A DNA stretch of 64,000 nucleotides from Candidatus Omnitrophota bacterium (GTDB taxonomy: Bacteria; Hinthialibacterota; Hinthialibacteria; Hinthialibacterales; JAKPRU01). A program made the position numbers and the translations under genes. The stretch spans positions 62,001 to 126,000 of the forward strand of contig JAKQSI010000042.1 of assembly GCA_029570205.1 (NCBI GenBank). Reading direction: 5' to 3'. Of this stretch, positions 1 to 64,000 are shown one piece after another. Each line of letters starts with the position of its first letter. Position 1 is the first letter of the stretch. The notes beneath the pieces were generated by a model. It did no database searches. It was not told where the DNA came from and saw nothing but the letters and a program-made list of their open reading frames with translations.

Positions 1-1
1 G

Positions 2-1216
2 GATATCCGCATCCCGGACATGAACGGTCTGGAACTGCTGACCGCGCTCAAAAGCCAGGACCCCGACCTTGTGGTGATTATGATGACGGCGTTCGGCACG
101 GTAGAGACGGCAGTGCAGGCAATCAAGTCCGGCGCGTATGAATACATCACCAAACCGTTCGAGAACGACAAGATACTGGTAATGGCGGCTAATGCCGTCG
201 AACGTCGGCGACTGATCGACCGGACCCGTCGTCTGACCGAGGAGGTGCAGGATCGCCGGGCGTTCGAGGGATTGATCGGCCGCAGCAAATCCATGCAGGA
301 ATTGTACGCGCTGATTAAGCGGGTAGCGGCAACCGAAAGCACGGTGCTGATTATGGGAGAGAGCGGTACCGGCAAAGAAGTTGTAGCCCGCGCCATTCAT
401 GCGCAATCGCCCCGCGCAGACAAACGTTTTGTGCCGGTGAATTGCGGGGCGCTGCCGCGCGACCTGATCGAGAGCGAACTGTTCGGGCATGAGAAGGGAG
501 CCTTTTCGGGCGCTCACCAGCGCCGGATCGGCCTGGTGGAGGCGGCGGATCGGGGAACTCTGTTTTTGGATGAGATTGCCGACCTGCCCGCGGATCTCCA
601 GGTGAAAATCCTTCGCGTAATTGAGCAAAAGGAGATCCGCCGTGTGGGAAGTGTAACCGATATCAAAGTGGATGTGCGCCTTCTCTCCGCCACCAATCGC
701 GACCTGGAGGCAGATGTGAAAAGCGGGAGATTCCGGGAAGACCTCTATTACCGACTTTCGATCGTGCCGATCCGTATCCCGCCGCTGCGGGAAAGAACAG
801 AAGATATTCCGCTGTTGGCACAACATTTCATCGAGCAATTCAACAAGAAAATGAACCGTTCCGTATGCGGAACCACTCCGGCGGCGATGCGCTTGCTACG
901 GGAGTATCCGTGGCCCGGCAATGTCCGCGAATTGGAAAACACAATTGAGCGTGCCCTCGTTCTTCGAGACCAGGGAGAAATCTGCGAGGAGGACCTGCCC
1001 ATCCAGCTCCGCCGACAGCCCCCGGAGGCTGTCAACGATACCTATTTGCTCGATCAGAGCGAGCTGACATTCCAGCAGGCGCGAGAAGCGTTTGAACGGT
1101 CCTACCTGGAATCCCTGCTCAAAGCCAACGACAACAACGTCACCCGTTCCGCAATGCTGGCGGGGCTGTCGCGGCGGCGGTTGCAGGAATTGATTAAGAA
1201 GTATGGGTTGAAGTAA
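2..1216 (+). CDS. Sigma-54-dependent NtrC-family response regulator (5' truncated)
   Basis: Only the last 404 residues are present; the frame is open from base 2. The fragment begins with DIRIPDMNG, the end of a receiver domain with the phospho-accepting Asp as its first residue, and goes on to the conserved TAFG and YITKP segments. A central AAA+ domain follows with Walker A GESGTGKE, the sigma-54 contact loop written GAFSGA instead of the usual GAFTGA, Walker B LFLDEIADLP, and the RLSIVPIRIPPLRER segment. The C-terminal 40 residues (NVTRSAMLAGLSRRRLQELI) form a Fis-type helix-turn-helix. It should activate sigma-54 promoters when phosphorylated by a kinase that would lie upstream of the window. 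The family call is certain; the target genes are unknown. Confidence 0.95.
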   Translation, partial: DIRIPDMNGLELLTALKSQDPDLVVIMMTAFGTVETAVQAIKSGAYEYITKPFENDKILVMAANAVERRRLIDRTRRLTEEVQDRRAFEGLIGRSKSMQELYALIKRVAATESTVLIMGESGTGKEVVARAIHAQSPRADKRFVPVNCGALPRDLIESELFGHEKGAFSGAHQRRIGLVEAADRGTLFLDEIADLPADLQVKILRVIEQKEIRRVGSVTDIKVDVRLLSATNRDLEADVKSGRFREDLYYRLSIVPIRIPPLRERTEDIPLLAQHFIEQFNKKMNRSVCGTTPAAMRLLREYPWPGNVRELENTIERALVLRDQGEICEEDLPIQLRRQPPEAVNDTYLLDQSELTFQQAREAFERSYLESLLKANDNNVTRSAMLAGLSRRRLQELIKKYGLK

Positions 1217-1223
1217 ATATGTC

Positions 1224-1245
1224 GGGGCGACGCATGCGTCACCCC
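1224..1245. repeat. Short GC-rich palindrome after the NtrC-type gene
   Basis: The arms GGGGcGACGC and GCGTcACCCC around a central AT form a near-perfect 22-base inverted repeat 8 bases after the stop codon. There is no T-run, so it is more likely a REP-like repeat than an intrinsic terminator. Confidence 0.5.
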
Positions 1246-1284
1246 TACACCCATCCCCGCGAGCCATCCGATACCGGATAGCGT

Positions 1285-2079
1285 TCATTCGTTTTTACGG
1301 ATTTCGATCCAGATACCGTAATTGATACCGTCCGATCCTTCAGGGCGCGGAATAATGATGGTGTAGGTCTCGATAGCCAAATCCCGCATGATCGTCTCCA
1401 ATTCCTCGCGGGCTTCCTCGATTGAGTAATTGGGAAATCCTTTACCTATCTTATTGCCTGTGTCTTCGCCTTTTTTCTTTCTTTCCGCCTGGCTCTTGAT
1501 CTGGCTCTCGCGAATTTCCCTCGCAATCTCCACAGGAAGATTTTCGGAAAATCCCCGACCGATATAGGCTACGCCACCCGGTTTCAAAATACGCCAAACC
1601 TCCGCGAATCCCGCCTTTTTATCGTCCCAGAAGGGATACGACCCGCGCGAGACAGCAATATCCACATAACTATCGCGCAGGGCCATCCATTGCGCATCAG
1701 AAAAAATCGCGCTCACCTGGCCCCCAATCCCGGCTTCCTGCGCTTTCCGAAAGAAATCGGGGAAAACGGACGGATTGATATCGAGGTTGATCCAGTGCAT
1801 TTTTGGCGAACGCTTACAGAGCTCGATCACTAAGGATCCCGACCCGCCTCCGATATCCACACCGATTCCCGATTTGTCTGCGAGGTTGTAATGGGCCACA
1901 AGCCATTCCGCCAACGGAGCATAGACCGGCGCCAGTCGAGAGGGTCCTGTATTGCGAGGTTTTTCCGTGGTCTCCTTCTTGAATTTCTCCGGATTCGGAA
2001 CTTTTAATATGTCGGCGCCGGCGATGAGACAAAAAATCAGTGCGCAAAGAATTGTTGCGGATATTGCGGATTTTCTCAT
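1285..2079 (-). CDS. Exported class I SAM-dependent methyltransferase
   Basis: The 264-residue product starts with a typical signal peptide (MRKSAISATILCALIFCLIAG). A class I methyltransferase fold follows: motif I GVDIGGGSGSLVIEL at about residues 92-106, an acidic residue in NLDINPS at the end of strand 2, and the post-motif region LKPGGVAYIGRG. The ATG has a good ribosome site (AAAGGATCATCGT). The gene is last in the minus-strand cluster that starts at 10561, 228 bases after the propeller gene, which itself carries a methyltransferase domain. A methyltransferase with a cleavable signal is unusual because S-adenosylmethionine is a cytoplasmic cofactor. Substrate unknown. The signal could instead act as a membrane anchor. 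Confidence 0.8.
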   Translation of the reverse strand: MRKSAISATILCALIFCLIAGADILKVPNPEKFKKETTEKPRNTGPSRLAPVYAPLAEWLVAHYNLADKSGIGVDIGGGSGSLVIELCKRSPKMHWINLDINPSVFPDFFRKAQEAGIGGQVSAIFSDAQWMALRDSYVDIAVSRGSYPFWDDKKAGFAEVWRILKPGGVAYIGRGFSENLPVEIAREIRESQIKSQAERKKKGEDTGNKIGKGFPNYSIEEAREELETIMRDLAIETYTIIIPRPEGSDGINYGIWIEIRKNE

Positions 2080-2132
2080 ACGATGATCCTTTCGTATTGC
2101 TGGTGTTGTTCGTATTTCCTGTTGCCTGGGAA

Positions 2133-2278
2133 ACCCTCACCCAGCCCTCCCGGGGGGAGAGGGAGCGGCCTTCGCTTTTCTGACAGGCAGTGACGCCTGT
2201 CCTGCCAACCCCACCCCGGCCCTCCCTGTAAACGCGGAGGGAGACACTTCCCCCTGTTTACGGGGAGATTGAGGGGGG
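2133..2278. repeat. Intergenic palindromic repeats (families A and C)
   Basis: The space between the propeller gene and the exported methyltransferase holds two C/T-rich hairpins of family A (CCCTCC...GGAGGG, with CCCCTGTTTACGGGGAG at 2252-2268). Between them is one family C hairpin at 2182-2201 (GACAGGC/GCCTGTC around a six-base loop). Related copies occur at many other intergenic sites in the window. Confidence 0.65.
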
Positions 2279-2307
2279 TATGAATGCATATACGTCCGGA
2301 ATCCCCC

Positions 2308-5300
2308 TCACTTCCCCGCGCGAATGGGATGATACCGGATGGGATTGCCGTCACGGTCCGTAATTCGAGCGCTGAAACACCACAGACCGCCTGTCTGAGT
2401 AATCTTCATGAGAATGGTGTTGATCCCTTTCTTGCCATGGACCGGCAGGGCATCCTGGTCCGGCTCACAGCCCCGCTCCCCATCATACTCTCCGGCAACC
2501 TCACCGTTCCACCAGCATCGGAAGCCATCATTGCTGCCGACTTTCACATACAAATCCTGGTCGTTCTCCAGGGGAACCTCGGCATACGCATACGCGGACA
2601 CCCATTCTCCGCCGCCACAGATGCCGACCAGATCCACTATGGGCGCATCGCCGACAAATCGCTCCCAGTGTCGTGTGCCCTCGTCCGTGTCATAGGAGAG
2701 GCTGACATCTACCGCCGGTTCTCCCACAAAGGCTTTATCCAGCGGATACTCACCGCCAAAGGGGAACGGCCCGGCCAGAAGCCAGCGTGTAACATACCCC
2801 TTTTCCGCCGCATCCTTGCCGACCTCAAAGCCGAAGTTGTCCAATTTGCTCAAGATGTCTTGTGTCAGGGAACGGGTTGGAGAGATCACACGCGCACGGT
2901 TCAGCATTCCGATCGCCTTGGCGGGGTCGGATTTTCCAATATCATCCGCAACGGCGACATAAACCCGAAGCGCCTGCTCGACAATATCCGAATCCGGCTC
3001 ACGGTAATTCCACAGCACCGGCGACAAATCCCCGCAGTACGGCTTGATGATCGATAGAGATTGGGGGGATTTTATCTGGGCCATTTTCTGTAGTGCAGAG
3101 ACTAGAACAGATTTGGGCCAGGCCGTTGAGGCGGCAGCATGGTAAAAAACCAACGCGCGATCCCTGTCACCCTGCTCCAACGCTGCATCGGCTAGGGTAA
3201 TCCATTCCGCAGGTTGTTTCTCTTTCGCAAAATCGGGTAAGGCTTCGGATGCGCTCTTGGGAACGTCTTCCCGAACCGCTTTCACAAAATTGAGCAGCGG
3301 GGCCTGTTCTTTTGTGGGATTCTCCACTTTGGGTATCAGTTCGACGGTGAGTGCATTCGAGACCGAAACGCCGGGCAACTCCTTGATGATCGTTTTCTGT
3401 TGCCCGGCAGTCTCTTTTGCGGGATCAAAGTTCTCGGCAACAACCTTTCCCTGGACACGAATATCAAACACACGCTGCCCGATGCGGTCGCTCACCATTG
3501 GAATGAATCCGAGCAAAATCGTATACCGGCCCGGTTCCTCACCCCAGGTATCATCAATGAGCGGAACATCAAACCGCAGCGCACCCAGGCAACCGGATGC
3601 GAACAGCCACGGCTTGTCAATGCCTTGGAATCTGTCCGTGCGGAAGTCCTCGGCAAAATAGCCCATACCGTTGAGAAACTTTTCATTCAGTTTGAACTGC
3701 ACACCGTACGGGCTTTCGCCGCCGTGACTGGTGTACTTTGTGGCAAAGCGGGGATATCCGAACCAGAGGGTCCCGTCATCATCCCGCATGTCGCCCGGCG
3801 CGCCGAGATTGATCGCTAACTCCTTGACCGGCGTCTCAGGACCATGCGCGACAAATACCGTCCAGTCTTTCGGCGTATGGTTTTCCCTGGGCTTGAAAGC
3901 CATGGAGCATTTCAGCGGGAACGAACAGGTGCAGCCGGAACTGGCCTCCGGAAACAGGAGGAGACCATTGGCCGGAATAAGATTGATCCAACATCCGGGG
4001 CGAATCGCGCCGAAGAACGAAATGCCCGCATCGTTGTTCATGTCGTAAAACGCGGCATTGTAAGAGCGATAGAACAGCCCGCTGGGAGCCGCCGAGGTAA
4101 TGCTGCAACAATGTCCGGGGCGCAGGAACTCCCACGGAACTTTCTCGCCGGAAATCGGGTGCGTGCGGGTCTCAATCTCGCCGGTCTCCAGATTACAAGC
4201 ACGCGGCTCGATAATGACCTTATTGCCGACAAGAAGAGGCCGACGCAGGTAATTCAGCGGGCGCGACCAACGAACATCCCCCACCGATGCAGACAATGCC
4301 GTAATGCGCCGCCATCGCAGCGCACCCTCCTGAAATGAGCCTCCGTCATGGTTGCTGAATGTACCGAAGAAAAGCAGCACTCCGTTCTGATATGCGCTTG
4401 CAAGCCTGTCTCCCCCGCAGCCGGTGAGATCGACCGGCTTCTCCCACAGTTTCTTTCCCGTTTTGGCATCGAGCGACACGACCATACGAATGTCCGCCTC
4501 CCCGGGCAACAAAGCGGTTTCTTCGCTCTCTTCGTACTTCTTCTCATCAATCAGGCGTTTCCGTTCATTCAACGCCAGGGCCTTTTGTTCACCTGTCACA
4601 TTCTGATGTGCCAGAAACACTTTTCCATCCGCGATCACCGGGACAATGTTCGCAAACTTGCCTTCTTTGAAAGTCCATAAAACATCCCCGGTTTTCGCAT
4701 CAAGCGCAAAGAAACACTCAGAGAGCATGATCCGGTCGGTCAGAGCGGCTTTCGGCGATTTCTGACTCCCCCAGGCCGGATAGGTGTTCATCTGATGCCA
4801 CAGTGCGCCGGCACGATGCAGGTCCTGCCAGGCATCCCGGTTCGGTTCGGGATATCGCTGCTTGAACGTGTCAAGATATTCCGTATATCGCGAATCCTTT
4901 TGTGTTTCGGGAGTCTGCGGAGTTTCTTTCCATTTTTCGCCGTCCGTCAGATTGTCCCATGTTGATGCGTAGTCGGCTTCCAGCGGATCGGCGACGGAGC
5001 CGAACAGGATTTTCCCATCCGAGGAGATATATCCCCATCGTTTGCGGCCCGAATCGGCGGGTATCGGGAGGGGATAGATATGAACGGTTTCGCCGGTTTC
5101 GGGGTCGAGGCGGTGGCATTTGTCGTGCGCGGCGACATACAGGGCATCGTCCGTAACAACCAGGTTTCCACCGTCCACATCGACACGGACCCGCACAGCG
5201 CCGGGGATTTCCCGCTTCCACAGGAAGGTTCCGTTATAGGCATCGTACGCGCTGATTTCCTCTTCGCCCTGTATAAACAGGCGTCCATCGATGGAGACAG

Positions 5301-7473
5301 GGGCCATGGAACGCGCGTGACGTTCCACCATACCACTCGGTCCCGGTTCGCCGAACCAGAGGACACCCAGCGGGCATTCGACCAGCTGGTCATCGGAACA
5401 TGCGGTGTTCTGAGAATTGCCGTACAGCTCGCGCCAGGAACCGGCTTTCTCAAGCGGCTTGCGCTTTCCACACAGAGTGCAGATACCGGCGCCCTTTTCC
5501 GCAATCATCATGGATATATCGCCAATTGACGCGCTGGAATCCTGGAATTCCTGCATCTTTGATTCCTGAGCGATAGGCGAACGAAAAAAGATGGCTCCCC
5601 CGTCGGGACGAAGAACGCGGGATATCTCTCTGGCATTCAATTCTGCTTCCCCACTTGTTACGGTGGAATCATAGACAATCAGATTGGCGAAATAATCCGG
5701 CAAGTCCCGAATATCCCAGTTCTCGACGATTATCTTTGTTCCGTAGAGAGCCGCGCCATCGAGTTTCGCTTTGGCGTTTTGGACGTTTTGTGGATCGGAG
5801 TCGATGGCAATCACAAACATCTCGGATTGCCGCGCGATCTCATAAGCCAAGTGCCCGTCCCCGCACCCCAGAACGAGGCAATAGCCTTTACGGACGGAGG
5901 ACTGCGTGAAGACATCCTTCGCAAAAGACTGGTAGTCCTTTGAGAGCCTGTCCCCCTTGTACGGAGTCTCTTCGATTTTCGCCGTGCGCTTGCCGGGATT
6001 CTTGGGAGCGCCTTCGGTGAAACAGGAAACCGAGCCGTCATTCGAGCTGACAAGGAGTTTTCCATCGGAGACTGCCAATCCGGCAACCTCACCGGAGACA
6101 CTGCCTTTCCATACCTCTTTGCCGTTCGTGATATCCAGCGCGATCAGCGATTCCTTGCCGCCGAGAATTAAGGTCTGTCCGGCCAAGGCCATCACATTGA
6201 AATTCTTTGCGGGGGCAAACCAGCGGCAGGCGGCCGATTTCAACTGCCCCTGCTCTTGCTGAATGGCTTTCATTCTCGAAGAGATTTGGGCGATTTCTTC
6301 ATTTACGGAGTCTTTGGTTGCCTGATCCGCCTGCGCCAGCTTCGCCCGCAGATCGGCAATCCGTCGTCGGATGTTGGCTTCTTCCGACGCCAGCTCCTGC
6401 AAGCGCTTGTTGATTTCGGGGTATTTCACCCGGTCGATTGCGTAAACACCCTCCGGTGTAAGAACAAACGAGTTCTCCGGAGTAACTACAAGATCAACGC
6501 CTGGGAACCACGCGTATGGTTCGCCGAGTCGTTGTCCGGTTCCATCCTCGTAGGAAACTTTGGCCGGAGTGCCGGAAAGATCAACGCCGGCAATTAACTC
6601 ATTCCGATCCAGCAGCACCCACGTGCCGCCGACCTTGCCGCCCGGATTGAGATAGAAAAGAAACTCGCCATTTCTCCGACTGAATCCGGCAGGCATGGCA
6701 CGGCTCGAAGGCACATAAAGGACCTCTTTCGATACAACCAGGTATCCCTGGGGCGAGATTCCGCCGAAGTTGAGTTCATGTGCCCGGTCTCCGATGGTGT
6801 CGTTTTTCCAAATGACCTCGCCGGTTTCGGCGTTGAGCGCATAAATCTGAATCCCTTCATAGGGAAACACACCGGCGGCGAAATACGCAATACCGTCATC
6901 CACCAGGACATTCGTGCGAACCGGCCAGAGCGAGATCATACGGCCGTTCCCCAGAACCTTCCGGTTGCTGGGGCCTGCGCGGAACTTCCAGACAATCTCA
7001 CCATTCTGCGCGGACAGGCAATAAACATAACCGTCATCGGAGCCGACATAAACATTCCCGTTCGAGATAGATGGGGCCAGCCGCACGGGGCCATCGGTGA
7101 ACCGGGTCCACCGGATCTCGCCGGTTTCCGCATCAAGCGCGTATACCTTGTTGTCTACCGAGGAACCAAAATACGCGATCCCATCCGCGACAGTAACCTG
7201 ATAGGCGCTGTCGAAACGCATTCGGGGAAGTTCCTCCGCCGGTTCGTACCAGGCCGGTTTCGGAGCATGGGGAGTCCGGTATTCCCAGGCGAATGAGAGC
7301 GGCGGTTTGATCCCTTGTGAAGTGACGGCATGTTGGGCGCTGTCGTGACGATAGGTCGGCCAGTTCTCCCCGCAAGCATCATCGGCTGTTATGGCGGAAA
7401 ACCAGAGACAGACGGCTAAAAAGGCGAAAAACATCCCCACGGGCTTCATGAGAAAAAATCTGTGGAAATTCAT
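2308..7473 (-). CDS. Giant exported PQQ-type beta-propeller protein with an internal methyltransferase domain
   Basis: The protein has 1721 residues from the ATG at 7473, which has GGAGA 8 bases upstream; an ATG at 7491 is possible but has no such site. After a signal peptide come PQQ-like propeller blades with repeated 'ALDAETGEIRWT' and 'YCLSAQNGEIVWK' signatures, interrupted by a coiled coil (about residues 350-410). Near residues 505-660 lies a class I methyltransferase domain (motif I VLGCGDGHLAYEIA, then VIAIDSD and NWDIRDLP). A CTLCGKRKP segment and a second propeller follow, then a malectin-like region, a helical repeat region and a C-terminal beta-sandwich ending in an exposed-ligand type fold (WWNGEVAGEY). 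It abuts the ABC ATPase gene (stop at 7492), so it is likely co-transcribed with the transporter. Function unknown; I infer an extracytoplasmic partner of the transporter. Confidence 0.85.
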   Translation of the reverse strand: MNFHRFFLMKPVGMFFAFLAVCLWFSAITADDACGENWPTYRHDSAQHAVTSQGIKPPLSFAWEYRTPHAPKPAWYEPAEELPRMRFDSAYQVTVADGIAYFGSSVDNKVYALDAETGEIRWTRFTDGPVRLAPSISNGNVYVGSDDGYVYCLSAQNGEIVWKFRAGPSNRKVLGNGRMISLWPVRTNVLVDDGIAYFAAGVFPYEGIQIYALNAETGEVIWKNDTIGDRAHELNFGGISPQGYLVVSKEVLYVPSSRAMPAGFSRRNGEFLFYLNPGGKVGGTWVLLDRNELIAGVDLSGTPAKVSYEDGTGQRLGEPYAWFPGVDLVVTPENSFVLTPEGVYAIDRVKYPEINKRLQELASEEANIRRRIADLRAKLAQADQATKDSVNEEIAQISSRMKAIQQEQGQLKSAACRWFAPAKNFNVMALAGQTLILGGKESLIALDITNGKEVWKGSVSGEVAGLAVSDGKLLVSSNDGSVSCFTEGAPKNPGKRTAKIEETPYKGDRLSKDYQSFAKDVFTQSSVRKGYCLVLGCGDGHLAYEIARQSEMFVIAIDSDPQNVQNAKAKLDGAALYGTKIIVENWDIRDLPDYFANLIVYDSTVTSGEAELNAREISRVLRPDGGAIFFRSPIAQESKMQEFQDSSASIGDISMMIAEKGAGICTLCGKRKPLEKAGSWRELYGNSQNTACSDDQLVECPLGVLWFGEPGPSGMVERHARSMAPVSIDGRLFIQGEEEISAYDAYNGTFLWKREIPGAVRVRVDVDGGNLVVTDDALYVAAHDKCHRLDPETGETVHIYPLPIPADSGRKRWGYISSDGKILFGSVADPLEADYASTWDNLTDGEKWKETPQTPETQKDSRYTEYLDTFKQRYPEPNRDAWQDLHRAGALWHQMNTYPAWGSQKSPKAALTDRIMLSECFFALDAKTGDVLWTFKEGKFANIVPVIADGKVFLAHQNVTGEQKALALNERKRLIDEKKYEESEETALLPGEADIRMVVSLDAKTGKKLWEKPVDLTGCGGDRLASAYQNGVLLFFGTFSNHDGGSFQEGALRWRRITALSASVGDVRWSRPLNYLRRPLLVGNKVIIEPRACNLETGEIETRTHPISGEKVPWEFLRPGHCCSITSAAPSGLFYRSYNAAFYDMNNDAGISFFGAIRPGCWINLIPANGLLLFPEASSGCTCSFPLKCSMAFKPRENHTPKDWTVFVAHGPETPVKELAINLGAPGDMRDDDGTLWFGYPRFATKYTSHGGESPYGVQFKLNEKFLNGMGYFAEDFRTDRFQGIDKPWLFASGCLGALRFDVPLIDDTWGEEPGRYTILLGFIPMVSDRIGQRVFDIRVQGKVVAENFDPAKETAGQQKTIIKELPGVSVSNALTVELIPKVENPTKEQAPLLNFVKAVREDVPKSASEALPDFAKEKQPAEWITLADAALEQGDRDRALVFYHAAASTAWPKSVLVSALQKMAQIKSPQSLSIIKPYCGDLSPVLWNYREPDSDIVEQALRVYVAVADDIGKSDPAKAIGMLNRARVISPTRSLTQDILSKLDNFGFEVGKDAAEKGYVTRWLLAGPFPFGGEYPLDKAFVGEPAVDVSLSYDTDEGTRHWERFVGDAPIVDLVGICGGGEWVSAYAYAEVPLENDQDLYVKVGSNDGFRCWWNGEVAGEYDGERGCEPDQDALPVHGKKGINTILMKITQTGGLWCFSARITDRDGNPIRYHPIRAGK

Positions 7474-7491
7474 TCTCGGGTCTCCGATCAT

Positions 7492-8163
7492 CTATGTTGA
7501 GGATGGGTTTTCGACGATTTCACCTCCCCGCAGAAAGACAATTTGATTCGCATACTGGTCCGCCGAATGCCCGTGGGTCACCACAATCACCGTGCCCCCT
7601 TCCCGTTGGAACTCGTGCAGGTGGCGAATCACCTCCTCGGCGTTTTCGGGATCGAGATTGCCGGTGGGTTCATCGGCCAGAAGGATGGAGGGCCGATTCA
7701 TCAGCGCGCGGGCAATTGCAGTGCGCTGTTTTTCGCCTGCGCTCAGTTCGGCAGGCTTATGAAACTCGCGGTGAGAAAGTCCCAGATTCTTGAGTAATTC
7801 CCGTGCCCGTTCACTGGACTCTGCATTCCGCTCGAACCCCGATGCCAGAAGGACATTCTCCAGCACGTTCAAATAGGGAATCAGGTGAAACATCTGGAAG
7901 ACAAATCCGATATTCTTTGCCCGGAACTGCGCCCGTTCCAGTTCATTCATTGCGGAGATTTCCTGGTTGTTCACGGTGACTCGTCCGGTTGTGGGACGCA
8001 TCATTCCACCGATGGTCAACAGCAACGTGCTCTTGCCACTTCCGCTCGGCCCGCGAACAACAAGAAATTCCCCTTGCCGAACATGCAGATTGATATTGTG
8101 AATGGCGCGGACCTCGTTTCGGCCCACTCGGAAAGTTTTACTTACATTTTCGAGAAGAACCAT
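7492..8163 (-). CDS. ABC transporter ATP-binding protein, LolD/MacB type
   Basis: A 223-residue ATPase with Walker [11 protein letters not shown]-loop [13 protein letters not shown], signature [15 protein letters not shown] (LSAGE rather than LSGGQ), Walker [13 protein letters not shown] and switch His VTHG. The size and the DEPTGNLD stretch fit the MacB/LolD/FtsE subfamily, whose members power mechanotransmission rather than classical transport. It lies two bases after the FtsX-type permease and ends one base before the largest possible start of the propeller gene, so it is tightly coupled to both. The permease is its obvious membrane partner. Confidence 0.95.
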
Positions 8164-8165
8164 GA

Positions 8166-9320
8166 TTATTCCTCCCTCAGCGTAACAGCGGGATCCTCCG
8201 TAACCGCGACAACCGCCGGAATGAAACTGGACAGCGCCGTAAATGTCGGCGCAACCAGCAGCGACCAGGTGAGCAGTGAGTAAATCGGACGAATCGACTT
8301 CGCGGTTACTTTGAAAACTTGCGGCCCGAAACTCATCGCAAAAGCGGTCCCCAGAAAGAATCCGATGGCCGCTCCGATCAGCCCGATGATGATGGCCTTG
8401 CCCAGGAACAGCGCAGCGATTCGGAAAGAACCATATCCCAGCGCGCGCAAAACCCCGATTTCAAACCGGCGTTCCCGCACATTCAGGAACGCCAACGCGC
8501 CGATCCAGATTGCGCAGCCGACCAACACAAGGGGCAACAACCGCGCGAAAAACCGCTCAAGCATAAACCGCTGCTCCCGACGCGCATCGGAAATCGCTTT
8601 GAGTTGGATCACCTTGCCCTCCGGCAGCACTTGTTCCAGCTGAGATCGTAACCGATCCAGAGGATCACCGGGTTCCTTGCACAGGCATTCCAGCGCTTGG
8701 ATCTCATTGATCCGGCCATCGAGGTTCAGAATACTCTGTATATCTTTCAGGTGACCGTAGATTCGGATGTCGTCATCGCTGCCCGTTTCCGGCAGACAGG
8801 AGGCTACCTGGAACGGCTTACCGAAAAGATCCACCATATCGCCATTCTTCACCCCCGTTTTTTGTACCAGTTCGTATCCGAGATACACTTTGCCCGGTTC
8901 CACCGCAAACGGAATCATGGAGGATTCCACCACCCCTTTCGGTACGACTTCCTTTGCGGCAATACCGGTCAGAAGAACCTCCATTCCCTGCCAGGTGACT
9001 TTTTGCTGAAGAGTCGCCAGCAGATGTCGATACTGAATCTCGTCCTGTGTCTTCTCAGCAAACCGAAGGACATAATCCTCCGGCATGGTGTAATCGGAAA
9101 ATCCGGTCTCCCAGAACTTAATCATGTCCGTTTCTTTCGGAATGATGCGCAGGTTATAGCCGATGTCGCGCATCAGGCGTGTGGTCTCGCGCTGAGAATC
9201 CTGCGCGCTCGTGAAAAAGGCGACATACACCGCCACCGCAGTAACTACTGCCAGCAGGCTGAGAACAAAGTTATATTCCCGGTGAGTGATTTCTTTGAGA
9301 ATCAGCAGTAGCGTTGACAT
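8166..9320 (-). CDS. FtsX/MacB-type ABC transporter permease
   Basis: A 384-residue protein with one membrane span near residues 18-36, a large extracytoplasmic MacB_PCD-like domain (about 40-255), and three C-terminal spans carrying the FtsX signature FEIGVLRALGYGSFRIAALFLGKA. This is the topology of half-permeases that dimerise and couple ATP hydrolysis to periplasmic movements. The periplasmic domain contains an ALECLCKEPGD stretch with a Cys-x-Cys pair. The ATPase gene follows after two bases and the gene for a Cys-containing exported protein precedes it. Substrate or partner unknown. Confidence 0.92.
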   Translation of the reverse strand: MSTLLLILKEITHREYNFVLSLLAVVTAVAVYVAFFTSAQDSQRETTRLMRDIGYNLRIIPKETDMIKFWETGFSDYTMPEDYVLRFAEKTQDEIQYRHLLATLQQKVTWQGMEVLLTGIAAKEVVPKGVVESSMIPFAVEPGKVYLGYELVQKTGVKNGDMVDLFGKPFQVASCLPETGSDDDIRIYGHLKDIQSILNLDGRINEIQALECLCKEPGDPLDRLRSQLEQVLPEGKVIQLKAISDARREQRFMLERFFARLLPLVLVGCAIWIGALAFLNVRERRFEIGVLRALGYGSFRIAALFLGKAIIIGLIGAAIGFFLGTAFAMSFGPQVFKVTAKSIRPIYSLLTWSLLVAPTFTALSSFIPAVVAVTEDPAVTLREE

Positions 9321-9367
9321 GATACCCTTTCCCTGAAATCACCCATAAACTGGGTGACTGATCTGTT

Positions 9368-10561
9368 TCATTTTGATCCAAGTCCTCTTCGAACAGCGAT
9401 CACAATCCCCACCAGAATAACAACCCCAAATCCGGCGATTGTCCAGAGGACTGTTCGAGTATAGAGGTCAGGTTTCCGTTCCTCGGAAGATGGAGGATCG
9501 ATTGCCCGCGACGGAACAGGCTGCTCGACAACCGGCGCAGACTCGGCTCCGAACTCCACAACCTGCTCGCTGTATCCGAACAGAGGATCCGTGTTCGGAT
9601 TCTCGGAAGATATTCCCACCGTCTCCCCGGACAGGCCGGAAGCCAGTATCTGGCCGATCTCCATTTTCACCATCGGGTTCTCCGCATCAAAACCGGCCGA
9701 TTCGATCACTTGCGATCGCATGGTGGAATCCCAACGGAGAGGCACAGGCATCCCCATAATCAGGCTCCGGTCCAGGCCGCATTCGCACGATGCGCCAACC
9801 AGCCCAAGCAACGAAAAAAGGCGGCTTTCAACAATCTCGTCTCGGTGCAAAACCGGCCCCATCCTGCGCCCTCTTCCGTACAGCGCCACGACATGAGGAT
9901 CGTTTAATGCTTCCTCATCGAGATTCATACCCCACAACAACACTTGCTCATTCGGAAATGATTTTGGAGAAATCCGAACCAGGTAAGGATTCACCTCCAC
10001 AGGTTTCGGCAATTGGTCTGCCAATCCGGTGATCCGCTCGATAGCACGTTGAATGTGCTGCAAGGCCCGCTGATTCGCTTCCGCATCTTGTCCCTCGATC
10101 AGAAGAACAACGCAGTATGATTTCACGAGATGCTCCAGGATGTCCCGGCGGACCGGAGAATCACAGGCCTGCTCGAGGGATGTCATTAAAGAGTCCGATG
10201 TTTCGGCAATGGGGAGCAACAGGGACCTTCCATCCGGCGCAACAAGAACACAGGCGGGAGATTGGAGATTCTGCCCTGAGGGAAAATATCGGAGCGCGGG
10301 ATGATCCGGCTCGCTGTCCGTGCGGACAATCTCAGGCTGGATATTGGAGTCCATCAGGGCAACCAGCGCGGCCCTGTCGAACGCCTCGATTCGAGCCGGG
10401 GGAGTTTGGTCCCCGACGAAGCAATAGAGATGGTACAAATCGCCCGGGAACTGAACAAACCCGACATCGCGAACCGTATATCGGCAGGCATGGGCGTGCG
10501 AAACGAAGAAGAGCAGCACAAAGAAAACTGCCGGGAAAAACGCAGATGTCTTGGGAATCAT
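9368..10561 (-). CDS. Exported single-pass protein of unknown function ('CRYTVRDVGFV' type)
   Basis: The product has 397 residues from the ATG at 10561 (an earlier start at 10597 would lie upstream of the apparent promoter). A signal peptide ends in SHAHA and is followed directly by CRYTVRDVGFV, so Cys may be the first mature residue; there is no typical lipobox. The middle looks like two alpha/beta modules, with a GASCECGLDRSL segment about two thirds along. A single C-terminal membrane span (LWTIAGFGVVILVGIVIAV) is followed by a short basic tail. It is the first gene of the transporter cluster, 47 bases before the permease. I recall the CRYTVRD start from uncharacterised PVC-type proteins but know no function. 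Confidence 0.7.
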   Translation of the reverse strand: MIPKTSAFFPAVFFVLLFFVSHAHACRYTVRDVGFVQFPGDLYHLYCFVGDQTPPARIEAFDRAALVALMDSNIQPEIVRTDSEPDHPALRYFPSGQNLQSPACVLVAPDGRSLLLPIAETSDSLMTSLEQACDSPVRRDILEHLVKSYCVVLLIEGQDAEANQRALQHIQRAIERITGLADQLPKPVEVNPYLVRISPKSFPNEQVLLWGMNLDEEALNDPHVVALYGRGRRMGPVLHRDEIVESRLFSLLGLVGASCECGLDRSLIMGMPVPLRWDSTMRSQVIESAGFDAENPMVKMEIGQILASGLSGETVGISSENPNTDPLFGYSEQVVEFGAESAPVVEQPVPSRAIDPPSSEERKPDLYTRTVLWTIAGFGVVILVGIVIAVRRGLGSK

Positions 10562-10568
10562 ACATAAC

Positions 10569-10597
10569 ATTATCCGAAGGAGTGTGGCGAGGGTCAA
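10569..10597 (-). promoter_or_regulatory. Sigma-70-like promoter of the transporter/methyltransferase cluster
   Basis: On the minus strand TTGACC (10597-10592) and GATAAT (10574-10569) are separated by exactly 17 bases. Only 7 bases lie between the -10 box and the ATG at 10561, so transcription would begin at or next to that ATG and the mRNA would be leaderless. The left end of the insertion sequence lies only 14 bases upstream of the -35 box. Confidence 0.6.
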
Positions 10598-10668
10598 GGA
10601 AGAGGAACCAATTGACTCATATTAAAGCTTACCGAAGGGAGAGAGAAAAGAGGATCGTTGACTCATAA

Positions 10669-11379
10669 TTGAGGATACCGAGAAACGAGGTGTCGGAAAT
10701 TATGAGTGGCATGTTGAGAAAAGAATATTTAAGAGAGATATGCGGGTGGACGGAGAATCGAGCGACGTGGAATCGGGGCGCGCGAGGCGTTCTGACTCAG
10801 ATTCAGGACATGGAAACCTCCCTGGTGTTTCCGATTCTGGGGTTTGATTGCGACAACGGTTCCGAGTTTCTGAATTATCATCTGTTCCGGTATTGGACCG
10901 GTCGGAACTCCCCGGTCTCGTTTACACGCGGTCGTCCGTATCATACCAATGACAGTGCGCACGTCGAGCAAAAGAATTGGACCCATGTTCGCCAATTATT
11001 GGGCTATGATCGGTTCAGTAATCCGGATTTAGTGGAACCGATCAACGGTCTCTACGCCCACGAGTGGAGCCAATTCCAGAATTTCTTTTGTCCCACCTTG
11101 AAACTCGAAAGCAAGGAACGGATCCACTCCAAAATACGGCGCCGGTACGGGAAACCACAGACACCCGCCGAACGTCTGCTGGAGTGTCCGGATGTGACCT
11201 GTGAGGCCAAACAGCGTCTTCGGGACACCCTGCGTTCCCTGAATCCGTTCCAGCTTCGGGAAGCCATTGAACGGAAACTCAAAATGATTTTCAATCTTCG
11301 TGAGGAAACGAAATATGGGTCAGCGATTTGCTCTGAACGGGTGTTTAACTCCAGTCGGCCTACGGCCTCCTTCCGTTAA
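10669..11379 (+). pseudogene. Transposase remnant, DDE integrase core (N-terminus and first catalytic Asp missing)
   Basis: From about base 10744 the frame encodes the second half of an integrase-type transposase: GWTENRATWNRGARG, the second catalytic Asp in GFDCDNGSEF, the TRGRPYHTND stretch and the catalytic Glu in HVEQKNWTHVRQLLGY. A long C-terminal region NFFCPTLKLESKERI follows. The zinc/HTH N-terminus and the first catalytic Asp are absent; the roughly 25 residues before GWTENRA do not continue the family and are AT-richer, which suggests a deletion junction near 10743. The frame runs into a hairpin at its 3' end. It is not expected to be active. Confidence 0.8.
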
Positions 11380-11390
11380 ACACCCGTTCA
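11334..11390. repeat. Perfect 16-bp inverted repeat at the 3' end of the transposase remnant
   Basis: TGAACGGGTGTTTAAC (11334-11349) and its exact reverse complement (11375-11390) flank a 25-base loop that itself contains GGCCTACGGCC. The stop codon of the remnant lies in the right arm. It is a strong RNA hairpin without a T-run. Confidence 0.75.
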
Positions 11391-11488
11391 CTTACCCCTT
11401 CGGTAAGCTTTTCCCATGAGTCAACGCGGTACAGAAATGTAAACTATAGTGTACAGAATAATGTGCAGAATAGCAACCCACGCATAAA

Positions 11489-11518
11489 AAAACGGGAGAC
11501 CGAGCGGTCTCCCGTTTT
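11489..11518 (-). terminator. Intrinsic terminator of the trpB-like gene, possibly bidirectional
   Basis: The stem CGGGAGACC/GGTCTCCCG (11493-11501, 11506-11514) has a four-base loop. On the minus strand it is followed by a run of Ts (11492-11486); on the plus strand by TTTT. It lies 30 bases after the stop of the TrpB2 gene. Confidence 0.85.
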
Positions 11519-11547
11519 CCTTCAAGAGATCAATCCTGTATGGCCGA

Positions 11548-12900
11548 TCACACTTTCGGCAGTTTTGCCAAGGCTTCCTGGAGCTTCTCTTCCGGGAAAT
11601 CATAGTCCATCAGTTCCCCGGCGAAGTAGCGATCATACGCGCCCAAGTCGAAATAGCCGTGGCCGGAGCAATTGAAGACAATGACCTTCTCTTTGCCTTC
11701 CTCCTTGGCCCGCAAGGCTTCTTCGATGGCAACCGCGATGGCATGAGAGGTCTCCGGGGCCGGAAGAAACCCTTCGGTGCGGGTGAATTGAATGGCCGCA
11801 TCGAAGACCTTTGTCTGGTAGACTGCGACAGCCTCGATCAGTTTTTCGTGTACCAGGAGGCACAGGCTTTGGGCAGCGCCATGATAGCGCAATCCGCCCG
11901 CGTGGATTCCCGGCGGCACGAAGGTGTGACCCAATGTATACTGTTTCAGCACCGGAGTGAGATGGGCGGTATCGCCGTAATCGTAAGCATAACGGCCCCT
12001 GGTTAATGTCGGACAGGCAGTAGGCTCCACGGCGATGACACGCAGATCGTTACCCCGCATCTTTCTTTTCATAAACGGATACGCAAATCCGGCGAAGTTG
12101 CTGCCGCCACCGACACAACCGATCAGAATATCCGGCTTTTCATCGACCAGCGCGAGCTGCTTTTCGGTTTCCAGGCCGACAACGGTCTGGTGGAGCAGGA
12201 CGTGGTTCAGAACGCTGCCAAGGGAGTACCGGGTGTCGTCGTGCTTCACCGCGTCCTCGACAGCTTCGCTGATGGCGATGCCCAGAGAGCCGGGGCAGTC
12301 GGGGTCCTCGGCGAGGATGGCCCGCCCGGAATCGGTGAGATCCGTCGGGCTGGCGAAAACCTCGGCTCCGAACGATTGCATAAACGATTTGCGGTAAGGT
12401 TTCTGTTGATAACTGACCTTGACCATGTACACGGTGCATTTCAACCCGAACATGCACGCGGCAAAGGCAAGCGCGCTCCCCCATTGCCCCGCACCGGTTT
12501 CTGTGGCCAGGCGGGAAATGCCCTCTTGTTTGTTGTAATAGGCCTGCGGGACGGCGGTATTGGGTTTGTGGCTTCCCGGTGGGCTGACCCCTTCGTTCTT
12601 GTAGTAGATTCGTGCAGGGGTCTTCAGGGCTTTCTCCAGGGCGGTTGCGCGAATCAGCGGCGTTGGCCGCCACACTTGATAGATCCGCCGGACATCGTCC
12701 GGAATAGGTATCCAGCGCTCCTGAGAAACCTCCTGCCGGATCAGTTCCATCGGGAAGATGGCAGCGAGCTGGTCCGGCGTGATCGGTTGATAGGTCTCCG
12801 GATGAAGCGGCGGATCCAACGGCCTCGGAAGGTCGGGAATGATATTGTACCACTCCTGGGGGATATCCTTCTCACTGAGCAAAATCTTACGTGTGTCCAT
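11548..12900 (-). CDS. trpB: Tryptophan synthase beta subunit, TrpB2 type
   Basis: A 450-residue PLP enzyme condensing indole with serine. The PLP lysine is in [10 protein letters not shown], followed by [14 protein letters not shown], the phosphate-binding [11 protein letters not shown] and the serine segment near the C-terminus NCSGHGYFD. The extra N-terminal 70 residues and the length above 430 are typical of TrpB2 (COG1350) rather than TrpB1. The start has AGGAG 9 bases upstream. No trpA or other trp gene is nearby; stand-alone TrpB2 often serves as an indole-salvage enzyme. A terminator lies just downstream. Confidence 0.92.
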
Positions 12901-13144
12901 TCATTCAATCTCCTTCACGGTGGGTCATCAAGTATCCACACATCCTGCAACTATGCCACAGCCGAAGGGGAATGCCAAGGAAATCACCCCTTTTTCAGCG
13001 ATTCCGCAACAAGTTGCTGGAAGGAGGGGTTGGGTGAAGGAATTGCTGGGTTTACGGGTTGGAGGGGATACTGGGGAGATTCGACGGGGAGATTTGGGTG
13101 GGTAAATAGTGGAAAATGGAAGGGATTGTCGGTGCAAAGGACAG

Positions 13145-13222
13145 GCCGTGGGAATGCACCAGTTGGGCCAGGCGGGAACGCCGTTCCCGTTCCGCCTTTG
13201 TCAGTTTGGCACGGCCAGGCAT
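13145..13222 (-). pseudogene. Possible fragment of a small basic (DUF6788-like) protein
   Basis: The frame reads MPGRAKLTKAERERRSRLAQ and continues to VHSHG, after which it becomes low-complexity. The beginning resembles the N-terminus of small transposon-associated proteins of the DUF6788 type, from memory only. It is too short to be functional and may be chance. Confidence 0.25.
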
Positions 13223-13250
13223 AATCTGCCCCCCTGCGAATGCAAAAGGA

Positions 13251-13285
13251 AATCTCGAATGCGAATCTGCTTTCACTTCGAGATT
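13251..13285. repeat. Hairpin downstream of corA
   Basis: AATCTCGAA (13251-13259) pairs with TTCGAGATT (13277-13285) around a 17-base loop. It is 71 bases past the corA stop on the minus strand. It lacks a T-run, so a terminator role is doubtful. Confidence 0.4.
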
Positions 13286-13355
13286 CCCACCTGACTCAAT
13301 ATGGCGCCAACGGTTAGAGCATCAAAAATATCCATGTCGCGGAATCGCTGAACAA

Positions 13356-14450
13356 TCACAACCACCTTTTGCGTTTGAAAAACAGCACCAATATACCGGT
13401 CACCACAACCATCAATCCAAGTGCGAACGGATATCCCCAATACCAACTCAATTCGGGCATATTCCAGGGAGAGACCTCCGTATTGAAATTCATCCCGTAA
13501 ATCCCTGCGATAAACGTGAGCGGAATGAAAATGGTGGCAATCACTGTCAGCACTTTCATCACGTCGTTCATCCGGGCGCTCACCGAGGACAGATAAAGGT
13601 CCATCAAATCCGAAGCCTGGTCCTCAAAAATCTCGATCAGTTCCGTGATATGAAGGGCGTGGTCATGACAATCCCGAAGATAAACCCGCGTAGTTTCCGT
13701 GAGCGAAGGAAAATCGTCCTTCATCAGCATGTCCACAACGTCCGGCAGGGGCCAGACGGCTTTGCGCAGGGTTCGGAGTTCGCGTTTCAGGTCGTGAATT
13801 CTGGATCTGCCCTCATCGGTCGGTTGATCGAAAATTTCATCTTCCAGCTCCTCCAAACGCATATCGAGGGTCTCCAGAATCGGGAGGTAATGATCGATTA
13901 TGGAGTCCAGCAAAGCATATCCCAGGTAATCGGCCCCCATGTTCCGTATGCGCCCTCGTTTTCCCCGAATACGGTCCCGGATCACTCCCACCCCATCTCC
14001 GCTTCGCTCCTGAAAGGTCAGCACATAGTTCTTTCCGATGAAAATACTCAGTTGCTCGGTCTCAAAAGGTTCCTCGTCTCTGGGGATATGGCCGACAAGA
14101 AAAAGGTGATCTTCGTACGGTTCGAATTTGCCGCGCTGATTGTTGCTGACCACATCCTCCAGGGCCAGTCTGTGCAGGTTGAACAGAATGCCGATTTGCT
14201 GAATGACTTGCGCATCGCCCAATCCTGTTACTTGAATCCAGGTTACCGGCCATTTCCGAAGATACTCAGAGAGACTGCCTACAGAGGAAACATCCTCCTC
14301 AATCCAGGCGTCCGGGCCGTATGCCAGGACCCGGATTGCAGGTCGGGGAGACTCGAAATCCGCCGTCAATATGCCCGGAACCGATCCGGGCAGGAAATTC
14401 TTCCCGACCAGCCTTTTTCGGATGTGCCGTCTTCTGGACTTTCGGCTCAT
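13356..14450 (-). CDS. corA: CorA-family Mg2+/Co2+ channel
   Basis: A 364-residue protein of normal CorA length. The N-terminal cytoplasmic domain and a long stalk helix (rich in LEELEDEIFD and KRELRTLRKAVWPL) lead to two C-terminal membrane spans. The first ends in the selectivity motif YGMNFN, and the periplasmic loop contains WNMPEL. GGGAG lies 6 bases before the ATG. It would import magnesium as a homopentamer. It reads toward trpB but is separated from it by 455 bases. Confidence 0.95.
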   Translation of the reverse strand: MSRKSRRRHIRKRLVGKNFLPGSVPGILTADFESPRPAIRVLAYGPDAWIEEDVSSVGSLSEYLRKWPVTWIQVTGLGDAQVIQQIGILFNLHRLALEDVVSNNQRGKFEPYEDHLFLVGHIPRDEEPFETEQLSIFIGKNYVLTFQERSGDGVGVIRDRIRGKRGRIRNMGADYLGYALLDSIIDHYLPILETLDMRLEELEDEIFDQPTDEGRSRIHDLKRELRTLRKAVWPLPDVVDMLMKDDFPSLTETTRVYLRDCHDHALHITELIEIFEDQASDLMDLYLSSVSARMNDVMKVLTVIATIFIPLTFIAGIYGMNFNTEVSPWNMPELSWYWGYPFALGLMVVVTGILVLFFKRKRWL

Positions 14451-14536
14451 AAAGATCTCCCGTGAGAATCAATGTCGTCAGGCTCGGCAAGCGAATCAAG
14501 GGAAACTCTCTCAGAATTTGGGAATTAACTCAAGAG

Positions 14537-14575
14537 CCTCTCCCCCATGATGGGGGAAATACAGAGTGGGTTGAA
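14537..14575. repeat. Family A intergenic palindrome
   Basis: CTCTCCCCCATGATGGGGGA followed by an AGAGTGGGTTGAA-type tail. This matches the layout of the copies at 51870 and 57031 (C/T-rich arm, short loop, G/A-rich arm, then a GGGTTG tail). Confidence 0.6.
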
Positions 14576-14599
14576 TTCACTAGACTTATCAAGTCATTC

Positions 14600-16090
14600 T
14601 CAACGCTGTTTCTTGTTTCGGATTCCCTTCAGAATAGCGTAAGGGAAATAGGTGAAATGGCGTAACCCAGGAATATTGGAAACATGCCGCATCACATTCC
14701 GAATTTCCGTGGACAACCGGACCAGAACCACGTCCTCCTTGACCTCCCCGACCTCCTTAATCAGGATCAATCGCCGGACCGCGTAAAGTCCGAATATGAA
14801 CGAGAAGACAAAGAGAAAGTCCAACCCACGCAATTGAATCGGGGTCCACTGTATCTCGTGATGGGCCATGAGATCGGATATCCAATGGAGGGTAATCTTG
14901 AATTCCTGTGTGGCCAGGCCATCTGCCGCCATCCCTGCAAGCAGAGGAGCCACGGTTGCCGCGCATCCCGATACGAGGGCATTCGTCGCCAGGTAGGCGG
15001 TTGCCCGGCCACGCGGGGCGCTTTTCAGCGCAATCCCCCTCGAACACAGCGTCACCCCGGCTGTCGAAACTCCAGCCAAGGTATGAATCACAATCAATAA
15101 AAGCAGCGCGAACCGATCGGACCCCGGCGCTGTCGTAAACGGCCAGAGAATCACACTGAGCATAAACATCGGCCCGCAAATCGCAAGAACCGACTTATTG
15201 GAGTATGCGTCCGCCAGCCGACCCCAAATCCGCAGAAACAGCACGTTCACAATCTGGCTCAGTGTGGACAGCAACAACACGACACTCATGCTGAGATTCA
15301 ACCGCTGAAGCATGTACACCGCAAAGAAAGGCGCAGACAGGTTGGCCGCGAACTGCCACGCCGCCAGAAAAAACAACAGCATTCGATAATTTGTATCTCG
15401 AATCGGCTCCATCAGGATGGAGATAAGACTCCGCCCGGGCAGAATCTCCATCCTGGGTTCCGGGATACGCGCCAGGCAAACCACACCGATCATTCCGGAC
15501 AACATGCCGACCGAAAAAACCATGCTGTAAACATATAGATCATTGGCATATCGCGCTTTATAGAAATCAATCCCAAACGCGGCCAGCAATCCCATCACCA
15601 TCGCGATTCCGGTCGCCCAAGCCATCCGGTCCGCCCAGAATCGTCCCATCACCTCATCGGGAATCAGGTCCCGAATCCAGGAATTGAAAGCACACGTGCT
15701 GATCGCATTCAGCGAAAAATAGCCGAAAAGAGCGATCAGAAAAATTTCCAGCCGGTGCGGCCCCTCCGAGAAAAACGGCAAAACAATGATCACCAGCCAG
15801 AACAAACGTCCCCAGAAAGACGCTGTGACCGAAAGCGCTTTACGCCGCCGCGTCTTCTCCACCAGGAAAATCGACGGGATCTGAAGAATCTGCGTCAAAG
15901 GACCCACCGCCGAGATCAAGCCCACGACTGTGTTGGAGGCTCCAAGAAGCAGGGCATAAGCAATCAGAAATGCTCCGCCTGTGAGGCTCCCCATCATATT
16001 GGAGAAAACCCCATCCCACAGGATCATCCGAAGACCCTTTTCATGCGATTCCTGCGATATGCTGGTTTGTGGAGAAAGCCAACGAAACAT
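14600..16090 (-). CDS. Major facilitator superfamily transporter
   Basis: A 496-residue, strongly hydrophobic protein with about 12 predicted membrane segments and a central cytoplasmic loop (ARIPEPRMEILPGRSLISI). The frame is open upstream to 16309, but those residues are polar and Cys-rich and carry no family features. I therefore start at the ATG at 16090 (MFRWLSPQTS). The loop between segments 2 and 3 reads VEKTRRRKALS, the usual basic MFS motif A position. Substrate unknown. It lies 149 bases upstream of corA on the same strand. Confidence 0.85.
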   Translation of the reverse strand: MFRWLSPQTSISQESHEKGLRMILWDGVFSNMMGSLTGGAFLIAYALLLGASNTVVGLISAVGPLTQILQIPSIFLVEKTRRRKALSVTASFWGRLFWLVIIVLPFFSEGPHRLEIFLIALFGYFSLNAISTCAFNSWIRDLIPDEVMGRFWADRMAWATGIAMVMGLLAAFGIDFYKARYANDLYVYSMVFSVGMLSGMIGVVCLARIPEPRMEILPGRSLISILMEPIRDTNYRMLLFFLAAWQFAANLSAPFFAVYMLQRLNLSMSVVLLLSTLSQIVNVLFLRIWGRLADAYSNKSVLAICGPMFMLSVILWPFTTAPGSDRFALLLLIVIHTLAGVSTAGVTLCSRGIALKSAPRGRATAYLATNALVSGCAATVAPLLAGMAADGLATQEFKITLHWISDLMAHHEIQWTPIQLRGLDFLFVFSFIFGLYAVRRLILIKEVGEVKEDVVLVRLSTEIRNVMRHVSNIPGLRHFTYFPYAILKGIRNKKQR

Positions 16091-16280
16091 GCCGATTGCC
16101 TGAATTTCCTGCTGTCGGCGGACATTGTAGACCGCGTGGACGCAGTGGACCGTCTTCACACAAAGATATCGCGCCCGGCTATACACCAGGCGCGATATCC
16201 CCATTTTTCTGCAATTTACAAAGCATTCACACGTTTGAAAACACCACACCCGTTCAAGTCTATGAAAAAGGAGAAGGAAA

Positions 16281-16323
16281 AAGCCCGTTCGCCGGGCCGG
16301 TAATCCCAATTACGAACGGGCTT
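16281..16323 (-). terminator. Intrinsic terminator after the secreted-protein gene
   Basis: AAGCCCGTTCG (16281-16291) pairs perfectly with CGAACGGGCTT (16313-16323) over 11 bp with a 21-base loop. On the minus strand it is followed by TTTTTCC. It lies 26 bases past the stop of the 16349-17914 gene. Confidence 0.85.
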
Positions 16324-16348
16324 CTCTTCTGCTTACCAATCCCTCAAA

Positions 16349-17914
16349 TCAATAAATCGACCAATCCTGAATATCCACCGGTTTCAATGGGTTCTCGAAA
16401 ATGCGAAGCACCGGGTCATTCAACGGCAGACCGAACGCTTTCGCCAACTGTTTCATCAGGTCGGGGACCCCGGGCACGATGGTTGTGCCGTCCATCACAG
16501 CCGCAACCTGCGAATTGATCGCACAGCGCGGCTGATGAATATCCCCCGCGGGGACCTGGCCGTACGGACCATAGTCGACCACCGAGGGTTCCGTTCGGTA
16601 ATTCTTGAATACCGGGAACTCGCCACCATGGGGATTCCCGTTTTTGTCGAAGAACCGTCCGAAGATCTGCAGCTCGCCTTCAGCTTCGCCGAACCGGCCG
16701 TCTTGCCACACCACAAACACATTACCGTTTTCATCCATATCGACAGATGTTCGATCGACCAAGCCGTAGTAATTCACCAAATCCGACTCATCGAAACGCA
16801 CCCAGTTCCGAACGGAGCCATCTACATTGTAATAAATCAATGCTCCAATCGCGTCATTGCCGGATTCCACCTTCACGCTCTTTACCACCAGATCTTTCCC
16901 ATTGCTGGCGATCATGCTGCTGTCGCCGCGCCCCCCCGAATCAGTGCCAAAAGTAAAAGCAAATCCTTCCACAAGTTCCACCCCAGCGAGCGACTCATGA
17001 TCCGGCATGGACGGTGTTCGCGGCGTGCCGTCATTGTTGTACCAGCGCATTCCAAGCCCGTGATCGATCATAAACCCGCCGTCAAACGCCACGATATTTT
17101 GGTAAACAACACTGCTGTTGCCGGTCCCGATGTATTGACCGTTTTCATCGGTGTGTACCAGGAATGGGGCCTTTTTTTGCGTTCCATCCGGCCCGAGGAT
17201 CACCGCAACAACCGCCTCACCGCCGACAAGACCTGCCGCGTCTTTCGCATCGTCGCTCTGCTGACGGTCTTCCCCAATAGCCACGATATCCCCATTGCTG
17301 AGAATGACCGCACCGATATCCCGGTAACCTCCCTCCTCAGCGGTCAGAGTGCCGAAGGCGTTGATGCTGGTCCCTCTGGGAGTGCCGTCATTGTTGAACA
17401 GTTGCACGAGGGTAAACGCCTCATCCCCGAGCTCATCCGCGAATTCCCATCCCAGAGTGGCGGCATATTGGCCTTGGTTATGAACGACAAAACCGTTCCC
17501 GTTCGTGCGATCCGCCGCTGCGCCGTGAGTGAACGCACCCCACGCTCCACCCAATGATGGATAATCGCATACCGGGATCGGGGCGCCCGTGGAATCGTAA
17601 CTGCCGCTGATCGGCAGAGGGGTAAGTTGCGACCCATCCGGCCCAAAAATCAGAAACTCACTTCCGCCGAGCCACCCGGGTTGCTCCATATCCATAGCCA
17701 ATTTAAAGGCCACAATACTGCCGTTCTTCAATGCAATAACCCAGATATTGTCGTAATTCGCCATGTCTGCGCCGTACGCGCGCCAGGGTGTCAAATCGCC
17801 GGTTACCGCGGTAATCCCGGCCTCTTCCGGAGAACTGGCGGATTGCACAACCGTCGCCAGGGGAACCAACAGAATCGTCAGTCCCACTGTCCACAGACAG
17901 AACCGTTTTTTCAT
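16349..17914 (-). CDS. Secreted protein of unknown function
   Basis: A 521-residue protein with a clear signal peptide (MKKRFCLWTVGLTILLVPLATVVQSA). I start at the ATG at 17914 because AGGAG lies 9 bases upstream, although the frame opens earlier. The mature part is rich in beta-type, Asp/Asn/Gly-rich segments repeating the pattern 'FNNDGTPRG', 'WYNNDGTPRT', 'YYNVDGSVRN' and 'FFDKNGNPHG' about every 80-100 residues. This suggests a propeller-like or repeat beta-fold with possible calcium-binding turns. The C-terminus ends FENPLKPVDIQDWSIY with no recognisable sorting signal. No enzyme motif was recognised. Confidence 0.75.
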   Translation of the reverse strand: MKKRFCLWTVGLTILLVPLATVVQSASSPEEAGITAVTGDLTPWRAYGADMANYDNIWVIALKNGSIVAFKLAMDMEQPGWLGGSEFLIFGPDGSQLTPLPISGSYDSTGAPIPVCDYPSLGGAWGAFTHGAAADRTNGNGFVVHNQGQYAATLGWEFADELGDEAFTLVQLFNNDGTPRGTSINAFGTLTAEEGGYRDIGAVILSNGDIVAIGEDRQQSDDAKDAAGLVGGEAVVAVILGPDGTQKKAPFLVHTDENGQYIGTGNSSVVYQNIVAFDGGFMIDHGLGMRWYNNDGTPRTPSMPDHESLAGVELVEGFAFTFGTDSGGRGDSSMIASNGKDLVVKSVKVESGNDAIGALIYYNVDGSVRNWVRFDESDLVNYYGLVDRTSVDMDENGNVFVVWQDGRFGEAEGELQIFGRFFDKNGNPHGGEFPVFKNYRTEPSVVDYGPYGQVPAGDIHQPRCAINSQVAAVMDGTTIVPGVPDLMKQLAKAFGLPLNDPVLRIFENPLKPVDIQDWSIY

Positions 17915-18110
17915 TCTCTGCTCTCCTTTGAACTGTGAAGTTTCGGGGGGTAGCCCCATTGATTTGTACGAAATATAGCACGGAATCAAATGACTTGCAA
18001 CCGCCAGAGAGTGATAATCAAGGATAATCAAGATTCAGGGGCGAGTTTTTCCCAATCGGTTCGCAAATAATTCCTTTCCCGTCGCTTTCCCTATCAACCT
18101 TCTCTTCTGC

Positions 18111-18150
18111 CTCTCTCCATCCTTGGAAAGGAAGCCGGGGGGTGAGGTCG
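18111..18150. repeat. Family A intergenic palindrome
   Basis: CTCTCTCCATCCTTGGAAAG followed by GAAGCCGGGGGGTGAGG. It shares its CCATYCTTGGA loop and GCCGGGGGGTGAGG tail with the copy at 35903-35945. Confidence 0.6.
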
Positions 18151-18156
18151 TTTCGC

Positions 18157-19326
18157 TTATACACCTCCCGCCACAAGCCTCGCTATCTCCCATTGCCCTT
18201 GAGGCGAGTAAATCTCAAACAAACTTTCCAGCAGGTCGATCAACGGTTGAAGTGTCCTGTCCTGCGTAGCGGATAAAACCAGCGATGGCGACGGCTCCAG
18301 CCACTCCATGGCGGCATATACCGCCTGCTTGGATTTCACACAATCCCACTTGTTGAAAATCGTAACAGTCGGTTTCTTGTCTCCGCCCAGCTCCCGCATC
18401 AATCCGGCCACCGCCTCCATTTCCAAATCGATATGTGGGGAACTCGCGTCTACGACATGAAGAATCAGGTCCGCTTCTTCCACAACCTCAAGCGTGGCCC
18501 GGAATGCGGCCAGCAACGGCTCCGGCAGGTCGGTGATGAACCCCACCGTATCCGAAAGAAGAAGCATTTTTCGTTCGCCGAGGTACAATTTGCGCGTCGT
18601 TGTGTCGAGTGTGGAAAACAGCTGGTCACGGGCCACTACATCGGCGGAGGTCAGCCGGTTCAACAGGGTGGATTTCCCCGCATTTGTGTACCCGACGAGT
18701 ACGGCCGTTGCCACGCCCCGACGGTGTCTGGCTCTCCGCTGGATTCGATTTGTGCGTTCAATGGCGCGGAGGTCTTTCGCAAGGTGTTCAATGCGCTTGT
18801 TGATCCGCCGCCGGTCAACCTCCAACTGCGTTTCGCCCGGTCCGCGTGTCCCGATCCCACCGCCCAGTCGGGACAAATCCCGACGGCCTCCAGTCAGGCG
18901 GGGCCGCAGATACCTCAGCTGCGCCAATTCTACCTGGATTTTACCGTCGCGAGTCTGGGCGTGCTGCGCGAAAATATCCAAAATCAACTCTGTCCGGTCG
19001 ATCACGCGGATCCCCAGGCGATCCTCCAGGTTCCTCTGCTGGACCGGAGACAGGTCCCGGCTGAATACCACCAGGTCCAAGTCGTTCTCGCCGACCAGGG
19101 AACGCAGCTCATCCACCTTGCCCCGCCCGATGTATGTGGCCGGATGAATATCGCGAATGTGCTGCCGTGTGAAACACTCAATCTCCGCCCCGGCAGTCTC
19201 GGCCAGTTTTGTCAGTTCAGCAATTTGCTGATCGGACCGCTCCGGTGGGACATGAGGGGGGTACACGCCGACCAGCAGCGCGCGTTCTGTCCGTGCTGAG
19301 GATTGTGGCAATTCCGAAAGAGACAT
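18157..19326 (-). CDS. hflX: GTPase HflX
   Basis: A 389-residue ribosome-splitting GTPase. The N-terminal HflX domain contains ATYIGRGKVDEL and ELAQLRYLRPRLTG followed by LSRLGGGIGTRGPGETQLE. The GTPase core has G1 GYTNAGKST, G3 DTVGFI and G4 NKWD. The ATG at 19326 is preceded by AGGAGGTGT, an ideal ribosome site, so the nine residues upstream are not part of the protein. It follows hfq and miaA on the same strand, the gene order known from Proteobacteria. The terminator at 19357-19390 separates it from hfq, so it may be expressed partly by read-through. Confidence 0.96.
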   Translation of the reverse strand: MSLSELPQSSARTERALLVGVYPPHVPPERSDQQIAELTKLAETAGAEIECFTRQHIRDIHPATYIGRGKVDELRSLVGENDLDLVVFSRDLSPVQQRNLEDRLGIRVIDRTELILDIFAQHAQTRDGKIQVELAQLRYLRPRLTGGRRDLSRLGGGIGTRGPGETQLEVDRRRINKRIEHLAKDLRAIERTNRIQRRARHRRGVATAVLVGYTNAGKSTLLNRLTSADVVARDQLFSTLDTTTRKLYLGERKMLLLSDTVGFITDLPEPLLAAFRATLEVVEEADLILHVVDASSPHIDLEMEAVAGLMRELGGDKKPTVTIFNKWDCVKSKQAVYAAMEWLEPSPSLVLSATQDRTLQPLIDLLESLFEIYSPQGQWEIARLVAGGV

Positions 19327-19356
19327 ACACCTCCTGGCAATCGGCGCCTGCAATAC

Positions 19357-19390
19357 AAAAACGGGGATAGCCGCCCCGGACTATCCCCGT
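19357..19390 (-). terminator. Intrinsic terminator after hfq
   Basis: ACGGGGATAG (19361-19370) and CTATCCCCGT (19381-19390) form a perfect 10-bp stem with a ten-base loop. On the minus strand it is followed by TTTTTG. It lies 28 bases past the hfq stop and before hflX. Confidence 0.85.
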
Positions 19391-19417
19391 CTGTGTTCTT
19401 ACCTGGACAACGCGGAC

Positions 19418-19669
19418 TTATTCCCCCGGTCGTGGGGGCTTCGTCCCAACCTGATTCCAGCGAACTTTCTGTTTCGCACCGGGGCTTACCGTCGCTACGG
19501 CGTGCTTGTAAATCAAATACTGTTCGTCCCGCTCGTCGTTCTGAAGGATCAACGTAAAATTGTCGAACGCCGAGATCTTGCCATGCAGGTCCGAACCATC
19601 CAACAGATGGATGATCAAGTTCATCCGTTCTCGTCGTGCCTGGTTCAGGAAGCTATCTTGGATATTCAT
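19418..19669 (-). CDS. hfq: RNA chaperone Hfq
   Basis: An 83-residue Sm-fold protein starting MNIQDSFLNQARRERMNLII, with the Sm1 region LLDGSDLHGKISAFDNFTLILQ and an Sm2 equivalent YLIYKHAVATVSP matching the KHA(I/V)ST motif. The ATG at 19669 has AAAGG four to five bases upstream, so the in-frame extension to 19744 is not used. It forms a hexamer that pairs small RNAs with mRNAs. It sits between miaA and hflX and has its own terminator. Confidence 0.96.
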   Translation of the reverse strand: MNIQDSFLNQARRERMNLIIHLLDGSDLHGKISAFDNFTLILQNDERDEQYLIYKHAVATVSPGAKQKVRWNQVGTKPPRPGE

Positions 19670-19783
19670 CGTACCTTTTTGAACCACATCCCACCTCACT
19701 TGGTAGATTCCCGCACCCTCTGCCATGATAAAAACAGACCACAATCAAGCAATCAAAAACATCTGATACTTTTTGTATCACAT

Positions 19784-20746
19784 TTAATCTTCAAAAGCAA
19801 GGAACTCCCGTATCTTTTTTTTCATATTCTCCAAGTCAATGTTTTCAAGCCACATAGCGTCAGTCTGATGCCGAAACCAGGTCATCTGGCGACGCGCAAA
19901 CCGCTTTGTCGCTCTCGCCAGGTCGGTTTTGGCCTGATCCAGGGTAATTTCCCCCTGTAAATAGGGGAAAACTTCCTTGTATCCTATGGCCTGACGCACC
20001 GTGCGGCTGCCCCCGCCCATTCCGAGAAGCCATTGGGCCTCTTGCAAAAGACCATCCCGGATCATCCGCTCCACCCGTTCCTCAATTCTTTGGTCGATCA
20101 CCGGCCACGGAGCCTGAATACCGAGCATCAATGTCCGTTCCAACCATGGTTTCGTTTCTTGCCCTTTTCGGAGGTCGCTGGGCTTCCGGCCGGTGGTTTC
20201 ATAGACCTCCAAGGCCCGAATTGTGCGCCGGGCATCCTGGGGCAGAATCCGCCTTGCCCATTCCGGATCGATGGCCTCCAGGCGTTCGCGGAGCGGAGCC
20301 GGACCCTCCGTTTGGTACTGTCGCTCCAGAGTCTCGCGAATCTCTTTCGGAGGCGCCGGCGCATCAAAAAAACCCGCCAGCAGGGCGCGAAAATACAGGC
20401 CTGTTCCGCCGCAAAGAATGGGCAGTCGTCCCCACGCGAGAATGTCCCGCAATGCCGGCTCGCCCACGAAGGCAAACCGCGAGGCGTTGAACTCCTCCCA
20501 CGGCTCCGCTAAGTCCAATAAATGATGGGGGATACGCGCACGCAATTCCGGCCCGGGCTTGCCGGTCCCCACATCCAAACCCCGATAAACCTGCATGGAA
20601 TCAATGTTCAGTATCTCCCCACCGAAACATTCCGCCAACTGCACCGCAATCTCGCTTTTGCCCAACGCAGTCGGCCCGGCAATCGCCACCAGCCGCACCC
20701 GATTTATGTCGACATCTCCCCCATCCATTCTGTCCGTTTTGTCCAC
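19784..20746 (-). CDS. miaA: tRNA dimethylallyltransferase MiaA
   Basis: A 320-residue enzyme that prenylates A37 of tRNAs reading UNN codons. Motifs: P-loop AGPTALGKSEIAVQLA, IDSMQVYRGLDVGTGKP, PHHLLD, CGGTGLYFRALL, RTIRALEVYETTGRKPS and AIGYKE. The start is uncertain: a GTG at 20746 has AGGCAGG immediately before it, while an ATG six codons later (20728) fits the family length equally well. It is the first gene of the miaA-hfq-hflX group. Confidence 0.95.
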   Translation of the reverse strand: MDKTDRMDGGDVDINRVRLVAIAGPTALGKSEIAVQLAECFGGEILNIDSMQVYRGLDVGTGKPGPELRARIPHHLLDLAEPWEEFNASRFAFVGEPALRDILAWGRLPILCGGTGLYFRALLAGFFDAPAPPKEIRETLERQYQTEGPAPLRERLEAIDPEWARRILPQDARRTIRALEVYETTGRKPSDLRKGQETKPWLERTLMLGIQAPWPVIDQRIEERVERMIRDGLLQEAQWLLGMGGGSRTVRQAIGYKEVFPYLQGEITLDQAKTDLARATKRFARRQMTWFRHQTDAMWLENIDLENMKKKIREFLAFED

Positions 20747-20777
20747 CCTGCCTACCCCCCTTCTATTCTCTTTTCTT

Positions 20778-21941
20778 TTAATTCCCCTTCACTCCCAAAA
20801 CCGTAATAACCGGCAGATCCTCCGGCTCAAACCAGGCATGGGAACACCGGATCTCCACCACGTTCCGGCCCGCCCGCAAAATGCCCTGGGTTTCATAGTC
20901 CGAGGGGCTGCCCATATTGACCTCAATTGTTCCACCGGGTGTGCCGTTCAGAAAGATGGACAGTTCCATCTTCTCTGTGTGAAGGCTGTCCGGTTGAAGA
21001 GTCAGCGCCGACCGCCGACCTTCCAGTTGTGTTCCCGCCACAAACTCCATCATACACCCGGCAGGCCAGGTGAATGACACCGACTCGATTCCCGCGGAAG
21101 CCACAAAAGCCTTGGCGGGGTTGAAAAGTATCCCGTCGGTGACCGGAGGCTGTGTCCCCGTTATGTCCGCCAGCGCCCAGGCCGCCACCGGATCCTCCTC
21201 GGCCTGCGGTTGCAGGGCCGCAATCGCTTTCGGTCGGTCTGCAAGACGAAGGTATGATCTGCCGAGAACCGTTCCGGTTGTACAGTGGATACTTCCGGCA
21301 ATTTGCACAATGGTTTTGGCGGTCTCCTCGTCCGGCTCCCAGGGGTGAAATGTAAGCGCGGTACACCAGGCCGGGTAGGCTTCATCCCACCGTTCCAGTC
21401 TCGTAAGAATTTCTGCCCGGTTTTTACATGCCCGGATTGCCGGTTGATTTGATACGCAGGCAATCACACCCGCATACCATTGCAGCGCAGATTCGGGATT
21501 CTGATCCCGATCCAGATCTCCCAGCAGAAACTGTCCCTCTCCCTGTCCAACCCCGGCATCCAGCTCCACCGCTTGTTTAAATTGCTCTCTGGCTCTCTCA
21601 AGGTCCCCCGACTCGTTCCGCTTTAAAAAAAGGAGTCCCATCTTGTGATGTACTGTTGCCACTGCCGCCCGATGCCGGGCGGAATTCGTCTTCTCCATCT
21701 GTTCCCGGTAAAACGTAAGGGCATCGTGATAGGCTCCCAAAGCGTCCTCGTATCGCCCCTGCTGTTCCAGGTCGCTGCCTCGGACCATCCCCAGGCTGGG
21801 TTGATTCCTTTCTGTTGCGAGAAACCAGTCGGGATGATCGGCCAAATAAAGAAAAATCGGGAACAGCACAACCAGAAGAATCCCCCAGGCAATCAGCGCA
21901 TGACGGTTTGATGGGCCGGGAAGGGGATTGGATGGGTTCAT
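20778..21941 (-). CDS. Membrane-anchored TPR protein with C-terminal beta domain
   Basis: A 387-residue protein with one N-terminal membrane span (LIAWGILLVVLFPIFLYLA). A TPR-like helical array follows (about residues 50-270, e.g. QGRYEDALGAYHDALTFYREQ and RAREQFKQAVELDAGVG). The C-terminal beta domain has the segment MELSIFLNGTPGGTIEVNMGSPSD, reminiscent of jelly-roll lectin folds. Its ATG overlaps the stop codon of the upstream C25 peptidase gene by four bases (ATGA), which implies translational coupling. It may help assemble or tether the peptidase at the surface. No characterised homologue recognised. Confidence 0.75.
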   Translation of the reverse strand: MNPSNPLPGPSNRHALIAWGILLVVLFPIFLYLADHPDWFLATERNQPSLGMVRGSDLEQQGRYEDALGAYHDALTFYREQMEKTNSARHRAAVATVHHKMGLLFLKRNESGDLERAREQFKQAVELDAGVGQGEGQFLLGDLDRDQNPESALQWYAGVIACVSNQPAIRACKNRAEILTRLERWDEAYPAWCTALTFHPWEPDEETAKTIVQIAGSIHCTTGTVLGRSYLRLADRPKAIAALQPQAEEDPVAAWALADITGTQPPVTDGILFNPAKAFVASAGIESVSFTWPAGCMMEFVAGTQLEGRRSALTLQPDSLHTEKMELSIFLNGTPGGTIEVNMGSPSDYETQGILRAGRNVVEIRCSHAWFEPEDLPVITVLGVKGN

Positions 21942-24900
21942 TGATTTGCCTTGAGCGGTATGCGGGCGCGGTTGTTCTTGAACGTCTCTTCGTCGATGAC
22001 CTCGTCGGGATCGGCGGCCACTTCAAACCAGGCGGCACGGTCCGTCACTCGAACCCGGTGCGCCGACCTCTGTCCCCCCGCCGGAATGGACCAGATGTCC
22101 AAAGTAATCGACTGCTTCGGTGATCCGTCATCAAATCCCACGGTAATCTGAATCACCGCATCCTTCGCATCTGTGTCCCCGATATTATGAACAGTAAAAT
22201 CGATGATATACTGCCCCCGCTCCGCGTCGTGCCGGACCTGGATATCCTTTTCCTCCACCGCCAGATCGACTTTCTTCACCACATTGATTTCCAGCCGGGC
22301 GGAGTTATCCTCTTCGTGCGATTCCACTACACTGCCGAACGGATCGCACTGGAATATCAGGACGTTCTTCCCCGAATTATCAACGGGATCCCAGCGAAGT
22401 GTCACCACACGGCTTGCCCCGGGAACCAGCGCCGGAACAACCGCCGCACTTTGACCGACCAGATTCCGAACCTCCCCGGCAAGTCCTGCAACCCCTTCCA
22501 GGCTCGCGTTGAGAATAGTCTCCCGCGAGCTCGCATCCCCGTTATTCAACACCGGTATATCGAAATACACCGTCATTCCATTCTCGGGACGCGGCGGCCG
22601 ATAAACAATTTCGTTTTCCAGAATCGTTAGATTCGGTGTCCCTGATCCGACTCGCGGCGTAACAGGCTTCGGCATAACCATCACCGTTCCACCGTGGATT
22701 ATCCCTTCTGCCAAAAATGCAGTCGCCCCGAATGAAAAATGACGTTCCTCGTTCCAGTATGGGCCGCACAATTGCCCCAGAGATAGTGTTCCTTCTGCCG
22801 GCCAGTCTTTTGGAGTAACAGTGTTTTCCCACAAAGGCCGAAACACGCTGTCCCGAAGCCACAGATTCGCCGTGGCATCCGGGACCGGCGGCTCAACCCG
22901 GTATTTGAGGAACCCGCCGGAATCCACAGTTGCATCCAATGAAACATCCTTCGGCCACTTTTGGGGAATAGGCAGTTCGAACAACGGATCTCCCAGAATG
23001 CAGAATTGCTTTTGCGGCTCGAATGAGGGCCTTTCGGCCAGCGCAATCAGGCACGAGGCGACATAAGCCTTGCAAAGGTTCCTTATCCCGCGATGGAACA
23101 CCGCATCGTGCATCCCCCGCGCCAGAGTCGAATGGTCCACCGGATATCCTCTGCCGGTCGCCGCCAGAACGCTGATCGCCCCGCCTGTCGGTCGGGTCAG
23201 CAGGTCTTCCGCAATGGAGATATTCCATTTCTCCTGTGCATAATCGAATGTCCCGGTCTGGCACGTAAAACCCCAGAACACTGTAAGCATATTCTTGTTC
23301 GTCAGACGCTTCGCCTCGCTGAATCTCGACCCGCCCGCGAAAAATACACGCTCCTGTGTCATCACATTCGGCGCGCCATGCCCAAAAAACTCCCACAGGA
23401 CCGCGCCCCGGTTTAATGCCTCAATCACTGCGTTGGTCGCTTCGGGGCTGGTTTTGCACTTCAATTCTCTCCGCACGTCTTCCGGCAGGTAATAATTGTC
23501 CCGGAACGGGTAGTCGGCCACGCGAATTTCCGTCACCTCATACCCCGGCGGAAGCCAGGTCAAAGACACTTCGTCCATTCGATCTTCAAAGTCGTTATCG
23601 GTCAGAAGCAGTACACGGTTCATCCATTCCTGTGAGGCGGTTCGAGGATAATGGACGTTCCGGTCGATCATGACCTCCAGGTCTGTCGCCGAGCGGATCG
23701 GGTATCGCGCAACAAGCATCTCCGGCAGCGTATCGTCCGGTGTCAGGCAACCAAACCAGTTCTCGTCCGGGTAATCTTCCTCTCCGCGATAGGCCGGAAG
23801 GAAATTCGCAATCCCATTCTTGTATCGTCCCCAATGGTCCCAGGTTGCATCCCCGACCAGGAGAACGTAGCCGGGCCGATGATCGGGAGTCCGACGGTAA
23901 ACCCAAGTGAGGTATTTCTTGATATTGTGCGGCGACATGCGCCCGTCGCCAAAAATAGCCTCGATCTCCTCAAGCGTTGCAATGTGCGGTTCGAATCCCC
24001 TTGCCCGATAATCCGCGCAAAGTGGGAGCAGATTCCGACTGAACCTCCGGGGCGTCACAATGATGACATCCACAGGTCCCTTCGGAACCAGCGGATGGTT
24101 CTCCGGCAACACGGCGGGCATGAATTCGCAGGTCTTTACCGGGGATACACGGGCCGGATCGAAGATGACCAATTCCTCGTTCGCCGATGCGTCTGTGACT
24201 ATGGCCGCGCCGGGTTTCAGATATCGGCTGCTCCGCACGATTCCGTTCTCCGGTATGTGCCACAACATCGCATCCGATAATGCTTTGGACTGGATTCGGT
24301 ATCGGCCCTGTTCCGGCTGGAACCGAACCGGGTCTCCCGCATAAAAAGCCTGACGCTCGAATTTGAATTCGATTCGATCCAGGTAAATGGCATATTCCTT
24401 CTCATCGGGCGGCGCAGTTCGAATTTCGAGCAGATTGGTTCCCGCCAAAAGGGAAGCCGATGCAATTCGCGCTGCCGCCGTAAGAAACGGCGCGGTTCCC
24501 TGTTCGATAATTGTCTCCAGCGAGGCCCCGTTTATCAGGAACGAAAACCCCCCGTCGGAGTTCTTGTAGAAATGCCGTTTCTGTAACAGTCGCGCCGAAA
24601 CAGTCACATCGGAGACCAATCCCGCAAAGTCGGGGCACGCCATCGCGGCCGATTCATCGGGAAGTTTTTTCCAGATCCAATAATCCGCTTGGGCCTCATT
24701 CTGCTTGCCTTCGGGGAAATGGTCCAGATCCTCCTCCAGACGGCAAATCGTTCGAATGCTGTCCAACGGTGGAGAGCTGGAGCGTATCTCCGGCTCTCCA
24801 TGAATCGTCTCGCCCTGCAATCCACACAGCCAATAGACCGACTCGCGCGAATAAGGCGATGTGGATTTCTTGGCCCAAAACAGGATTTCATCCCCTTGAT

Positions 24901-25618
24901 CCAAAGTTCCCTCATACTTCGGTTCCCCCGCCTTGCTCCATATCATGCACGGGATCAATCTCCCTTCACTGAAAAGAGCGATATCCGTTGACTTTGTGCC
25001 GGGAGAGAGAAGGCTGGTCCAAAGATCGCTTCCCACACGAGCCGGTCCCTCTTCTACAAAACTCAAGCGAATCGAGGGCACACGCCGGTATTCGGGAACC
25101 GGCATCTCCGTTTCACTCTCGCCAGGTAATGCAAACCGCATGTCCGGATTCAACAGGCAGGTTTGCAGGATTTGCTCCATCGGGTCTTCCTGTTTCGGAG
25201 AGATTGTCTCGCCGGGTTCCCAGGAAACCCGCACCGTGCCGGTCACATATCGGATTCTCTCCTGAGCCGTCGCGCTGTATCCATACACAGGGACATTCAG
25301 AGAGGCTACCCGACAATCTCCCATCAGTCCCATCGTTCGAATCGAAACCTTCGGCGCGGAAATAACGCTTGTTGTCGCTTCCACACCGTATGCGACAACC
25401 TCCGGCTCTCCGACAGCTCCATGCGGCACAGAAATCAAAACCCGCTCCGACTGCTCCATGGAGCTCGGTGGAAACTCCCAGGACAACGCCATTCCTTCCG
25501 AGGTCGCTTCCGCAATTCGGATGTTCTCTGAAAGCAATGCGGGCAGGGAACCGGCTCCCGAAGTATGTAAAAACAAAAGAAAAATCGCAACTGTCAAAAC
25601 CGCTCGAATTACAACCAT
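21938..25618 (-). CDS. Secreted C25 (gingipain-type) cysteine peptidase with CARDB-like C-terminus
   Basis: A 1226-residue exported protein. The ATG at 25618 (MVVIRAVLTVAIFLLF) has AGGATAATA just upstream and begins a signal peptide. After an N-terminal beta-rich prodomain, the caspase-like catalytic domain runs from about residue 500 to 870. It contains VDVIIVTPRRFSRNLLPLC, YVLLVGDATWDHWG, the catalytic His in WEFFGHGAPNVMTQ (about 745) and the catalytic Cys in GFTCQTGTFDY (about 787). The C-terminal 300 residues hold two CARDB/Ig-like segments (YFDIPVLNNGDASSRETILN; DFTVHNIGDTDAKDAVIQI). I see no type IX sorting domain. The stop overlaps the TPR gene start. Confidence 0.9.
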   Translation of the reverse strand: MVVIRAVLTVAIFLLFLHTSGAGSLPALLSENIRIAEATSEGMALSWEFPPSSMEQSERVLISVPHGAVGEPEVVAYGVEATTSVISAPKVSIRTMGLMGDCRVASLNVPVYGYSATAQERIRYVTGTVRVSWEPGETISPKQEDPMEQILQTCLLNPDMRFALPGESETEMPVPEYRRVPSIRLSFVEEGPARVGSDLWTSLLSPGTKSTDIALFSEGRLIPCMIWSKAGEPKYEGTLDQGDEILFWAKKSTSPYSRESVYWLCGLQGETIHGEPEIRSSSPPLDSIRTICRLEEDLDHFPEGKQNEAQADYWIWKKLPDESAAMACPDFAGLVSDVTVSARLLQKRHFYKNSDGGFSFLINGASLETIIEQGTAPFLTAAARIASASLLAGTNLLEIRTAPPDEKEYAIYLDRIEFKFERQAFYAGDPVRFQPEQGRYRIQSKALSDAMLWHIPENGIVRSSRYLKPGAAIVTDASANEELVIFDPARVSPVKTCEFMPAVLPENHPLVPKGPVDVIIVTPRRFSRNLLPLCADYRARGFEPHIATLEEIEAIFGDGRMSPHNIKKYLTWVYRRTPDHRPGYVLLVGDATWDHWGRYKNGIANFLPAYRGEEDYPDENWFGCLTPDDTLPEMLVARYPIRSATDLEVMIDRNVHYPRTASQEWMNRVLLLTDNDFEDRMDEVSLTWLPPGYEVTEIRVADYPFRDNYYLPEDVRRELKCKTSPEATNAVIEALNRGAVLWEFFGHGAPNVMTQERVFFAGGSRFSEAKRLTNKNMLTVFWGFTCQTGTFDYAQEKWNISIAEDLLTRPTGGAISVLAATGRGYPVDHSTLARGMHDAVFHRGIRNLCKAYVASCLIALAERPSFEPQKQFCILGDPLFELPIPQKWPKDVSLDATVDSGGFLKYRVEPPVPDATANLWLRDSVFRPLWENTVTPKDWPAEGTLSLGQLCGPYWNEERHFSFGATAFLAEGIIHGGTVMVMPKPVTPRVGSGTPNLTILENEIVYRPPRPENGMTVYFDIPVLNNGDASSRETILNASLEGVAGLAGEVRNLVGQSAAVVPALVPGASRVVTLRWDPVDNSGKNVLIFQCDPFGSVVESHEEDNSARLEINVVKKVDLAVEEKDIQVRHDAERGQYIIDFTVHNIGDTDAKDAVIQITVGFDDGSPKQSITLDIWSIPAGGQRSAHRVRVTDRAAWFEVAADPDEVIDEETFKNNRARIPLKANQ

Positions 25619-25783
25619 TATTATCCTGATACCCCGTAGCGGACTTTCCTTTCTGTCCACCCCGCCCACCCGAATTCTCAAACCGTATCATCCGAGAGGA
25701 TCCTGTCAAGCGCCAAGGGTTCACTTTGCGCGCCGTCAAGTCTATCTTAATTGTATCTCAACGGGGAAGGAAATCAGGTTTGT

Positions 25784-26947
25784 ATGAAAATCCATGAATA
25801 CCAGGGCAAGGAAGTCCTGAAACGATATGGCGTGCCGGTTCCCCGTGGGCAGGTCGCAAAAACCGCCGGGGAGGCCGAAAGGATTGCACGGGAGTTGGGC
25901 ACAAAGGTTACGGTAATCAAAGCCCAAATCCATGCCGGAGGTCGCGGCAAAGCCGGCGGCGTGAGACTCGCCAAAAGTCCGGAGGAAGCGCGACAAATCG
26001 CCGAACACATGCTCGGTAGGACCCTCGTAACCCAGCAGACCGGCCCGGAAGGTAAGAAAGTCCTTCAGCTCCTTGTTGAGGAGGGTCTTGAAATTGAACG
26101 CGAACTTTATTTGGGCATGGTAATCGACCGGGCTACAGCACGGGTCGTTGTGATGGCCTCTGCGCAGGGCGGAATGGAAATCGAGGAGGTAGCCGCGCGG
26201 GACCCGGATGCGATCTTGAAAGTCTACGTCGACCCCGCCGTGGGATTGATGCCGTTCCAGGCCAATCAAATCGCCTTCGGTCTCGGTCTCGACGGACCGA
26301 CGGTGAAATCGTGCGCAAAATTCGTCCGCAACCTGTATACGGCCTTTGTTGCCTGCGATGCCTCGCTCGCGGAGATCAATCCGCTTGTGATCACAGAAAA
26401 CGGCGAGGTTCTGGCGCTGGATGCAAAAATCAACCTGGACGATAACGCTCTGTATCGCCACCCGGAATATGCCGACCTGAGAGACCTGAACGAAGAGGAT
26501 CCGCTTGAAACCGAGGCGGCCAAAAACGGCCTGAGCTACATTAAACTGGACGGTGAAGTCGGTTGCATGGTCAATGGCGCGGGCCTCGCCATGGCGACCA
26601 TGGACCTCATCCAACTGGCCGGGTCCATGCCCGCCAATTTCCTGGATGTTGGTGGAACGGCCGGCGCCGACCGTGTTGCCGCGGCGTTTCGGATTCTCAT
26701 GTCGGACCGCCACGTTCGTGCTGTCCTGGTCAACATATTCGGCGGCATCGTCCGCTGTGACCGTGTGGCAAACGGCATCATCGAGGCCATGAAAACCGTC
26801 CAGGTCAACGTCCCTGTTGTCGTTCGTCTTCAGGGAACCAATGCCGCGGAAGCCCGACAGGTTCTCCAAACAGCCGATTTTCCGTTCCAGGTCGCCGATG
26901 AACTGGCCGAAGCCGCTCAGAAAGTCGTCGCCGCGCTGAGAAAGTAA
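25784..26947 (+). CDS. sucC: Succinyl-CoA synthetase, beta subunit (ADP/GDP-forming)
   Basis: A 387-residue ATP-grasp subunit, the usual length. It starts MKIHEYQGKEVLKRYGVPVP at 25784 with a GGAAGG/CAGG site upstream; the 11 codons before that are not conserved. Key segments are the nucleotide-binding IHAGGRGKAGGV, LAEINPLVITENGEVLALDAK (metal ligands) and the C-terminal GANILDVGGTA equivalent NFLDVGGTAGADRV, plus LVNIFGGIVRCD. The alpha subunit sucD normally follows directly but is not present here; the next gene is a glycosyltransferase-like protein. Confidence 0.96.
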   Translation: MKIHEYQGKEVLKRYGVPVPRGQVAKTAGEAERIARELGTKVTVIKAQIHAGGRGKAGGVRLAKSPEEARQIAEHMLGRTLVTQQTGPEGKKVLQLLVEEGLEIERELYLGMVIDRATARVVVMASAQGGMEIEEVAARDPDAILKVYVDPAVGLMPFQANQIAFGLGLDGPTVKSCAKFVRNLYTAFVACDASLAEINPLVITENGEVLALDAKINLDDNALYRHPEYADLRDLNEEDPLETEAAKNGLSYIKLDGEVGCMVNGAGLAMATMDLIQLAGSMPANFLDVGGTAGADRVAAAFRILMSDRHVRAVLVNIFGGIVRCDRVANGIIEAMKTVQVNVPVVVRLQGTNAAEARQVLQTADFPFQVADELAEAAQKVVAALRK

Positions 26948-26987
26948 TTTCTCTACCATCTCGTAACCGTCGCACAGGGAGAGTCGA

Positions 26988-28811
26988 TTGGACCATCAAC
27001 TGTTTCGCGCCAACCTCAACATCCTTCACCAGGTCTACCCCGATCTGGCAAACAAACTGGAGTCCTTCGAATACGGAGCCTCCAAACGGTTTGTGATTAC
27101 GCCGCATCCCGACCGGGGCTGGACCTGTATGGACCGCGAGGAAAATCCGGAACATGCCATTCACGGTCCCCAGGATCCCTGGGCACAGGTCGAAAACTAC
27201 CTTCTTAATGTCGACCTGATTGAACCGGAACTCATCGTGATCTATCGCTGCGGCCTGGGGTACATGCCACAGTTAATTTATCCTCAGTTGCGCTCCGGTA
27301 GACGCGCCCAACGGCTACTGATTACCGAGGATCGCTGGGAGGTTCTTGCATCCTCTTTCTGGCTCCTGGACTGGACCGACATCCTTCGCTCCGACCGTGT
27401 GATTCTCCTGCACAGCGAGGAATCCGCGCAGTCCATTATGCAATTCTTTGTAACGAACCCGATCGGGATGCTCCCCGTTCTGACACTCATCCCCGGATGC
27501 AACATGAGCCAGACCGACCGGCAGGTCTTTTCCGCCCTGCGGGAACGGATGGGACAACTCGCAAACGAAGTCCGCGTCCAGACCCAGGGATTTCTCCATG
27601 AACTGAAACATTATTACGTGAAACGCAGAGAAAGCATCCGAAACGAAACGCCGGACCCTCCCCTCAAAGTCCTCTTTGTCGAACCGGAACATGATTATCT
27701 CGCCAAAAACATGATCGAAAGCCTTCGAGAAATGGGTTTCCGCTCCGACATGTACACGGGCAACATGCGGATGCTGCATTTTGTCAATCCCTGGCTCTGG
27801 CTCGTCTACACCGCTGAACATCACCCGGATATTCTCCTGTGGATGAATCGGAACTCCCTGTCCCCCCTTGGGAAACGATTTCTGGACGATCTTCCGATTA
27901 CAAAGGCTATCTGGTACCTGGACAATCCCGAACGGGTCAAGGTCTCTATCGAGGAATTGGAGGCTACCGATATCGTATTCAGCTTCGATAAAAGTTACCT
28001 GCCTCTCTTGCGCGAGATGGGCGCCCATTCCGTTCATACGCTGCACAACGCCGCCGGGCTGCTTCCGAAAGTCCGCCTGGATAACAATCCCCCGCCGCGA
28101 CAGGGACCGGAGGTCGGATTTGTCGGCGCTCTTGCGGCGCACCGCTTCCTCCCCGTCCGCCGTTTCTGGCTCGAACGCGACCACGAATATGTGACAATTC
28201 TTGATGATATCGTGGAGGACTATCTCGCCGATCCATCGAAAACACTTGCGTACCGCTACAAGAACTCACCTGCAATCGAACGGCTACCCTATTCCGGTTT
28301 CCCGGTTCTTTACCTGGAAGAACGCGCCACCTATCTCCGGCGGCTCCGTTTCCTGCAAGCCGTCAAAGATATGGAACTGAAGACTTATGGCGCACCGGAA
28401 TGGGCGTCGCCCGAATACGCGAAAGATCTTGCGCCCTGCTACGCCGGGCACGCTCCCGATTACCATCGCGATCTGCCGCAACTGTACTATGATACGAACA
28501 TTAACATTAACATCTTTCATGTTCAGTGTATCGACTCCCCCAATCCGCGTGTATTTGATGTTCTCGCCTGCGGGGGATTTCTGATTACCGAGTACCGTCC
28601 TTCGCTGGAGGAGTATTTCCAGGATGGCGTCGAACTCCGCTGGTTCAAGACAAAAGAGGAATTAGCGGAACTGGTTGCTTATTACCCCGAACATCCCGAT
28701 GAACGGGAAGAGATCGCGCGTCGCGGGCAGAAAAAGGTTTTGGCCCATCACTTGGCGAAAAACCGCATGGAAACCATGATGAGTATCCTCTGGCCGGAAC
28801 GAAAGAAATAG
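26988..28811 (+). CDS. CgeB-like glycosyltransferase with a Maf-like N-terminal domain
   Basis: A 607-residue protein using a TTG start at 26988, supported by GGGAG six bases upstream. The C-terminal half (from about 225) is a GT-B type module of the CgeB/DUF3880 group: LKVLFVEPEHDY, WYLDNPERV, VFSFDKSYLPLLREMGA, VGFVGAL and the nucleotide-sugar segment NININIFHVQCIDSPNPRVFDV...FLITEYRPSLEEYF. The N-terminal half (ELIVIYRCGLGYMPQLIYP, LLITEDRWEVLASSF) matches in layout the first part of the DUF115 protein at 59837. It probably transfers a sugar to a surface protein or glycan. It lies 10 bases before the sulfatase-fold gene. Confidence 0.8.
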   Translation: MDHQLFRANLNILHQVYPDLANKLESFEYGASKRFVITPHPDRGWTCMDREENPEHAIHGPQDPWAQVENYLLNVDLIEPELIVIYRCGLGYMPQLIYPQLRSGRRAQRLLITEDRWEVLASSFWLLDWTDILRSDRVILLHSEESAQSIMQFFVTNPIGMLPVLTLIPGCNMSQTDRQVFSALRERMGQLANEVRVQTQGFLHELKHYYVKRRESIRNETPDPPLKVLFVEPEHDYLAKNMIESLREMGFRSDMYTGNMRMLHFVNPWLWLVYTAEHHPDILLWMNRNSLSPLGKRFLDDLPITKAIWYLDNPERVKVSIEELEATDIVFSFDKSYLPLLREMGAHSVHTLHNAAGLLPKVRLDNNPPPRQGPEVGFVGALAAHRFLPVRRFWLERDHEYVTILDDIVEDYLADPSKTLAYRYKNSPAIERLPYSGFPVLYLEERATYLRRLRFLQAVKDMELKTYGAPEWASPEYAKDLAPCYAGHAPDYHRDLPQLYYDTNININIFHVQCIDSPNPRVFDVLACGGFLITEYRPSLEEYFQDGVELRWFKTKEELAELVAYYPEHPDEREEIARRGQKKVLAHHLAKNRMETMMSILWPERKK

Positions 28812-28821
28812 ATTTCATAAC

Positions 28822-30483
28822 ATGTCTCGCCTCATCCCAGGGAGCCGTTTCCTTTCACTGTTACTGGGAGCGTTGTTTTTAACCGCCTGTCTTTCCTGTC
28901 GCACGGAAACAACCGCATCATCCAGAGTTCTGCCCCTGCTTTACCGTGGCCAGGTTGTTCCCGACGAACAGAATAGATTGTGTTTTGTTTATCGCGCCCA
29001 TCCGATCAGGACGCAAAATCACGAATCCGTTACGATTATGATTAACACACTGCAATTCCACCAATGGAAATGCAGTTGGTTCATTGAACGCTCGGATCAG
29101 ACGATACCATTGGATTCCTCAGAGCCGATCTCCTGCACGGAAGGCGACGTTCTTGGAGTGCGGCTTTCATACAGAGGCCCACTGGACCTTACAGAAACGG
29201 ATTTGGAGAATTGCCGCCCACGATTCCTTGCGGTCAGAATCAATGGCGCACAACCGTCACCGCGAAAGCCGAACGTCGCGATTGTCCTTGTCGATGCCAT
29301 GCGCCCGGATCATCTCCCCGGCGAGAAATACCCGGATATCCTCGCGCCACACCTGCAGAACATGCGCTTGTTGGGGACCGAGTTTACGAACTGGCATTCG
29401 ACTTCCTCTTCTTCGCGGCCCGCTGTCGGCTCGATATTCACCGGTCTTTACCCGCGCGCTCATGGCGCAATTCGACACACAACCGCCGCTGCCTCCCTCT
29501 TTCCGGGAGTGAAAACTATTGCAGAGTGTTTTCGCGAGGAAGGCTACCGGACAGCTGCATTCCACTCCAACGCACAGATATCCGCGCAATTCGGCTTCGA
29601 CCGTGGCTTTGATATCTATAAAGGACCTTTATGGGACCCGGATGTCATTATGGAATCGAACCGTTGGCTTTCATCCACAACTTCGCCGTTCTTTCTGTAT
29701 GTTCATTTGATCCGGCTCCATGCTCCTTACCGGCCGACCGACTATTTCGATCATCTGTATAGAGGCATGACCGGCGATCCCGAACACGACCGGTACTGTT
29801 CCGAAATCACATTGAGCGATCAATCCATCGGCGAGTTCCTGCTGACGATGATTGAATGGGGATATTTTGACAATACGATATTCTGGTTCCTGTCGGATCA
29901 CGGGGAGGAATTCGGAGAGCATGGCGGCCGCTATCATGGCTATGCGCTTTACGAGGAGAGTATTCGCACGCTGTCGATTCTTGTCCGTCCATCTGTTGCC
30001 CCGAGGGAGTCCGCGTGTGGGTTGATTACAAGTCACGTAGATGTGCTGCCGACGTTATGTTCTTTCGCACATGTGCCGATATCGTCGCCGGTTCAGGGAA
30101 TGGACCTGTCCGGAGTGGTGGAAGGGAAGGAAACTGCCATGCAGGATCGGGCCATTTTCGCGCAATCCTACGGTGGCGAGGACTCGGATCCTCTCGTATC
30201 TGTACGCGATGCGGTAATATGGAATGGATGGAAATGGATCGCACCGGCGTATGGAACCCAGCGTGAATTGTACAACCTGATGGAGGACCCCGGGGAACGG
30301 AAGAATCTCTACGCAGACGATCACCCGGTCGCAACACAGTTGGATGCGAAACTCCGCGAGTTTGTAGGCGAATCGGACAAGATTGCGGAGAAGATGGGCC
30401 GCGCGGAGGCGTTGGCGGGTCATCCGGCAAGTTATTCCGACAAAGAATTAGAAAACCTGCGCCAACTCGGCTATATTCGTTAG
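28822..30483 (+). CDS. Sulfatase-superfamily lipoprotein with an altered active-site motif
   Basis: A 553-residue protein with a lipoprotein-type signal (SLLLGALFLTACLSC). The alkaline-phosphatase/sulfatase fold starts at about residue 150 (NVAIVLVDAMRPDHL, with the metal Asp). It continues with the nucleophile region SRPAVGSIFTGLYPRAHG, the metal site FLSDHGEEFGEHGG and the C-terminal ELYNLMEDPGERKNLYAD typical of arylsulfatases. The core C/S-x-P-S-R motif reads S-R-P-A-V: a Ser would be the modified residue and the following Arg is missing. It could be a phospho- or other ester hydrolase or transferase. Its stop overlaps the truA stop on the other strand by four bases. Confidence 0.8.
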   Translation: MSRLIPGSRFLSLLLGALFLTACLSCRTETTASSRVLPLLYRGQVVPDEQNRLCFVYRAHPIRTQNHESVTIMINTLQFHQWKCSWFIERSDQTIPLDSSEPISCTEGDVLGVRLSYRGPLDLTETDLENCRPRFLAVRINGAQPSPRKPNVAIVLVDAMRPDHLPGEKYPDILAPHLQNMRLLGTEFTNWHSTSSSSRPAVGSIFTGLYPRAHGAIRHTTAAASLFPGVKTIAECFREEGYRTAAFHSNAQISAQFGFDRGFDIYKGPLWDPDVIMESNRWLSSTTSPFFLYVHLIRLHAPYRPTDYFDHLYRGMTGDPEHDRYCSEITLSDQSIGEFLLTMIEWGYFDNTIFWFLSDHGEEFGEHGGRYHGYALYEESIRTLSILVRPSVAPRESACGLITSHVDVLPTLCSFAHVPISSPVQGMDLSGVVEGKETAMQDRAIFAQSYGGEDSDPLVSVRDAVIWNGWKWIAPAYGTQRELYNLMEDPGERKNLYADDHPVATQLDAKLREFVGESDKIAEKMGRAEALAGHPASYSDKELENLRQLGYIR

Positions 30484-31328
30484 TCCGGCTCGGCGTATCC
30501 CATCCGTTCCAATGGTGCGAGTTCCCCCGGATAAGTAACCCGAACAAGTGTCAGTCCGTGCGCAGGCGCGGTCTGGCCCGCGCGGGTTCGATCGCGACTC
30601 TTAAGGATGTCCTGTACGTCTTCGAGAGATAATGTTCCGAGGCCGACTTCAATTAGCGTTCCGACAATTGTTCTGACCATGTGGCGAAGAAAGGCATAGC
30701 CTTCAATCCAGAAATGGATGCAATGGCCTTCCTGCAAAAGCACGGCTCCGGTAATTCGTCTAACCGGGTTGCGTGCCTCGCAATGGGTACTGCGAAATGC
30801 ACTGAAATCATGGACCCCGACGAAGACCCGCGTGGCCTCCTGCATCGCGGGGATATCGAGCGGCCTGTAAATACGGGCCGTTGTTCGCCGGATCAGCGGG
30901 TCGCGCCGGCGGGAATGGAGGATACTGTATCGGTATGTCCGCCTGCGGGCGTGTCGTCTGGCATCCCAATCCAGCGGCACATCCGAAACATCCGTTACGG
31001 TGACATCGTCGGGAAGATAATAATTGATTGCCCGATGCAGCGCCTCAGTAGTCAATTGCGTGTGCGAGAAAAACTGCGCCACCTGGTGTTCCGCGTGAAC
31101 TCCGGCGTCGGTCCGCCCGGCAGCATGAACACGGGGAAGATCGGGCAGTATATGGCGAATGGCTTCAAGCAACACGCCCTCTACGGATCGCTGATTATCC
31201 TGCATCTGCCAGCCGCAAAAATCCGTTCCTTCGTAACGAAGGTCTAATCGAATGTTTCGCGGGGTCGTGTGTTCGTCGGGGGATGTCAATCGTTCGATGC
31301 TTTCTTTCGCTTGCGGAGTTCCGCCCAT
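30480..31328 (-). CDS. truA: tRNA pseudouridine synthase A
   Basis: This enzyme makes pseudouridine at positions 38-40 of tRNA anticodon stems. It has RLDLRYEGTDFCGWQ, the catalytic Asp in HAAGRTDAGVHAEHQVAQF, RRRTYRYSI, HDFSAF and the C-terminal FLRHMVRTIVGTLIEVG. The 282-residue version starts at an ATG inside the 3' end of rarA (43-base overlap). A TTG at 31289 overlapping the rarA stop would give a product closer to the usual length, so the start is uncertain. It is co-directional and overlapping with rarA, hence probably coupled. Confidence 0.94.
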   Translation of the reverse strand: MGGTPQAKESIERLTSPDEHTTPRNIRLDLRYEGTDFCGWQMQDNQRSVEGVLLEAIRHILPDLPRVHAAGRTDAGVHAEHQVAQFFSHTQLTTEALHRAINYYLPDDVTVTDVSDVPLDWDARRHARRRTYRYSILHSRRRDPLIRRTTARIYRPLDIPAMQEATRVFVGVHDFSAFRSTHCEARNPVRRITGAVLLQEGHCIHFWIEGYAFLRHMVRTIVGTLIEVGLGTLSLEDVQDILKSRDRTRAGQTAPAHGLTLVRVTYPGELAPLERMGYAEPD

Positions 31329-32665
31329 TCCTCAAGGCGTTTTTTGATTTTTGCTTCGTGCCCGCGATCCGTCGGCTCATAGAATACTTTGCCCTTCAGC
31401 TGTTCGGGGAGATCTTCCTGGAGCACGATGGCCTCATCGTCGTCGTGGGCGTACTGATATCCTTTGCCGTAGCCGAACTCTTTCATCAGGCGTGTCGGCG
31501 CGTTACGGATGTGCATCGGCACGGGCAGGTAGCCGTGATTCTTTACCGCCTGCATGGCCTCGCCGAATGCGCGATATACGCGGTTGCTCTTTGGCGCGCA
31601 GGAAACATACACAACGGCCTCGGCTAATGCGAGTTCCCCTTCGGGTGTTCCCAGGAAATGGTAGGAATCCTTCGCGGCGAGCGTAACAAGGAGCGCCATC
31701 GGATCGGCTAACCCGACATCCTCCGATGCGAAACGCACAATCCGCCTTGCAAGATACAGCGGGTCTTCGCCGCCTTCCAGCATTCGCGCCAGCCAGTATA
31801 GCGCAGCCTGCGGATCGCTGTCCCGCATACTCTTATGCAGCGCAGAAATTAAGTTGTAGTGTTCCTCGCCGGACTTGTCGTAGAGAATCCGTTTAGCCTG
31901 CAAGGCTTCCCCGCAGACTTTCCGGGTAATGATTCGTTCGTCCGGCGGTCGGCGGCGCAGATACACGGCGGTCTGCTGCAAGTAGTTGAGCGCGGTCCGC
32001 GCGTCGCCATGGGAAGCGCGGGCGATGATTTCCAGGGATTCCGCGTCGGCGGACTGCACAGCCCCGTCGGATTGAAGGATCGCAAGGCCGCGTTCCAGGA
32101 TCGTCACCAGATCTCTTTCGCCAAGGCCGTCCAGTTTGAAGACGGTGACACGGGATAGCAGCGGCCCGACTACCTCGAAGGACGGATTCTCCGTGGTGGC
32201 TCCGATCAGATCGACCAGGCCGGATTCGACGTGCGGAAGCAGCGCGTCCTGCTGGGATTTGTTCCAGCGGTGGATTTCATCAATAAACAGCACCGTCCGT
32301 TTACCCCGCGCCTGGTTCCGTTTGGCCTTCTCGACAATGGTCCGAAGATCCTTAACCCCCGACTCAGTCGCGGAAAGTTGAAGGAATTCGGCGCGGGTGA
32401 CACCGGCGATAACTCGCGCCAGTGTCGTCTTCCCGCTCCCGGGGGGTCCCCATAGAATCATGGAGGGGATACGGTCAATCTCCACCGCCTGCCGCAGCGG
32501 TTTGCCGGGGCCGAGAAGCTCGTTCTGCCCGACAATCTCATCCAGCGTAACCGGCCGCGCCCGCTCGGCAAGTGGAATGCGCTCTTTCGGCATGGGCACA
32601 GGAGTCGGCTCCGCCGTTTCGGGTTCATGCTCAAATAGCGCGCCTTGGGAGGATTCTTCATTCAT
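31286..32665 (-). CDS. rarA: Replication-associated recombination protein A (RarA/MgsA AAA+ ATPase)
   Basis: A 459-residue clamp-loader-like ATPase acting at stalled replication forks. It shows RPVTLDEIVGQNELLGPGKPLRQ, Walker A LWGPPGSGKTTLA, Walker B FIDEIHRWNKSQQDALLP, sensor I IGATTENPSFEV and the arginine-finger region LLSRVTVF. The C-terminal tetramerisation domain contains FASEDVGLADP and HIRNAPTRLMKEFGYGKGYQYAHD. The length and motif order are standard. It overlaps truA at its 3' end and faces the exported-protein gene at 32795 divergently. Confidence 0.96.
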   Translation of the reverse strand: MNEESSQGALFEHEPETAEPTPVPMPKERIPLAERARPVTLDEIVGQNELLGPGKPLRQAVEIDRIPSMILWGPPGSGKTTLARVIAGVTRAEFLQLSATESGVKDLRTIVEKAKRNQARGKRTVLFIDEIHRWNKSQQDALLPHVESGLVDLIGATTENPSFEVVGPLLSRVTVFKLDGLGERDLVTILERGLAILQSDGAVQSADAESLEIIARASHGDARTALNYLQQTAVYLRRRPPDERIITRKVCGEALQAKRILYDKSGEEHYNLISALHKSMRDSDPQAALYWLARMLEGGEDPLYLARRIVRFASEDVGLADPMALLVTLAAKDSYHFLGTPEGELALAEAVVYVSCAPKSNRVYRAFGEAMQAVKNHGYLPVPMHIRNAPTRLMKEFGYGKGYQYAHDDDEAIVLQEDLPEQLKGKVFYEPTDRGHEAKIKKRLEEWAELRKRKKASND

Positions 32666-32794
32666 GGAACTGATCGCCTGATCCCTGCCGATTTTCTGCG
32701 AGACGATGATACACTTCGTTCGTTGATTATCTTGACGGAACCGGGCAAATCCGCCAAGTGGCGGCCAGGCCCCAGCCTGTTTGGGAGTTTGTGC

Positions 32795-34072
32795 ATGAAA
32801 ACCGTTTTATCCGTACTTCTTTGCGCAATCATCCTGGTCGGCATATCCCTTGCGCCAGGGGCACAGTCACTTCTGGTCCCGATGGATTCATCCCAGAAAA
32901 ACCACCTGAAGGCGTATGGATTAACCTACTGGGCTTTGCAGGAGCCGCGACGATTCAAGGCAGACTGGCTGCTGAATTATCGCGGCGGCTCGTTTCTGAT
33001 CCACGAGGTGGACCAGTCTGCCGAGAAAGCCGCGCTGATGGGAGTCTCCTGTCAGCCGGTCGGTCCGAGCGAAATCGCCGAGATTTATCAGACCATCGAG
33101 CGGGAGAACATGGACCGCATCCTTCTCGAAAAGGCCCCCAAAATCGCAGTGTATACGCCTCCCAGCGCCGAACCGTGGGATGATGCGGTAACCCTGGCGC
33201 TGACTTATGCCGAAATCCCCTACGAGACCCTCTGGGATGAGGAGGTCTTGCTCGGACGTCTCCCGAATTATGACTGGCTGCACCTGCACCATGAGGACTT
33301 CACAGGCCAGTACGGCAAATTTTATCGCACGTATCGCAATGCGCCCTGGTATATCGAACAGGTCAAAACTTTCGAGGCCACCGCGCGCGCCGCCGGATTC
33401 CAGTCTGTTCAGGAACATAAGGCCGCCGTGGCCGCGAGAGTGGTTGAATACGTGGCTCAAGGCGGATTCCTGTTCGCCATGTGTGCCGCCACCGATACCC
33501 TGGATATCGCCCGCGCTGCCACAGGCCTGGATATTGTTGCGCCGGAAATCGACGGCGATGGCCTCACCCCGGGATTTCAGGATAAGTTGGATTTCACAAA
33601 AACACTCGCTTTTGAAAACTTCCAGCTGGTCACCGATCCCAATATCTACGAATTTTCAGATATCGACACCAGCAATGCGCCCGTCACACCCGGATCGCGT
33701 TACACCGCCGAGCAGTTCACTCTGTTTGAGTTCTCCGCAAAATTCGATCCCGTCCCGACCATGCTGACCCAGGATCATGTCGCCCAAGTCCATGATTTTC
33801 TCGGCCAGACCAGCGCTTTCCGAAAAGAAAAAATCAAACCCAGTGTTATCATCCTGGGCGAATTCCCCGGACAGAATGTGGCCAAATACATTCATGGCGT
33901 GTATGGGCAAGGAACGTTCACTTTCCTGGCGGGCCATGACCCCGAGGACAGGGAGCATCTGGTCGGCGAGCAGGCCACCGATCTGGCTCAATACCCCAAT
34001 TCCCCGGGCTATCGCCTCATTCTCAACAACATCCTGTTCCCGGCAGCGAAGAAAAAAGAGCGGAAAACCTGA
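32795..34072 (+). CDS. Exported protein related to 'asparagine synthetase B'-annotated proteins, function unknown
   Basis: A 425-residue protein with a signal peptide (MKTVLSVLLCAIILVGISLAPGAQS), started at 32795 because GGGAG lies seven bases upstream. The mature part begins LLVPMDSSQKNHLKAYGLTYWALQ and has LLNYRGGSFL, as in Bacteroidetes proteins commonly mislabelled asparagine synthetase B. A class I amidotransferase-like region follows (KIAVYTPPSAEPWDDAVTLA; YDWLHLHHEDFTGQYGKF; GGFLFAMCAATDTLDIA). CAATDTLD may hold the nucleophile-elbow position. I see no ATP-pyrophosphatase domain, so it is not an asparagine synthetase. Confidence 0.7.
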   Translation: MKTVLSVLLCAIILVGISLAPGAQSLLVPMDSSQKNHLKAYGLTYWALQEPRRFKADWLLNYRGGSFLIHEVDQSAEKAALMGVSCQPVGPSEIAEIYQTIERENMDRILLEKAPKIAVYTPPSAEPWDDAVTLALTYAEIPYETLWDEEVLLGRLPNYDWLHLHHEDFTGQYGKFYRTYRNAPWYIEQVKTFEATARAAGFQSVQEHKAAVAARVVEYVAQGGFLFAMCAATDTLDIARAATGLDIVAPEIDGDGLTPGFQDKLDFTKTLAFENFQLVTDPNIYEFSDIDTSNAPVTPGSRYTAEQFTLFEFSAKFDPVPTMLTQDHVAQVHDFLGQTSAFRKEKIKPSVIILGEFPGQNVAKYIHGVYGQGTFTFLAGHDPEDREHLVGEQATDLAQYPNSPGYRLILNNILFPAAKKKERKT

Positions 34073-34182
34073 GGCATTTCTATCTTTTTGTCTGTGCCTG
34101 TTTGTCTTTGTTCATGTCTGTCTGTGTTTCCACTCGCTTGTCCGCCGTTAAAAATCTTCCCGCATTGTCCACGGGTCACCCG

Positions 34183-34785
34183 TCAACGGATGGAAATCAG
34201 GTTGTCATCCGCAGGCGGATAACCTGCCTCGTCGAGCATCCGGCTGAGTTCCATGGTGGGAAGCCCGATGATGTTATGATACGAACCTTTCACTTGGGTC
34301 ACAAATCGTTTTGCCTCTCCCTGGATGGCGTAGGCTCCCGCCTTGTCCATCGGTTCGCCTCCGGAAACATACTCCGCGATCTCATCCGCTGAAAGCGCGC
34401 GAAAACAAACCTCGGATCGAACAACCCTCACACGCTCCACGGTTCGATCCAGACAGACCAGCGCCAACCCCGTCCACACCTCATGCCATCGACCCGACAG
34501 CCCGGCAAGCATGGCCTCCGCATCCCGCGCCGAACGCGGTTTCCCCAGGATACGATCATCCACCGAGACCGCCGTATCCGCCCCGATCACCAGATGATCC
34601 GGGTACAATGCGGCCACCCGCAAGGCCTTCTCCAGCGCAATCCGAGCCACATAACTGTTCGGCAGCTCATCAAGTATCGGCAGCTCCGCCAGGTTGCCTG
34701 GGACAACATGAAAGTCCAGCCCCATTTTCTGCATCAACTCGGATCGGCGGGGGGACTCGCTGGCCAAAATCAATCCTTTATACAT
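34183..34785 (-). CDS. maf: Maf-family nucleotide pyrophosphatase
   Basis: A 200-residue house-cleaning NTP pyrophosphatase of normal length. It begins MYKGLILASESPRRSELMQKMG (the SxSPRR motif) and contains VIGADTAVSVDDRILGKP, the site for metal and base recognition, and GAYAIQGEAKRFVTQVKGSYHNIIGLP. The ATG at 34785 is chosen for family agreement; no strong ribosome site precedes it, and a TTG two codons earlier with GGAGA further upstream is possible. It lies 22 bases after the permease gene on the same strand. Confidence 0.93.
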   Translation of the reverse strand: MYKGLILASESPRRSELMQKMGLDFHVVPGNLAELPILDELPNSYVARIALEKALRVAALYPDHLVIGADTAVSVDDRILGKPRSARDAEAMLAGLSGRWHEVWTGLALVCLDRTVERVRVVRSEVCFRALSADEIAEYVSGGEPMDKAGAYAIQGEAKRFVTQVKGSYHNIIGLPTMELSRMLDEAGYPPADDNLISIR

Positions 34786-34807
34786 GGACAAGGAACTCGG
34801 TCTCCTT

Positions 34808-35782
34808 TCAGCGACGCCATCGTTGCAAAAACACCGCCGCAATAATGATAGCGCCTTTCAGAACGTATTGGACATTGGAGTCCACATTCTGCAGGTTCAG
34901 CACGTTGATAATGATCCCGATAATCAGCGCACCCGCCAGGGTGTCGATCACACGCCCCACTCCTCCCGCCAGGCTGGTTCCCCCGATCACCGCCGCCGCA
35001 ATTGCGTCCAACTCGTAGGCCAGCCCATCGCTGGCCGGATTCCCCTGAACCAGCTGGGCACATTGGATAATCCCGCCCAGCGCCGAGAGCAGTCCCGAGA
35101 GGGCATAAGTCACAATGATGGTGAATCCCACATTGATCCCCGCCAGCCGCGCCGCTTCCTGGTTGCCCCCGATGGCATAGACATTTCGCCCGTAACGGGT
35201 CTTGCTCAGAAGGATATGAAACACCCCCACGACCACAAGGAATAGAATCGCCTGGGCGGGGATTGGAATAAACCAGAGATCGAATCGGTATGCGATCCAC
35301 GCAAATGCGGGGTCTGCGCCGTCCGGACCATACCCGATCGGCTGACTGGGACCCCCCGTAATAAGCCGCGCCGCTCCACGAATTGCGATCATCAATGCAA
35401 GGGTCGCCACAAACGGTTGGAATCGCCCCCATGTAATCAACAAGCCCGCCAGCACGCCAAAAGATATCCCCGGCAGGAGCGTCAGAAAAATCGTCGGTAT
35501 CGCCGACATGTGCCGTTGCATCAGCAGCACCGCCGCCATCGTGGAGGCAAACGCCAGGATCGCTCCGACCGATAGATCGATTCCCCCCGTAATAATCACC
35601 AGCGTCATCCCGACCGCCAGAATCCCCTTCACCGAAACCATCCGCACAATTTCCGTGAGGTTGGATGGGTCCAGGAATACCACTTCTCCCCGACGAATCG
35701 GAGAACAGACACACGCGGCCACAAATACCAGCAGCAAAACCGGCCACGGACCGGACAACCGCCGGATCCATTCTTGTCTCAT
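34808..35782 (-). CDS. Sugar ABC transporter permease (RbsC/XylH-like)
   Basis: A 324-residue polytopic membrane protein with about 8-10 spans. It carries BPD_transp_2 family signatures GMTLVIITGGIDLSVGAILAFAS and GGNQEAARLAGINVG...YALSGLLSALGGIIQ, and ends with LDAIAAAVIGGTSLAGGVGRVIDTLAGALIIGIIINVLNL. This family imports pentoses, hexoses or related compounds with a periplasmic binding protein and a duplicated ATPase. Neither partner is in the window, so it is an orphan or its partners lie elsewhere. Upstream are three imperfect 34-base direct repeats. Confidence 0.93.
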   Translation of the reverse strand: MRQEWIRRLSGPWPVLLLVFVAACVCSPIRRGEVVFLDPSNLTEIVRMVSVKGILAVGMTLVIITGGIDLSVGAILAFASTMAAVLLMQRHMSAIPTIFLTLLPGISFGVLAGLLITWGRFQPFVATLALMIAIRGAARLITGGPSQPIGYGPDGADPAFAWIAYRFDLWFIPIPAQAILFLVVVGVFHILLSKTRYGRNVYAIGGNQEAARLAGINVGFTIIVTYALSGLLSALGGIIQCAQLVQGNPASDGLAYELDAIAAAVIGGTSLAGGVGRVIDTLAGALIIGIIINVLNLQNVDSNVQYVLKGAIIIAAVFLQRWRR

Positions 35783-35800
35783 TTTGTCAGGCTTCTCCCT

Positions 35801-35902
35801 GACTCAGGGTGGGGGCAAACCCTAAACCCTCTTTGATATAGGATGGGGTCAACTCCTGAACCGTATTTGACGCAGGATGGCGTCAACCTTGTCTGCGCGC
35901 TA
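35801..35902. repeat. Three imperfect 34-base direct repeats upstream of the sugar permease
   Basis: Units begin at 35801, 35835 and 35869 and share GA(C/T)nCAGG(A/G)TGGnGnCAA, each exactly 34 bases apart. They lie 18 bases upstream of the permease start and are followed directly by a family A palindrome. They may be a decayed dispersed repeat or a set of operator sites. Confidence 0.6.
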
Positions 35903-35945
35903 CCCCCCCCTCTCCATTCTTGGAGAGGGGGCCGGGGGGTGAGGA
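35903..35945. repeat. Family A intergenic palindrome
   Basis: CCCCCTCTCCATTCTTGGAG continues into AGGGGGCCGGGGGGTGAGG. The stem CCCCTCTCC...GGAGAGGGG is strong, with a tail shared with the copies at 18111 and 40091. Confidence 0.7.
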
Positions 35946-35949
35946 CATC

Positions 35950-36558
35950 CTAAATCCCCCCAAGCTCCTGCAACGCCTCACGCGCATCCTCGGCATACTC
36001 GCTGTCCGGGTAATTGGTCAAAAGAGCCTTGTATTCCCGAATGGCGCTGGAATTATCCTTGAGATATCGATGATAGATCTTCGCTATCCGATACTGCGCT
36101 TCGGGAGCATACTGGGAGGCAGGCCACTCCTCAATGATCTTGCGAAATTCCCCGATCACCCTCTGGAAATAAGCCGGCTGGTCCCTGCGGCGTGTCTCGA
36201 AAATCGCAACGTGCTGCAATTCCATGGCAACTTTGTATTGCACGATGGCATCCAGGCCCCCGCCCGCCGCGGCCTCATCCAGCTTGGTCCGCTGTGTGGA
36301 AAGGTCCTGTCTTTGCTGTTCGATGATCTGTTGCTGCTGCTGGATGGTCTCCGCCTGCTTCTGAATAGCCGCCCGCAACTCGTCGATCTGGGTCTGCTGG
36401 GTCTTTATTGTCTGAAGAATCTCGTTCAGCGTCGCCTGAACGTCCAGGTCCTGCCCGAATGTCGGCGGGGCAAGCCAGATCGAAATCGCCATGATAACCA
36501 GGCCGGTGGGTCGCAAAAACCTGCTTAGGTATTCCCCGCGAAATGTGTGTTGTTTCAC
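35950..36558 (-). CDS. Periplasmic coiled-coil/TPR protein, CpoB (YbgF)-like
   Basis: A 202-residue exported protein. I use the GTG at 36558 because GGAG lies eight bases upstream and a signal peptide follows (LVIMAISIWLAPPTFGQ); the longer open frame to 36885 is low-complexity. The first part of the mature protein is a coiled coil (TLNEILQTIKTQQTQIDELR, then a Gln-rich stretch). The second contains TPR-type helices (FRKIIEEWPASQYAPEAQYR, YKALLTNYPDSEYAEDAREALQEL). The layout matches CpoB of the Tol-Pal region, but no tol or pal gene is adjacent, so its role is inferred only from architecture. Confidence 0.75.
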   Translation of the reverse strand: MKQHTFRGEYLSRFLRPTGLVIMAISIWLAPPTFGQDLDVQATLNEILQTIKTQQTQIDELRAAIQKQAETIQQQQQIIEQQRQDLSTQRTKLDEAAAGGGLDAIVQYKVAMELQHVAIFETRRRDQPAYFQRVIGEFRKIIEEWPASQYAPEAQYRIAKIYHRYLKDNSSAIREYKALLTNYPDSEYAEDAREALQELGGI

Positions 36559-36881
36559 CTTTGGATCTCCGTTATTCTCTTGGTTTGTCCCGCCTGCAAT
36601 AAATACCCCGCCCCGCCGTGTGGAGGGGATTTCAAAGCACTGTCTCAACAAGTGGGCGCCCTGTGGAAAACCGCATACTCTTCCCCTGCATGAGGGGCCT
36701 GAGACTCGCTTTCCAGGAAGGACTCCCGTGGAACTTCCATCGCCTCGAAATTTCCCAACCATCACGAACGGCGCAGGGATTTTAATACATTCTATCCGAA
36801 CTCTCTGGAAACTCAATTTACCAGACCCGATTCCAATGCGCAATCTCTCTCCGGCGCCGGCCTCGATGCGCAGAGGGAACA
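36559..36881. other. Intergenic region, no gene seen
   Basis: About 320 bases between the CpoB-like start and the Rrf2 stop. An open frame exists on the minus strand but has no start signal and no family resemblance. The only structure noted is a small hairpin CCCCTGCATGAGGGG near 36686. Confidence 0.5.
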
Positions 36882-37307
36882 TCATTCGTTGAAATGACGA
36901 CCGGAGAGGATGCGCTCGAATGTCGTCTGGTCCAGGACACTTTCGATGGAATGTCGCACATCATCCCAGATATAATTGATCGGGCAGGTTCTCGCGCGGG
37001 GACATCGGGGATGTCCGCTGGAGATTTCGCACCGAAACGGAAGAATCGGACCGTCAATCTGCCGAATCACCTGCCCCACCGAAATATCTTTCGGATGGCA
37101 GGTGAGCATGTATCCGCCGCCCGCTCCCCGTCGGCTCTCAATGAATCCGGCCTTTTTCAATTCCTGAAGAATCTGCACCAGAAACGGGTGCGGAATGTCC
37201 TGGTTGTGCGCGATCGCATCAATCGTAAGGACCTCATCCGATTCGTACTTCTTGGCCAATTCATAAATAGCCAGCAGCGCATATTCACCTTTTGCAGACA
37301 CACGCAT
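36882..37307 (-). CDS. Rrf2/IscR-family iron-sulfur transcription regulator
   Basis: A 141-residue protein starting MRVSAKGEYALLAIYELAKKY at 37307; the frame is open further upstream but only this start fits the family. A winged helix lies in residues 1-85 (IPHPFLVQILQELKKAGFIESRRGAGGGYML). Next comes a Cys cluster CEISSGHPRCPRARTC, in the position of the [2Fe-2S] ligands of IscR/RsrR, although the spacing is wider than in IscR. It is divergent from the DnaC-like gene and two genes from a cysteine desulfurase, which fits control of Fe-S or redox genes. Confidence 0.88.
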   Translation of the reverse strand: MRVSAKGEYALLAIYELAKKYESDEVLTIDAIAHNQDIPHPFLVQILQELKKAGFIESRRGAGGGYMLTCHPKDISVGQVIRQIDGPILPFRCEISSGHPRCPRARTCPINYIWDDVRHSIESVLDQTTFERILSGRHFNE

Positions 37308-37592
37308 CGTCTTGTTTCCGAATCCGATGTTTATGATCTTTTTGATAAACTTACCCCCGGTTTCGCAAAGCGTCAATGGGAAAGAGCAGGAATCAATTTC
37401 GCCCGACCTGATCTTTGTCCGAATCCTGGGATTGCCAAATGCTCGTTCTGATCCCATAATATCTGCAAGTTCGCAGTTGTGGCGATATATATGCCGTCGG
37501 CGGCGGATACGGATGATGGTGGGAACAGTGCAAGGTTCTTTTACTTTCTCACGGAGTCTGCTCCGCCCGCTCTGTTCATATAGAAACCTATT

Positions 37593-38360
37593 ATGTTCCG
37601 CAACATCGGTTCCATATCGGAGGATCTTACATCCGGATTGGAGGCCCTCCGCAAACACATCGAGTCCGCCGACTCGACCGATGACCGTACCTGTCCGCTG
37701 TGTGATGGTTACGGCAATATCATCGATGAGAAGGGCGCTCGCCCGTGCCGTTGTGTGCTGAGCCTTCGTCATAGAGAGTTGCTGACCAGCGCCCGCATCC
37801 CTCCCCACTATCGCAAAAAGGATCTGGATAACTTCCAGGCGTATAATCCTCAATTAAAAGCGTGCCTGGTTACCGCGAGGGAATACGTTCAAAACTATTC
37901 TCCCGACAACAACCGGGGACTGTATCTCTATGGCGGACCCGGACTCGGAAAGACCCATCTTGCCATCGCTATCCTGAAAGGACTTCTCCTGCGGGGATTC
38001 GATGGCGTTTTCTATAACTTGACAGATCTCTTTGATCAGCTGCGCACTTCCATCGCCGATGATACCGGGGGAATTGGCGATCTTATGCGGGATCTGGACC
38101 GAGACATCCTGGTTCTCGACGATGTGACTATTCCGAAACAAACCGCCTGGGTCAGCGACAGACTGTATGCATTCGTCAATTCCCGTTACCAGAACAACAA
38201 AACCCTGATTATCACCACCAACCTGGACCCCAAGGAGCTCACGCTTCGCCTGGGGGATGTGTTTGCCTCCCGCATTTGCGCCATGTGCCGCCAGATCGAA
38301 CTGAAAGGGGATGATTACCGCGCCCGGATGGAACGCTCCGGCAAATCCACCTGGCCCTGA
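37593..38360 (+). CDS. DnaC/DnaI-like ATPase with N-terminal zinc motif
   Basis: A 255-residue AAA+ protein of the IstB/DnaC helicase-loader group. An N-terminal Cys set (CPLCDGYG...CRC) resembles the zinc motif of DnaI-like loaders and of DnaC-type proteins. Walker A is YLYGGPGLGKTHLAIAIL, Walker B ILVLDDVT and sensor I LIITTNLDP. The absence of an adjacent IstA transposase makes a replication role more likely than transposition. A -10-like TATAGA lies eight bases before the ATG and there is no Shine-Dalgarno, so the transcript may be leaderless. Confidence 0.85.
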   Translation: MFRNIGSISEDLTSGLEALRKHIESADSTDDRTCPLCDGYGNIIDEKGARPCRCVLSLRHRELLTSARIPPHYRKKDLDNFQAYNPQLKACLVTAREYVQNYSPDNNRGLYLYGGPGLGKTHLAIAILKGLLLRGFDGVFYNLTDLFDQLRTSIADDTGGIGDLMRDLDRDILVLDDVTIPKQTAWVSDRLYAFVNSRYQNNKTLIITTNLDPKELTLRLGDVFASRICAMCRQIELKGDDYRARMERSGKSTWP

Positions 38361-38479
38361 TCTCTCACCAGTCTGTTCTTTCCCAGTCTCTTTATTGGTG
38401 TTACCTGTGCCATTCGTCCTATTCTTCTTTCTTCCTCTCTCTGGATTCACCCTCTCAAACCGGCTACACTCGCACCGCA

Positions 38480-39616
38480 ATGAAAGCAATTTACCTGGAT
38501 CACAATGCAACCACTCCGCTCGATCCTCGCGTCCTGGATGCGATGATGCCCTACCTGCGGGAGGAGTATGGTAATCCGTCCTGCCGGTACGGTCCCGGGG
38601 TCAATGCCGCTTATGCCGTCGAACGGGCGCGTCTCCAGGTGGCGAAACTGATCGGCGCGAAACCGGGGGAAATCATCTTCACCAGCGGCGGCACGGAATC
38701 CAACAACCTTGCTCTCCGAGGCGCTGTGCGATCGATGGGCCGGAAGCATATCGTTACCACATCCGTTGAGCATCCCGCTGTCCTGAATACCTGCAAAGAC
38801 CTGGAACATTATGAGAACTGCACCCTCAGCATCCTGCCTGTCGATGCGGAAGGGCGAATCGCTCCTCACAAAGTCATCCGGGCCGTTACCGCTCGGACTG
38901 CCGTGGTCAGCGTAATGACCGCCAACAATGAAATCGGTACGATCCAGCCCATCGCCGAAATCGGATCTCTCTTGCAGAAAGAGGATGTCCTTTTTCACAC
39001 CGATGCGGTTCAGGCGTTTGGGCGTATTCCGCTGAACGTGGTGAACTTGCATGTGGACCTGTTGTCTCTGTCCGGGCACAAGATATTCGGTCCCAAGGGG
39101 ATCGGCGCGCTGTATATCCGCGAAGGAGTTTCTCTTCGACCTCAAATCACCGGCGGGGAACAGGAATTCGGCTTGCGCGGCGGAACCCCCAATGTGCCCG
39201 CAATTGCCGGATTGGGTATGGCGGCGGAACTGGCGCGGCTTGAAATGGATAACCGCTCGGTCAGGATCACCTCGCTCGCTGAACAGCTCCGGGACCGCCT
39301 GCTCAGCGCGATCCCCGGCCTTCTCATCAATAGCCCGCCTCGGGATTGCCTGCCGGGAACGTTGAACATCTCCATCCCGGGAGTCTCCGCGCCCCGCTTG
39401 GTCGAAAGTCTGGATCGCGAGGGAATCTGTGTGTCCAGCGGATGTGCCTGTTCCGAGGGCAAGCGGGGGCCATCCCAGGTTGTCTTGGCTGTCACCGGCG
39501 ACCCTGACCGGGCTATGTCTTGCATTCGGTTCTCCATCGGACCCGAAAACACAATGGACGAAATCAACCACGTCGCCCTCACTCTCCCCAAACTCCTTTC
39601 CCACCCCACACCCTGA
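38480..39616 (+). CDS. Cysteine desulfurase, NifS/IscS type
   Basis: A 378-residue class V aminotransferase-fold enzyme giving sulfur for Fe-S clusters or tRNA thiolation. It shows YLDHNATTPLD, FTSGGTESNN, the PLP-contacting SVEHPAVL and HTDAVQAFG, the PLP lysine in SLSGHKIFGPKG and the active-site Cys loop CVSSGCACSEGKRGPS. The first loop reads GNPSCRYGP instead of the usual GNPSS(x)H. No iscU or mnmA is adjacent. A TACACT box lies nine bases before the ATG with no Shine-Dalgarno. Confidence 0.93.
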   Translation: MKAIYLDHNATTPLDPRVLDAMMPYLREEYGNPSCRYGPGVNAAYAVERARLQVAKLIGAKPGEIIFTSGGTESNNLALRGAVRSMGRKHIVTTSVEHPAVLNTCKDLEHYENCTLSILPVDAEGRIAPHKVIRAVTARTAVVSVMTANNEIGTIQPIAEIGSLLQKEDVLFHTDAVQAFGRIPLNVVNLHVDLLSLSGHKIFGPKGIGALYIREGVSLRPQITGGEQEFGLRGGTPNVPAIAGLGMAAELARLEMDNRSVRITSLAEQLRDRLLSAIPGLLINSPPRDCLPGTLNISIPGVSAPRLVESLDREGICVSSGCACSEGKRGPSQVVLAVTGDPDRAMSCIRFSIGPENTMDEINHVALTLPKLLSHPTP

Positions 39617-39619
39617 AAT

Positions 39620-39725
39620 ACCGTCTGTCTTCTTTTACATTCCTTCCTTCCTTCCATTTTATCTTCCTTATTCCTTTAATTTTCAATGTTTAATTCTCAA
39701 TTCTCTTCCTGCCGGCTTCCTATCG
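39620..39725 (+). repeat. Pyrimidine-rich tract ending in TTAATT motifs
   Basis: After the desulfurase stop the plus strand becomes almost pure C/T (TTCCTTCCTTCCATTTTATC), then CTTTAATTTTCAATGTTTAATT. The same layout recurs at 45240, 47650, 50714, 58048, 59690 and 61600. Confidence 0.55.
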
Positions 39726-39817
39726 CGGTAAACTATACTATGGTAAATATAAGTGGATCGTATTTTTCGGGTCTTGCGTCCCAGCGGGAACAAGTCCCGC
39801 AAAGAAGGAGTCCGACA

Positions 39818-40006
39818 ATGATTCAACCTCCCGGGCCGTGGGAACTGATGGTAATTCTCCTTATCGTGATGGTGGTTTTCGGCGCGAAACGTCTCCCTGA
39901 AATCGGCAAGGGTCTGGGCAAGGGTATCCGGGAGTTTAAAAAATCCTTGCGTGAGATCTCGGAAGACGAAAAAGACGAGAATTCCCAGATCGAAGAACCG
40001 AAGTAA
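39818..40006 (+). CDS. tatA: Twin-arginine translocase subunit TatA/TatE
   Basis: A 62-residue protein. The ATG at 39818 has AAGGAG seven bases upstream, so the longer frame is not used. It has one N-terminal membrane span ([20 protein letters not shown]) followed by the amphipathic helix [19 protein letters not shown] and a short acidic tail. TatA forms the export pore with TatC, which is not in the window. A probable Tat substrate, the aldo/keto reductase at 55874, lies 16 kb away. Confidence 0.93.
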
Positions 40007-40090
40007 TTCTCCGGCAATTTAACTTGCAGATATGCAGCCGCCTCCCATCCCGGCGAGGCGGTTGTTTCTTTGTATCGGGGTTCTTCGACG

Positions 40091-40139
40091 ACCTCCCCCC
40101 ATCCCTCCCCGCTCTTGGAGCGCGGGCCGGGGGGCGAGG
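40091..40139. repeat. Family A intergenic palindrome
   Basis: ACCTCCCCCCATCCCTCCCC, then GCTCTTGGAGCGCGGGCCGG and GGGGCGAGG. A C-rich arm, GCTCTTGGAGC core hairpin and the GGCCGGGGGGCGAGG tail place it with the 35903 copy. Confidence 0.6.
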
Positions 40140-40228
40140 ACACCCCTCGCCCGCTCCCATCCTCTTGCTACTCTCCGGCCTATGTATGAAAATACTCCTT
40201 CACCCCATCTCGACCGGGAGAAACTCTC

Positions 40229-42352
40229 ATGGCCTCTCTTCTGGATTTGATTTCCTGCGCCGCTCTCTGCATTACCGCAGGCGCTCTCTGCGTCTCCGCC
40301 ACAGACCTGGAAAAGATCGACCCCGAAATGCTGTTTCAATATCAATGGGACCTTGTTCAGAAGGCAGATAACATGCGCCGCGAGAAACTCGCACAGATCC
40401 AAACCGTCCCGCAGTGGGAGGCCCGAAAGCAGTACGTCCGGGAAAAGATCATGGAAATGATCGGCGCGTTCCCGGAACGCACACCCCTCAATGCGCGTGT
40501 CGTGGGGCGGCTCGACCATGAGGATTACCAAGTCGAAATGGTGATTTACGAAAGCCGACCGAGTTTCTACGTCACCGCCAACTTGTATCTCCCCAAAAAC
40601 CGCCCGTTCCCCGCGCCCGCCGTTCTGTTTGCCTGCGGGCATTATCCCGAAGCCAAGGCGGCTGAGAATTACCAACGCTGCTGCATCGGTCTGGTAAAAA
40701 AGGGATATGTTGTCCTCAGCTTTGATCCGCTGGGGCAGGGGGAACGGTTCCAGCATTGGGAGATTGACTTGCACAAGTCTCCGACAGGCCCTACCGTTTT
40801 CGAACACTCAAAACTCGGAAATGTTTGCATCCTTCTGGGATTCAACCTCGCCAACTATTTCATCTGGGATGGAATCCGCAGCCTGGATTATCTGCTGTCA
40901 CGCCCGGAGGTGGACCCGACACGAATCGGCGCCGCAGGCAATTCCGGCGGCGGCACACAGACTACCTATATCGCCTCTCTGGATAACCGTGTCACCGTCG
41001 CAGTCCCTGATTGCTATATCACCACGCTGAAACACCGAATCGAAACCCGCCAGGGCGCGGATGATGAACAGAACTTCAATCCCTGTTTCGTCTATGGCAT
41101 TGACCACTTCGATCTCCTGAGCCTGCGCGCTCCGAAACCGATTCAGATCAACGCGGCTATCGAAGATTTCTTCCCGCTGGCGGGCGCTCGACAGACCGCC
41201 CAGGACCTGAAAAATCTTTATGGATTTTATGATGCTGCCGAACGGGTGAACATTGCGGAACTCCCCGGCCCCCATGCTTATGACAAGCCGCATCGTGAGG
41301 CGACATACACCTGGATGAACCGCTGGCTCGGAAATGAAGCCGCCGGAGATACCGAACCCGAAATCGAAATCGACAACGAATGGCTCCTGCGATGCACCGT
41401 AAGCGGCCAGGTGGTGGAATCCCTGGGTGGCGAGACCGTTTATACTCTCAATAAGGCTTTCTATCGGAAACACGGGTATGACCGTCCGGTTCCATCTTCA
41501 TCACCCGAGTTGGAAAAATGGCTCGACATCCTTCGTGCGGATGTCCGCAGGCTCCTCGCCCTGCCTCCCGCAACCGGCACGCCGCGCCTCTTCCGCTCGG
41601 AACCCTCAACAACCGATTTCGGCACACAAACCCGGCTGGTTTTTGAGAGCGAACAGGGAATTGCGGTTCCCGGATGGCTGCTTATGCCGGAGAAACCTTC
41701 GAAGGGAATTGTAATCCTGGTCTTCGAGGACGGCAAAGATGCCCATCTCAACGATGAGTATGTGCAGAAATCCTTGGCAGACGGTACTGCGATATACCTG
41801 ATCGACCCGCGAGGCATGGGGGAAACTATGTCCAAATTCGGCGATGCCGAGAAATACTACGACTACTTCCGGGAAGAACAGAACCTGGCGTACACCGCGT
41901 TCATGTTGGGGAGGCCCTTGCTGGGTGAGCGCGTATGGGATGTCCTGCAAGCCGTCGAGGTCGCCGCAACATTACCGGAGCGGAACGGCGGACGGATCGC
42001 CTTGCAAGGGCAGGGAAGCGCCGCGCTCCTGGCTCTGTTCGCGGGTGCATTCGATGAACGAGTCAGCAAAACCACCTGCTGCGATATGCTTGTTTCATAC
42101 AAATCCCTCGTGATGAATAAGTATTTCCGCTGGCATTCCGCGTGCCTGATCCCGGGCGTCTTGCGCTCGTTCGACCTTCCCCTGGTCGCCGTGCTGGTTG
42201 CTCCGCGCGCGCTGCTCCTGGATAACACAGTGGATGAAATGAAACGACCGATACCTGCCACCAAAGTCCGCGAAATCTATCAGCCTGCCGAGGCCGTCTA
42301 CCGTATGCGCGGCCACATCCGCTCCTTTAGCATACACGGCCCGGCAATGTAG
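40229..42352 (+). CDS. Exported two-lobed alpha/beta-hydrolase (acetylxylan-esterase-like)
   Basis: A 707-residue protein with an N-terminal hydrophobic segment (LLDLISCAALCITAGALCVSA) as a probable signal. The first alpha/beta-hydrolase lobe (about residues 90-370) has PAVLFACGHYPEAK, VVLSFDPLGQGERF and the nucleophile elbow GAAGNSGGGTQT, with a possible catalytic His in GPHAYDKPHRE. The second lobe (about 440-707) has a similar core (GIVILVFEDGKDA, IYLIDPRGMGET), but its elbow reads IALQGQGSAALL, where a Ser nucleophile is not in the normal position. GGGAG lies eight bases before the ATG. It probably acts on esterified carbohydrates outside the cytoplasm; substrate unknown. Confidence 0.8.
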   Translation: MASLLDLISCAALCITAGALCVSATDLEKIDPEMLFQYQWDLVQKADNMRREKLAQIQTVPQWEARKQYVREKIMEMIGAFPERTPLNARVVGRLDHEDYQVEMVIYESRPSFYVTANLYLPKNRPFPAPAVLFACGHYPEAKAAENYQRCCIGLVKKGYVVLSFDPLGQGERFQHWEIDLHKSPTGPTVFEHSKLGNVCILLGFNLANYFIWDGIRSLDYLLSRPEVDPTRIGAAGNSGGGTQTTYIASLDNRVTVAVPDCYITTLKHRIETRQGADDEQNFNPCFVYGIDHFDLLSLRAPKPIQINAAIEDFFPLAGARQTAQDLKNLYGFYDAAERVNIAELPGPHAYDKPHREATYTWMNRWLGNEAAGDTEPEIEIDNEWLLRCTVSGQVVESLGGETVYTLNKAFYRKHGYDRPVPSSSPELEKWLDILRADVRRLLALPPATGTPRLFRSEPSTTDFGTQTRLVFESEQGIAVPGWLLMPEKPSKGIVILVFEDGKDAHLNDEYVQKSLADGTAIYLIDPRGMGETMSKFGDAEKYYDYFREEQNLAYTAFMLGRPLLGERVWDVLQAVEVAATLPERNGGRIALQGQGSAALLALFAGAFDERVSKTTCCDMLVSYKSLVMNKYFRWHSACLIPGVLRSFDLPLVAVLVAPRALLLDNTVDEMKRPIPATKVREIYQPAEAVYRMRGHIRSFSIHGPAM

Positions 42353-42399
42353 ATCTAATCCGCGCCCGTGTTTTTGCACAGATGAGACTTGCCAATATC

Positions 42400-42432
42400 G
42401 TCATTCCGGCGCAAGCCGGAATCCAGGGAATC
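42400..42432. repeat. GTCATTCCGGC...GCCGGAATCC intergenic palindrome
   Basis: TTCCGGC and GCCGGAA (42402-42420) flank a GCAA loop, followed by TCCAGGGAATC. This is a widely spread bacterial intergenic repeat type (GTCATTCCnGC...GCnGGAATCCAG). Confidence 0.6.
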
Positions 42433-42512
42433 CGTGCCCTTGCACGTCCTGGTCTCTTTTTCGTGGCTTCGTGCGGTTTCGTGATTTCGTGATTCTTTCC
42501 CTCCACCTTTCC

Positions 42513-42541
42513 TTGACACAAATGTCTTCCATCGCTATATT
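42513..42541 (+). promoter_or_regulatory. Consensus sigma-70 promoter of the ilvB leader
   Basis: TTGACA (42513-42518) and TATATT (42536-42541) are separated by exactly 17 bases. The predicted start site near 42548 is only about four bases before the leader-peptide ATG at 42552. Confidence 0.85.
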
Positions 42542-42551
42542 TTCTCTAATC

Positions 42552-42647
42552 ATGAACGCGATCACTCTTCTTCCCAACGGTATGGTTCTTGGCGTCGCTC
42601 TTGTCGTCGTAGTAGCGACGCATACGCCCATGGCCGTGGGGAGGTAG
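42552..42647 (+). CDS. ilvB leader peptide (branched-chain amino-acid sensor)
   Basis: A 31-codon frame with the core MVLGVALVVVVA and an earlier ITLL, i.e. seven Val, five Leu and one Ile codons, ending in TAG at 42645. It lies directly between the consensus promoter and a strong terminator upstream of ilvB. Its composition matches that of known ilv leader peptides: the ribosome would stall on Val/Leu/Ile codons when charged tRNAs are scarce. There is no Shine-Dalgarno, since the message begins about four bases before the ATG, so it would be translated as a nearly leaderless message. Confidence 0.85.
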   Translation: MNAITLLPNGMVLGVALVVVVATHTPMAVGR

Positions 42648-42711
42648 AGCTCGAACAAAAAAAATCCCCGAAGGCCGTGGGCGGCGAAAGCGCCCACGGC
42701 CTTTTCTTTTT
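42592..42711 (+). promoter_or_regulatory. Transcription attenuator of ilvBH: pause hairpin, antiterminator and terminator
   Basis: Three exclusive pairings can be read. The pause hairpin GCGTCGCT/AGCGACGC (42592-42599 with 42614-42621) encloses the Leu-Val-Val-Val-Val codons. The terminator is a 13-bp stem AAGGCCGTGGGCG (42671-42683) with its exact complement (42691-42703), then TTTTCTTTTT. In the antiterminator CGCCCATGGCC (42625-42635), near the end of the leader frame, pairs with GGCCGTGGGCG (42673-42683), the left arm of the terminator, with one G-U pair. Ribosome position on the leader decides between them. Confidence 0.85.
42671..42711 (+). terminator. Intrinsic terminator of the ilvB attenuator
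   Basis: A perfect 13-bp G+C-rich stem with the seven-base loop GCGAAAG is followed by a tract of nine Ts interrupted by one C. It lies 24 bases after the leader stop codon and about 40 bases before the ilvB start. Confidence 0.92.
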
Positions 42712-42751
42712 CGGGAGACTGCCTATCTCACGCAGGGATTGGAGGTACACC

Positions 42752-44551
42752 ATGACCGGCAAGCCGCAAGATAAAACGGAACCCGCCGCACCACCCGCAA
42801 TCTCAAACGAACCACGGGCCACGCTCGGCGCGCAAATTGTCATTGACGCCCTCGAACAGGAGGGAACCGAAGTCGCATTCGGATTCCCGGGTGGCGCCAT
42901 CATTGATGTGTTCGACATGCTCAACCGATCCGAGAAAATCCGCTTCGTTCTCGTTCGGCATGAGCAGGGGGCCATGCACATGGCGGAAGGGTATGCCCGC
43001 TCCACGGGCAAGGTCGGCGTTGTCCTTGTCACCTCCGGTCCCGGCGCAACAAACACCGTCACCGGACTCGCCGATGCCTATATGGATTCCATTCCTCTCG
43101 TGGTGATCTCCGGACAGGTCGCCACGCCGCTCATCGGCAATGATGCTTTCCAGGAGGCCGATGTCGTCGGAATTACACGTCCCGTTACCAAGCACAACTA
43201 TCTCGTCAAAAACGTCCGGGAACTGCCCCAGATTCTCCGGAATGCCTTCCATATCGCCCGGACCGGCAGGCCCGGCCCCGTCGTCGTGGATATCCCCAAG
43301 GATATCCAGAAAGCCACATTGGAACACGGTGTCTACCCCGATGAACCCCTCCTGCCGGGATACCATGTCCGGACCTCCGCACCCATTGAGAAGGTCAAAC
43401 AGGCCTGGGATCTCATCAAGCGTTCCAAGCGTCCCCTGATTTACGCAGGGGGTGGCGTGATTAACGCCGATGCTGCCGATGAACTGTTCCAGTTCGCCAC
43501 ACGCGCCAATATACCTGTCACCACCACACTGATGGGACTGGGCGCATTCCCCGAAACGCATCCCCTGTCCCTGCTCATGCTGGGGATGCACGGGACGGTG
43601 TACGCCAACAAGGCCGTCCAGACGTGCGATGTCCTCATTGCCATCGGCTCCCGTTTCGATGACCGTGTGACCGGCAAGATCAGCGAGTTTGCCCCTAATG
43701 CGAAAATCATCCACGCCGATATCGACCCCTCGTCCATCAGCAAGAATGTCGAGGTCGATGTCGATCTGGTCGGCGATGCCAAAAACATCCTGCGCGACCT
43801 GAATAAGTTGGCCGATCGTTGCGATACCGACGAATGGGTCGAACTGATCACCCAGTGGAAAAACCAATATCCGTTGCGCTACAACCACTGCGGCGATGAG
43901 GAAATCAAACCGCAGTACCTCATCGAACAGGTGTGCCGACTGGCCCCTGATGATGCCATCATCGCCAGCGAGGTGGGCCAGCATCAGATGTGGACCGCTC
44001 AATACTATACGTTTACCCGCCCGCGCTGCTGGCTGACCTCCGGCGGACTCGGCACAATGGGCTACGGGTTCCCGGCGGCTATCGGCGCTCAGGTGGCGCA
44101 TCCGGGACGCCTGGTGATCGACATCGCAGGCGATGGCTCCATTCAGATGAATATCCAGGAAATGGCCACCGCCGTGTACAACAACCTGCCTGTGAAAGTT
44201 GTTATCGTAAACAACGGCTGGCTGGGTATGGTGCGCCAGTGGCAGGACCTCTTCTATCAAAAGAACTATTCCGCCACCGAACTTGTCCGACCTCGCCCCG
44301 CAAAAGATCCGTCCTCCTATGGTTCATGGGAGGGACAGGATTATCGCCCCAACTTCGCCGAATTGGCCCGAGCCTATGGGGCTTGGGGAAAACGCGTCAC
44401 CAAACGCTCCGAGCTGGAACCTGCTCTGAAAGAGGCGTTCTCCAACGACCAGCTGTGCCTCATTGATGTGTGGGTCACACGGGAGGAGAACGTGTATCCC
44501 ATGGTCCCCGCAGGGGCGTCGCTCAACCAAATGCTCGAAGGAATGGCGTGA
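42752..44551 (+). CDS. ilvB: Acetolactate synthase large subunit
   Basis: A 599-residue ThDP enzyme making acetolactate or acetohydroxybutyrate, the first common step to Val, Leu and Ile. The ATG at 42752 has GGAGG seven bases upstream. Motifs: GFPGGAIIDVFDML and VRHEQGAMHMAEGYAR (catalytic Glu), TSGPGATNTVTGLADAYMDSIPLV, the FAD-contact region, and the ThDP site IAGDGSIQMNIQEMATAVYNNLPVKVVIVNN. It heads ilvB-ilvH, 19 bases before ilvH, under the attenuator at 42592-42711. Confidence 0.97.
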   Translation: MTGKPQDKTEPAAPPAISNEPRATLGAQIVIDALEQEGTEVAFGFPGGAIIDVFDMLNRSEKIRFVLVRHEQGAMHMAEGYARSTGKVGVVLVTSGPGATNTVTGLADAYMDSIPLVVISGQVATPLIGNDAFQEADVVGITRPVTKHNYLVKNVRELPQILRNAFHIARTGRPGPVVVDIPKDIQKATLEHGVYPDEPLLPGYHVRTSAPIEKVKQAWDLIKRSKRPLIYAGGGVINADAADELFQFATRANIPVTTTLMGLGAFPETHPLSLLMLGMHGTVYANKAVQTCDVLIAIGSRFDDRVTGKISEFAPNAKIIHADIDPSSISKNVEVDVDLVGDAKNILRDLNKLADRCDTDEWVELITQWKNQYPLRYNHCGDEEIKPQYLIEQVCRLAPDDAIIASEVGQHQMWTAQYYTFTRPRCWLTSGGLGTMGYGFPAAIGAQVAHPGRLVIDIAGDGSIQMNIQEMATAVYNNLPVKVVIVNNGWLGMVRQWQDLFYQKNYSATELVRPRPAKDPSSYGSWEGQDYRPNFAELARAYGAWGKRVTKRSELEPALKEAFSNDQLCLIDVWVTREENVYPMVPAGASLNQMLEGMA

Positions 44552-44570
44552 CATCCGATAGGAGGAAATC

Positions 44571-45104
44571 ATGGCGACTAACGCAAATAACGGCAATCAG
44601 GAATTCATTCGGCATATCTTCTTTGTTCTCGTGGAAAACCGCTCCGGCGTTCTGGCGCGCGTCGCCGGGCTGTTCTCTGCCCGCGGTTACAACATCGAAA
44701 GCCTCTCCGTGGCTGAAACCGAGAACCCCCAGGTCTCTCGTATGACCATCGTCGTCCCCGGCGACCGGAACATTATGAGCCAAGTCCGCAAACAACTCAG
44801 CAAACTGGTCGATACCCTGGAGGTCCATGACTTCTCCGTCGAGGACCGGGATATCGTGGATCGCGAAATGATCCTGGTCAAAGTGTCGGCGGATGATGGG
44901 ACCAAGCGCACCCAGATTCTCCAGATCGCCAATGTCTATCGGGCCAAGATCGTCAACCTGTCCGAACAATCCATGATCGTGGAGGCCACCGGCAACCAGG
45001 GCAAGATTCACGCGCTTCTTCAATGCCTTGAACCCTACGGCATCCTGGAGGTCGCTCGCTCCGGGCGGGTCGCCATGGCACGCGGAATCAGCGAGAAAAC
45101 TTGA
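44571..45104 (+). CDS. ilvH: Acetolactate synthase regulatory subunit
   Basis: A 177-residue protein of the usual long IlvH/IlvN form. The N-terminal ACT domain HIFFVLVENRSGVLARVAGLFSARGYNIESLSV binds valine for feedback inhibition. The C-terminal ACT-like domain contains MILVKVSADDGTKRTQILQIANVYRAKIVNLS. AGGAGG lies five bases before the start. It is co-transcribed with ilvB. Confidence 0.97.
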   Translation: MATNANNGNQEFIRHIFFVLVENRSGVLARVAGLFSARGYNIESLSVAETENPQVSRMTIVVPGDRNIMSQVRKQLSKLVDTLEVHDFSVEDRDIVDREMILVKVSADDGTKRTQILQIANVYRAKIVNLSEQSMIVEATGNQGKIHALLQCLEPYGILEVARSGRVAMARGISEKT

Positions 45105-45133
45105 AAATGAACCCGATCGAGGCAGCAATTGCA

Positions 45134-45205
45134 GGGTGGGCTGAAGCCCGTCTGCGGGCTGGCCCACCACACAGATTCATGGCAGGACAGGCGTCCCTGC
45201 CTGTC
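45134..45205. repeat. Two adjacent intergenic palindromes after ilvH
   Basis: The first is GGTGGGCTGAAGCCCG...CGGGCTGGCCCACC (45136-45168). The second is a family C copy, GACAGGCGTCCCTGCCTGTC at 45186-45205. Both are typical dispersed repeats of the window; the tract after them (45240-45300) is C/T-rich with TTCTTAATT. Confidence 0.65.
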
Positions 45206-45335
45206 GGCACTTTCGTCCCTGCCCACGTCCACTCTGTCTGCCCTATTCCTCCATTTACCTAGCCCCTCCACTTTCTTCAATTTTTAATTCTTAATTCGCA
45301 CCCCTCCCCCCAACATGGCCCGAAAGTCCAGGTTC

Positions 45336-45344
45336 TGATATAGT
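45336..45344 (+). promoter_or_regulatory. Possible extended -10 promoter of ilvC
   Basis: TGATATAGT fits the extended -10 pattern TGnTATAnT, 47 bases before the ilvC ATG. No good -35 box is seen, which is tolerated with an extended -10. Confidence 0.35.
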
Positions 45345-45391
45345 AAATAGAATTCCTTTACGACATCAATTTCAACATGAGGAGAATCGCT

Positions 45392-46417
45392 ATGGTAACT
45401 GTGTACTACGATAAAGACGCCAATCTGGATGTGCTCAAGGGCAAGAAAATCGGGATCATCGGCTATGGCAGCCAGGGCCATTCCCACGCCCAAAACCTGC
45501 GGGACAGCGGCCTGGATGTCATCATCGCGGAGGTTCCGGGACCGAATTACGATCTCGCCGTCTCCCACAAATTCAAACCCATGACCGCGGCCGAGTTGAC
45601 CCAAAAGGCCGATCTCATCACCATGACCGTCCCGGATCAACTCCAGGCAATGGTGTATGACTCCGAAATCAAAGCCAATCTCCGCGATGGGCAAACCCTT
45701 CTTTTCGCCCATGGATTCAACATCCACTACGGTCAGATTGTGCCTCCAAAAACCATTGATGTCATTATGGTGGCTCCCAAGGGGCCGGGGCATCTTCTCC
45801 GCAAAACCTTTGTGGAAGAGAGTGGCGTGCCCTGCCTCATCGCCGTTCACCAGGATGCTTCCGGTAAAGCCAAAGACAAGGCCCTCGCGTATGCGAAGGG
45901 TATCGGCGGAACCCGCGCCGGTGTCATCGAAACCTCATTCGCCGAGGAAACGGAAACGGACCTGTTCGGCGAGCAGGTGGTCCTCTGCGGCGGGCTGACT
46001 GCACTGATCAAGGCCGGATTCGAAACCCTCGTTGAGGCAGGCTACCAGCCCGAAATGGCCTACTTCGAATGCCTCCATGAGACCAAGCTGATCGTCGATC
46101 TGATCTACGAGGCCGGAATTACCGGAATGCGCTACTCCGTCTCCGATACCGCCGAGTATGGCGACCTGACACGCGGACCCCGCATCGTTACCGAGGAAAC
46201 CCGCAAGGAAATGCGCAAAATCCTCAAGGAAATCCAGACCGGCGAATTCGCACGCGAGTGGATCCTCGAAAACCAGGCCAAGCGCCCTGTATTCAACGCC
46301 TTGCGTCGCAAAGATGCCGTCTCCCAGCTGGAGAAAGTCGGCAAAATGCTGCGCGGCATGATGCCTTTCATTAAGAAAAAGGGCGCTGCCCTGGGTGAGG
46401 TCAAAGAACTCGGATAA
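45392..46417 (+). CDS. ilvC: Ketol-acid reductoisomerase (class I, short form)
   Basis: A 341-residue enzyme converting acetolactate to dihydroxyisovalerate. The ATG at 45392 has GAGGAGA upstream; the ATG at 45377 lies in that ribosome site. It contains [36 protein letters not shown] (NAD(P)H fold), [23 protein letters not shown] and the metal/substrate segment [10 protein letters not shown]...[18 protein letters not shown]. It sits 287 bases after ilvH with repeats in between and its own possible promoter. Confidence 0.97.
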
Positions 46418-46457
46418 TAGCGCCATCGCCGCACAGAGAGGCCTGTCCCACCAGTAG

Positions 46458-46650
46458 GCCAGGCGTCTCTGCCTGGCAAGGCACGGGTTCCCATCCGCTG
46501 TCATCGCGAATCCCAGCCCGGAGTCCGCGAAGGGCGGCGACGTGGCGATCTCAGGCTTGCTGAAATTCCTCACATTCGTTCGGAATGACAATAGGTCTGT
46601 CATTTCGATTCCTTCCCTGTCATTTCGACCGAAGGGAGAAATCTCATTCA
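46458..46650. repeat. Cluster of dispersed repeats between ilvC and yebC
   Basis: A family C hairpin (GCCAGGCGTCTCTGCCTGGC, 46458-46477) is followed by a family B element (46500-46589). Family B begins GTCATCGCGAA, contains GGGCGGCGACGTGGCGATCT and ends TTCGGAATGAC. A third repeat, GTCATTTCGACCGAAGGGAG, starts at 46619. The family B element shares its first 55 bases almost exactly with the one at 53387-53488. The region to 46832 holds no gene. Confidence 0.7.
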
Positions 46651-46832
46651 AGCACCCAGTCTGTCGATGGGCGAGCTTTCTCAGGCAGAGCAGCCAGGAG
46701 TCTGCGAGTTCTCTGCTCGTCCTGCATTTTTCCAGGCTCCGGCTTGCTGCGCTCTGTGCGCTATGATAGCTTGATCTCCCGTGGGTTATTCAAGTTTTCC
46801 CAAGTCTTTTTCGAATAGAGGAGGATCGGAGT

Positions 46833-47585
46833 ATGTCCGGCCACTCAAAATGGAGTACCATCAAGCATAAAAAAGCGAAGATGGATGCTCAGCGCGGTAA
46901 AATCTTCACCAAACTAATCAAGGAAATCACCGTCGCGGCACGGTCCGGCGGCGGTGACCTGGATGGTAATCCCCGACTTCGCACTGCGGTCGCTGCGGCC
47001 AGGGCCGCTAACATGCCTGCCGCCAACGTCGAGAAAGCCATCAAAAAAGGAACCGGCGAACTGGAAGGCGTGACCTACGAGGAGGTCACTTATGAGGGGT
47101 ATGGACCGGGCGGCGTCGCCATCTATGTCGAGTGTGTAACCGACAACCGGAACCGCACAACCGCCGAAATCCGCCACCTGTTCTCCAAGTATGGCGGCAA
47201 TCTCGGCGCATCCGGCTGTGTCTCCCACATGTTTCATCGTCGAGGATTGATTTCTCTCAGCAAATCCGCAATCAAAAATGAGGATGCCTTCATGGAGGCC
47301 ATCCTGGAAGCCGGCGCGGAGGATGTCAAAGAAGAGGGCGACACCATGGAGGTCATCACCAGCGTCGCCGACTTCGAGTCCGTTAAAGAGGCAGTCGCCG
47401 CTCTCGGAATTACGCCGGAAGTTGCCGAACTGACACGTATCCCATCCAACACGGTCAAACTCGAAGGCAAAGCGGCCGAAACCATGCTCAAACTCATGGA
47501 GTTCATCGAGGATCACGATGATGTTCAGAATGTCTACGCGAACTTCGATATTCCCGATGAGGTCATGGCTGCCGCTCAGGCGTGA
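46833..47585 (+). CDS. yebC: YebC/TACO1-family translation/transcription factor
   Basis: A 250-residue protein of standard length, beginning [28 protein letters not shown] and with [51 protein letters not shown] and the C-terminal [35 protein letters not shown] precedes the ATG. Family members act as regulators or help ribosomes through polyproline stretches. The gene is followed by a terminator and stands alone. Confidence 0.96.
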
Positions 47586-47611
47586 TCGTTCTCCTCTCCT
47601 GTCGCAAACCG

Positions 47612-47646
47612 AAACGGGGCGCTCCCTCACCAGGACGCCCCGTTTC
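47612..47646 (+). terminator. Intrinsic terminator of yebC
   Basis: AAACGGGGCG (47612-47621) pairs with CGCCCCGTTT (47635-47644), loop 13 bases, followed by CTTATTC. It lies 27 bases after the stop. Confidence 0.8.
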
Positions 47647-47649
47647 TTA

Positions 47650-47735
47650 TTCGCCTTCCTCTCCCCCGTCTCTTTTCTTTCATTCTTAATTTTTAATTTT
47701 TTCCCCCTCTCCCTTCCCTTCGACGTTCGGTTTCC
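47650..47735 (+). repeat. Pyrimidine-rich tract with TTCTTAATTTTTAATT
   Basis: The tract runs from the yebC terminator to the promoter of the DtxR gene and is nearly all C/T on the plus strand, interrupted by CATTCTTAATTTTTAATTTT. It has the same composition and motif as the tract after the cysteine desulfurase. Confidence 0.5.
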
Positions 47736-47749
47736 CTAAAATATCTTCC

Positions 47750-48481
47750 ATGAGTGAACTTCAGGACGTCTCCCCTGTTACGCAGGATTATTTAGAGGCT
47801 ATTTACCGCCTCCAGTTGCAGAAACGGGTCATCCGAGTCCGAGACATCGCCGGTGAACTGGGGCTGAAAGCCCCCACTGTCTCCGAAAACCTTCGTTTGC
47901 TCGCCGAACGCGGTCTTGTCGAGCATGAACGGTATGAGGATGTTCGCCTTTCCCCTGAAGGTGCGCGAGTCGCCCAGCAGGTTCATAACAGCCATCGCAT
48001 TCTATGTAGTTTCCTGACCGATGTTTTGGGTGTAGATTCTGAAACTGCTGAAAAGGATGCCTGTGCCATCGAGCATAACATCAGCCCCATAACCATGAAT
48101 CGCCTCGCTGCCTTCATGGGATACGTCCACTCCGAGGACCCGGCCCATACAATCCAACTGTTTGAGGAATATAAGAAACAGAAGCGGGATGCTTTTCAAA
48201 CCCGTCCGGCTCCGGTCAAACCTTCTGCCGACATGAAAATCTGCAAATTGTCTGAAATGAAGCCTGGCGAGGAAGGCGAAATCCGCGCCGTCCATGAAAC
48301 CGGCCCGATTCGAAAACGTCTGATGGAAATGGGGGTCCTGCGCGGCGAGCGCGTCCGATTCATTCGTGAGGCCCCGCTCGGGGACCCAATCGAGATCCGT
48401 ATTCGCGGCTATAATCTGTCCCTCCGAAAATCCGAGGCCTCTGCGGTAGAGGTCATTCTCGACGGGGCAGCAAACAACTAA
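47750..48481 (+). CDS. DtxR/MntR-family metal regulator with C-terminal FeoA domain
   Basis: A 243-residue protein. The N-terminal winged helix (VTQDYLEAIYRL...VRDIAGELGLKAPTVSENLRLLAERGLVEHERYEDVRLSPEGARVA) and dimerisation/metal region (DACAIEHNISPITMNRLAAFM) are typical of DtxR. The C-terminal 75 residues (KICKLSEMKPGEEGEIRAVH...RKRLMEMGVLRGERVRFIREAPLGDPIEIRIRGYNLSLRKSEA) are a full FeoA domain. feoB follows after three bases, and no separate feoA exists, so this protein may both repress the operon and serve as the FeoA partner. A TAAAAT box lies seven bases before the ATG with no Shine-Dalgarno. Confidence 0.92.
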   Translation: MSELQDVSPVTQDYLEAIYRLQLQKRVIRVRDIAGELGLKAPTVSENLRLLAERGLVEHERYEDVRLSPEGARVAQQVHNSHRILCSFLTDVLGVDSETAEKDACAIEHNISPITMNRLAAFMGYVHSEDPAHTIQLFEEYKKQKRDAFQTRPAPVKPSADMKICKLSEMKPGEEGEIRAVHETGPIRKRLMEMGVLRGERVRFIREAPLGDPIEIRIRGYNLSLRKSEASAVEVILDGAANN

Positions 48482-48484
48482 TTC

Positions 48485-50713
48485 ATGATGAACTCTCTGA
48501 ACACTCTCCGTACCCCAGTCTCTTTGACAGACACCCCACAACCCCCTCCTGTCGCTCATGAGACAGCCGTTTCGGCAAAGCACGCACAACTCACCTGCGT
48601 CCTTCTCGGAAATCCTAATGCCGGTAAAACCTGCATTTTTAACTCACTCACCGGAAGTCGCCAGAGAGTAGCCAATTACCCCGGCGTCACAGTCTCGGTC
48701 AAAGAAAGCACAGTCCGCCATGCCGATCATACCTTCACGGTTATCGACCTTCCCGGTACCTACAGCCTCTCCGCCTATTCCATCGAGGAGATGATCGTTC
48801 AGTCCTACTTGCTCGATCAGAAACCCGATGTAGTCATCAATGTAGTCGATGTGACTAATCTCGAGCGGAATCTGTACCTGACAACCCAGCTGATCGAACT
48901 GGGCCTTCCTACCGTTGTCGCCCTGAACATGAGCGATGAGGCCCGCAACCAGGGTATTGCCGTTGACCACGATAAACTCGGCCGATTACTCGGGGTTCCC
49001 TTTGTGCCGACCGTGGGGAATCGCGGCATCGGCCTGAGTGAATTACTCGATACCGCCGTCGCCGTTGCCGAGGGGACCAGCGACATTGTTCGCCGGGTCC
49101 CCGTCAATTACGGCGAGGATGTCGAACAGCAGATTGCTCTGGTCGAGCAGCGCATCGAGGCGGCCCCCGATCTCATAGAACGCTACGGGAAACGGTGGCT
49201 GGCCATCCATCTCCTCGAGAAAGACAAAACGGTTTGCGAGGTCATCGCGTCGCACCCGAAAGGTCCGGCCATCCTTGCCGCTCGCGATGCGGCCGCTCAG
49301 TATCTGGAATCCGTCCTCCAGGAGGATATCCCCAGCCTGTTTGCCGAACGCCGGTATGGATTTGTGCGAGGTGCGGTCCGCGAAACTGTCCGCATGTCGG
49401 TCGAGCAGAACATTAAAATCTCCGATGTGATTGATGCCGTCGTAACCCATCGTCTGCTCGGCCTCCCGATCTTTATTGCGTTCTTGTGGTTGATGTTTAA
49501 GGCCACCTTCTCATTCGGAGAGATTCCCATGGGCTGGATCGAATTCGGCGTGAGGCGGTTCGGCGCGGTGGCGGCCGGGGTTCTGCCGGAGGGATTTCTG
49601 CGCGGCCTTGTGGTAGATGGCGTGATTAACGGAGTCGGAAGCGTGATTATTTTCCTGCCGAACATCCTCATTCTGTTCTTCTTTATTTCTTTAATGGAGG
49701 ATACCGGCTATATGGCCCGTGCCGCGTTTATTATGGATCGCGTTATGCACACTCTTGGCCTGCACGGCAAATCGTTTATCCCCATGGTGATGGGTTTCGG
49801 CTGCAATGTCCCGGCTATTCTCGCCACACGTACCCTTGAGAACCGTTCCGATCGGCTATTAACTATTCTCATCAGCCCGCTCATGAGTTGCACCGCTCGG
49901 TTGCCTGTTTATATTTTGCTCGCCGGCACCTTCTTTGCGGCTCATGCCACCCTGGTCATTTTCGGTATTTATGCGTTGGGAATTGCTCTGGCTATACTGG
50001 TAGGCCAACTGTTCCGACGAACTCTGTTCCGGGGCGAGGCCATGCCTTTCGTCATGGAATTGCCCCCGTATCGAATCCCCCTGTTGCGCAGTGTTCTCCT
50101 CCATGTGTGGGATCGAGCGTACCTGTTTATCCGCAAAGTGGGCACGGTGATTCTTTTGGCTACTATTGTGATCTGGGTGATCTGTTCCTTCCCGAAACAA
50201 TTCCCCGGTTCTGAAAATATCCGGGAATCGATTCGCCAACTGGAGGCAACTGCCGTTTCAACCGATAATTCGGCAGAATTGAACCGCCTGAAAACAGAAT
50301 TCGCAGAACAGCAATTGCGCTACTCGTTTGCCGGGAGGTTGGGTGAGCAGGTCGCGCCGATTCTGCGTCCCATGGGATTGGGTTGGAAAGAGGGTCTCGC
50401 CCTCCTCACTGGGATCGCCGCCAAAGAAACCGTCGTCAGCACCCTGGGCGTTCTCTATCAAGCCGGAGCCGATGCGGATGAGAGTAGTGAAAGCCTTCGC
50501 GCGGCCCTGCGAAATTCCGGTCTCACCCCCGCTTCCGCTCTGGCTATGATGGTTATCGTTCTGATCTACGTCCCCTGTTTGGGAACCATAACCATCATTC
50601 GCCGCGAAACCGGCTCTCGACGATGGACCCTGTTCGCCGTCACCTACTCCTGTGTCCTGGCCTGGGTCGTGGGATTCACTATCTATCATATCGCCCGCCT
50701 CTTTAATTTATAG
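48485..50713 (+). CDS. feoB: Ferrous iron transport protein B
   Basis: A 742-residue Fe(II) transporter. The N-terminal GTPase-like domain has G1 LGNPNAGKTCIFN, G2 NYPGVTVSVKE, G3 DLPGTYSLSAYS and G4 NMSDEA. The membrane domain contains the two Gate repeats (PIFIAFLWLMFKATFSFG; NGVGSVIIFLPNILILFFFISLMEDTGYMARAAFIMD) and GFGCNVPAI with the conserved Cys, plus LTGIAAKETVVSTLGVLY. The 30-residue N-terminal extension before LTCVLLGN is unusual but harmless. ATGs at 48485 and 48488 are both possible. It is co-transcribed with the DtxR-FeoA gene. Confidence 0.97.
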   Translation: MMNSLNTLRTPVSLTDTPQPPPVAHETAVSAKHAQLTCVLLGNPNAGKTCIFNSLTGSRQRVANYPGVTVSVKESTVRHADHTFTVIDLPGTYSLSAYSIEEMIVQSYLLDQKPDVVINVVDVTNLERNLYLTTQLIELGLPTVVALNMSDEARNQGIAVDHDKLGRLLGVPFVPTVGNRGIGLSELLDTAVAVAEGTSDIVRRVPVNYGEDVEQQIALVEQRIEAAPDLIERYGKRWLAIHLLEKDKTVCEVIASHPKGPAILAARDAAAQYLESVLQEDIPSLFAERRYGFVRGAVRETVRMSVEQNIKISDVIDAVVTHRLLGLPIFIAFLWLMFKATFSFGEIPMGWIEFGVRRFGAVAAGVLPEGFLRGLVVDGVINGVGSVIIFLPNILILFFFISLMEDTGYMARAAFIMDRVMHTLGLHGKSFIPMVMGFGCNVPAILATRTLENRSDRLLTILISPLMSCTARLPVYILLAGTFFAAHATLVIFGIYALGIALAILVGQLFRRTLFRGEAMPFVMELPPYRIPLLRSVLLHVWDRAYLFIRKVGTVILLATIVIWVICSFPKQFPGSENIRESIRQLEATAVSTDNSAELNRLKTEFAEQQLRYSFAGRLGEQVAPILRPMGLGWKEGLALLTGIAAKETVVSTLGVLYQAGADADESSESLRAALRNSGLTPASALAMMVIVLIYVPCLGTITIIRRETGSRRWTLFAVTYSCVLAWVVGFTIYHIARLFNL

Positions 50714-50730
50714 TCCTTGGTTTCTGGTTT

Positions 50731-51759
50731 TTAATTCTTAGTTTTTAATTCAACTGTGTGCCTTGTTCGCACCTTCGGAAGCAGAAACCGGTCCGCATTA
50801 CAGAAATCGAACCGGCGAATCCCTCCGCGTGTGTGGATCACCCCGGACCAGGCCCATTGGTCCTCTCCGGCCGTTGTGTTGTAACGGAACCGGAATGACA
50901 CCCGGTCCCCCTTCTCTACTGCCTGGGCTTCCCCGATGGGAAAAATAATCTGGTCCCAGTGCGTTCTGTTCTCATTGGGCGGATTCGACAGAGAAATCCC
51001 TTCGCACAAATCGATCTCAAACCACCCGGCCAGTCCGATCATCCGTCCCTGTTCCGTGATGGAAAAGTTTACCCGGCTTTCAATCGTATCGCTCTCGCAT
51101 GTCAGAAAATCAAACTCCGCAAGCAACTGCGGCTCCGCGAGCCGCCGCGCGTTGCGAAAGTTCAGCAGGTAGATATTGTTGTCCGCAAGCCGGGCCAGCG
51201 GTGAAAAATCTATGCCATACAGCACAGATCGGTACACCCCAAACTCCCGTTCGAGGCTCTCTTCCATAATCGGTACAACAAACAGACGAAGACCGGCGGG
51301 GACAATCTTGCCGCCTTTTTTCAATGCTTTATTGCGAACGGTCGGGAGCACACTAAGGATATTCTCATCAATCCCGAAATTGCCGATCAGTTCAATCAGG
51401 ATGGCGTCTACTTTGCCGCCTTGAAACGTCACGCGATCGGCCATGCCACGGATAAATGTCGCCCGGTCCAGCCAGCCCGCATGTTTGAAAATCTCCTGGG
51501 CGCATGACAATATGTCTTCCGATTCCACCAGGTACACATGCTGTGCGCCCGCCTGGATTGCAAACGCCGAAAGGATCCCTGTCCCCGCCCCCACATCCAG
51601 CGCCAGATCCCCCGGTCTCACAACCCGGCGAATCGCCTCTTGAAAGGCCTCGTTCCGTACCCGGTCCCGCAGCAATAGATGGTGCGAGGTCAGGTGATCT
51701 TCTGTCCCGGTGGACAACGGCCATACGTCCATCAGGTATTCAATGGGGTCCGACATCAT
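50731..51759 (-). CDS. PRMT-type (protein arginine) methyltransferase
   Basis: A 342-residue protein with the layout of protein arginine methyltransferases. After the N-terminal LLLRDRVRNEAFQEAIRRVV, the SAM site is LALDVGAGTGILSAFAIQAGAQHVYLVE. The double-E loop reads ILIELIGNFGIDEN, and the C-terminal beta-barrel carries the substrate-site THW in PNENRTHWDQIIFPI. The region before the SAM site lacks the long eukaryotic N-terminus. Bacterial members are few and mostly of unknown target. Two ATGs at 51759/51756; a TATAAG lies 5-8 bases upstream. It is convergent with feoB. Confidence 0.78.
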   Translation of the reverse strand: MMSDPIEYLMDVWPLSTGTEDHLTSHHLLLRDRVRNEAFQEAIRRVVRPGDLALDVGAGTGILSAFAIQAGAQHVYLVESEDILSCAQEIFKHAGWLDRATFIRGMADRVTFQGGKVDAILIELIGNFGIDENILSVLPTVRNKALKKGGKIVPAGLRLFVVPIMEESLEREFGVYRSVLYGIDFSPLARLADNNIYLLNFRNARRLAEPQLLAEFDFLTCESDTIESRVNFSITEQGRMIGLAGWFEIDLCEGISLSNPPNENRTHWDQIIFPIGEAQAVEKGDRVSFRFRYNTTAGEDQWAWSGVIHTRGGIRRFDFCNADRFLLPKVRTRHTVELKTKN

Positions 51760-51869
51760 AGATTCTTATACCGAATGCCCTCTCTCTCGTTGGATATGCA
51801 CTTCAATTTCGCAAACATATTGCGTATGTTGCCACTGGTCATTTAACGATACCAGCGATGGCAAGTAAT

Positions 51870-51909
51870 CCCTCCCCCGAAGACCGGGGGAGGCAAGGTG
51901 GGGGTTGAC
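51870..51909. repeat. Family A intergenic palindrome
   Basis: CCCTCCCCCGAAGACCGGGG continues as GAGGCAAGGTGGGGGTTG. The loop CCGAAGA and tail GGGGGTTG are the same as in the copy at 57031-57072. It lies 20 bases before the phosphohexomutase start. Confidence 0.65.
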
Positions 51910-51929
51910 CGAATAACAGGAGAAAACTT

Positions 51930-53351
51930 ATGACGAAGATCATTTTCGGAACCGACGGATGGCGGGCAGTCATCAGTCGCGAATTTACATTTGACAATGT
52001 CCGGTATGTCGCGGTTGCTGCCACCGAGTACTTCCAGCGAGTCGGAAAAGGGAAACCGGTCACCGTCGGTTACGACCGACGGTTTCTTTCGCGCGAATAT
52101 GCCGAGGAAGTCGCGCAAGTCGCAACCGCGAAAGACCTGAAAATCATCCTGTCGGATGATGTCTGCTCCACACCCGCGATTTCCCTGGAGACCATCCGCC
52201 GAAAGGCCGTCGGCGGCGTAATGATTACCGCCAGCCACAATCCGGGACAATACAACGGCATCAAAATCAAAGGCCCTTTCGGCGGGCCGGTCGGCTCCGA
52301 TGTCACACAAGGTATCCAGGATCGCGCCAATGCCCTGCTTGAACACGGCAAATCCCCCCAAATGCTCTCCCTGGAGGAGGCCCGCAAACAGAAACGGCTT
52401 CAATTCTTCAGCCCCAAAAAACGATACCTCGATGAGATTTCCTCCCATGTGGACATCACCCGCATAAAACGTCTGAAACCCCGCGTCGTGGTGGATGCCA
52501 TGTATGGTTCCGGCGTCGGCCTCCTCGCCCCGCTGCTGGAATCTTGGGGACTCCCCACGAAAGAAATTCACGGGGAAACCAACCCCTCTTTCGGTGGCCT
52601 GAACCCCGAACCCATCGGCAAAAACCTGGAACCGCTCTGTCGGGCCGTCAAAGAGGCGAACGCCGATATCGGTTTCGCGCTCGATGGTGATGCCGACCGC
52701 ATCGGCGTTGTCGATCACCGAGGTGAATGGCTTACTACACAGGATGTCTTTGCCCTTCTCCTCATGCACGCTGTCGAGGATCTGAAACTGACCGGCGAGA
52801 TTGTGAAAACCTGCTCCTCAACAAGCATGTTGGACAAACTCTGCCGGATGTACGGCTTGCTTCTCCACGAGACCCCAGTCGGATTCAAGTATGTGGCGGA
52901 CCTTATGCTGGAGCGGAATGCGCTGCTGGGCGGTGAGGAAAGTGGCGGATATGCCCTTCGCGGTCACATCCCGGAGCGGGATGGTTCCATGGCCGCCCTG
53001 TTCCTCCTCCAGATGATGGCCATGCGCAAACAGCCCCTGTCGAATATCCTGGACAGTCTATACCGCAAAGTCGGCTATCATGCTTTCCGCCGAGATGATC
53101 TGCGCCTGCCCAAAGAAAAAATGGCCGAGGTCCTCGACATGCTGAAAAACCGACCTCTCAAAACCATTGCCGGGCGGTCTGTCGAACGCATCCTCACCGT
53201 CGATGGATTCAAATTCTTCCTGTCGGACGGCAGCTGGCTCCTGTTGCGGCCCTCCGGCACAGAGCCGCTGTTCCGCGTATATGTGGAGGCCCCATCCGAA
53301 AACGCTGTCGATGAAATCCTGAAAAAAGCAAAAAGGCAACTCCTGCGCTAA
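51930..53351 (+). CDS. Phosphoglucomutase/phosphomannomutase family protein
   Basis: A 473-residue alpha-D-phosphohexomutase. The four signature loops are present: the phosphoserine loop VMITASHNPGQYNGIK, the metal loop FALDGDADRIGVVD, the sugar loop LLGGEESGGYALRGHIPERDG, and the phosphate-binding loop LLLRPSGTEPLFRVYVE. It interconverts 1- and 6-phosphates of glucose, mannose or glucosamine; substrate choice cannot be read from these loops. AGGAG lies eight bases before the ATG. The enzyme feeds nucleotide-sugar pools for the glycan genes elsewhere in the window. Confidence 0.93.
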   Translation: MTKIIFGTDGWRAVISREFTFDNVRYVAVAATEYFQRVGKGKPVTVGYDRRFLSREYAEEVAQVATAKDLKIILSDDVCSTPAISLETIRRKAVGGVMITASHNPGQYNGIKIKGPFGGPVGSDVTQGIQDRANALLEHGKSPQMLSLEEARKQKRLQFFSPKKRYLDEISSHVDITRIKRLKPRVVVDAMYGSGVGLLAPLLESWGLPTKEIHGETNPSFGGLNPEPIGKNLEPLCRAVKEANADIGFALDGDADRIGVVDHRGEWLTTQDVFALLLMHAVEDLKLTGEIVKTCSSTSMLDKLCRMYGLLLHETPVGFKYVADLMLERNALLGGEESGGYALRGHIPERDGSMAALFLLQMMAMRKQPLSNILDSLYRKVGYHAFRRDDLRLPKEKMAEVLDMLKNRPLKTIAGRSVERILTVDGFKFFLSDGSWLLLRPSGTEPLFRVYVEAPSENAVDEILKKAKRQLLR

Positions 53352-53386
53352 TGTTCTGTAACTGAATTGCCTTTACAGGGCGTCAC

Positions 53387-53488
53387 GTCATCGCGAGGAG
53401 CCGCCCTGAGTCTGCGAAGGGCGGCGACGTGGCGATCTCAATCTTGCGCGTTCGAACGGCGAGATTGCCACGCTTCGCTCGCAATGAC
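53387..53488. repeat. Family B dispersed repeat with inverted ends
   Basis: It starts GTCATCGCGAGGAGC and ends GCTTCGCTCGCAATGAC, whose reverse complement is GTCATTGCGAGCGAAGC. The two ends therefore form imperfect terminal inverted repeats of a 102-base element. The middle carries GCGAAGGGCGGCGACGTGGC as in the copy at 46500. Confidence 0.75.
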
Positions 53489-53531
53489 CGTATTGTCAAG
53501 ATTATTCATTTACACAACACCAGGATGTTCC

Positions 53532-54161
53532 CTACTTGCTCGTGATCTTCCCGGCGACGCCCGGACGAGTTCCTTTCCTCCACGGGCACGGCGACAATGC
53601 CGCACGCGTCGCCTCCCCGAATGCGCGAAATACCGATTCCCACAGGTGGTGCGGATCATCGCCGGCGATCAGATCGATCTGCATCGTGGCCTGTGCCCCC
53701 TGGGCAATCCCCCCCAGAAATGCAATCAGGTCCGCCGAGGCAATATCCTCCGCGCGATCCGCAATCCGCACATCCCCCGGACGAAGGTAAAATCCCACCC
53801 GATACTCAAATGAAATCCCCACACGCGCCATCGCCTCGTCAATCATCCCATAGGCCACTCCGCAGCCGTTCGCTCCCCCTTTCTCAAATACCTGTTCCAT
53901 TACCTGGCCCAGACATTGCCCCAGGCAGATTCCGCTGTCCTCGCAGATCACATGGTCCAGACGGTAGCCCGTCAATTCAACCTCCACTTTCGGATTCAGA
54001 CAGGCCCGCCAGGCCCACTGCTCGATCGCATGATTCAGAAAATTGATCGGTGTCCGAATTCCGCTCTTCAGCTGCGGGTCCCGTTCGCCGCCGCCCACCG
54101 CAATACAAATCCGGCTTTCCTGCGATGTTCGGGTTCGTGTTACCGGCTCGATATCAACCAT
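53532..54161 (-). CDS. HisB-like (imidazoleglycerol-phosphate dehydratase fold) protein with altered metal site
   Basis: A 209-residue protein starting MVDIEPVTRTRTSQESRICI at 54161, with GGAGG six bases upstream. It follows the imidazoleglycerol-phosphate dehydratase pattern: NFLNHAIEQWAW, RLDHVICEDSGICLGQ, GGANGCGVAYGMIDEA and DDPHHLWESVFRAFGEATRAAL. The first metal motif, HHxxED in typical HisB, reads HVICED, so the second His is Val. The usual FLDHML and ARHG segments are also changed (FLNHAI, AWRAC). It lies 83 bases after a HisD-like gene. It may be a divergent HisB or an enzyme of another pathway. Confidence 0.7.
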   Translation of the reverse strand: MVDIEPVTRTRTSQESRICIAVGGGERDPQLKSGIRTPINFLNHAIEQWAWRACLNPKVEVELTGYRLDHVICEDSGICLGQCLGQVMEQVFEKGGANGCGVAYGMIDEAMARVGISFEYRVGFYLRPGDVRIADRAEDIASADLIAFLGGIAQGAQATMQIDLIAGDDPHHLWESVFRAFGEATRAALSPCPWRKGTRPGVAGKITSK

Positions 54162-54216
54162 GTCTGTCCTCCAATCGTTCCCTTCGGTCGATGCAATCTC
54201 CAATCTATCCGGGTGG

Positions 54217-54235
54217 CACGGGCTTCCAGCCTGTG
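54217..54235. repeat. Imperfect palindrome between the HisD-like and HisB-like genes
   Basis: CACGGGCTTCCAGCCTGTG is a common intergenic repeat type (GGTGGCACGGGCTTCCAGCC). It lies in the 83-base gap of this pair. Confidence 0.5.
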
Positions 54236-54244
54236 ATAACAATT

Positions 54245-55540
54245 TCATCTCGCTTTCAATGCCCGCGCGTGAGCCGGGAAGCCCTCAAAATCCGCGAAGG
54301 TTTTCACGGTGTCTTTCAACGATTCAAAACCCTCTTTCGTGACATAACTGATCGAGGTTCGCTTTAGAAAATCATGGACTGTCACCACAGAAGCCGTCTT
54401 CGCGCGGCCTCCTGTCGGAAGAATCGCGTTCACCCCCACCGAGAAATTGCAGAGAGAAATGGGGGTGTATCGGCCCAGCATGATCTCCCCCGCATGTTTC
54501 AACTTTCCGAGCAGAGCATGAGGTTCCGAGGTCAGCGCCTCCAGGTGTTCCGGCGCGTATTCGTTGACAAACTCGCAGGCTTCATCGAGCGTATCGGTCA
54601 GGATCACCCCGCCGTAGTTGGTTAAAACACGGGTGGTGTATTCCTGTTGCTTTTCGGGCAGCTGCGCAATGATTTGCGGTACAATCCGCGCCACTTCCAG
54701 GCCGAATTTCTCCACCGGCGTTACCAGAAGCGCTGCTGAGTATGGCCCGTGTTCCGCCTCAATCAGCAGATCCCCCGCCGCAAGCTCTGCCGAAACGGAA
54801 TCGTCCGCCAGAATGATTGCCTCGCTGGGACCGGCAGGTGTCCCCACATCAATCTTTCCATACAGGATTTTCTTCGCCGCCGCGCCGTAAATGTTCATCG
54901 GTCCGATCAGTTTGAATACAGGTTTCACACTTTCGGTTCCGAACGCCAGCGCCGCCACAGCCCCCGCTCCCCCCATCCGCAATACCTCATGGACACCGAT
55001 CTTCCGCGCCGCATACAGCGTCCCGTCATCCACACTCCCGTCCCTGCACGGCGGCGAGACCGCAACAATCCGCTCCACACCCGCCACTGCTGCCGGAATA
55101 CCCAGCATCAGCATCACGGATGGATAACTCGCCGTCCCCCGTGGAACATAGAGCGCGACGCTTGGAATCGGCACAATTTTCTCACCCGCAAACACTCCAG
55201 GAGCCACTTCCAGCATCCAGTATTCTTGTGGAATCTGCGCCTCGTGAAACCTGCGGATATTCTCGCAGGATCGGTCAATCGCCGCTTTCACTTCAGGGTC
55301 GAGACGATGAACCGCCCGCTCGATTTCCTCCTCCGACACGCGAATTCCCAACTTGCTCAGGTCCGCGCCGTCAAACCGCCTCGCCTGGTCGATCAGCGCC
55401 GCGTCGCCCTTTTCAGCCACCTCGTCAATGATCTTTCGGGCGTCCGCCTCGAATCGTTCAATATCCTCACCGGACCGGCGCAAAATCCGCTCCCGCTCTT
55501 TCGGCGAGGTCTCTTTCCATCGATAAATCGGAACCTGCAT
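54245..55540 (-). CDS. HisD-like (histidinol dehydrogenase family) protein with altered zinc/substrate residues
   Basis: A 431-residue protein started at the ATG at 55540 (MQVPIYRWKE), which has AAAGGA upstream; a GTG at 55576 would add 12 residues. The fold and NAD region are typical: YVPRGTASYPSVMLMLGIPAAVAG, GGAGAVAALAFGTESVKPVFKLIGP and GTPAGPSEAIILAD. The catalytic Glu-His of APEHLEAL (about 331-332) is kept. The zinc ligands differ from histidinol dehydrogenase: SQAEH reads IEAEH (Gln to Glu), GDY reads CNF (Asp to Asn), and the substrate His of NHVLPT is Ala in VNAILPTGGRAKT. The last ligand, in PAHARAL, is present. A different alcohol substrate is possible. Confidence 0.75.
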   Translation of the reverse strand: MQVPIYRWKETSPKERERILRRSGEDIERFEADARKIIDEVAEKGDAALIDQARRFDGADLSKLGIRVSEEEIERAVHRLDPEVKAAIDRSCENIRRFHEAQIPQEYWMLEVAPGVFAGEKIVPIPSVALYVPRGTASYPSVMLMLGIPAAVAGVERIVAVSPPCRDGSVDDGTLYAARKIGVHEVLRMGGAGAVAALAFGTESVKPVFKLIGPMNIYGAAAKKILYGKIDVGTPAGPSEAIILADDSVSAELAAGDLLIEAEHGPYSAALLVTPVEKFGLEVARIVPQIIAQLPEKQQEYTTRVLTNYGGVILTDTLDEACEFVNEYAPEHLEALTSEPHALLGKLKHAGEIMLGRYTPISLCNFSVGVNAILPTGGRAKTASVVTVHDFLKRTSISYVTKEGFESLKDTVKTFADFEGFPAHARALKAR

Positions 55541-55582
55541 CTCCATTCCTTTCAAACTGCGCTCCATTTCATCCACACCTTA

Positions 55583-55668
55583 ACCCCCTCCCTCAATCCC
55601 CCCCCATAAACGGGAGGAAGGATCTTTTTCTCCCTCCCCGTTTACGGGGAGGGCCGGGGTGGGGTTCT
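55583..55668. repeat. Double family A intergenic palindrome
   Basis: Two hairpins follow each other: CCCCCTCCCTC...GGGAGG around CCCCCATAAACGGG, then CTCCCTCCCCGTTTACGGGG continuing AGGGCCGGGGTGGGGTT. The region 55541-55873 holds no gene; a TATACT box at 55837-55842 may drive the aldo/keto reductase. Confidence 0.7.
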
Positions 55669-55873
55669 TCCCGTCGACCAGGGTGATTTCCTCCCACCAG
55701 ACTTCTCCCACTGAAATATCGTGGCATACCCTCTTTCTTTTGTCACGCTACCTGTGCATAGATCCCATTTGTCTTATTTGTCCAATCCCTCTTTCCATCC
55801 TTTGACCGGACGCCATTGTTCACGCTAAAAACCTGGATATACTTTGCTGATCCACTACTTAACAGGTGCCATT

Positions 55874-57010
55874 ATGAAACGCCGTGATTTCCTGCACCGT
55901 GGCGCTCTTGGAGCCGCCGGCTTGGTTGCCGCAGGCCGTGCATCGGTCTCTCAGGCAGATATCTCGAATGCCCCTCCGGTCGAACACCGCGTGCTGGGAC
56001 AGACCGGCCTCAAAGTCAGTGCGGTCTCCTTTGGGGCAAAACAGGTAGATCATCCCTCTCTTCTCATGGCCGCATTCGATGCCGGTATCAACTACTTCGA
56101 CACCGCCCGTATTTACGGGGAAGGCCGAAACGAACAGGTGATCGGCGAGTTTCTGAAAACCTGCCGCGACAAGGTCTACATTGCCACAAAAGCCCATCCC
56201 AGCTGCAAAAGCGCTCAGGATGTTGAGAAATGTCTCCATGCCAGCTTAAAATCCCTTCAGACCGACTATGTGGATATTTATCAAATTCATCGTGTCCACA
56301 CCTTCGAACAGCTCAAGAATGAGGACATCCGCTCATTTCTGTTGAAAGCGCGCGAGCAGGGCAAGATTCGCTTTATGGGGATCACCATGCACAAAAACTC
56401 CGCCGAGGTCCTTTCCGCTGCAGCGGAGGATGGTTTCTTCGACACCGCGCTGGTGGCCTATGGGTACAAAAATCGGGATGACCAGCCGCTTATCGAGGCC
56501 ATCGAGAAAGCGCATCGCGCCGGAATGGGCATCATTGCCATGAAAACCCAACAGGGTGGCTATAGAATGAAAGAAGGCGAACCGGGCACTCCGCACCAGG
56601 CGCTCTTGCGCTGGGCGCTCAGTAACCCGAACATTTCCTGCGCCATCCCCGGAATGAACACCTTTGAAATGATTGACCAGAACACCGCCGTAATGGGCAC
56701 AAAACTCAGCTCGGCGGATCTCCGGGACTTACAGCGCTATGAGCAACAGACCGCTTCCGTCTTCTGCCGAATGTGTGGAATGTGCAACGGCACATGCCGA
56801 AATGGGCTTGCCATTTCCGAGACCTTCCGATGCCTCATGTACGCCGAGGGATATAATGACCTTCGAATGGCACGGGCAGAATATCAAAGCCTGATGCCTT
56901 CCGAACGCGCCGACCTGTGCCGCCTGTGTTCGGAATGCACCGCCAAATGCGTCAAGGGGCTGCGGATCCACGAACGGATGCTTGTCGCCGACCGCCTCCT
57001 CTCCGCGTAA
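55874..57010 (+). CDS. Tat-exported aldo/keto reductase with two C-terminal 4Fe-4S-type Cys motifs
   Basis: A 378-residue protein starting MKRRDFLHRGALGAAGLVAAG at 55874, a twin-arginine signal, with AGGTG six bases upstream. The aldo/keto reductase barrel has HRVLGQTGLKVSAVSFGAK, the catalytic tetrad residues in YFDTARIYGEG, VYIATKAH and DIYQIHRVH, and ends with CAIPGMNT. The C-terminus adds two CxxCxxCxxxC motifs (CRMCGMCNGTC at about 293-303, CRLCSECTAKC about 50 residues later). These ligands point to two 4Fe-4S clusters and electron exchange in the periplasm. Substrate unknown. This combination occurs in uncharacterised PVC and Planctomycetes proteins. Confidence 0.88.
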   Translation: MKRRDFLHRGALGAAGLVAAGRASVSQADISNAPPVEHRVLGQTGLKVSAVSFGAKQVDHPSLLMAAFDAGINYFDTARIYGEGRNEQVIGEFLKTCRDKVYIATKAHPSCKSAQDVEKCLHASLKSLQTDYVDIYQIHRVHTFEQLKNEDIRSFLLKAREQGKIRFMGITMHKNSAEVLSAAAEDGFFDTALVAYGYKNRDDQPLIEAIEKAHRAGMGIIAMKTQQGGYRMKEGEPGTPHQALLRWALSNPNISCAIPGMNTFEMIDQNTAVMGTKLSSADLRDLQRYEQQTASVFCRMCGMCNGTCRNGLAISETFRCLMYAEGYNDLRMARAEYQSLMPSERADLCRLCSECTAKCVKGLRIHERMLVADRLLSA

Positions 57011-57030
57011 CAGCTGAGATATACTGGAAA

Positions 57031-57072
57031 GTCTCTCCCCCGAAGATCGGGAGAGAGACAGAGGGGGTTGAA
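57031..57072. repeat. Family A intergenic palindrome
   Basis: GTCTCTCCCCCGAAGATCGG runs on as GAGAGAGACAGAGGGGGTTG: the stem CTCTCyCC/GGGAGAG around CCGAAGAT, then the GGGGGTTG tail also seen at 51870-51909. Confidence 0.7.
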
Positions 57073-57102
57073 AATGTGGGACCGATAAAATTGGAGATCA
57101 AC

Positions 57103-58047
57103 ATGCGAAATCTTTTCCTTTCTGCACTCTTGCCGGCATTGCTTCCACTCACCCTCGCTGCTCAGGACCTTCTGTCCTCGGACAATATCGAATCGGCCAC
57201 CTGGACCCAGGAGCCCGAAACCGTTCTGCCCAAACCGGAGAATCTTGCCGGTTGGCATCTCGATGGCAAAATCGATCTTTACAATCCCGATAACCTTTAT
57301 GAATACATCGATGGCGCTGCGGAGGCTTACCTTCTGTATGGCTTTCAAAAACTGGCCACCTGCCGATTTCTTCAGGATACGAACGACAACAACGAAATCA
57401 CCATTGATATTTACGATATGAAAACCCCTTTGCAGGCATTCGGTATGTATGCCTCGGAATCTTCGCCGGATCTGGACTTCATCCCCCTGGGTGGGCAGGG
57501 ACATGCCTCGGATACGTTTTTGGCGTTCTGGCAAGCCAAGTTCTATATCAAAATGATGTTCTTCGGCGACCTGAAGGATTCCAAAGATATTCTCCTGGAC
57601 ATCGCAGGGAAAATATCCAAATCCATCGAGGGCAATCCCCCCCAACCGAAGTTCTTCAGCCTGTTTCCCGAACAGGGGCGGGTTCCCCATACCGAACAGA
57701 TTCTCCTGAAAGCTCCCCTGGGGCATGAATTCCTCGCCCCCGCGTATCAGGTCTCTTATCAGGCCAGGGAACGCCCCGCCACGGTCGTGGTCTCGGTTGC
57801 CGACACACCCGAACAGGCTGCCGAGCGATTCGAGAAGTACCGCGAATTCCTCAAACAATCAAAATCCCCCGAATCCCCGGCTCACGGGTTCCCGGAGGGA
57901 TGCCTTCAAATGGAAGATCGGTATTTGGGAAAATCCTATCTCGCAAAAACCGGACGCTATTTCATTCTCTTCGTCGGAGAACCTCTGGATGGGGCCAAAA
58001 TTATGACCAAACTCCTGGAAAACCTGCAAGACAAAAAGACCCCATAA
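57103..58047 (+). CDS. Exported DUF6599-like protein
   Basis: A 314-residue protein with a signal peptide (MRNLFLSALLPALLPLTLAA) and GGAG six bases before the ATG at 57103. The mature part contains LPKPENLAGWHLDGKIDLYNPDNLYEYIDGAAEAYLLYGF, which recalls the DUF6599 family, and DIYDMKTPLQAFGMYASE. These are small exported proteins of unknown function, often found beside redox proteins in PVC-related genomes. It follows the aldo/keto reductase by 92 bases and may be co-transcribed with it. Confidence 0.75.
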   Translation: MRNLFLSALLPALLPLTLAAQDLLSSDNIESATWTQEPETVLPKPENLAGWHLDGKIDLYNPDNLYEYIDGAAEAYLLYGFQKLATCRFLQDTNDNNEITIDIYDMKTPLQAFGMYASESSPDLDFIPLGGQGHASDTFLAFWQAKFYIKMMFFGDLKDSKDILLDIAGKISKSIEGNPPQPKFFSLFPEQGRVPHTEQILLKAPLGHEFLAPAYQVSYQARERPATVVVSVADTPEQAAERFEKYREFLKQSKSPESPAHGFPEGCLQMEDRYLGKSYLAKTGRYFILFVGEPLDGAKIMTKLLENLQDKKTP

Positions 58048-58104
58048 CCCCCCTGTCCGCTCTCTTTACCCCATCCACTTTGTCCGTGTGCGTCCGCACC
58101 TGCT

Positions 58105-59112
58105 TCAATTCTTAATTCTCCCCACCTTCTCCTTCAACTCCCGATCAATACTCTCCTCATCCAACGTGGCCGATATGCCTTTCAGAAGCCGCCAATGTTC
58201 TACATGCTCCACTGTCTCGCCCGGAAGAATCCGCCAGAGCGGGCCGAGCGTCTCGAACTCCAGTGTTTCGTTGTCCGTAAAGGATTCCAGCGAACAGCCC
58301 ATATCGGGATACGCCGCTTCCGGATCGTGTGAATGATACTTCACAAAAGCGTGGTCCCCGCGCTCGTACGCTGCCCAGCCCTCCACATTCGCCACCCCGA
58401 ACTTATTCGGTTTCGTGCGGGTGGAGTCCTGCTCCAGAATTATGTATCGATTGCCCCAGTGGAATTGCGGATCCCCCATCTCCGAGTACTTCCACAGGGC
58501 AATTGTCCGTACCGGAAGAAGGTTCTCCGCATGAGGGCCATACGGCGGATTCGGCACAATCAGCCGTCCGCCCGGCTTCATAAATGTCGGTGCCCAGACA
58601 GCCAGCTCGATGGTCCACTCATTGCGATTTGTGATCCGATGCGTAATCCGCACTGCATCTTTGCCGACAAACTCCACCATCATTTCCTTCTGAATCCCGC
58701 TGGACCCTTCAAATTCGGGATTCCGCTCCACCGGCGCGGTCAGAATAAGAGCCTGATCTTTTTCAGTAACCGTAACCGGCACATTATCGGGATAGTATGT
58801 TCTCGGTTTCGCTTCCGGCGCGGCCCACAGACGATGGCCGCCGTACGGATGCCATTCGAGTCCGCCTGTCTTGCCCAGCGTCTCTTTCCAGACATGAAAT
58901 TCATTCTCATCGCCGGTAAATCCGAATGAAATTATCCTCGGACCGATATCCGCAACCGCGATCAGGTCAATCGTTCCGTTGGACATCCGCCGGCAATTCT
59001 TCCATCCCTCAAACTCAACTTTCTCAATCTTCACATCGACGCAAAAAGCCGGTGAAGACAAAACCCATGCAAAGACAATCAGGGTGACACCGAAAATCTG
59101 TTGTGGTTTCAT
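58105..59112 (-). CDS. Exported DUF4380-like protein
   Basis: A 335-residue protein starting MKPQQIFGVTLIVFAWVLSSPAFC at 59112, a signal peptide. The beta-rich mature part has GTIDLIAVADIGPRIISFGF, GGHRLWAAPEAKPRTYYPDN, IQKEMMVEFVGKDAVRITHRITN and DMGCSLESFTDNETLEFETLGPLWRILPGETVEHVEHW. These resemble the aldose-epimerase-like DUF4380 group. A carbohydrate-binding or mutarotase-like role is possible. It starts five bases after the stop of the SnoaL-like gene and is convergent with the DUF6599-like gene. Confidence 0.75.
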   Translation of the reverse strand: MKPQQIFGVTLIVFAWVLSSPAFCVDVKIEKVEFEGWKNCRRMSNGTIDLIAVADIGPRIISFGFTGDENEFHVWKETLGKTGGLEWHPYGGHRLWAAPEAKPRTYYPDNVPVTVTEKDQALILTAPVERNPEFEGSSGIQKEMMVEFVGKDAVRITHRITNRNEWTIELAVWAPTFMKPGGRLIVPNPPYGPHAENLLPVRTIALWKYSEMGDPQFHWGNRYIILEQDSTRTKPNKFGVANVEGWAAYERGDHAFVKYHSHDPEAAYPDMGCSLESFTDNETLEFETLGPLWRILPGETVEHVEHWRLLKGISATLDEESIDRELKEKVGRIKN

Positions 59113-59116
59113 TGTC

Positions 59117-59578
59117 TTATCTCGTACCTGGAATTGCGGAAAAATGCGCATGAAGGATTTTCCACTTCCCATTGATTGGAATCATCACAAGCGAGAACCG
59201 GGAGGAATACCGGCGACGGATTTCTTTCGCGCCCGCGCGGAGCACCTGGTATCCCGTCGCAATGGCGACTGCATCGGCGCAGTCAAAGCGGACATCGTCG
59301 AAACGCATGTCCGGGTCCCGAAGCGCCGCCAGGACATCTGCCGTCCCACGAATATCCTCCGCGCTCATTCGATAGGGAGCGGAGGTCTCAAAAACACTGA
59401 ACCGGGGGTCGTCCAGCGCAAATTCCTCCAACAATGCCTGCGCGTCATGACCGTGTATCGCCTCCGCCACTCGACGCAATACCTGGAATGCATCCATCGA
59501 TTTCCTGTCGATTTCCTGGTCCTGGGCTAAACGAACAAGCCACGAGGAATCCGATGGTTCATTCGTTTCATTCATCAT
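59117..59578 (-). CDS. SnoaL/DUF4440-like small protein
   Basis: A 153-residue cytoplasmic-type protein. Segments MDAFQVLRRVAEAIHGHDAQALLEEFALDDPRFSVFE, IRGTADVLAALRDPDMRFDDVRFDCADAVAIATGYQVL and SSRFSLVMIPINGKWKILHAHFS fit the NTF2/SnoaL cone fold of ketosteroid-isomerase-like proteins. AAAGGTG lies seven bases before the ATGs at 59578/59575. The next gene begins five bases after its stop, so the two form an operon. Function unknown. Confidence 0.75.
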   Translation of the reverse strand: MMNETNEPSDSSWLVRLAQDQEIDRKSMDAFQVLRRVAEAIHGHDAQALLEEFALDDPRFSVFETSAPYRMSAEDIRGTADVLAALRDPDMRFDDVRFDCADAVAIATGYQVLRAGAKEIRRRYSSRFSLVMIPINGKWKILHAHFSAIPGTR

Positions 59579-59689
59579 CCATGCACCTTTCTATCTATAC
59601 ACCTCCCTGAAAGTCGGTTCATTTAACCCCACCCGGTATACAACCTCAACGGAACACTCTGTCGATCGAGTATACGCCTTCCCCCACCA

Positions 59690-59830
59690 CCTCCACAAGA
59701 CAGAATTCCTTCCATCCCTTCCGCCCCATTCGTCCCATCCGTCCCATTCGACCTACTCTCCTCTTCAATTCTTTATTTTTAATTCTCTTCTTTCCCCTCC
59801 CTTCATAATTCACCTTTCCCCCTTCATCCT
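59690..59830 (+). repeat. Pyrimidine-rich tract with repeated decamers
   Basis: It includes a three-fold decamer series (CCCATTCGTCCCATCCGTCC, then CATTCG), followed by CTTCAATTCTTTATTTTTAA and mixed C/T runs up to the start of the DUF115 gene. The rest of 59579-59836 holds nothing else. Confidence 0.5.
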
Positions 59831-59836
59831 GCCCCC

Positions 59837-61591
59837 ATGTCCCTCTTCGATCACAACCTCACTCTCCTCGACTCCCTTGACCCTGCACTGGCAGAACGCC
59901 TGTGCTCCGACATCGAGGATGAATCCGTCGTCATTATGAATACCTCCGAGGGCGTCCCCACATTGGGTATTCGCCGGGGAAACAGCCTGTTTCTCTTGCA
60001 TCACCCCGAAGCACCCCTAGCGGATACCCGGCGGTTTCTTTCCACAATCCCGGACATCCAAAGCGGATGGAACTTCGTGGTTTTCGGTCTCGGCCTGGCC
60101 TATGTTCCGATGTGCCTTCTGGAGAGCCGCGTCTGCCCTCCGAATCTGCTTCTCTTGGTGGAACCTTCATTATCGGTCTTTCGAGCCGCCTGTCAGGCAG
60201 TAGATTGGCGGCCCATTCTGGAATGCCCGGCCTGCCGATTGCTTGTGGATCTCCCGGCAAGCGCCACTTACGAAACATTATGCAACCATCTCATCCATAT
60301 CCAGGCAAATCAGGCTGTTGTCATCAAGTACTCTCCCACTGAAAAACTGTATCCAGGCTGGATGAAAGAACAGGAGGAGGCATTCGCAGAGGCATGGCGG
60401 TTCGGCGAAACCAGCCTCCTCACCAAACAGCAGTGTGGACCCCAATTCGTCTCCAATTTGATCGAGAATCTCCCCTCTTTCGTCCGATCCAGGGGAGTGC
60501 ATCGTGGCAAAGGCATTTTACGCGGGGTTCCGGCAGTCATTGTCGCCGCCGGGCCATCGCTCAGAAAAAACATGGATCGCCTTCCCGATTTAAGGAAACA
60601 CTCTCTTCTGATCGCCGTCGATACTGTCCTGGATCGTCTCCTTGATGCCGATATCACACCTCACCTCGCGGTAACCCTGGACCCCTCGCCCTTAAATCTC
60701 CGCCACTTCCGAAAAAACTTCTATGCCAGTGTCCGTCTTGCCTTCGATCCCGAAAGTTACCCCGTGACCGAACGGTTCGGCTCGGAAACCCTCACCTTGG
60801 TGACCGACCATGCCCCCTTTTTCGATTGGCTGGATTCCGTCCTGGGTCCGAAAGGCAAAATCCCCAAAGGATTGATGGTTTCCCATCTCGGCTTTCATCT
60901 CGCCGCATATTGGGGTTGTGATCCGATCATTCTCGTGGCCCAGGATCTCGCCCTGGATCCCGACACCGGACAAACCCATGATTCCGAATCGGCCTTTTTG
61001 CAGAGAGTCTCATTGAGCGAACAAGAGGTTTACTGGGTGTCCGGTTTGAACGGCGAGCCGGTCCCTACGCTTAAAAAACTCCTGATTTATCTCCGCGCCC
61101 TGGAGCGGGATATCCTTCACACTTCTTCCCGCGTAATTGATGCTACCGAGGGTGGCGCGCGGATCGCCGGGACGGAGATCCTCTCCGCCGACGGGGCCTT
61201 GGCGAGAATTCACGATAGGTCCTTCGATTTTGAATCCTTCTGGTCCTGGTTGGGGATCGGCCCCCCGTCCGCAGAAGAAACAAACCTGGATTTTGTCAGG
61301 CACGAAATGGCTCGCCGCGTGTCCTCACTTGCAGAGTCTATTCGCCAGACTGCGGAAATCACTCAGGACCGACTCGACTCCCTTGCCGCGACTCTCTTTC
61401 GTGATCCCGTCACGGAATACCTGGTAGGTCATCTCTCCGCCGCAACCCTCTTCGATTTCTTCCGATGGGGACCCGCAAATGCCGACATGGAACAAAAAGG
61501 AAGGGAACTGCACCGCTGTTATACCGCCCTCTCAAATGCCATCCGCCAGACTCGCACCCAACTTTTCTCCTGCCCGGATACCGACGCCTGA
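59837..61591 (+). CDS. Maf/DUF115-type glycan-transfer protein (motility-accessory-factor-like)
   Basis: A 584-residue protein. The N-terminal part (WNFVVFGLGLAYVPMCLLES, LLLLVEPSLSVFRAAC) is followed by the central MAF_flag10/DUF115 domain: GVPAVIVAAGPSLRKNMDRLPDLRKHSLLIAVDTVLDRLLDADITPHLAVTLDPS, VSHLGFHLAAYWGCDPIILVAQDLALDP and THDSESAFL. In Campylobacter and Aeromonas, Maf proteins transfer nonulosonic acids to flagellin. No flagellar or sialic-acid genes are in the window. It may modify another surface protein. A C/T-rich tract precedes the ATG and no good ribosome site is seen. Confidence 0.85.
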   Translation: MSLFDHNLTLLDSLDPALAERLCSDIEDESVVIMNTSEGVPTLGIRRGNSLFLLHHPEAPLADTRRFLSTIPDIQSGWNFVVFGLGLAYVPMCLLESRVCPPNLLLLVEPSLSVFRAACQAVDWRPILECPACRLLVDLPASATYETLCNHLIHIQANQAVVIKYSPTEKLYPGWMKEQEEAFAEAWRFGETSLLTKQQCGPQFVSNLIENLPSFVRSRGVHRGKGILRGVPAVIVAAGPSLRKNMDRLPDLRKHSLLIAVDTVLDRLLDADITPHLAVTLDPSPLNLRHFRKNFYASVRLAFDPESYPVTERFGSETLTLVTDHAPFFDWLDSVLGPKGKIPKGLMVSHLGFHLAAYWGCDPIILVAQDLALDPDTGQTHDSESAFLQRVSLSEQEVYWVSGLNGEPVPTLKKLLIYLRALERDILHTSSRVIDATEGGARIAGTEILSADGALARIHDRSFDFESFWSWLGIGPPSAEETNLDFVRHEMARRVSSLAESIRQTAEITQDRLDSLAATLFRDPVTEYLVGHLSAATLFDFFRWGPANADMEQKGRELHRCYTALSNAIRQTRTQLFSCPDTDA

Positions 61592-61599
61592 TCCCCTCA

Positions 61600-61690
61600 A
61601 CCCCTGTCCTGCGTATCTTGTGCCCTTCAGCCTTCTTCGTCCCCTTCTTCTCTTCAATTTTTAATTTTTAATTTTCTTCTTTCCTCCCTC
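61600..61690 (+). repeat. Pyrimidine-rich tract with TTCAATTTTTAATTTTTAAT
   Basis: The space between convergent genes (the DUF115 protein and the methyltransferase) has the same C/T and TTAATT make-up as the tracts at 39620, 47650 and 59690. It could serve as a bidirectional terminator-like zone, but no hairpin is seen. Confidence 0.5.
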
Positions 61691-62478
61691 CCATTCATCC
61701 CATCAGTCCCATTCCCCTCGATGCGTTCCAACACAATATAGGCAAATAAGCCGCATTCGCCGATCCACTGCCGGAATAATCGCTCTGTCTTTGCCCAAAA
61801 ACCAAATGTCCATGCCGGACTGATTGTCGGTGCCGACATCCCGCCCGAAAGCAGATAACGAAACGACATGCAAGGTTCAATCTTCAGCAGCCGCCACTCC
61901 GGGAATTCCTGCTCAAAACGAGACCGATCCCTTCTGAAAAGAATCCACGGCAAGGCCGAATTGGCTCCCGAAAGCGGCCCGGTAGAGGGAAACTCCCACG
62001 CTTTTGCATCCGGATCAAAAGGCTCATGATGCAGCCGGCGAAACACAAATCGGGACCATGGCGTGACCCACGGTTCCACCATCAGCAGCATTCCGCCCGG
62101 TCGGACGGTTCGAGTTGCCTCGGCGAAAAACAAGCGGCATCTGGGTATATGGTGCAACACATTAACCATTACGATTGCGCGCAAAGATGAATCCGAAAAC
62201 GGCACATGATGCCCATCTGCAATCAAATCCAATTGTCTGGATGGAATGACATCAGAAGTTACAAGGTCAGGAATATAGTCGCGAAGAAATCCTGCACCGG
62301 ATCCCAATTCCAGAACGGCCCCCTGGCCCGCCGGTAACGCCGCCAGTATTGCGTCGTACCACTCCTTATATACCTTCCGAAGAAACTTCTTTCTCCGGAC
62401 AATCTCATACCGCAGTTCCGTCGTTTCCGGATCGTCGATATTCAACCCCCTGTTCCTGAACATCGTCCATCGAATCAT
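61654..62478 (-). CDS. Class I SAM-dependent methyltransferase
   Basis: A 274-residue cytosolic protein with motif I VLELGSGAGFLRDYIPDL, acidic DLIADGHHVPF, and the post motif IVMVNVLHHIPRCRLFFAEATRTVRPGGMLLMVEPW. The C-terminal half is aromatic-rich (TPWSRFVFRRLHHEPFDP) and may contact a lipid or glycan. The UbiE-like core does not reveal the substrate. An ATG five codons later (62463) is also possible. It lies 73 bases after the methyltransferase-GT2 gene on the same strand, so both may act in one glycan or lipid pathway. Confidence 0.85.
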   Translation of the reverse strand: MIRWTMFRNRGLNIDDPETTELRYEIVRRKKFLRKVYKEWYDAILAALPAGQGAVLELGSGAGFLRDYIPDLVTSDVIPSRQLDLIADGHHVPFSDSSLRAIVMVNVLHHIPRCRLFFAEATRTVRPGGMLLMVEPWVTPWSRFVFRRLHHEPFDPDAKAWEFPSTGPLSGANSALPWILFRRDRSRFEQEFPEWRLLKIEPCMSFRYLLSGGMSAPTISPAWTFGFWAKTERLFRQWIGECGLFAYIVLERIEGNGTDGMNGREERRKLKIKN

Positions 62479-62551
62479 ACGTCGTATTTATCCTCACAGG
62501 TAAATAATGGCCACCCACGTACGGCAACAGTTCTATCCGCCGAACCAACCG

Positions 62552-63949
62552 TTAATGCCCCCTCAATTTGACGGTACGAAAGCCATGCCAACACGCTTTG
62601 AAAAGATTCTTTGCATGGGAAAAGGGCCTCATTTTCGAAACGCCTGCTTTGCGTTCTTTGTAATGAATCGGAACTTCTACAATCCTCCGGCGCAGCCGTG
62701 CAATACCGAACAGCAGATCGAAGTCGCCCCAGGGATCGTGTCCCATGTCGAAGAAAGAATAGTCGTCCCGAAAAAAGGCCTTCGTTCCGCACAGTGTGTC
62801 ACTAACCCGTTGATCAATCAGCCAGCTAACCAACAAACTGAATACTTTATTGCCGAAGTAATTTGCAAATTTCATCGCACCTTGCTCCATAGGATAAATG
62901 GCGCGTGTCCCGTTCACAAAGTCTGCATATCCGGCGGCAAGTGGTTCATAAAAGCGAGGCAAATCCTCCGGGCGTACGGTCATGTCGGCGTCCAGGATCA
63001 TGAGAATCTCCCCAGTTGCAGCCTGAAATCCCGTACAGATCGCATGAAGCTTCCCCCGATTCGGAGAATACCGAATCACCCGAACCTCACAATCCTCATT
63101 CCGCGCTTCTTCCGCGCGCTCCGCTGTCCCATCGGTGGATCCGTCATCGACAACAACCATTTCTGTTCGATTCCCGATTCGCGCAGCCCGAAAGATACAC
63201 GCGGGAATATTCTCCGCTTCATTGTAACACGGAATAATGATGGAGACACTGTATTCATGCCGTGTTCGAAGCGGCGTGGCGACAATGAACTGCGTCGACG
63301 ACAAATAACGAAATAACGGAAGATGCGGCACGACAAGGTTCAATGCGGGACCAACTAGAGGAATACCGATCGGAACGGGATATCGGTAACCTGAGAATAA
63401 ACACTGATATCCCGTCACCGTTAACAGGTTCCGAATGTCCTCATTGGTAATGAAATTCCGACGTTCAAATTCCGGACGTCGAATCCCGATTTCGGAAGCG
63501 GCGCGGAGTACAGGTTCCCAGAGCGGATTAATGGTCGTGATGACCAGGATCCCCCGGTGCGTCAGCATCCGACGGCATGCAGTGAGGAGGCTTTGAATGT
63601 CCTGGATATAGTCAATCAAATTATGGAGAACTACATAGTCGTATCTCTCGGAAGGTTCGTAAGTCAGAGCGTCTGCGACCTCGAATTGAAGATGCGGATA
63701 GGAACGGCGGGCGAGATCAATCATGTTCGGACTGAGGTCGATTCCGACACCCGCCTGCGGACTAATCGCCGCTAAAAGCTGACCTGTTTCGCAACCGAGT
63801 TCCAACACTCGGCTGTGCGGGAGGATCACAGACTGGTGAAAAGCGGCAATCCGCCCGAGGTAATGCTTATTTCGTAACAACCTGAGCCGCGGGCCTGCCG
63901 CCAATTGGTCGAAGAATTCGCGAACGGCCTCGGTATGTGACTTTTCCAT
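62552..63949 (-). CDS. Fusion of a SAM-dependent methyltransferase and a GT2 glycosyltransferase
   Basis: A 465-residue protein started at the ATG at 63949 with AAGGAG eight bases upstream. Residues 1-200 are a class I methyltransferase (RVLELGCETGQLLAAISPQAGVGIDLS and LTHRGILVITTINPLWE). Residues 235-465 are a family 2 glycosyltransferase of the dolichyl-phosphate-mannose-synthase type: SVSIIIPCYNEAENIP, VVVDDGSTDGTAER, the DxD in LMILDADMTVRPED, and SDTLCGTKAFFRDD. There is no C-terminal membrane segment. The domain order suggests one enzyme that transfers a sugar and methylates it or its lipid carrier. Confidence 0.88.
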   Translation of the reverse strand: MEKSHTEAVREFFDQLAAGPRLRLLRNKHYLGRIAAFHQSVILPHSRVLELGCETGQLLAAISPQAGVGIDLSPNMIDLARRSYPHLQFEVADALTYEPSERYDYVVLHNLIDYIQDIQSLLTACRRMLTHRGILVITTINPLWEPVLRAASEIGIRRPEFERRNFITNEDIRNLLTVTGYQCLFSGYRYPVPIGIPLVGPALNLVVPHLPLFRYLSSTQFIVATPLRTRHEYSVSIIIPCYNEAENIPACIFRAARIGNRTEMVVVDDGSTDGTAERAEEARNEDCEVRVIRYSPNRGKLHAICTGFQAATGEILMILDADMTVRPEDLPRFYEPLAAGYADFVNGTRAIYPMEQGAMKFANYFGNKVFSLLVSWLIDQRVSDTLCGTKAFFRDDYSFFDMGHDPWGDFDLLFGIARLRRRIVEVPIHYKERKAGVSKMRPFSHAKNLFKACWHGFRTVKLRGH

Positions 63950-64000
63950 GCGCAAGTCTCCTTCCGTTCCATTTCCGGCGGTATATTGCTGTAATTCAGC

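Follow-up and report, generated by a model that had tools for sequence, protein, structure and literature searches.

The window, a 64,000-nucleotide stretch of DNA from a Candidatus Omnitrophota bacterium, holds a cluster of five minus-strand genes (1285-10597) that links a MacB/FtsX-type ABC pair to exported methyltransferase-fold proteins, and this linkage, proposed in an earlier note on the same DNA, is conserved across phyla and appears to be undescribed. Our preferred reading, which we hold tentatively as possible rather than probable, is that an ABC machine of the MacB/FtsX type drives thiol/metal (cofactor) chemistry outside the cytoplasm and in some cases receives supplies from a sulfur-carrier module. 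All five genes are present on one strand in the order that had been claimed, namely CRY (the protein called CRYTVRDVGFV in that note), PERM, ATP, PROP and MT, with intergenic gaps of 47, 2, 0 and 228 bp, respectively. The 228-bp spacer between PROP and MT contains a dispersed repeat, so that MT and the rest are perhaps separate transcripts. Values of dN/dS ranged from 0.05 to 0.22 in the coding pieces compared, and hydropathy revealed N-terminal hydrophobic signal segments on CRY, PROP and MT.

The ABC pair consists of PERM (8166..9320, minus strand; 384 aa) and ATP (7492..8163, minus strand; 223 aa). PERM matches the Pfam family FtsX (PF02687, 1.5e-13) over residues 264-374, and its hydropathy profile gives TM helices at about residues 18-36, 263-281, 301-319 and 355-373; a large extracytoplasmic loop separates TM1 from TM2. 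The LolD/FtsE-like ATP matches ABC_tran (Pfam, 6.8e-36) and has intact Walker A, LSAGE signature, Walker B and H-loop motifs. As a four-TM FtsX permease with an adjoining intact ATPase, the pair has the sequence features of the type VII (MacB/FtsX) ABC superfamily, and for the MacB family a mechanotransmission model is established (PMC5985334). LolD is the top NCBIfam match of ATP (211.8 bits against a curated cut-off of 307.75) and lolCE is among the matches of PERM (40.4 against 362.45 bits); both scores lie far under the cut-offs, and membership in LolCDE was rejected. In the loci inspected, no recurrent MacA-like adaptor gene was seen.

CRY (9368..10597, minus strand) starts either at an ATG at 10561 (397 aa) or at an upstream TTG at 10597 (409 aa) and has zero matches in Pfam and NCBIfam. 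Its predicted fold is thioredoxin/PDI-like, with pLDDT mostly above 90 within two domains at residues of about 51-147 and 145-271, and a C-terminal TM is present in addition to the N-terminal signal segment; CRY is thus predicted to be exported and anchored in the membrane, with two thioredoxin folds in tandem. An alignment of 60 highly diverged superfamily members shows three invariant cysteines (60/60 at each position): C38 (10484..10486, minus strand), which coincides with or lies close to the site where cleavage of the signal peptide is expected, and C271 and C273 of a C-x-C motif (9779..9787, minus strand). These are the only conserved cysteines of the window's CRY, which lacks a CxxC and was on that ground rejected as a thioredoxin/PDI oxidoreductase with such an active site. 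The cysteines could form a redox pair instead of a metal site.

PROP (2308..7491, minus strand) is an exported protein, 1721 or 1727 aa long according to the start chosen, in which a BamB-like propeller is followed by a methyltransferase-like domain, a second propeller, a malectin domain and a C-terminal module; Pfam matches are PQQ_2 (4.5e-40), malectin (PF11721, 8.9e-12; residues 1260-1379, 3355..3714, minus strand) and Methyltransf_25 (2.4e-8). The first propeller (residues 62-495; 6007..7308, minus strand), which includes a helical hairpin at residues 357-421, aligns with BamB in Foldseek/VIA over 322 residues with a Z of 32.0 and an rmsd of 3.1. PROP is nevertheless neither BamB proper (90.1 against a curated cut-off of 285.2) nor a PQQ dehydrogenase (PQQ_enz_alc_DH, 62.9 against 480.05). 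In the second propeller, C1129, C1167, C1187 and C1189 (3925..4107, minus strand) are cysteine in 36/37, 36/37, 36/37 and 34/37 aligned homologues, respectively, and could form two structural disulfides. By the CRY and PROP alignments, cysteines are the most constrained features of the system.

The earlier note had assigned SAM-binding methyltransferase domains to two of the secreted proteins, a claim that the motifs bear out for MT but not for PROP. MT (1285..2079, minus strand) matches Methyltransf_11 (2.2e-11; 44.7 bits against a cut-off of 21.2), has 3dlc as its best solved relative (78 bits) and contains motif I as VDIGGGSGSL and the beta-2 acid in INLDINP, both of which are kept in 4/4 family members, so that by its motifs it qualifies as a class-I SAM methyltransferase. 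Signal-peptide-like N-termini occur in this family in unrelated phyla. The methyltransferase-like domain of PROP (residues 517-677; 5461..5943, minus strand), recognised from Pfam, predicted alpha/beta elements and motif counts, has V in place of the motif-I acid, a position filled by V, I, L, Q or H and never by D or E in 33/33 copies. Although Pfam fold models recognise it, this loss speaks against a standard class-I SAM methyltransferase; the middle glycine of motif I is retained in only 13/33 copies and the beta-2 acid in 28/33, and catalysis by the domain has probably been lost or changed. At L063, L065 and L072, two genes take the place of the single propeller gene; the methyltransferase-like half there keeps a signal peptide of its own, and its export is thus probably no annotation error.

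Co-occurrence in other genomes, whose absence had been set beforehand as the refuting outcome, is clearly present. CRY, PERM and ATP recur with PROP in the class of the window and in other phyla, with examples in Planctomycetota, KSB1 and a Bacteroides MAG, and this recurrence in many genomes distinguishes the cluster from a chance neighbourhood. The CRY and PERM families are found in the identical 14 of 386 genomes (p = 6.8e-26 if genomes are taken as independent, 11 of the 14 being from one class), and strict CRY is found in 18/392 Planctomycetota. Among 33 strict-CRY loci, the window included, PERM is present at 26, ATP at 26 and PROP at 22, all on the same strand, and ModA at 17; the 23 sister-type (CRYsup) loci have PERM and ATP at 14, ModA at 17 and a ThiF-like gene at 12. 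One locus from another phylum, L104, reproduces the exact CRY-PERM-ATP-PROP-MT order at identities of 37% (CRY), 57% (PERM), 63% (ATP), 54-56% (two propeller stretches) and 54% (MT), and the arrangement also recurs in paralogous modules. MT stands beside the system at only four loci, namely the window and, as orthologues, L062, L104 and L191. PERM/ATP and PROP do not always lie at the CRY locus, the exceptions being L062, L066 and some sister-type loci. The comparisons used stop-to-stop ORFs and MAGs, which makes gene absence on short contigs insecure. Carriers include one-contig (complete) Planctomycetota genomes as well as MAGs, and the system may hence be genetically testable in cultured Planctomycetes. 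The one-contig loci also have conserved flanking ceramidase-like and pilin-like genes, which look lineage-specific and were left out of the system.

Rather than methyltransferases, the commonest additional partners, overlooked by the earlier note, are an importer resembling ModABC, a ubiquitin-like protein (Ubl) of the MoaD/ThiS kind with a C-terminal GG, and a ThiF/MoeB-like protein of divergent sequence; they share the locus in the majority of Planctomycetota and in many relatives within the window's class. The double-domain ModA is carried by 16/18 CRY-positive Planctomycetota, and cluster ModA passes the curated modA model TIGR01256 (94.0 and 115.8 against 62.5). A ThiS/MoaD-like protein is encoded at 22/24 loci with the cluster-type ThiF; the C-terminal GG is present in 22/22, three of which extend a few residues beyond it, and PF02597 scores above its cut-off in 3/3 tested. 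The Ubl therefore combines the ThiS fold with the C-terminal GG of MoaD/ThiS sulfur carriers, while its scores of 24.2 and 22.4 against the equivalog cut-off of 66.15 speak against its being the MoaD of molybdopterin synthase. All 23 cluster ThiF proteins have S-R at the start of GxGGxG, A-H for the beta-2 Asp and AP (mostly APLF) where MoeB has the TDN part of DxTDN; every one retains the R of DLNRQ, and 21/23 retain the zinc CxxC pairs. Lacking this signature, the protein was rejected as a MoeB/ThiF E1 adenylyltransferase, which weakens a sulfur-carrier interpretation. A plain molybdenum-cofactor operon was likewise rejected, given the missing MoeB signature residues and the lack of any recurring moaA/C/E-like gene in the neighbourhoods, as judged by eye. 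The supply module is missing in the genus of the window and a few others. In the window's own genome, double ModA and the cluster-type ThiF are absent and the only ThiF (38% identical) is probably a housekeeping protein; the core must therefore work without the module or with other suppliers.

Gene content and order, co-occurrence, conservation, the invariant cysteines and the sequence signals for export are direct observations, whereas the folds are predictions. Based on these, we infer that CRY, PERM and ATP might assemble into a MacB/FtsX (type VII) ABC complex in the cytoplasmic membrane, in which ATP would move an extracytoplasmic part rather than pump a solute through the membrane. CRY would be the dedicated partner presenting its N-terminal cysteine and C-x-C, and PROP an exported client or scaffold whose second propeller bears a four-cysteine site of its own. 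The motor may cyclically open or load the thiol site of CRY, and the species bound there through a thiol, for which a metal or sulfur-containing cofactor is the likeliest candidate, would then be delivered to, or exchanged with, PROP or enzymes held by PROP. A cytoplasmic supply module of ModABC-like anion importer, MoaD/ThiS-like sulfur carrier and E1-like partner would be added in the majority of Planctomycetota and in many relatives within the class, and the intact exported methyltransferase in a few genomes, including that of the window. A more far-reaching version, in which an envelope machine of a new kind uses its ABC motor to power covalent chemistry outside the cytoplasm, namely the transfer of sulfur or methyl groups onto a metal or cofactor bound by thiolate, and the ubiquitin-fold sulfur carrier supplies it from inside in many lineages, seems unlikely to us. 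If it is true, we know of no earlier ATP-driven system for extracytoplasmic cofactor assembly that uses exported methyltransferase-fold proteins.

Methyl transfer outside the cytoplasm, the chemistry favoured by the earlier note, would have PROP and MT acting as SAM-dependent enzymes, with the ABC pair providing SAM or holding the substrate in place. The intact motif I of MT in 4/4 members, its signal-like N-termini in unrelated phyla and its place beside the system in four genomes are consistent with this, as are the signal peptide of the separately encoded half and the beta-2 acid of most PROP domains. Against it stand the universal loss of the motif-I acid and frequent loss of the middle glycine in PROP and the absence of MT from most loci; moreover, we know of no extracytoplasmic source of SAM, and our literature search of open-licence PMC papers gave no supporting paper. 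In addition, transporters of the MacB type are not believed to move solutes across the inner membrane (PMC5985334), and altogether we consider methyl transfer quite unlikely. The same family includes FtsEX and LolCDE as archetypes of periplasm-directed members (PMC5985334), and the cluster might accordingly act in lipoprotein release or in cell-wall or outer-membrane control, with CRY and the propeller as periplasmic adaptors. The Lol matches of ATP and PERM and BamB as the closest structure to the propeller speak for such a role, which is nonetheless rather unlikely in view of scores far under the Lol cut-offs, a distribution too patchy for an essential Lol or Fts system, and the failure to account for ModABC, the Ubl, the ThiF-like protein and the invariant cysteines.

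Acquisition of an oxyanion or metal would assign an external thiol ligand or metallophore to the core, import of the anion to ModABC and synthesis of a sulfur ligand to the Ubl and ThiF-like proteins. MoaD/MoeB-like pairs make sulfur-containing ligands in some siderophore pathways. Supportive of this are the TIGR01256 scores of ModA, the presence of the double ModA in 16/18 CRY-positive Planctomycetota, the function of Ubl/E1 pairs in sulfur transfer (PMC1779556) and the possibility of siderophore export by MacB-type systems (PMC5985334); several genomes with a complete core lack ModABC, however, and in the inspected loci we saw no recurring gene for an outer-membrane receptor, a ligase or another biosynthetic step, so that we regard acquisition as unlikely. 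That five ordinary genes are adjacent by chance is extremely improbable and indeed already refuted by the conserved neighbourhoods: while ABC ATPases, propellers and methyltransferase folds are common families, the order is repeated across phyla and paralogous modules, and over 386 genomes CRY is never found without PERM, nor PERM without CRY.

The expectation that the linkage had not been described before agrees with our searches. Open-licence PMC papers yielded nothing relevant on exported methyltransferases, on FtsX with a propeller or methyltransferase, or on MoaD/ThiF with FtsX in Planctomycetes, and the gene set recurs in several phyla with neither a describing paper nor a family model found, its central partner CRY being without a family name. 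PADLOC gave generic weak matches only (mad2 methyltransferase, CARF-LolE TM, E1-E2) and none for CRY, and a known anti-phage defence system was rejected on that basis; a phage origin was rejected in the absence of PHROGs matches. Three elements that we did not know to be linked come together here: the ABC motor of FtsX type, the methyltransferase-fold domains that are exported, and a set, present in many lineages, of Ubl sulfur carrier, E1-like partner and molybdate-type importer. The system also gives concrete form to the question of whether chemistry of the SAM or sulfur-carrier type extends to the periplasm.

Compared with known systems, PROP shares the eight-bladed PQQ-repeat propeller with BamB and PQQ-type proteins, but differs from them in having two propellers flanking a methyltransferase-fold domain, a malectin domain, an extra C-terminal module, four conserved cysteines and more than 1700 residues. 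CRY resembles protein disulfide isomerases and thioredoxins in its tandem thioredoxin-like folds, whereas its invariant C-x-C lies late in domain 2 and is accompanied by the N-terminal cysteine, and the window's CRY has no CxxC. The supply module is similar to MoaD-MoeB with ModABC in its curated ModA, its ThiS/MoaD fold with C-terminal GG and its ThiF-family partner, and dissimilar in the double-domain ModA, the missed MoaD cut-off, a ThiF-like protein without DxTDN, the first GxGGxG glycine and the beta-2 Asp, its tie to an FtsX-type ABC and exported proteins, and its absence from the window's genome. The prokaryotic Ubl/E1 neighbourhoods surveyed by Iyer in 2006 (PMC1779556) likewise combine ThiS/MoaD-like and E1-like genes with an anion ABC transporter, but the text of that survey mentions neither FtsX nor planctomycetes, and the E1-like subfamily of the cluster has a signature of its own. 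With the MacB/FtsX/LolCDE (type VII) systems, finally, the cluster shares a four-TM permease with a big loop after TM1, a separate LolD/FtsE-like ATPase and a periplasmic partner; it misses the Lol cut-offs, no MacA adaptor or EnvC-like partner was recognised in its loci, and the partner is instead a tail-anchored tandem thioredoxin-fold protein, joined by an exported propeller with a methyltransferase fold.

We regard it as shown that the genes of the minus-strand cluster form one conserved system. All five ORFs that an earlier note had read from the window are present as described, namely CRY, a tail-anchored protein with a predicted thioredoxin-fold tandem (9368-10561 from an ATG, or to 10597 from an upstream TTG), the FtsX-type permease PERM (8166-9320), its ABC ATPase ATP, nearest LolD/FtsE (7492-8163), the giant protein PROP (2308-7491) and the class-I methyltransferase MT (1285-2079), separated in this order by 47, 2, 0 and 228 bp. 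Family scans gave these assignments for all but CRY, which had no match in Pfam or NCBIfam, and resolved PROP into a PQQ-repeat propeller, a malectin domain, a methyltransferase-like domain and other modules. CRY, PROP and MT each have a hydrophobic signal segment at the N-terminus; at its C-terminus CRY has a transmembrane segment followed by basic residues. Between PROP and MT lies an element of about 73 bp (2207-2281), a dispersed short repeat with more than 20 copies on both strands of the genome (4.39 Mb in 131 contigs, 93% complete, 4% contamination) at roughly 70-97% identity, which may place MT outside the PROP transcript.

The note's proposal of a system is borne out by gene co-occurrence and order, as the CRY/PERM/ATP/PROP cluster recurs in class relatives, where the same genes lie together, and in other phyla. 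One locus from another phylum (L104, genome G068) has the order CRY-PERM-ATP-PROP-MT identical to the window, with identities of 37% for CRY, 57% for PERM, 63% for ATP, 54-56% for two propeller stretches and 54% for MT; further relatives come from KSB1, two Phycisphaerae/Phycisphaerales genomes and one Bacteroides MAG. When a sample of 386 genomes around the window was searched with the profile of CRY and with the protein PERM, both queries scored highly in the identical 14, a chance overlap of 6.8e-26 if genomes are independent, and since 11 of the 14 belong to one class the true significance is weaker; the remaining three are members of other families. The CRY family occurs in 18/392 Planctomycetota genomes. 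At the 33 loci with CRY of the window's type (window included), PERM and ATP each accompany it 26 times and PROP does so 22 times, invariably in the orientation of CRY; many sampled genomes are MAGs, several absences are loci truncated by contig ends, and in genome G008 PERM and ATP lie on a contig separate from CRY (L196). In the paralogous modules L107, L108, L109, L110 and L111 a protein of the PROP type directly adjoins a diverged CRY, with PERM/ATP lacking; double ModA and ModB come next in L109. Diverged genes of the CRY family that lack the ABC pair lie at L112:6910-7887 (contig C19 of the window's own genome), L113:8418-9398 and L077; a type IV pilin-like 'FTLIELLIVVAIIGILAAIAVPNFM' protein is encoded before CRY in L112 and L113, and a gene of this kind comes after the PROP paralogue in L077.

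In Planctomycetota and many class relatives the cluster extends into a double-domain ModA-like protein, ModB, ModC and a ThiF/MoeB-family protein, with half-length TauE/SafE proteins and a rhodanese at some loci. A sister group, whose CRY ('CxVPVFRYALERW') has diverged further, is arranged as CRY-PERM-ATP-ModA-ModB-ModC-ThiF in one-contig Planctomycetota genomes. A small ORF between ModC and ThiF, found in 22 of 24 ThiF-bearing loci, encodes a ThiS/MoaD-family ubiquitin-fold protein (Ubl), which exceeded the Pfam ThiS cut-off in all three cases tested and keeps a C-terminal GG in 22/22, three having a few residues beyond it. Double ModA (E <= 1e-60) is present in 16 of 18 CRY-positive Planctomycetota and in 33 others, many of which have the sister system. 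Searches of the window's genome and its two genus-mates found no double ModA, and their ThiF homologue is only 37-38% identical to cluster ThiF, with ordinary E1 motifs in the aligned copies from the window's genome and one genus-mate; the putative supply module is thus detachable and is not part of the window's locus. Directly upstream of CRY, where several relatives have ModABC-Ubl-ThiF-TauE genes, lies a plus-strand ORF (10669-11379) that by eye looks like the catalytic region of a transposase/integrase of IS type, and an insertion may have accompanied the loss of those genes. Alignment with MoeB and with housekeeping copies from the window's class sets the cluster ThiF-like protein apart from a standard MoeB: in 23/23, S-R replaces the start of GxGGxG, the Asp position reads A-H, DxTDN has AP (mostly APLF) where TDN would stand, and TCVEAG of MoeB corresponds to a stretch of the KREFPVFG type. 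The cluster protein retains the Arg of the DLNRQ stretch in 23/23 and the zinc CxxC pairs in 21/23, and the matching GG end of Ubl is an argument for the retention of some activation step. A neutral-ceramidase-like gene directly 3' of ThiF at the one-contig Planctomycetota loci L242, L244 and L249 (the last with a PF04734 match) is either a lineage-specific neighbour or an extra part.

The AlphaFold2 model of CRY (mean pLDDT 78.5, above 90 across most of both domains) predicts two thioredoxin-like domains and a C-terminal helix. Foldseek and VIA matched it to PDI-type and thioredoxin structures, the best VIA hit (Z 8.7, rmsd 2.6, 103 aligned) being a modest score that supports the predicted fold, not a function. 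CRY has no CxxC. An alignment of 60 diverged members of the superfamily keeps cysteine without exception in three columns, one N-terminal, at or beside the expected signal-peptide cleavage site, and two forming a C-x-C in the later part of domain 2; a glycine is the sole other such column. This points to a predicted three-thiol site. In PROP (model of residues 1-1180, pTM 0.76), the predicted order is an eight-bladed propeller like that of BamB (62-495; Z 32.0, rmsd 3.1, 322 aligned), a complete fold of the alpha/beta methyltransferase type (517-677) and then a second propeller. Each of the latter's cysteines C1129, C1167, C1187 and C1189 recurs in 34-36 of 37 homologues.

Methyltransferase domains in two exported proteins, as had been claimed, hold for MT, where motif I is intact in 4/4 members, but not fully for PROP, where D/E is absent from the motif-I acid position in all 33 copies (the beta-2 acid is kept in 28/33). 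MT, with 3dlc as closest solved relative (78 bits) and a signal-peptide-like N-terminus in 4/4, adjoins the system in the window, G008 (L062), G068 (L104) and L191, there within a longer protein. The best evidence that the PROP domain truly works outside the cytoplasm is that several relatives split the gene before it and give the second half its own signal peptide (L063, L065, L072). Against L042 from a sister genome, dS is 0.82 over this domain (5461-5943) and about 0.25-0.28 in the flanking gene parts, which suggests that the sister species recombined or exchanged this segment.

Permeases of the PERM shape couple ATP use to motion of extramembrane parts, not to solute passage (PMC5985334), and ATP/PERM would likewise drive movement outside the membrane. 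CRY, encoded directly before PERM and evolutionarily matched to it, is its likely natural partner. In both CRY and PROP the strongest constraint falls on thiols, and from this we infer a machine that acts on a thiol-bound species on the extracytoplasmic side. That species is probably a metal or sulfur-containing cofactor, and the ModABC/Ubl/ThiF module, where present, would feed it or its precursor. The PROP methyltransferase-fold domain probably serves for binding or as a scaffold, and MT, where present, may perform real methyl transfer. Taken together, an ABC machine for an extracytoplasmic thiol-bound metal/sulfur cofactor, module-fed in some lineages, is the likeliest reading, which we hold with somewhat less than even confidence, its chemistry being conjectural.

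Among known systems, the PERM/ATP pair shares topology and family models with the type VII ABC superfamily and does not match the Lol models. Ubl belongs to ThiS/MoaD and falls outside the MoaD equivalog, the cluster ThiF-like protein lacks the MoeB signatures, and PROP stays below the cut-offs for BamB and PQQ dehydrogenase. A 2006 survey of prokaryotic Ubl/E1 neighbourhoods (PMC1779556) contains neither FtsX nor planctomycetes, and no description of the system was found in open-licence papers. On these grounds the system as a whole appears to be new, although each of its parts belongs to a known fold or family.
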